In this document: positions 1-22,092 of the stretch, one piece after another | Numbering within the stretch: the first letter of the stretch is position 1 | Layout of the letters: every line of letters begins with the position of its first letter | From: Desulfuromonas sp. SDB | GTDB taxonomy: Bacteria > SDB-A | Length of the DNA: 22,092 nt | Reading direction: 5' to 3' | Assembly (NCBI GenBank): GCA_001412365.1 | Contig: LKUE01000158.1 | Location: 1 to 22,092 of the forward strand | Translations under genes and position numbers: made by a program | Notes under the pieces: generated by a model | What the model was told of the DNA's origin: nothing | Database searches by the model: none | What the model saw: only the letters and a program-made list of their open reading frames with translations

Positions 1-1
1 T

Positions 2-118
2 AAAAAAGCATTTGTTCAAAGAGCAAGTTGCTGTCTAAATCCCCAGCATGAGGATATCGGTCAGGATCTATTGGATTTTGCCTCTGAGATTGGGTTGAAA
101 TGTGTTCAGTACTATTAA
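2..118 (+). CDS. C-terminal fragment of an unrecognised protein
   Basis: An open frame runs from the window edge to a TAA at 116-118 and encodes 38 residues without a stop. It ends in LLDFASEIGLKCVQYY, a composition that looks like the closing helix and strand of a globular protein. Two adjacent cysteines lie near residues 10-11 of the fragment. The N-terminus lies outside the window, so no family can be named. It reads in the same direction as the GNAT gene that follows about 45 bases later and may be co-transcribed with it. It could be a chance open frame, because 117 bases is short. Confidence 0.45.
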   Translation, partial: KKAFVQRASCCLNPQHEDIGQDLLDFASEIGLKCVQYY

Positions 119-162
119 TTATCCCGGTTTGTGGCATTTTCTTAAAATGAGAGGTTCAATTG

Positions 163-951
163 ATGAAACCGGAAGTTATTGAGGATAGACAAAAGATTTA
201 CCGTTATTTTTCAAAAAATACCGGTCTGTTTATATACAGTATTGGAGATTTAGACGATTTTTTCTGGCCTGATTGTTGCTTTTACTGTATCAAGGACGAT
301 AATGAAATTAAAGCAATTGCCCTGCTGTACACTGGCTTGTCCCTGCCCTGTTTTCTCGCTTTTTACAATGACTTAACTGAAAAAGAATATCTGGAAAAGT
401 TAGTTTTAAAATTAAGCGGTAATTTACCAGGTCAATTCTCAACTCACCTCAGCCTGGGAATAAGCACATACCTTACCGGTTTCAATCAGATTATACTCCA
501 GGGCAGATTTTACAAAATGTGGTTAAGATCAGATAATAATGTAAATAAATTCAGTGTTGAGAAAGTGGTTAAACTGGGACCAGAAGATATCAATGATATT
601 AAACAGCTTTATGTGGAAAGTTATCCGGAGAACTGGTTTGACCGTAAAATGCTGGAAACTGGACAATATTACGGAATCAGGCAACAAAACAAATTAGTAA
701 GTATTGCCGGAGTACATGTCTATTCGCCAGATTACGGTGTTGCTGCATTGGGAAATATCACCACCCATCCCCTGTGGAGAGGTCAGGGATGGGGCACCGC
801 GGTGACTGCCAGATTATGCCGGTCTCTTTTACAATCGGTTAAGGTTATCGGATTAAATGTCAAGTCCGACAATCTGGCTGCAGTCAGTTGCTATGAAAAA
901 TTAGGTTTTGAGATTATTGCTGAATTTGATGAGTTTGTGGTAAAAAGATAA
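163..951 (+). CDS. GNAT-family N-acetyltransferase
   Basis: Probably transfers an acetyl group from acetyl-CoA to an unknown amine in the cytoplasm. The C-terminal half (about residues 130-262) is a recognisable GNAT fold. Its acetyl-CoA-binding motif A is GNITTHPLWRGQGWGTAV (an R/Q-x-x-G-x-G/A core), followed by the typical NVKSDNLAAVSCYEKLGFE segment. The N-terminal half (about 1-125) is weakly similar in layout and may be a degenerate GNAT-like domain, as in FR47-like proteins. A TTG at 160 precedes the ATG at 163. I prefer the ATG because GAGAGG at 149-154 then sits 8 bases away, giving 262 residues. The HPP gene starts 2 bases after the stop, so the two are probably translated together. 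The substrate cannot be read from the sequence. Confidence 0.85.
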   Translation: MKPEVIEDRQKIYRYFSKNTGLFIYSIGDLDDFFWPDCCFYCIKDDNEIKAIALLYTGLSLPCFLAFYNDLTEKEYLEKLVLKLSGNLPGQFSTHLSLGISTYLTGFNQIILQGRFYKMWLRSDNNVNKFSVEKVVKLGPEDINDIKQLYVESYPENWFDRKMLETGQYYGIRQQNKLVSIAGVHVYSPDYGVAALGNITTHPLWRGQGWGTAVTARLCRSLLQSVKVIGLNVKSDNLAAVSCYEKLGFEIIAEFDEFVVKR

Positions 952-953
952 TT

Positions 954-1469
954 ATGGGGATTAAAAATTATTTTAGCAATATACTGGACCCGAGATTTGG
1001 TCCCCATTGGTTAAGTTATATTTTTCAAAGTCTGCTGGCTACGTTGGCTATATTTGTTGTGCTGATAACTCTTCGCCAGCAAAATTTACTGGTGGCTGCA
1101 TCTCTTGCTGCCACCGCTTTTACTGTTTTTGTAATCCCAAACAGCATGGCTGCTTCTTCCCGGAATGTTGTTGGCGGACATGTTGTGGGTTTAATTTTTG
1201 GTTCACTATTTGCCCTGTTCCCCCAGAATACTGATTTAGCTATGAATTTAATGCATGCTTTAGCAGTGGGAAGTTCAATATTAGTTATGTCGGTGACCAA
1301 TACCGAGCATCCTCCCGCTGCGGGAACTGCCCTGGGTGTGGTGATTGCCGGTTTTTCATACCGGATAGTTTTAGGGGTGGTGATGGGAGTGGCCATACTG
1401 GCGATGATCCACCAGTTACTTAAACCAGTGTTAATTGATCTTATTGCCAATCCTTTTGAAAAAAAATAA
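954..1469 (+). CDS. HPP-family integral membrane protein
   Basis: A 171-residue inner-membrane protein with about four hydrophobic segments (near residues 22-42, 45-65, 72-92 and 130-155). It carries the family signature HPPAAGTALG, with His-Pro-Pro at residues 119-121. HPP proteins (PF04982) are small membrane proteins; plant and cyanobacterial members have been linked to nitrite transport, but most bacterial members are uncharacterised, so the substrate here is unknown. Length matches the single-domain form without a C-terminal CBS extension. The ATG lies 2 bases after the GNAT stop, with no strong Shine-Dalgarno, which suggests translational coupling. The 12-base gap to the convergent gene downstream holds no obvious terminator. 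Confidence 0.85.
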   Translation: MGIKNYFSNILDPRFGPHWLSYIFQSLLATLAIFVVLITLRQQNLLVAASLAATAFTVFVIPNSMAASSRNVVGGHVVGLIFGSLFALFPQNTDLAMNLMHALAVGSSILVMSVTNTEHPPAAGTALGVVIAGFSYRIVLGVVMGVAILAMIHQLLKPVLIDLIANPFEKK

Positions 1470-1481
1470 ATTCCAGTTAGT

Positions 1482-3035
1482 TTAATTAATCTGTAAAAAT
1501 TTTAGGGAGGAGTTGTTCTCTGAACTGGTCATGCGGATAAAGTAAATAGCGGATGCATATAAGTCAAATTGATTAAACCAGAATTCCAGTTGATGGTTTC
1601 CCCCGGATAAATACTGGTCTATCAAAGTGTATAAATTCCGTCCACATAGATCATAAATGGCAATTTTCACCGTTTGATCCTGAGTCAGAGAAAATTCCAC
1701 TCTATATTTTCGGTTTCCTAAATCAGTAAACCTTATTTGATTAGTTCTATCCGGACTCGGGAGTGGTTCTTGAACAGAACCCGGATTTGAATCCACTTCA
1801 TAATGATAACCTAAATCTACCTGACCGATGTCAACCTGATGATCAGTTCGCGTGGTCAGGTTTTCTAATCCTACTGTGGAAGATGTGTTGCTTCCGGAAT
1901 CCACGCAGGGACTTTGCCCAGACTGACCGGCTTGAGTTTGGCTTAAGTAAAATTCACCGTTAGGACCGGTTGCAAATAGGGGGTCATAATCAATAATTCC
2001 GGTTCCGGTCCATCCATTTTCAATACAGCAGTAACTTACATTTGCTGAACTTCCGGTAGCGGGATCTAAATATATCTGGTGGTAGGGGGAGTTCAATGAA
2101 AAATTGTTCCAGATAATACAATCTCTGATTTGAGGAATCTGAATAGACTGATTTAGAACATAAACAGCACCACCCTCCAGATATGATTGATTTTCGAAGA
2201 AGGTATTGTTGGCTACCAGAGATCCGTCATATCTTATGTAAATTCCTCCTCCGGTAGGAGCTTGATTTCCGTAAATCAAATTATTCTTTACAATCTGTTG
2301 ACTCCCGTAATGTCCGATCCACAGGCAAATTCCACCCCCTCCCCAATAGGAAGTTGAACTAACTGTATTATAGCGGATTATATTATCGGTGATACTCACC
2401 CGGCATTGATTAGCATAAATAGCTGCGCCGCTATGACCGGTGGTGTTGTATTCAAAAATATTTCCAGATATCTCCGCTTCACAGATTGCCCCGGTCCAGC
2501 CATCTAAGGTTATTCCAGCCCCATTGTGAATGGAACTGTTATGGTGGAACCAGCAGTTCCGAATAATAGGATCACCATAATAAATTGAGTAAACTGCTCC
2601 TCCCATGCTGGCAGTGTTGTAGGAAAATATGCAGTTTAAAATTTTAGGTGAGCAGTCATCAATATAAATTGCTCCTCCCCGGTTTCCATCCATGCCGTAG
2701 GCATTGCCATTAGTTACGTTGAAACCGTCAACTACGGAGAAACTATCTTCTCCTCTTGTAAAATTAATTCCCCGATGGGGATCACTGGAATCAGCTTCAC
2801 AGTCAATAATGGTTGAATCCGCCCCCTTATCAGAAATCAGTAGAATCGGTTTTCCCTGGAAATCAATATCCCGGTTTCCTGTACCCCTGTATATTCCCGG
2901 GGCAACTACTACCGTATCTCCACCACCCGCAGCATCTATTCCCTGTTGTATATTCGCATATTGTTGAGGGATACGTATGATAATGGAGACAAGTACACAT
3001 TCCAGAAATAAATAATGGATGATCAGGTTGAACAT
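1482..3035 (-). CDS. Secreted right-handed parallel beta-helix protein with T9SS-type sorting domain
   Basis: A 517-residue exported protein. After a hydrophobic N-terminus (residues 3-21) comes the opening IPQQYANIQQGIDAAGGGDTVVVAPGIY-like turn (about 22-50) typical of pectate-lyase-fold repeat proteins. Repeated short strands with GG-A-x-Y/I and N-x-I/F-x-x-N patterns follow to about residue 350. The last 75 residues (FSLTQDQTVKIAIYDLCGR ... IYFIRM ... LKFLQIN) match the beta-sandwich sorting domain of type IX secretion cargo, so surface attachment or release is inferred. Members of this fold bind or cleave polysaccharides, but no catalytic set is evident. The start is supported by AAAGGGA 7 bases upstream. 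It is paralogous to the protein at 16017-17450: both share DTVVVAP and GEDSFSV. It is transcribed divergently from the trehalose operon. Confidence 0.85.
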   Translation of the reverse strand: MFNLIIHYLFLECVLVSIIIRIPQQYANIQQGIDAAGGGDTVVVAPGIYRGTGNRDIDFQGKPILLISDKGADSTIIDCEADSSDPHRGINFTRGEDSFSVVDGFNVTNGNAYGMDGNRGGAIYIDDCSPKILNCIFSYNTASMGGAVYSIYYGDPIIRNCWFHHNSSIHNGAGITLDGWTGAICEAEISGNIFEYNTTGHSGAAIYANQCRVSITDNIIRYNTVSSTSYWGGGGICLWIGHYGSQQIVKNNLIYGNQAPTGGGIYIRYDGSLVANNTFFENQSYLEGGAVYVLNQSIQIPQIRDCIIWNNFSLNSPYHQIYLDPATGSSANVSYCCIENGWTGTGIIDYDPLFATGPNGEFYLSQTQAGQSGQSPCVDSGSNTSSTVGLENLTTRTDHQVDIGQVDLGYHYEVDSNPGSVQEPLPSPDRTNQIRFTDLGNRKYRVEFSLTQDQTVKIAIYDLCGRNLYTLIDQYLSGGNHQLEFWFNQFDLYASAIYFIRMTSSENNSSLKFLQIN

Positions 3036-3119
3036 AAATAATCCCTTTAATTATGATTTTATATCCAAAAAGAACTAAATTACAGTTGTTTTTACAGGAG
3101 ATATATTTACGTATTTAAG

Positions 3120-3147
3120 TGTAAATTTGTGTATTTTAAAATATAAT
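3120..3147 (+). promoter_or_regulatory. Possible sigma-70-like promoter for the trehalose operon
   Basis: The 200-base divergent gap (3036-3235) is very A+T-rich. It contains a perfect TATAAT at 3142-3147, with a weak -35-like TGTAAA at 3120-3125 and a 16-base spacer. It would give a leader of roughly 80 bases before the ATG at 3236. The -35 match is poor and such hexamers arise easily in A+T-rich DNA, so this is only a candidate. Confidence 0.22.
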
Positions 3148-3235
3148 TCAGTTATTCCTGTTATTTTTTTTCATTATATGTTACAATAATTAAACCACGT
3201 AATTTTGCAATTTTAATCACAGGAATTTTAATAAG

Positions 3236-5425
3236 ATGAGTAAGAAAAGACTGGTAATAATATCTAACCGGCTTCCTGTATCTGTTGAAATTAAAGATGA
3301 AATCCAATATCACCAGAGCATGGGAGGATTGGCTACCGGATTATCATCTTTTTATCAGAATTATAATTGTGTGTGGGTGGGTTGGAGTGGTTTAACTGAT
3401 GAAGAGGTCAACCCTGAACAAAGAAAGGAAATTACCCGGCAGTTAAAACAGGAATATCAGTGTCATCCCCTGTTTTTACCGGAAAAGCATCTGAATAATT
3501 ATTACTATGGATTTTGCAATGAAAGTATCTGGCCCTTGTTTCATTATTTCAACCAATATGCAATATTCAAAAAGGAATATTGGGAGTCTTACTATCAGGT
3601 GAACAAATTTTTTTCTGAAAAGTTAACTAAGATTTTAGATACAGGTGATATTTTATGGATACATGATTATCATTTATTTTTGCTCCCCGGTATGATTAGA
3701 AAAAAATTTCCGGATCTGGCAATAGGTTATTTCCTCCATATCCCCTTTCCTTCATTTGAAATATTCAGATTATTGCCCTGGAGAAAAGAACTCCTGGAAG
3801 GTGTAATCTGTTCTGATCTAATCGGATTTCATACTTACGATTATGTCCGTCATTTTCTATCCAGCGTCAGAAGGATTTTAGGTTATGAACATACTTTAGG
3901 AAAATTAAAAGTTAAAAATCATGTGGCTTTAGTGGATATTTTTCCCATGGGTATTGAATACAGCAAATTTGCTACGGCAGTCAGAAAAAAGGAGATAAAG
4001 AAGGAGATAAAAAAAATAAAAGATAACTTGCCTAAGAAAAAAATAATTCTTTCCATTGATCGAATGGACTACACCAAAGGGATTGAACAGAGGTTGAAAT
4101 CTTATGAGATTTTCCTGGAAAAATTTCCCAAGTATCATCAGCAGGTTACTTTAATACTGGTAGCGGTGCCTTCCCGTACTGAAGTTGAACAGTATCAGGA
4201 GTTGAAGAAAGTTATTGAAGTTTTAGTTGCCGAGATCAACGGAAAGTACGGAGGAATAAGCTGGACTCCGATAATTTTTATCTACCGCGCATTTCTTTTT
4301 GAAGAATTAGCTGCGTTGTACAACATTGCGGATGTATGCCTGGTTACTCCGATCAGAGATGGAATGAATTTAATTGCCAAGGAATATATTGCTTCTAAAG
4401 GTAATCAGCCGGGAGTTTTAATTTTAAGTGAAATGGCGGGAGCGGTAGAAGAAATGGGAGAGGTGCTGGTTATTAATCCAAATGATTTTGATCAAATTGC
4501 TCAGGCTATTGATCAAGCTTTAAGTATGCCTGAGCAGGAACAGAAAGAGAGAAACGCAGTAGTAAGAGACAGGTTGAAAAGATATGACATTATTAAATGG
4601 GCTACTGATTTCATTGACAGTTTGTTTCTGATAAAAAAATACCAAAATGATCTGAAAGAAAAAAAATTAAGCCGAAAGTACCAAAAGAAGATAATCGAAG
4701 AGTACATAAAGTCTCAAAATTCACTTTTTCTTCTTGATTATGACGGTACATTGAGGGAATTCCACAAAAAGCCGTCCAAAGCGGTTCCCTCTGAAAAACT
4801 ACTGAAAATTTTAAACGATTTATCCGAAAAATCCCGTGTGGTTATTATAAGCGGAAGAAATGCAAAAACTTTAGATCAATGGTTTAAATCAGTAAGAAAT
4901 TTAGATTTAATAGCAGAACACGGAGTGTGGATTAAAAAATCAGGCTGTTCCTGGGAAACTGTGGAACCATTGAGTCCGGAGTGGAAAGATCAAATAAAAC
5001 CGGTTCTTGAATACTTTGTGGACCGTACTCCGGGCAGTTTTATTGAAGAAAAAGATTATTCACTGGTCTGGCATTTCCGGGGGATTGACCCTGCGCTGGC
5101 TACGGTGAGATCAAATGAATTAAAAGAAACTCTGTTTTGCATGATTGGAAATTTAGATATCGGGATTTTGGAAGGAAATAAAGTTATTGAAATTAAAAAT
5201 TCAGGCATTAACAAAGGACGGGGAGCGCTTTACTTTATCAATGAACAGGATTGGGATTTTATTTTTGCGGCGGGAGACGATGTTACCGATGAGGATATAT
5301 TTCAGGTGCTTCCGGAAAATGCCTGGTCTATAAAAGTGGGATCAGGTTTTTCCAATGCTAAATACACCTTGAATTCAGTGGAGGAGGTGGTTGTTCTGCT
5401 GGAAAAAATGGGAGGTAAAAATTGA
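3236..5425 (+). CDS. otsAB: Bifunctional trehalose-6-phosphate synthase / trehalose-6-phosphate phosphatase
   Basis: A 729-residue cytoplasmic fusion that makes trehalose in two steps: NDP-glucose plus glucose-6-phosphate gives trehalose-6-phosphate, which is then dephosphorylated. Residues 1-470 are the GT20 synthase: ISNRLPVSVE and MGGLATGL near the N-terminus, WIHDYHLFLLPG, YFLHIPFPS, LSIDRMDYTKGIEQR, RDGMNLIAKEY and SEMAGAVEEMG. Residues about 495-725 are the HAD phosphatase: motif I DYDGTLRE with nucleophile Asp501 and Asp503, motif II VVIISGR, and the metal-binding GDDVTDEDIF near 680. All key motifs of both domains appear intact. A lysine-rich stretch (KKEIKKEIKKIK, about residues 257-268) precedes the donor-site motif. 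An AGGA lies 11 bases before the ATG. The stop overlaps the start of the next gene, a second trehalose-forming enzyme. Confidence 0.95.
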   Translation: MSKKRLVIISNRLPVSVEIKDEIQYHQSMGGLATGLSSFYQNYNCVWVGWSGLTDEEVNPEQRKEITRQLKQEYQCHPLFLPEKHLNNYYYGFCNESIWPLFHYFNQYAIFKKEYWESYYQVNKFFSEKLTKILDTGDILWIHDYHLFLLPGMIRKKFPDLAIGYFLHIPFPSFEIFRLLPWRKELLEGVICSDLIGFHTYDYVRHFLSSVRRILGYEHTLGKLKVKNHVALVDIFPMGIEYSKFATAVRKKEIKKEIKKIKDNLPKKKIILSIDRMDYTKGIEQRLKSYEIFLEKFPKYHQQVTLILVAVPSRTEVEQYQELKKVIEVLVAEINGKYGGISWTPIIFIYRAFLFEELAALYNIADVCLVTPIRDGMNLIAKEYIASKGNQPGVLILSEMAGAVEEMGEVLVINPNDFDQIAQAIDQALSMPEQEQKERNAVVRDRLKRYDIIKWATDFIDSLFLIKKYQNDLKEKKLSRKYQKKIIEEYIKSQNSLFLLDYDGTLREFHKKPSKAVPSEKLLKILNDLSEKSRVVIISGRNAKTLDQWFKSVRNLDLIAEHGVWIKKSGCSWETVEPLSPEWKDQIKPVLEYFVDRTPGSFIEEKDYSLVWHFRGIDPALATVRSNELKETLFCMIGNLDIGILEGNKVIEIKNSGINKGRGALYFINEQDWDFIFAAGDDVTDEDIFQVLPENAWSIKVGSGFSNAKYTLNSVEEVVVLLEKMGGKN
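5411..5416 (+). promoter_or_regulatory. Shine-Dalgarno fixing the TTG start of the TreT-like gene
   Basis: GGAGGT lies inside the end of the OtsAB coding region, 5 bases before the TTG at 5422-5424. No ATG lies nearby in frame, so this site supports the unusual start codon and the 4-base TTGA overlap. Confidence 0.7.
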
Positions 5426-6636
5426 TCAGTTTAGAAGATTATTATGATTTGGTCGGAGATAAGGTAATATCCACTATACATAAAAAAGCACGGAAAATAT
5501 TAGGACATCATGTTCTGCATATAAATTCAACCTACCAGGGAGGAGGGGTTGCTGAAATTCTATCTTCACTGGTTCCCCTGATGAATGATATTGGAATTGA
5601 TGCAGGATGGAGGATACTTCATGGTAATCCCGATTTCTTCACCATAACCAAGAAATTCCACAATGCACTTCAGGGAGACAAAATAAATCTCAGTGATAAA
5701 AAGAAATCCCTGTATCTGAAAACCAATCAGGATTTTTCTGTTTACACTCACCTTAATCATAATTGTATTATCATTCACGATCCCCAACCGTTACCTCTAA
5801 TTAAATATTTCACCAAAAGGGAACCTTGGATATGGAGGTGTCATATTGATATATCCAATCCCAATCCAAGGTTATGGGCGTTCCTGAAAAAAATGATTAT
5901 TAAATATGATCACATGATTATTTCCAATGAAAATTACCGGAAGCCTAACTGTGCTGTTGATCAAACTATAATCTATCCGGTCATTGATCCCCTTTCTCTG
6001 AAAAACAAAGAATTACCGGAAAAATCAATTAACAAGTTTCTCCGGAAATTCAATATCCCTATGGATAAGCCAATTATCTCTCAAATTTCAAGATTTGATA
6101 AATGGAAAGATCCTCTGGGAGTATTGGAAATATTCAAGCAGGTTAAAAAATCAGTGGATTGCCGTTTGATTTTATGCGGCAGTATGGCTTCTGATGATCC
6201 GGAGGGAATTAAAATTTACGACAAGGTCAAGAAAAAAGCAAAGAAATACATTGAAAATGGAGAGGTCATACTAATAACTTTGGACAACGATATCCTGGTA
6301 AATGTGCTGCAGAGAATCTCCAAAGTGATTATCCAAAAATCACTTAAAGAAGGATTCGGTTTAACTGTTACTGAAGCGATGTGGAAAAAAACTCCGGTGA
6401 TAGCATCAAAAAGTGGGGGAATCCCCCTTCAAATTGACCACGAAGTTAATGGATTACTGATTGATCCCAGCGATATGAACGGATTTGCACAGGGGATTAT
6501 TAAATTACTTAAAGATCAGAAATATGCTGAAAGGCTGGGACAGAATGCCCGGGAGAAAGTAAGTGATAATTTTTTGATAACCCGGTTACTGGAAGATTAC
6601 ATGGATTTAATTACCAAAGTTTTATATGGAATTTAA
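5422..6636 (+). CDS. treT: GT4 glycosyltransferase, TreT-like trehalose synthase
   Basis: A 404-residue cytoplasmic enzyme that probably joins NDP-glucose to glucose to form trehalose directly and reversibly, as TreT does in Thermococcus and Pyrococcus. It shows the TreT hallmark HINSTYQGGGVAEIL (His33 to about Leu47), then HDPQPLPLI, WRCHIDISNPNP, and the donor-site sequence ISQISRFDKWKDPLGV. The GT4 E-x7-E motif is EGFGLTVTE (Glu310, Glu318), followed by TPVIASKSGGIPLQI. Length agrees with TreT. Fungal-type trehalose phosphorylase shares the same fold and HINSTYQGGGVAE motif, so phosphorolysis is an alternative that sequence reading alone cannot exclude. It starts at TTG and overlaps otsAB by 4 bases, a strong sign of translational coupling. 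Confidence 0.88.
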   Translation: MISLEDYYDLVGDKVISTIHKKARKILGHHVLHINSTYQGGGVAEILSSLVPLMNDIGIDAGWRILHGNPDFFTITKKFHNALQGDKINLSDKKKSLYLKTNQDFSVYTHLNHNCIIIHDPQPLPLIKYFTKREPWIWRCHIDISNPNPRLWAFLKKMIIKYDHMIISNENYRKPNCAVDQTIIYPVIDPLSLKNKELPEKSINKFLRKFNIPMDKPIISQISRFDKWKDPLGVLEIFKQVKKSVDCRLILCGSMASDDPEGIKIYDKVKKKAKKYIENGEVILITLDNDILVNVLQRISKVIIQKSLKEGFGLTVTEAMWKKTPVIASKSGGIPLQIDHEVNGLLIDPSDMNGFAQGIIKLLKDQKYAERLGQNAREKVSDNFLITRLLEDYMDLITKVLYGI

Positions 6637-6744
6637 TCTTAGCAGTCCGGAAATTTTCACGTTCCAAAATCACCTTTAGTAATTTAAAATAACCTAGGGT
6701 TAAATAAACAATAAGTAATTAGGGATTAGCTAACTGGAGGTTGA

Positions 6745-7020
6745 ATGCCGATCTTGATTTTGTTATGGGGAATGATTGTGTACTCCTCTTCCGGGAATAT
6801 AATTTCAACGCCCCTGCTGCCGGATACCCTTAATTTTCACCATAATAATAATCTATGGACTGGATTTGACCAAAGGAATGGTGATATTGGGGATAGAAAT
6901 ACCGCAGCTTTGGAATTTCCCGGAGGTTCAGATGTCGATCATATCCTAAGAGGGTGCAATATTATTGGGTACCGGGATAGTGTGGGAGATACTATTGTGG
7001 TTTCCAATAAAATATGTTGA
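6745..7020 (+). CDS. N-terminal part of a secreted sorting-domain protein, ending at an in-frame TGA
   Basis: A 91-residue frame starting at an ATG with TGGAGG at 6735-6740. It opens with a hydrophobic stretch (PILILLWGMIVYSSS) that could be a short signal peptide. The TGA at 7018-7020 is followed in exactly the same frame by 300 more codons (7024-7926), and nothing else separates the two parts. The fragment carries its own good ribosome binding site while the second part does not, so the two are best read as one 394-codon gene with an internal TGA. That TGA may be a nonsense mutation, a sequencing or assembly error, or a recoded codon. The domain in this part is unrecognised; features visible are the aromatic, Asp-rich text around DVDHILRG. 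Confidence 0.6.
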   Translation: MPILILLWGMIVYSSSGNIISTPLLPDTLNFHHNNNLWTGFDQRNGDIGDRNTAALEFPGGSDVDHILRGCNIIGYRDSVGDTIVVSNKIC

Positions 7021-7023
7021 CAC

Positions 7024-7926
7024 ATGCTCAATGAATGGGAGATTTCCTACAGTTGGTGGGAATGGAAAAGTGATTCACTGCTTAAAAGCACTTATTTTCT
7101 CAGTGATATTGAACACAGTTCATTTATAACCCTGGAAAGGGAATTCTACTCCTGGTCCCAGGAGATCAACAGTGATTTTTTGATTTGCCATTCCCGGTTT
7201 ATCAATAAGTCTGAATTAAATTATTCCGATGTATATATTGGTTTTTACCTGGATTTCAATATGACTAATTTAAGCCATTTAAATGACCGGGTTGGTTATT
7301 TGGATTCATTGCAGTTAGCATATATGTACGATGCCGGGGATAGCAGTGAATTTATGGGAGTGAAAATCCTGAGTTCCGAGCCCGATTTCGGAGTTCATTA
7401 TTTTTGGCCGGAGGGAATTCCCTTTGAAGATCGTTATTATTACATGATCCTTACTTACCTGCCCAAACCAGGATATATTCCGGATACAGCGGGTAGCTAC
7501 AGTGTATGGATTAATACCGGTCCTTACTATTTAGCTTACCAAGATAGTGTTGATGTAACCTACGGGATTGTGGCTGGTGAAAACTGGACTGACTTCTTAA
7601 ACAATGCAGCCAGGATGGAATTTTTATACGACAGTACCAGCTTATCGGTGGAGGAACAGACAAATTATAATATCCAGTTTAAATTAACTATATCTCCAAA
7701 TCCCTGTGCAGGTAGATTAAATTTAATTTCAACATTGCCCTGTAAACTTAGCTACAGAATTATAAATATTTCCGGTCAAATTGTCGGACAGGGGGACTTC
7801 TCTCCCCAAACCCCTCAATCCAGTGAATTCATTCTTGATCTAAGTGGATATAATTCAGGAATTTACCTTTTTCAAGTCGAAAGTAGCGGACTGAATTTTT
7901 ATCGAAAATTGATTATCCTGAAATAG
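7024..7926 (+). CDS. C-terminal part of the TGA-interrupted secreted protein, with T9SS-type sorting domain
   Basis: 300 codons open in the same frame as 6745-7020, one codon after the TGA. The ATG at 7024 has no Shine-Dalgarno, so independent initiation is unlikely. The last 80 residues (ISPNP ... YRIINISGQIVGQG ... SGYNSGIYLFQVES ... RKLIILK) are a clear T9SS type A-like sorting domain, and the part before it is beta-rich and aromatic with no recognised catalytic motif. As encoded it lacks a signal peptide, which a sorting-domain cargo needs, and this again argues that it belongs to the frame upstream. If the TGA is a true stop, this is a pseudogene remnant. It is followed after 37 bases by the C69 peptidase. 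Confidence 0.6.
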   Translation: MLNEWEISYSWWEWKSDSLLKSTYFLSDIEHSSFITLEREFYSWSQEINSDFLICHSRFINKSELNYSDVYIGFYLDFNMTNLSHLNDRVGYLDSLQLAYMYDAGDSSEFMGVKILSSEPDFGVHYFWPEGIPFEDRYYYMILTYLPKPGYIPDTAGSYSVWINTGPYYLAYQDSVDVTYGIVAGENWTDFLNNAARMEFLYDSTSLSVEEQTNYNIQFKLTISPNPCAGRLNLISTLPCKLSYRIINISGQIVGQGDFSPQTPQSSEFILDLSGYNSGIYLFQVESSGLNFYRKLIILK

Positions 7927-7951
7927 AAAAAATTACAAAGACATAAAAACC

Positions 7952-7957
7952 AGGAGG
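7952..7957 (+). promoter_or_regulatory. Shine-Dalgarno supporting the GTG start of the C69 peptidase
   Basis: AGGAGG lies 5 bases before the GTG at 7963-7965. The next in-frame ATG (7981) is 23 bases away from it, so the GTG start is preferred. Confidence 0.7.
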
Positions 7958-7962
7958 ATAAG

Positions 7963-9708
7963 GTGAATTTTTTTTTAAAAATGGTGATATTAGTTACCGG
8001 ATTTATCCTGTTGATAAATTTTAATTTATATCCCTGTACAACTATATTGGTTACCGCAGGGGCTAGTGAAGACGGATCGGTAATGGTAACCCATTCTGAT
8101 GATAATGAACTTTGTGACGAAAGAATAATTTATGTTCCCGCCATGGATCATCCTTCTGGTTCCTGGAGAATGGTTTATCCATCAGCGGTGGCATTAGGAG
8201 AAATGCCTGAATACAATTGTTTTCTTGAACCCAGGTTAGTTTGTCCGGAAAGAGGACCGGGATATGATACCCCCATCTATCCAGCTACGGTTCCTCTTGG
8301 TTCCATTCCCCAGATTGAACATACCTATTCTTATTTTGACGGAAGTTATGGAATTATCAATGAACATCAATTAATGATTGGTGAATGTACTAATGGTGCA
8401 AAAATTCAGCTTCAGGCAGAACCAGGCAGGAGAATCTTTTATTCCAGTGAATTGTCCCGGGTAGCTTTGGAAAGGTGTAAAACAGCTAGAGAAGCAGTAT
8501 TGTTAATCGGAAAATTAATTGAGCAGTACGGTTATTATGGCACTGGTGAAACTCTTTTATTGGGAGATGCTGAGGAAGGATGGGTGTTGGAAATGTGTTG
8601 TGGCACTCCGGATAGCACCGGAGGATTGTGGGTTGCCCGAAGAGTGCCCCATGGAGAAGTATTTGTAGCCGCCAATGAATTCAGGATAAGAGATATTGAT
8701 CCGGAGGATCCTGATCTGCTATACAGTGAAAATTTCTTTGATATTATCCAGGAAATGGGATGGTGGAAACCGGAGGATGGAACTTTGGATTGGCTGAGAG
8801 CAGTCAGCTTGGGGGAATATAATCATCCCTATTACTCATTGAGGAGAGTGTGGAGAGTGTTGACTTTGGTCGCCCCCAGTTCAGATTTATCTCCATGGGT
8901 GGAAGACGGATTCACCCGGGATTATCCCTTTTCCATCAAGCCGGATAAACCTCTGGAATTAAGAGATGTAATGAATCTGCATCGGGATCATTATGAAGGA
9001 ACTCCTTTTGATATGACTAAGGGTATGGCTGCTGGTCCCTTTGGTTTTCCCAACCGCTACTATGGACCTTATGATGGTCAGGGAGATATCGGCGACCCGG
9101 ATCGTCCCCTGCAGGGAGCATGGGAAAGACCGTTATCGGTAAGTTACTGCGGGTATGTTTATGTAAACCAAGCCAGGAGTTGGATGCCTGAACCATGGGG
9201 AGGCATATGCTGGATGGGTTTGGATCGGCCCTCTGAAACTTGTTATATCCCTTTATATGCAAGCATGAATGATCTGCCTGCTAGTTTGCAGAATTGCAAC
9301 ACTGCTGAGTTCTCCCGGGAAAGTGCCTGGTGGGTATTTAATGCTGTATCTAATTGGTCTTCTTTGAAATACAGTTATATCAGGGAGGATATTAAACATC
9401 TGCAGGACAGCATAGAAAACGCTGAAATCAGTAAAGTAATGACAATTGATTCCATCAGCCGGCAATATCTTGAGCAAGGCAAAAGTATGGAAGAACTGAA
9501 GTGTTATATTTCTGATCAATGTTATGTAAACACTGAACAGGTGGTGAACAGATGGTGGGAATTTTTTGAACAGCTAATTGTCTTCTATGATGATGGATAC
9601 TTGAATTCTCCAATAAGAATGGCTCAAGAAGTCGGATATCCCCAATGGTGGATTGATTCAGTGGGTTGGAGTAATGGTCCAACCAGTTATGAGAAACCTT
9701 CACCTTAA
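7963..9708 (+). CDS. Secreted C69-family dipeptidase (N-terminal nucleophile hydrolase)
   Basis: A 581-residue exported peptidase that probably hydrolyses dipeptides or short peptides outside the inner membrane. A signal peptide (residues 1-24, hydrophobic core MVILVTGFILLINF) ends just before Cys25 in YPCTTILVTAGASEDGSVMV. In family C69 the cysteine becomes the catalytic N-terminal nucleophile after removal of the leader, so signal cleavage and activation may be the same event; this is inferred. Other family-typical segments are the DDN after VTHS, GECTNGAK, ARVALERC-like text near 165, and GYYGTGETLLLGDAEEGWVLE near 195. It has no sorting domain. Length is within the range of longer C69 members. 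It starts at GTG. The neighbours are also exported, and the 37- and 46-base gaps suggest one transcript. Confidence 0.9.
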   Translation: MNFFLKMVILVTGFILLINFNLYPCTTILVTAGASEDGSVMVTHSDDNELCDERIIYVPAMDHPSGSWRMVYPSAVALGEMPEYNCFLEPRLVCPERGPGYDTPIYPATVPLGSIPQIEHTYSYFDGSYGIINEHQLMIGECTNGAKIQLQAEPGRRIFYSSELSRVALERCKTAREAVLLIGKLIEQYGYYGTGETLLLGDAEEGWVLEMCCGTPDSTGGLWVARRVPHGEVFVAANEFRIRDIDPEDPDLLYSENFFDIIQEMGWWKPEDGTLDWLRAVSLGEYNHPYYSLRRVWRVLTLVAPSSDLSPWVEDGFTRDYPFSIKPDKPLELRDVMNLHRDHYEGTPFDMTKGMAAGPFGFPNRYYGPYDGQGDIGDPDRPLQGAWERPLSVSYCGYVYVNQARSWMPEPWGGICWMGLDRPSETCYIPLYASMNDLPASLQNCNTAEFSRESAWWVFNAVSNWSSLKYSYIREDIKHLQDSIENAEISKVMTIDSISRQYLEQGKSMEELKCYISDQCYVNTEQVVNRWWEFFEQLIVFYDDGYLNSPIRMAQEVGYPQWWIDSVGWSNGPTSYEKPSP

Positions 9709-9753
9709 ATTTAAAAAGAAAGTTACATTTTAATCAATGCAGGATTTCTCTAA

Positions 9754-10233
9754 ATGTTGATTTTGTTTTTATATTTAAATCTTTTTTTTTCTCAGACTCA
9801 GGATTACTTTTATCATTGGGGAGAACCGGAAGATGGAGTGATTTTAGGTCTATCCATATCTGATGATGTACTGGGTTTTCATATAATGAATTTAGCGGAT
9901 ACAGAGATAACCGTATACAGCCATGTTTCCGCCGGTCAGAAGCATTTTGACCATTATTACCTCCACCTGCAGTACCTGTTCGGAGAGGAACAGATAGTTG
10001 AATTTACAGGAAACCGGAATAGATCTACTCCCGTTTTTATTTCCCTGGAACCTTATCAGATATTGGGAAATTATGTTTATTTAAAGGACTGGTGCAGTAA
10101 ACCAAGATTTAATATTAGAAATGGATTGGCAATTATATGGTTGGAATATAATTATGTCATTGATCATCCCGGTTATGATCAGTGGATGGGAATACTGTAT
10201 TCAGATAAAATTATGATCACCATAGATGACTAA
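9754..10233 (+). CDS. Small exported protein of unknown function
   Basis: A 159-residue frame I do not recognise. Residues 1-13 (MLILFLYLNLFFS) are strongly hydrophobic and followed by a polar, aromatic stretch, consistent with a short signal peptide. The body alternates strands and turns (VILGLSISDDVLGF, NLADTEITVYSHVSAG), with one Cys near residue 122, and has the feel of a single Ig-like beta-sandwich. There is no sorting domain and no lipobox. AGGA at 9741-9744 lies 9 bases before the ATG. It is 46 bases after the C69 peptidase and 62 before the VOC gene, and may be co-transcribed with both. A role with the peptidase is possible only by location. Confidence 0.65.
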   Translation: MLILFLYLNLFFSQTQDYFYHWGEPEDGVILGLSISDDVLGFHIMNLADTEITVYSHVSAGQKHFDHYYLHLQYLFGEEQIVEFTGNRNRSTPVFISLEPYQILGNYVYLKDWCSKPRFNIRNGLAIIWLEYNYVIDHPGYDQWMGILYSDKIMITIDD

Positions 10234-10294
10234 TCCGGTGAAATATAGCAGTTAAAGGAATTTTTGCCACAGTAAATCATCAAGGAGATATTAT

Positions 10295-10666
10295 ATGCCT
10301 GATCATCAACCTAAAAAGGGAGCAGGATTTTGTCATATTGAAATTCCCGCTCCGGATTTAGATAAGTCCGTCCGGTTTTATCAAAATGTTTTTAATTGGA
10401 AGGAAGTGATTTTTGAGGGATTCGAGGGATACTGGTTTTTTTCCACTGAAAATATCGGAGGAGCACTGGTAAAACATATAAAACCCTGTTCCTATGGGGT
10501 AATTTTAGTTATCAGGGTTGATGATGTTGCAGAAACTTTGTGTTTAATTGAACAGGAGGGGGGAATAATTCAGGAAGGTAAAAAGGAATTAACCGACTAT
10601 AGAGGTTACTACGCATATTTCTCAGACCCCAATGGCAATACTCTGGGAATTTGGTCGGAAAAATAA
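10295..10666 (+). CDS. VOC-family (glyoxalase/bleomycin-resistance fold) protein
   Basis: A 123-residue cytoplasmic protein spanning one VOC domain: FCHIEIPAPDLDKSVRFYQNVFNW at the start, a central GGALV, and YYAYFSDPNGNTLGIWSE at the end. The opening His14 and the final Glu-containing strand lie where metal ligands usually sit in this fold, so a metal-dependent enzyme is possible, but the substrate is not readable. AAGGAGA at 10281-10287 lies 7 bases before the ATG. It faces the M14 gene convergently; the 99-base gap is A+T-rich with no convincing terminator. Confidence 0.88.
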   Translation: MPDHQPKKGAGFCHIEIPAPDLDKSVRFYQNVFNWKEVIFEGFEGYWFFSTENIGGALVKHIKPCSYGVILVIRVDDVAETLCLIEQEGGIIQEGKKELTDYRGYYAYFSDPNGNTLGIWSEK

Positions 10667-10765
10667 TACCTGTGAAAAACTAATTGTCTCTAATAAGACT
10701 AAATTTTAAATTTATTTTTTTAAATCTATTTAGTTATCGGTTTTGATCTATACTTTTCTCACAAG

Positions 10766-12955
10766 CTATTTCAGTATCAGTACTTTATCGGAGTCATAGT
10801 AACCAGGAGTGGCAAAACGTACAAACCATACTCCGCTGTGGGGTATGCTGAAGGAGAGGATTTGGTCGCCGGATTGGCTTTCAAATCTGAACTGCTTGAT
10901 CACTCGTCCCGATAAATCAAACACCTGGACATGCACCGGATTGGCTGCCGGCAGATAGTAGGATACCACTAAATTCCCCTGATTGCCCACTGCGGAAAAT
11001 CTGATATTTTGATCATAATTTATTACAGGCTCCTGGACATAAGTTGCTGCGGCGGTAGTGTGTACGGTATTAGAATAAATTCCCCACCCTTTAACATTAA
11101 AACCTCTTACTCTGAAATAATGATCTCCAGGAGTTAAATTGTTTAAGGTGTAGGCAGTATCAGCTATAGTGGAATCAAGTACATTCACCGATGAAAAAAC
11201 AGGCACCGGGTAGATGTCATCAACATAAAAATTTTCATGGTTGGTATTGTCATCACTCATGGTTCTGAATCTGAAATACACTGCTTCTCCTTCATATCCA
11301 TTCAATGAATAATGTTTATGGATCCACCCCCCGGAAGTTCCGGTGAATCTGGAATCAAGTTGGAACCATTCCATCTGATTCAGGGAAATTTCAACTGTAG
11401 TTACATCGTAGTTGTTTTCTAAGTCATACCAGCACCAGAAGGAGAGGGAGTCGCCGTTTTTAACCAGGTAGGGATATTTGGTTTGAGCGTAGTTGGAGAT
11501 ATTGTTGGAATTTCCAGAGTACAAGCTGTAAACTCCGCTGTGGTGACGGGTGGAGCTGAGACTATATCCGTAGAAAGTCCAGTTGCTGCTGCCTGTTTCC
11601 AGATCATCAGCAGAGTAACTGTACCCTTCCAGATGATCCAGCTGCCAACATACCGGGTCATTCCAGTCAGGATTAGCGGGGATCCAGGAAATCTGGCAGG
11701 AGCTGGTGGAAACAGTATCGGGGACTACAATTTCAGGAGATGGAACCTGGGGGAGGACGTGGTTTTTAATACTGTCCGCCTGCTGGGCTAAATACAATGC
11801 CCCCTTCCAGTTTTCTCTTACTATATCATCGAGATCGCCGGCAGGTTGATAAAAAGCGGTACCTACTTCAATACAGTAGGACAGACAGGACATCCCTTTA
11901 ACATAGTGGTGATAACCGTAAACCCATTCATCAGTGTTTCCGGATAAGGGATACAGAGCTCCTGAAGCCACATAATTGCTGCCATTTAGGCAGTGAATCC
12001 GGCTAGCCATTTCATTGGCGATGTTTTCAAAGGCGATACTGTCAGGAGTGCTAAGAGATGGATCATAACTCCAAGGCCATAAAATTTCTTCAGCGTAACT
12101 GTGATAGGTTATATTGGCATGGATGTGGTGCTGAAGATAAAAGTCCATCATCGCCCCTACCACATCTACCCATCCGCAGTATGCCCCGCAGAATACTTCA
12201 CTGCTGGGATTATGAGACATCGAACCGTTTGGAGGAACCACTCCCCATGCCCCCAGGGGATCGCCGTTCAAGGACCCATTGTAGTTGCGGTTAGGGTCGG
12301 TTCCGGTAGATCCTCCAAAAGGCTTGCGGTTCTTTCTCCACCAGTTTTGTCCGGGGTAGTCGTAGACATATCCGTCCACATTGACCATGGGGATGAGCCA
12401 GATCTGGTTGTTATCTACTAAGTTGGTTATCTCCGGAACGGACCCATAGGTTGAAAGAATGGTATCTGCGTAAAAAAGGATAATTTCTATGGTCGCCCAT
12501 TCCCGGGAATGATGAAGGGCATCAAACAATATACCTGGTTCATCAGGATCTTCATAGGAGGGATTATCTGAAATTTTCAGAACATACACCCATCTGCCTT
12601 CATAACTCGGTCCAATTGAATCGAGCAGGCAGATATTGGAATAGGAGCTGGCTAAACTACGGATGCTGTCCACTACCTGGCTGTAGCTATGGTAGCTTCC
12701 CCGGACCTGCTCTTTAAGCAGTTCTATATTGTCGGTTATTACTTCGAAATCTAAGCCGGAACTTACCACTTGTGGATACTGCCCGGGGGTAACCACGATG
12801 TCAAAATATTCCTGATATCTTCTTCCGGCAATGTCCAGGGATTTTTCATCAATTTGCTGAAGCTGATGGTAATCAGAGGCATAAACTCTAACCAGCATTT
12901 CTCCGCTGGCGGGATAACTTATTAAAATTGAAATTAAAGCGAGAAAATTAAACAT
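10766..12955 (-). CDS. Secreted M14-family zinc carboxypeptidase with C-terminal sorting domain
   Basis: A 729-residue exported metallopeptidase that removes C-terminal residues from peptides. Signal peptide 1-17 (MFNFLALISILISYPAS). Propeptide-like region to about 85. Catalytic domain about 87-390 with zinc ligands His149 and Glu152 in HHSREW and His285 in TYHSYAEE, the substrate-binding DPNRNY (Arg223) and catalytic Glu363 in YCIEVG; all are present. A jelly-roll domain (about 425-545), a fibronectin-like segment (about 590-640) and a T9SS type A-like sorting domain ending in DKVLILK follow. The frame is open upstream to 13132, but AAAGGAG lies 5 bases before the ATG at 12955 and the signal peptide begins there, so I use that start. 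Confidence 0.92.
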   Translation of the reverse strand: MFNFLALISILISYPASGEMLVRVYASDYHQLQQIDEKSLDIAGRRYQEYFDIVVTPGQYPQVVSSGLDFEVITDNIELLKEQVRGSYHSYSQVVDSIRSLASSYSNICLLDSIGPSYEGRWVYVLKISDNPSYEDPDEPGILFDALHHSREWATIEIILFYADTILSTYGSVPEITNLVDNNQIWLIPMVNVDGYVYDYPGQNWWRKNRKPFGGSTGTDPNRNYNGSLNGDPLGAWGVVPPNGSMSHNPSSEVFCGAYCGWVDVVGAMMDFYLQHHIHANITYHSYAEEILWPWSYDPSLSTPDSIAFENIANEMASRIHCLNGSNYVASGALYPLSGNTDEWVYGYHHYVKGMSCLSYCIEVGTAFYQPAGDLDDIVRENWKGALYLAQQADSIKNHVLPQVPSPEIVVPDTVSTSSCQISWIPANPDWNDPVCWQLDHLEGYSYSADDLETGSSNWTFYGYSLSSTRHHSGVYSLYSGNSNNISNYAQTKYPYLVKNGDSLSFWCWYDLENNYDVTTVEISLNQMEWFQLDSRFTGTSGGWIHKHYSLNGYEGEAVYFRFRTMSDDNTNHENFYVDDIYPVPVFSSVNVLDSTIADTAYTLNNLTPGDHYFRVRGFNVKGWGIYSNTVHTTAAATYVQEPVINYDQNIRFSAVGNQGNLVVSYYLPAANPVHVQVFDLSGRVIKQFRFESQSGDQILSFSIPHSGVWFVRFATPGYYDSDKVLILK

Positions 12956-12960
12956 GAATG

Positions 12961-12967
12961 CTCCTTT
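12961..12967 (-). promoter_or_regulatory. Shine-Dalgarno deciding the M14 carboxypeptidase start
   Basis: AAAGGAG on the minus strand lies 5 bases before the ATG at 12955. It supports this start over one 59 codons upstream, whose extra residues do not resemble part of the family and would bury the signal peptide. Confidence 0.75.
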
Positions 12968-13349
12968 GAAATAATTTATTAATATTGGATATTTTATAAC
13001 TATTACCCATAGATGTAAATATTTTGGGGCAGGCAGTTCTTTTGTATATATCCGAATTACACTTAAAATGATCAAGCTGTTTGTTATCAACCGGGATTTA
13101 ATCTGCTGAAAAATTATGATATTGGAGTTCATTAAAGCAATGAAACATCTTTCCTGTGTGTTGAAAGATATATCAGCATTTAAAACGGTGAAGGATATTG
13201 GAATTGAGGAAAATTCTTGTGCGGCATTTAAACATAGTGAACTTAATAAACATAATGAATACTATAACTGATTTTAAACATTAGATATTTCAGATGGTTA
13301 AAGTAAAACAGTTGCCGGCAAAATAAAAGGAAAAGCCACAAAGTTTTAC

Positions 13350-13362
13350 AGTTTCGCAAACT
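13350..13362. promoter_or_regulatory. Inverted repeat, candidate operator
   Basis: AGTTT and AAACT arms flank CGC about 110 bases upstream of the outer-membrane-protein operon. The site sits between a -35-like TTTACA and a -10-like TAAAAT. Nearly the same repeat occurs at 15947-15958, upstream of the second beta-helix gene, which suggests a shared regulator. Short repeats like this can arise by chance. Confidence 0.3.
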
Positions 13363-13463
13363 ACAAGCCTAAAATTTAATCAATATCAGCACATCAGCCA
13401 TTTTCAATATTTATTATTTAACAATTCCTGATCATAATGTATCATGTAAAATATTAACTTGAT

Positions 13464-13468
13464 GGAGG
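13464..13468 (+). promoter_or_regulatory. Shine-Dalgarno deciding the outer-membrane protein start
   Basis: GGAGG lies 5 bases before the ATG at 13474. Upstream in-frame starts at 13459 (TTG) and 13462 (ATG) lie before or over this site, so 13474 is chosen; the signal peptide MKKVIVLF begins there. Confidence 0.75.
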
Positions 13469-13473
13469 CAGAG

Positions 13474-14175
13474 ATGAAGAAAGTAATTGTTCTGTTCATT
13501 ATTTTATCGTTCAGCTTTTCTTTGGCAGCCCAACATCATTCAAGCCGTTATTTTGAAACTGTAATTATAGGAGGAGGAGGTTTTGCCAATAACCTCAGAT
13601 TAGCAGACTGGCAGAACCTTCAATATGACGCTGCCAAGATATTTTTAGGCGGTAACCTGCAGGAAGAGGAAAAGAAAGAAGCGGTTGTTTACAGCAGTAT
13701 TAGGTTAGAGCAGAGATTTTATACCGGGAATTTAGTCTTTGCCCCAGCTATCGCTTATTACCAGACCACCCGGGGAGAAAGAGAGGTTATCGGCAACACC
13801 GGAAGTTATTACAATCAAGCTGAATTAAAAACTTTCTCATTACAGTCAACAATTTACTACCGGATTGGAAATATTCAATCCAATTATGTCCTGTTGGGAG
13901 GAGGTTTAGGATATTACCAGGGGACCTTGAAGTTAGAATACGGTTTTAACGACAGCCTTAGCCGCAATGAGGGCTCAGGATGGACCATGGGCTGGCATTC
14001 GGGCATGGAGTATAATCACAGCTTTGGCAATATTGTGCTTAAAGCCGGACTGATCAGCAGGTTTGCGGAAATTTATGAGCTGGAAGTTGAAAACAATCAA
14101 AATACAAAAATATACGATTCCGGAGCAAGTTTAACTGGAATCAGTTTGTATGCCGGACTTGGCTACAGATTTTAA
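13474..14175 (+). CDS. Outer-membrane beta-barrel protein
   Basis: A 233-residue exported protein of no named family. The signal peptide is MKKVIVLFIILSFSFSLAAQ, with cleavage likely after Ala19. The mature part alternates amphipathic strands rich in Tyr, Gly and Asn (for example LQSTIYYRIGNIQSNYVLLGG, split by turns). It ends in SLYAGLGYRF, a terminal Phe with alternating hydrophobics, which is the classic Bam-recognised beta-signal. A small barrel of roughly 8-10 strands is inferred from the length. It is the first gene of a tight operon: the next gene starts 11 bases later. Its cargo or partner is unknown; the AraC-type regulator at the operon end may control it. Confidence 0.75.
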   Translation: MKKVIVLFIILSFSFSLAAQHHSSRYFETVIIGGGGFANNLRLADWQNLQYDAAKIFLGGNLQEEEKKEAVVYSSIRLEQRFYTGNLVFAPAIAYYQTTRGEREVIGNTGSYYNQAELKTFSLQSTIYYRIGNIQSNYVLLGGGLGYYQGTLKLEYGFNDSLSRNEGSGWTMGWHSGMEYNHSFGNIVLKAGLISRFAEIYELEVENNQNTKIYDSGASLTGISLYAGLGYRF

Positions 14176-14186
14176 GGAAGCAAGAA

Positions 14187-14771
14187 ATGAAAAAGAGTAT
14201 TGTCTATTTTGACCAGCCGGGCAAAGTAAGCACGGTTGATGTTCTGGAAATTGTAAAGGAAAATTTAAACTTAGCCGATGTAAAATATTTAGTGATTGCC
14301 TCTACCACCGGGGAGACCGCAATGAAAGCAGTTGAAATTCTTGGGGATACCGGAGTGGAAATCATCTGTGTGGGTGAGCATACCGGATTTTGGGGTGAGG
14401 ACATTCAAAAATTTTCAGGGGAAATGAAGAAAAAGCTGGAATCAAAGGGGGTTAAAGTTTTAATCACATCCCACAGTCTCAGCGGAGTGGGTAGATCCAT
14501 AAGCAATAAATTTAAGGGTACCAGTGGAGTGGAGATAATTGCACACACTCTGAGAATGATGGGGGGAGAAGGAATTAAAGTTGCAGTGGAAATATCCATT
14601 ATGGCTGCTGATTCCGGTTTAATTCCCACTGACCAGGAAATAATTGCAGTGGGAGGAACTCATGGGGGATGTGACAGTGCAGTGATTTTAAAAGCCGCTC
14701 ACATGAACAATTTTTTTGATCTGGAAATCAGAGAAATTCTGGCAAAACCCAGACAGAGAACTTTGAAATAG
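14187..14771 (+). CDS. Stand-alone pyruvate-kinase C-terminal (alpha/beta) domain-like protein
   Basis: A 194-residue cytoplasmic protein resembling the isolated C-terminal alpha/beta domain of pyruvate kinase (PF02887), without barrel or active-site domains. Visible features are the opening LVIASTTGETAMKAVEIL, the glycine-rich VGEHTGFWGED, and a long central helix with TLRMMGGEGIKVAVEISIMAADSGLI. The tail VGGTHGGCDSAVILKAAHMNNFFDLEIREILAKPR closely follows the text of this orphan family in archaea and anaerobic bacteria. In pyruvate kinase this domain holds the allosteric site, so a ligand-binding or sensing role is possible but unproven. AAGGA lies 8 bases before the ATG. It sits between the barrel gene (11-base gap) and the regulator (6-base gap). 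Confidence 0.78.
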   Translation: MKKSIVYFDQPGKVSTVDVLEIVKENLNLADVKYLVIASTTGETAMKAVEILGDTGVEIICVGEHTGFWGEDIQKFSGEMKKKLESKGVKVLITSHSLSGVGRSISNKFKGTSGVEIIAHTLRMMGGEGIKVAVEISIMAADSGLIPTDQEIIAVGGTHGGCDSAVILKAAHMNNFFDLEIREILAKPRQRTLK

Positions 14772-14777
14772 CTTAAT

Positions 14778-15929
14778 ATGGAAGAATTGATTTCAAAATT
14801 AACTGATCTTGTACTGATAATTACCGGATTTGAACTTATAACTCTGATAGTGGTATTGATATTTTTAAAACAGGGCAGAACTATAACTAAAAATTTACTG
14901 ATAATGTTTCTGGCTACCAAGGCGATAATATTGACCCGATGGTTTTTATTTAAATTTGATTTTTTAACTTATGAGCGTTTTTTTCTGTTCTGGCTTTACA
15001 GCGGTACTTTATTTTTCTGGCTTGCACCTGCCGCCTATTTGTATATAAAAGCATTATGTTTCAGGGACTGGAAAATCAAGGTGAGAACATTTTTTCATTT
15101 AATTCCTCTGGTTCTGATTATCATCTATTCTTCTTTTACCGCTATGGTTTGTCAATTTGGATGGATGGTCAATGATCTTACCATCTGGATGTTCGCTAAT
15201 AACTATTCCAAGGTATTTTGGACTGCTAATTTCATACAGATATTGGGATATATCATTGCGGGGATAATTACGGTTAATAAATACCGCAGGAGAATTAAGC
15301 AATCTTATTCATCCGTCAAAAAAATTAATATGAATTGGTTTACCGGTTTAATCGCTGTACTTATTCTTCACTGGATATTTGTAGTAACCCGGGCGGTGTT
15401 CAGTGTTTTTAATTTAACTAATCCCTTATTCCTGAATTTTATGGATTTATTTTCCATAACTATTTTTCTGGTTTTTGCGACAATCTTAGTATTTAAAGGT
15501 CTATATCAGAGTAAAATCTTTTCGGGCATAGATGAGAGTATGAAATATCAGGAAAACAAGATTCCTTCTGAAAATTTTGATGACTATGTGGATAAGATAA
15601 CCTCATTTATGAAGCATGCTAAACCCTACCTTGAACCCACTTTGACTATTGATAAATTTGCCAAGATGATTCATGTTTCCCCCTGGATTGTCTCCAGAGT
15701 GATCAATGAATCCCTTCAGCAGAATTTTTTCAATTTTGTAAATTCCTACCGGATTGAAGAAGTAAAAAAAATGTTGATGGATGAGGTTAATTCAGACCGC
15801 ACTATTTTAGAAATCATGTATGAATGCGGATTTAATTCTAAATCGTCTTTTAACAGCGTGTTTAAAAAACAAACTGGCTTGACTCCCAGCCAGTACCGAG
15901 TTCAAATCGTCAGATCCAAGACCGCCTGA
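14778..15929 (+). CDS. AraC-family regulator with a seven-helix membrane N-terminus
   Basis: A 383-residue predicted membrane-bound transcription factor. About seven hydrophobic helices fill residues 10-245 (clear ones near 10-30, 38-56, 66-90, 104-124, 147-165, 192-210 and 222-245). A cytoplasmic AraC double helix-turn-helix follows at about 285-378: LTIDKFAKMIHVSPWIVSRVI, then ILEIMYECGFNSKSSFNSVFKK and the signature TGLTPSQYR. The arrangement is common in FCB bacteria, where it is thought to pass a membrane signal to nearby genes. It is last in the operon, 6 bases after the PK-C-like gene. Likely targets are its own operon and the beta-helix gene at 16017; both have a similar AGTTT/AAACT repeat upstream. 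The signal is unknown. Confidence 0.88.
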   Translation: MEELISKLTDLVLIITGFELITLIVVLIFLKQGRTITKNLLIMFLATKAIILTRWFLFKFDFLTYERFFLFWLYSGTLFFWLAPAAYLYIKALCFRDWKIKVRTFFHLIPLVLIIIYSSFTAMVCQFGWMVNDLTIWMFANNYSKVFWTANFIQILGYIIAGIITVNKYRRRIKQSYSSVKKINMNWFTGLIAVLILHWIFVVTRAVFSVFNLTNPLFLNFMDLFSITIFLVFATILVFKGLYQSKIFSGIDESMKYQENKIPSENFDDYVDKITSFMKHAKPYLEPTLTIDKFAKMIHVSPWIVSRVINESLQQNFFNFVNSYRIEEVKKMLMDEVNSDRTILEIMYECGFNSKSSFNSVFKKQTGLTPSQYRVQIVRSKTA

Positions 15930-15946
15930 CCTGTTTCCCAGGTATT

Positions 15947-15958
15947 AGTTTGCAAACT
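15947..15958. promoter_or_regulatory. Perfect 12-base palindrome, candidate operator
   Basis: AGTTTGCAAACT is perfectly palindromic and lies 18 bases after the regulator stop and about 60 bases before the second beta-helix gene. It resembles the repeat at 13350-13362 (same arms, one base more in the middle). A dimeric DNA-binding protein could recognise both. A TATATT at 15966-15971 is the only -10-like sequence close by. Confidence 0.35.
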
Positions 15959-15969
15959 CGGACGATATA

Positions 15970-16010
15970 TTCCTGATTTTATTTGAAAATAGTTCAAACA
16001 AAATCAGGAG
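15970..16010 (+). promoter_or_regulatory. Long hairpin enclosing the Shine-Dalgarno of the second beta-helix gene
   Basis: Positions 15971-15987 pair with 15993-16009: 16 of 17 positions match, with a single A-C mismatch at 15981/15999 and a five-base AATAG loop. A T-G wobble at 15970/16010 extends the stem. The right arm ends inside AGGAGG (16006-16011), the ribosome binding site for the ATG at 16017, so the folded RNA would mask it. No U-run follows, so it is not a typical terminator. Control of translation by RNA folding, by a protein or by an upstream ribosome is inferred. Confidence 0.6.
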
Positions 16011-16016
16011 GTTGTA

Positions 16017-17450
16017 ATGCAGAGAAAAACACTTGGAGGTTTAGTGGTATTATTGGTAATCACCCCTTCTCTTTTGCTGTCCCATATTATCAATGTGCCC
16101 CAGGACCAGGTTACTATTCAAATGGGCATTGATTCTGCAGGAGTATTGGATACGGTGGTGGTCGCTCCGGATACCTATCATGAAAATATTGATTTCCGAG
16201 GTAAATGTATTGTGTTAACCAGTAATTACATGTTTACTCAAAATCCCCAGGACATCATGGGAACAGTAATTGACGGAAGCAGTCCTCCAGTTGCAGATTC
16301 TGCCAGTACAGTTAGATTCTGGACCGGAGAAGACAGCTTCAGTGTGTTAACTGGATTTACCATAACCGGAGGGGGTGGAACTAAATGGATAGATCCCCAG
16401 TATCCCAGTTATACCTGGAGAGGAGGAGGAGGAGTTTTTATATACAATTCAAGTCCACTAATCGAGAACAATATTATTATAGGTAATGAAGTCACCAATA
16501 TGACTGGAGTTTCCGGTGCCCAGGGAGGGGGGATGATTACCTTTGGGGGGAATCCGGTGATAAGAAATAATTTGATCACTGAAAATCAAGCTTTATACGG
16601 AGCAGGAGTAGATATTAACTATTCCGGATGCCTTGTGAAGAACAACATTATTTACGAGAATTCAGGAGGGCAGACTTACGGAGGAGCAGGAATCTGGACA
16701 ATAGGAAATTCAAGCGATTCAATCATTATTGAAAATAACAGCATAATATCCAATCATTCATCCGGTTCAGGAGGATACGGAGGATGGGGAGGGGGAATCT
16801 TCATCTGGACCAGTAATTTATATCTGAGAAATAATATCATTTGGGCTAATACTCAGACCACCGGAGGACCGATTGCCATGATTAATGGAGGTTATGCTTT
16901 CGCCAGCTACAATGATATAGAAGGAGGATTCGCCGGTACCGGGAATATTGATGAAAATCCCTGTTTTGAAGATTCAGGATTTATTTTAACCGATAGTTCC
17001 GGTTGTGTTGACTGGGGTAATCCCGCAGGGGAGTTCAACGATCCTGAAGACAATCAAAACCCGGGATTTGCCCAATATCCCGCAAAAGGCTCTTTAACCA
17101 ATGACATAGGAGCTTATGGAGGACCTTGGAGTCAATCAATTCCCATTTTTACCTCAGGGATTGAGGAACAAAATCCAGTCATTATTTATGGAGAGAACAA
17201 TTTAATGGAAGTCATCCCCCGTGGAAATAATTATTTTTTGTTGAAATATTCCGTCTTTCATAGATGTCCGGTGAAAATTAATATATTCAGGATAGATGGA
17301 TGTTTAGCTGACCGGATATTTAATCAGATCCAGGATGGGGGGAGCTATCAAATTAATATTGACTTGAATAATCTCTGCCCTGGTTCGTATATTTTACTGA
17401 TGTTTACCGTTTACGGAAAAAATTCTCAGAAAATTACCATACTTAACTAA
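16017..17450 (+). CDS. Secreted parallel beta-helix protein with T9SS-type sorting domain (second copy)
   Basis: A 477-residue exported protein. Signal peptide is about residues 1-22 (GGLVVLLVITPSLLLSH). INVPQDQVTIQMGIDSAG and DTVVVAPDTY open the helix, then repeated strands rich in GGG, N-N-I-I and S-G patterns run to about residue 320. The end (VKINIFRIDGCLADRIF ... PGSYILLMFTVYGKNSQKITILN) is a T9SS type A-like sorting domain. It shares DTVVVAP, NIDF-G and GEDSFSV with the protein at 1482-3035 but is shorter and clearly diverged, so the two are paralogues. Surface carbohydrate binding or cleavage is a fold-based guess. AGGAGG lies 5 bases before the ATG but inside a strong hairpin. An intrinsic terminator follows 5 bases after the stop. 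Confidence 0.85.
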   Translation: MQRKTLGGLVVLLVITPSLLLSHIINVPQDQVTIQMGIDSAGVLDTVVVAPDTYHENIDFRGKCIVLTSNYMFTQNPQDIMGTVIDGSSPPVADSASTVRFWTGEDSFSVLTGFTITGGGGTKWIDPQYPSYTWRGGGGVFIYNSSPLIENNIIIGNEVTNMTGVSGAQGGGMITFGGNPVIRNNLITENQALYGAGVDINYSGCLVKNNIIYENSGGQTYGGAGIWTIGNSSDSIIIENNSIISNHSSGSGGYGGWGGGIFIWTSNLYLRNNIIWANTQTTGGPIAMINGGYAFASYNDIEGGFAGTGNIDENPCFEDSGFILTDSSGCVDWGNPAGEFNDPEDNQNPGFAQYPAKGSLTNDIGAYGGPWSQSIPIFTSGIEEQNPVIIYGENNLMEVIPRGNNYFLLKYSVFHRCPVKINIFRIDGCLADRIFNQIQDGGSYQINIDLNNLCPGSYILLMFTVYGKNSQKITILN

Positions 17451-17455
17451 ATTTA

Positions 17456-17482
17456 AGGGGATTCTTGATATTAGAATCCCCT
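17456..17482 (+). terminator. Intrinsic terminator after the beta-helix gene
   Basis: AGGGGATTCT and AGAATCCCCT form a perfect 10-base-pair stem with a 7-base loop, followed by CTCTTTGGTTT. The T-run is interrupted, but the stem is strong and lies immediately after the stop codon at 17448-17450. Confidence 0.75.
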
Positions 17483-17643
17483 CTCTTTGGTTTAACTGTA
17501 CTCTTTTTCACTTAAATAATTTAATTAATTAATTTCATTGAAAAATGCTTTATCACCGTATAATTAATTAAGCAGAAACTTAAAATGATAATGAAAATAT
17601 TATTTTAGAATAGTAAAATAAAAATAAAAGGAGGAGGAAAAAT

Positions 17644-18048
17644 ATGGAAGAATACCGTCATAAACTTGATTTTTTAGTCAGGGATTATGAATGTGATCTG
17701 GAAGGTATTGTCAACAATGCAGTTTACATGCATTATTTGGAACATGCCCGTCATGAATTTCTAAAAACACTGGAGATAGATTTTTCTGAATTTTCAAAAA
17801 ATAACATCAATTTAGTAGTAGTAAAAGCTGAGTTGAATTATAAGAAATATTTAACCAGCGGCGACCGTTTCTGGGTAGGAACCAATTTATCCCGATTTTC
17901 GCCGTTGAGATTTGCCTTCAATCAAACAATTCATCTCTACCCGGATGATAAGGTTGCCTTGACTGCATTCACTGTCTGTACCGCGATTGATGAAAGGAAA
18001 AAACCGATACTGCCTGAAAAAATTAAGAATTTATTTGAAAATAATTGA
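17644..18048 (+). CDS. Acyl-CoA thioesterase, 4-hydroxybenzoyl-CoA thioesterase (hot-dog) family
   Basis: A 134-residue cytoplasmic hot-dog-fold protein that probably hydrolyses an acyl-CoA thioester. The opening RDYECDLEGIVNNAVYMHYLEHARHEFL has the family layout, with Asp18 in the position of the catalytic aspartate of the Pseudomonas enzyme (CDPAGIV-like) and the long helix just after it. Later strands are VVVKAELNYKKYLTSGDRFWV and FAFNQTIHLY. Length is normal for YbgC/FadM-like members. A strong AGGAGGAGG lies at 17630-17638, 5 bases before the ATG. It is the first gene after a terminator, and a GNAT enzyme follows after 9 bases. Its acyl substrate is not readable. Confidence 0.87.
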   Translation: MEEYRHKLDFLVRDYECDLEGIVNNAVYMHYLEHARHEFLKTLEIDFSEFSKNNINLVVVKAELNYKKYLTSGDRFWVGTNLSRFSPLRFAFNQTIHLYPDDKVALTAFTVCTAIDERKKPILPEKIKNLFENN

Positions 18049-18057
18049 AATTTAATA

Positions 18058-18567
18058 ATGGTTAAAACATATTTGAAAAAGCCTGACTATGGAGATTTAA
18101 AATTTATCAGGAGATTGTGGTCTGATCCCCCTACCATGAAAGAAGTGGGAGGAACAGTAGTGTTAACGGACAGCCAAGCTGAACAGTGGTACCACAAGAT
18201 GATAACTCCGGGCAGCTCCGGGCATTGCTACCGCATTATCCTGAATAAAGATTTTCAACCGGTGGGTGAGGTCAGTTTTCATGATTACGATGATAATTCA
18301 GGCAAAGCCAGGTTTAATGTTAAAATTCTTGCTGACTGCAGAGGGTCAGGATACGGAAAATCAGCAATTTACCAGCTTTTAGATTATTTTTTCAATAGGC
18401 GGGGAGGGATGATTATGGAAGATTATTTAGCTTTAAATAATGACAAGGGTAGAGAAGTACTTATTAAGTTCGGATTCCAGTGGGATCAAACCAGAAAAGA
18501 TGTTGTCCGGTTATTTTTGACCAATAAAGATTTCAATAAACTGTATCCGTCGTCTTTTGAACATTAA
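18058..18567 (+). CDS. GNAT-family N-acetyltransferase (RimJ/RimL-like)
   Basis: A 169-residue cytoplasmic acyltransferase with one GNAT domain. The N-terminus (LKKPDYGDLKFIRRLWSDPPTMKEVGGTV) has the layout of the RimJ/RimL group. Motif A is FNVKILADCRGSGYGKSAIYQLL (R-G-S-G-Y-G core, about residues 82-104), and NDKGREVLIKFGF is the usual C-terminal helix-strand. No Shine-Dalgarno is visible, but it starts 9 bases after the thioesterase stop, so coupling is likely. It is not close in sequence to the GNAT protein at 163-951. The acceptor is unknown. Confidence 0.85.
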   Translation: MVKTYLKKPDYGDLKFIRRLWSDPPTMKEVGGTVVLTDSQAEQWYHKMITPGSSGHCYRIILNKDFQPVGEVSFHDYDDNSGKARFNVKILADCRGSGYGKSAIYQLLDYFFNRRGGMIMEDYLALNNDKGREVLIKFGFQWDQTRKDVVRLFLTNKDFNKLYPSSFEH

Positions 18568-18585
18568 ATTTATGAAGAATAGGAT

Positions 18586-20061
18586 ATGAATAACTATATT
18601 GACGAACTAAATGCACTGCAAAAACAGCTGGAGATGACTTCAGCCAAGGATAAATTAGATGTTCTGAAAAGATTAGTAGTTTTAACTGAAGATGAAAATC
18701 CAAACCAGGCTGAAAAATTTTGTCTGGCTGCACTAGAGGAAATAAAGCATGATCCAGACCCAGTTTTACAGGGTCAATTTTTAATTGAATTGATAAAGAC
18801 CTACATAAAACTGCAGAAATATTCCAAGGCATCAGAGTATTCGAAATATTGCCTGACTCTTCAGGATGAAATCTACGGTCCTCTAGCTGAACAAATTATC
18901 GGTCAATTTCATTCCCTGAATGGAATGATATATTATCATTTCAATGATTACAAGCAAGCCCTGAGTAGTTTTAACCGGTCCCTTAAATTTTTTCATATGT
19001 GTAACCGGGATAAGGAAATTGGCGAGGTGTGCAGAAATATTGCCCTTATTTATCAAAGGTTGGGTGATTATTGGCAAGCGCTGGATTACTTAAATCATGC
19101 TGATGATATCTATTCCCAAATTTCAGATGATCATGGAAAAGCTAAAACACTTAATAATATTGGAATAATTCATGCGAGGTTAAAAAACTACAATGAAGCG
19201 GTAACCTATTATACTGCTTCACTTAAGATCAGGGAAAAATTAAATGATAAAATCGGTAAATCACGGGTTTATAATAATTTAGGAAATGCCCTGCTCAATT
19301 TAAAACAGTTTGAAAAGTCTATTGAATATTATCTTAAAGCTGAAAAAATTTTAATTAATTCGGTATATAAAAACAACTTGGCTGATGTATATCATAATTT
19401 AGGACATATTTACCAAAAATTAAAAAATCTGCCATTATCCTTAAAATATTACCAAAATTGTTTAAATATAAGGAAAAATATTGAAGACAGGTACAATTAT
19501 ATTAAGGTACTGACTAATATTGCTTCAGTACATTGCCATTTGGGAAGTTTATCTGAAGCGGAAAAATACATACGGCAGGCTTTAGATAATTCAAAAGACA
19601 TTGAATCAAAAGAATTGAGTATTGGTTTGTATTCAACTATGGCTGAAATATTTAGAGCAAAACAGCAGTATTTAAAAGCATTGGAAATGCTTAAAAAATA
19701 CGGTGAGGTAAAAAAACAGGTGTTCAATGAGAAATGCAATCAGCAGATGGCAGATTTTCAAATTAGATACCAGATTGATCAGCAGCAGCAGCAAATTGCA
19801 ATTTATAAATCCAAAAATATCCGGTTGATAAATGCTAACAAAAAATTGAGAAAAGCGATAAAACAACTGAAGATATTAAAAGGTTTACTTCCTATCTGCC
19901 CCCGGTGTAAAAAAATCAGAGATGACCAGGGGTATTGGACCCAGGTGGAGGAGTATGTCGTAAATCATTCCGATGCCGAATTTACTCATGGTCTCTGTCC
20001 GGAATGCGCCAAGAAGTTTTTTCCCGAAGTAGATATTAACCAGGATCAGACCGGTGAATGA
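18586..20061 (+). CDS. TPR-repeat protein with a four-cysteine C-terminal domain (first of a tandem pair)
   Basis: A 491-residue cytoplasmic protein. Residues about 20-385 are a run of tetratricopeptide repeats, for example ALSSFNRSLKFF, YWQALDYLNHADD, NEAVTYYTASLKIREKL and FEKSIEYYLKAEKIL. A coiled coil (about 385-432, QIDQQQQQIAIYKSKNIRLI) leads into LKGLLPICPRCKKIRDDQGYW. The last 60 residues hold C438-x2-C441-x29-C471-x2-C474 with HGLCPEC, a probable zinc-binding module. The same module is often found at the end of PAS or response-regulator proteins of bacteria, in the place of an output domain; its role is unknown. No kinase, GGDEF or HTH domain is present. GAAG lies 8 bases before the ATG. 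The second copy overlaps its stop by 8 bases. Confidence 0.85.
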   Translation: MNNYIDELNALQKQLEMTSAKDKLDVLKRLVVLTEDENPNQAEKFCLAALEEIKHDPDPVLQGQFLIELIKTYIKLQKYSKASEYSKYCLTLQDEIYGPLAEQIIGQFHSLNGMIYYHFNDYKQALSSFNRSLKFFHMCNRDKEIGEVCRNIALIYQRLGDYWQALDYLNHADDIYSQISDDHGKAKTLNNIGIIHARLKNYNEAVTYYTASLKIREKLNDKIGKSRVYNNLGNALLNLKQFEKSIEYYLKAEKILINSVYKNNLADVYHNLGHIYQKLKNLPLSLKYYQNCLNIRKNIEDRYNYIKVLTNIASVHCHLGSLSEAEKYIRQALDNSKDIESKELSIGLYSTMAEIFRAKQQYLKALEMLKKYGEVKKQVFNEKCNQQMADFQIRYQIDQQQQQIAIYKSKNIRLINANKKLRKAIKQLKILKGLLPICPRCKKIRDDQGYWTQVEEYVVNHSDAEFTHGLCPECAKKFFPEVDINQDQTGE

Positions 20062-21358
20062 GATAGAAAATTTAAAGATACAGTTACAAAACACACAGGG
20101 AGAAGCCAGAGCTGAAATTTTATATAAATTATCTGAATTGTCCATGGAAACCGACCTTGAGATGAGTATTGAGTATTGCCGGAAAGCAGAACAATCTTTT
20201 GAAAAAAACAACCACATGGAGAAAGTGGCTGAATGTAAATTCAGATTTGGAGAACTTTACACTAAAAAGTGCGAGTATTTAAAAGCTAAACAGCATTATC
20301 TTGATTCATTGGAGCTGTTTGAAAAATCTAATAATCTAAGCAGAATTGCCAGATCTTTAAATGCGGTGGGAAATTCTTTCTGGTATCTTAGTAATTATGA
20401 ACAAGCATTAAGTTATTACCTCCGGGCTTTTAAAATATTTGAAGAAATTAATGATTTCAGCAATGCCGGTTTAACCGCAATGAATATCGGCAATGTTAAC
20501 TGGGCAAATAAAAGGATGGATAAAGCAAAGCAGTACTATCAATTAAGTTATCAATACCATCAAAAGAGTAAAGAGCTGCGAGGTCTTATTTATGCAACAA
20601 TTAGCCTGGGGAATATTGAACTGCATGCTGAAAATTATGATCAGGCTTTAGATTGGTATCAGCAGGCATACCAATTAAATCAGCAGGAACATGACCTCAG
20701 CGGGGATATCATGCTTTTAAATAATATGGGCACCTGTTATCTTGAAAAAAACAATTATGATAAGGCATTAGATTGCTACAATCAATCCATGAAATTAGGA
20801 GAGGAAAATCACGAGTTTTGGAATTTGAGTTTGACTTACTGCAGTTTGGGAATAATTCATTTAAACACCGGGGAATATAGTATATCCAGTTTTTATTTCG
20901 ATAAATCCATGGAATTAGCTGAAAAAAACGATATGAAATTTTTATTGAAAGATATTTATGAAAATTATTCAAAACTTTTTGAAGCTCAGAAAAATTATAT
21001 TAAAGCTATAGAATATTTTGAAAAATATATAAACATAATAGAGCAGATTTACAATGAGGAAAGATCGAAAAAAATTGATGAAATGCAGTCGAAATACGAA
21101 TTTGAAAAAAAAGAAATGGAAGCGGAGATTTATCGCCTGCAGAATATAGAATTATCCCAGATAAATCGGGAACTGAAGCAAACTGCGGACAATATTAAAA
21201 TTTTAGCCGGCTTGCTCCCCATGTGCGCAAGTTGCAAGAAGATCAGAGATGATAGTGGTTATTGGAAAAAAATTGAAAATTATCTGGAGGAGCATTCCAA
21301 GCTTTATTTTGTGGAGAGTTTGTGTCCGGACTGCAAGAAAATAGAATCGGAAAGCTGA
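20054..21358 (+). CDS. TPR-repeat protein with a four-cysteine C-terminal domain (second of a tandem pair)
   Basis: A 434-residue paralogue of the preceding protein. About eight TPR units fill residues 15-335 (for example YEQALSYYLRAFKIFEEI, YDQALDWYQQAYQLNQQ and YDKALDCYNQSMKLGEE). A coiled coil (about 335-385) and the module ILAGLLPMCASCKKIRDDSGYW follow, with C391-x2-C394-x29-C424-x2-C427, exactly the cysteine spacing of the first copy. It starts at GTG, overlapping the previous stop by 8 bases; the start is backed by AGGA at 20042-20045 and by alignment of MNEIENLKIQLQ with the first copy's N-terminus. It is about 57 residues shorter because of fewer repeats. TPRs bind proteins or peptides, so a scaffold or sensor role is likely. 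Confidence 0.85.
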   Translation: MNEIENLKIQLQNTQGEARAEILYKLSELSMETDLEMSIEYCRKAEQSFEKNNHMEKVAECKFRFGELYTKKCEYLKAKQHYLDSLELFEKSNNLSRIARSLNAVGNSFWYLSNYEQALSYYLRAFKIFEEINDFSNAGLTAMNIGNVNWANKRMDKAKQYYQLSYQYHQKSKELRGLIYATISLGNIELHAENYDQALDWYQQAYQLNQQEHDLSGDIMLLNNMGTCYLEKNNYDKALDCYNQSMKLGEENHEFWNLSLTYCSLGIIHLNTGEYSISSFYFDKSMELAEKNDMKFLLKDIYENYSKLFEAQKNYIKAIEYFEKYINIIEQIYNEERSKKIDEMQSKYEFEKKEMEAEIYRLQNIELSQINRELKQTADNIKILAGLLPMCASCKKIRDDSGYWKKIENYLEEHSKLYFVESLCPDCKKIESES

Positions 21359-21428
21359 ACTTGAAAATGTGGCTTTGAATGGTAATAAATGATATTCTTA
21401 ATTTAACAACAATAATTGAGGAGGCATG

Positions 21429-22055
21429 ATGAAAGCGAAGGTTTTAATTTTAGTGATAATTTTAATAGGTTTAGTTGCTTTCTGGGGTTGTACTAAGGAT
21501 GATTCCAATCCATCCGGACCGGGGGGAGGAACCACTACTGATACTACCGAGTTGTTTTACGATGACGGTACTCCGGATACCTATGAAGAACAAACTGTTG
21601 CCGAAACCGGACCCGGAGTTAGATTTACTACTCCTGCCGGCACTGATTCATTTCAGCTTATCGGAGTTAAAATCAGACTGGGGACCACATCCGCCGGTAC
21701 CATAACTTTTTCGTTGAGACTTTACAACTGGACTAGTAATGCTCCCGGAACTGAAATACATCGGCAGACAGTTGCCGGAGGAACTCAAGATACCTGGAAC
21801 ACCTGGTGGATTGCCAATCAGAATATTTATTTTCCCGCCAGTACCGATTTTGTGGCGGGTATGATCTACGACGGCACTAATGAACCTACCTATGGAGTGG
21901 ACAATACCGCTCATACTAATTCCTGGCTGAATTCAGGAGGTACTCCTCCTACCTGGATTCAAGTTTCTGAAACTTATTTCATCCGGGTTTACGTAAGAAG
22001 TACCACTACTTCTGATGTCTATGAACTCAGTCCGAATATGGACGGACAGTACTAA
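21429..22055 (+). CDS. Lipoprotein with a beta-sandwich-like domain
   Basis: A 208-residue exported protein. The leader MKAKVLILVIILIGLVAFWGC ends in a lipobox-like AFWGC, so Cys21 is probably lipid-modified. A Gly/Pro/Thr-rich linker (about 22-40) precedes a beta-rich domain beginning ELFYDDGTPDTYEEQTV and running through LIGVKIRLGTTSAG to SETYFIRVYVRS. Similar domains occur in surface proteins of FCB candidate phyla, often with the opening DDGTP; function unknown. There is no sorting domain. Two ATGs are possible: GAGGAGG at 21418-21424 is 1 base from the ATG at 21426 and 4 bases from the ATG at 21429, so I prefer the latter. It stands 67 bases after the TPR pair. No terminator is seen before the window end. 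Confidence 0.78.
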   Translation: MKAKVLILVIILIGLVAFWGCTKDDSNPSGPGGGTTTDTTELFYDDGTPDTYEEQTVAETGPGVRFTTPAGTDSFQLIGVKIRLGTTSAGTITFSLRLYNWTSNAPGTEIHRQTVAGGTQDTWNTWWIANQNIYFPASTDFVAGMIYDGTNEPTYGVDNTAHTNSWLNSGGTPPTWIQVSETYFIRVYVRSTTTSDVYELSPNMDGQY

Positions 22056-22092
22056 TAATTTGATATATCTGGCAAAAAATAAATAGTATTTT

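Follow-up and report, generated by a model that had tools for sequence, protein, structure and literature searches.

The better-supported control element in front of a gene for a secreted, beta-helix-like protein of Desulfuromonas sp. SDB is a conserved 25-bp motif rather than the strong hairpin that follows it. Judged from its conservation in five leaders, the simplest reading is that the motif is probably the operator of the membrane AraC-type regulator encoded immediately upstream. The hairpin buries the Shine-Dalgarno (SD) sequence of the gene and is best read as an addition specific to this lineage. Comparison with relatives shifts the focus from a striking RNA structure to the far better conserved DNA site beside it. 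Secreted beta-helix-like proteins form a large family that is uncharacterised and comes from poorly studied bacteria; motif, regulator and gene together give it a regulator-operator-target unit that can be tested.

The locus and its relatives

The DNA analysed, referred to here as the window, is a stretch of 22,092 nucleotides. The features discussed are listed in Table 1. The 477-residue product of the gene of interest has repeats rich in glycine and asparagine, of the parallel beta-helix kind; this description, like that of the sorting domain, was read from the sequence, and searches of Pfam, NCBIfam and the PDB with the protein gave no match. The regulator has a C-terminal HTH_18/AraC domain, and its hydrophobic N-terminal part is probably membrane-spanning. 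Its gene stops at 15929, leaving 41 nt to the left arm of the hairpin, and the only terminator-like sequence in between is a marginal one with a 5-pair stem (15929-15943).

Regulator and beta-helix genes are paired, on the same strand and in the same order, in the window genome (G000), in G003 (contig 44), in the metagenome-assembled genome L068, which is labelled Ignavibacteria, and in G060. The AraC orthologues directly 5′ of the beta-helix orthologues share 40% (G003), 47% (L068) and 46% (G060) identity with the window regulator. A further genome, L069 (labelled Eisenbacteria), has the beta-helix orthologue alone, with no AraC match adjoining it or elsewhere in the assembly. Orthologues of the 477-residue protein are about 48-50% identical. 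At a protein identity of only about 40-50% these relatives are distant; scanning the genome collection with nothing but the window protein returned no relatives, and an alignment that included the G003 protein recovered them.

Table 1. Features of the regulator and beta-helix locus, and sigma-like genes next to paralogous beta-helix genes
Feature	Position	Strand	Basis
AraC-type regulator, 383 aa	14778..15929	+	Pfam HTH_18, E 1.8e-19
25-bp motif GTATTAGTTTGCAAACTCGGACGAT, probable AraC operator or activator-dependent promoter element	15942..15966	+	ungapped in five leaders
TATATT, possible -10 hexamer, weak, without matching -35	15966..15971	+	read from sequence; not called by promoter scan
Left arm of hairpin, TCCTGATTTTATTTGAA	15971..15987	+	pairing; similar sequence in G060 leader
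Loop AATAG	15988..15992	+	read from sequence
Right arm of hairpin, TTCAAACAAAATCAGGA, extends into SD	15993..16009	+	pairing and fold
Shine-Dalgarno AGGAGG, 5 nt 5′ of ATG	16006..16011	+	sequence; computed opening energy
Secreted repeat (beta-helix-like) protein, 477 aa	16017..17450	+	ORF; signal peptide, C-terminal sorting-like domain
Sigma-70 region 2 protein	L061:2200-3081	-	directly 3′ of paralogous beta-helix gene
Sigma-70 region 2 protein	L062:5348-6229	+	directly 3′ of paralogous beta-helix gene
Sigma-70 region 2 protein	L063:1620-2495	-	directly 3′ of paralogous beta-helix gene
Sigma-70 region 2 protein	L066:6794-7669	+	directly 3′ of paralogous beta-helix gene

The conserved motif

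The motif ends 4 bp 5′ of the hairpin, just outside the segment covered by a preliminary description of this DNA that had drawn attention to the RNA structure. Its counterparts are GTCCGGCTTTTTAAATTCGGTCGAC (G003), GTTCTGCTTTATCAATCAGGACGAC (L068), GTCCAGCTTTCCGAAGTCGGACGAC (L069) and GTCCGACTTTCTAAAATTGGTCGAC (G060). The information content of the five is 34.9 bits, compared with a mean of 25.2 bits (sd 0.6, maximum 27.1) in 60 shuffled sets. The motif forms an imperfect dyad, GTCC-N3-TTT-N2-AAA-N3-GGAC, extended on one side by a conserved GAC/GAT. The search pattern GTNNNNSTTTNNNAANNNGGWCGAY, derived from the same five leaders, matches each of the five genomes exactly once, and every match is at the beta-helix gene; genomes G001, G002 and G004 give no match to it, and no AraC orthologue was found in them either. 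A stricter pattern has two matches across 386 genomes, both at this gene. The distance from motif to start codon varies, being 50 nt in the window and 63-105 nt in the others.

The motif mostly keeps company with the regulator. Both are present in G000, G003, L068 and G060, and related beta-helix genes that have no adjoining AraC gene lack the motif. The exception is L069, where it lies about 60-90 nt before position 3998, 5′ of the beta-helix orthologue; the regulator may be missing from that metagenome-assembled genome, or another factor may read the motif. With a motif in L069 and no AraC match to go with it, the assignment of the motif to the AraC regulator is no more than probable. The window carries a second, more distant beta-helix gene (1482-3035, minus strand), and the genome-wide search finds no copy of this AraC-linked motif there.

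The leader hairpin and the Shine-Dalgarno sequence

The geometry given in the preliminary description is exact: the two arms of the inverted repeat form 16 of 17 possible Watson-Crick pairs around a 5-base loop. The single mismatch is A.C (15981/15999), and a U.G pair (15970/16010) lengthens the stem. The right arm was said to reach into the SD sequence, and AGGA of the AGGAGG indeed lies inside the 17-nt arm. Also borne out are the lack of a T-run 3′ of the stem and the singularity of the structure among gene starts; it is the strongest inverted repeat in the window and the sole one at a gene start. Folded in isolation the leader (15970-16016) reaches -16.9 kcal/mol with a z-score of -5.05, equalled by none of 200 shuffles. 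The signal is local, because z drops to only -1.99 once the flanks are included (15930-16060). An intrinsic terminator was considered and rejected, since a G+C-rich stem followed by a T-run is needed, the T-run is absent and the terminator scan made no call.

The genomic background for inverted repeats was about 158 kb of sampled contigs from the same genome. Two repeats score this high in these 157.7 kb; shuffled sequence yields one in 788 kb. The second is a near-perfect palindrome with 19-nt arms and a 5-nt loop, TATAT (L042:8383-8425), 3′ of a minus-strand gene for a secreted protein (8554-9474) and away from any gene start. A search of the 3.14-Mb genome for further copies of the repeat core, allowing up to 3 mismatches, found none, so the repeat is single-copy.

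How deeply is the SD sequence buried? AGGA is paired within a stable stem, as in SD-sequestering leader hairpins of the phage T4 gene e type, and opening the SD is computed to cost 8.8 kcal/mol at 37 °C. The median is 2.7 kcal/mol for 49 sampled gene starts, among which this one ranks third, and one of the two ranked above it, window position 18160, is an internal start that is probably not real. Burial this deep is unusual, yet not unique. When just the leader 5′ of the SD is shuffled, the mean cost is 3.9 kcal/mol (P 0.005).

The burial depends on where the transcript begins. Computed costs are 9.6, 8.9 and 8.8 kcal/mol for transcripts starting at 15930, 15960 and 15971, respectively, and 0.4, 1.2, 2.6 and 1.0 kcal/mol for those starting at 15976, 15981, 15988 and 15993. 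Sequestration is lost in the computation once the outer left arm is missing, that is, with starts at or beyond 15976. The proposal that the hairpin buries the ribosome-binding site is supported, provided that the whole stem is transcribed; the switch role attached to it is not supported.

An RNA switch, whether a thermometer, a ligand-sensing leader or a protein-bound leader opened by a signal, would suit a single strong hairpin that buries the SD, and we consider it very improbable. There is no evident alternative fold, the hairpin is not conserved and an Rfam search of the window at the gathering score returned no matches, hence no known riboswitch or leader family. A thermometer-like element had been suggested. 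The computed opening cost declines smoothly with heat, from 10.1 kcal/mol at 25 °C to 8.8 at 37 °C, 6.9 at 55 °C and 3.8 at 75 °C. The fourU and ROSE thermometers likewise hold the SD within a stem of the 5′ leader. The present leader differs from them: it matches no Rfam family, and its stem is much too stable for an element that should be marginally stable in the physiological range.

Absence of the hairpin in relatives

Between motif and start codon, the best hairpins of G003, L068, L069 and G060 are no better than chance (P 0.21, 0.48, 1.0 and 0.31, respectively, against shuffles). The SD opening costs in the same order, 2.8, 5.0, 5.7 and 2.8 kcal/mol, fall within those of shuffled leaders (P 0.14 to 0.8). 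A search for compensatory base changes in the leaders of related genomes had been suggested as a check. The pairing is kept in none of the four relatives and no compensatory change is seen; with the hairpin absent from all of them there is no covariation to draw on. The preliminary description also named, as evidence against itself, relatives that keep the gene and do not conserve the left arm. In three relatives the gene is kept and the left arm is unrecognisable. In the fourth, G060, the left-arm sequence is similar and the stem is broken.

The G060 leader is homologous to that of the window (TCCTGAATTTCATCTGAAACTTTCAAAC compared with TCCTGATTTTATTTGAAAATAGTTCAAAC; the local alignment score is matched by none of 2000 shuffles), yet its right-arm stretch differs and its fold is no stronger than those of shuffled versions (z +0.99). 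Because this leader is homologous yet unfolded, either the left-arm sequence predates the stem or G060 has lost the stem.

In G003 (L060, minus strand) the interval between motif and gene contains, about 60 nt 5′ of the start at 4251, an 8-codon ORF (GTG AAC TGG TCA GAG AAG ATC CAA TAA). With its own GGAGG it may be a leader ORF, or it may have arisen by chance.

A stem confined to one lineage can be explained without any selected function. Replication template-switch correction could have perfected a weaker quasi-palindrome which the gene tolerates, perhaps via transcripts that start inside or after it. We judge this rather unlikely in itself and a serious rival; the restriction of the stem to a single lineage agrees with it roughly as well as with the insulating role discussed below. 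It would account for the homologous, unfolded leader of G060, whose differences from the window leader lie mostly in the right-arm stretch, complementary in the window, and a palindrome of the same kind, at L042:8383-8425, occurs away from gene starts. Against it, the repeat ends precisely on the SD, and the left-arm sequence is common to a distant genome, so that the leader is somewhat constrained.

The inverted repeat might instead act as DNA, as an operator for a dimeric regulator, maybe a second AraC site or the site of a separate repressor. Its position, 4 bp past the motif and within what is likely the promoter region, would suit such a role, as would the leader sequence partly shared with G060. 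The single-copy status of the repeat and the lack of the long dyad in relatives count against it. Moreover, the inner TGAA/TTCA elements are spaced by 5 in the window and by 3 in G060, a change that a rigid dimer would not readily tolerate. We regard this reading of the hairpin as improbable.

A possible insulating role for the hairpin

If the hairpin has a function, insulation of the beta-helix gene against read-through is the most likely one. Our proposal, which we hold tentatively and at somewhat less than an even chance, is that the beta-helix gene is a target of the AraC-type regulator, that the motif is the site of this regulator, and that the lineage-specific hairpin silences read-through while transcripts with later starts escape. 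An AraC-type regulator would bind at 15942-15966 and control the gene, unless the motif is an activator-dependent promoter element. Class II activation is the usual mode of AraC-type activators. Acting from the motif, it would place the transcription start some 30-40 bp downstream, within or past the hairpin. With a start at about 15976 or later, a transcript would be missing the outer left arm, and its SD would be free (0.4-2.6 kcal/mol). Read-through from the AraC gene, if it occurs, would give transcripts with the complete stem (8.8-9.6 kcal/mol), a buried SD and low translation. Both the binding and the transcript starts are steps that we infer, and the absence of the hairpin from all four relatives speaks against the proposal, as do the lack of a convincing promoter, the varying distance from motif to start codon and the presence of the motif in L069.

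Where would transcription begin? The promoter scan found no convincing promoter at the locus. Taken as a -10 element, TATATT, the one good hexamer of this kind close by, would put the start near 15978, inside the left arm. Comparison by eye gives TATAAC in G060, TATAAG in G003, TAATAA or TAAATT in L068 and none clear in L069; a -10 hexamer common to the leaders and evenly spaced from the motif is not evident, the distance in the window being unlike those in the relatives.

There is a precedent in phage T4. Longer early transcripts of gene e are silenced about 100-fold, and translation occurs from late ones, in which the 5′ portion of the structure is missing (PMC3014915). The likeness to gene e (lysozyme; also soc, 49 and I-TevI; PMC3014915) is that a stem buries the SD in longer transcripts from upstream and would leave it free in those that begin inside or beyond the left arm; in the window this release is computed. 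The window case differs in being a bacterial chromosomal gene with inferred transcript starts and a hairpin that is not conserved in relatives. A chromosomal hairpin of the gene e kind beside an AraC operator, such that only regulator-driven transcripts starting within the stem are translated and read-through from the regulator gene stays silent, we consider unlikely; if true, the insulating hairpin would be a cellular counterpart of the phage trick.

Related regulator systems

The pairing of an AraC-type DNA-binding domain with a neighbouring secreted-protein gene recalls NCBIfam TIGR04094, the YSIRK-targeted surface antigen transcriptional regulator. The window regulator matches that family in the DNA-binding domain alone (38 bits, where the cut-off is 200), its N-terminal part looks membrane-spanning and the targets differ.

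Paralogous beta-helix genes are arranged in another way. Genomes G000-G004 together contain five copies of the sequence GTCACA-N15-17-GTCTAA, all lying just 5′ of a beta-helix gene, and in four of the five cases the next gene downstream encodes a sigma-70 region 2 protein of about 290 aa (Table 1). This looks like a self-contained operon of sigma factor and surface protein. The ECF41 promoter signature is TGTCACA-n16-CGTC (PMC3426412). The GTCACA-N16-GTCTAA of the paralogues is close to it, and a sigma-like gene mostly follows directly 3′; the likeness to ECF41 sigma factors is drawn by promoter motif. The window gene, in contrast, has neither the GTCACA motif nor a sigma-like gene and pairs with the AraC regulator. 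An ECF41-type promoter for it was rejected, as GTCACA-N15-18-GTCTAA is absent throughout the window. Dedicated regulators seem to accompany beta-helix genes in this group: some have a sigma factor, and the window gene has the AraC-type protein.

Just 3′ of the beta-helix gene, at 17455-17483, a terminator-like hairpin of 10-11 pairs is called on both strands. Further downstream two adjoining, overlapping genes for TPR-like repeat proteins (18586-20061 and 20054-21358) share a terminal cysteine motif (CPRCKKIRDDQGYW and CASCKKIRDDSGYW) and are apparently a duplicated pair.
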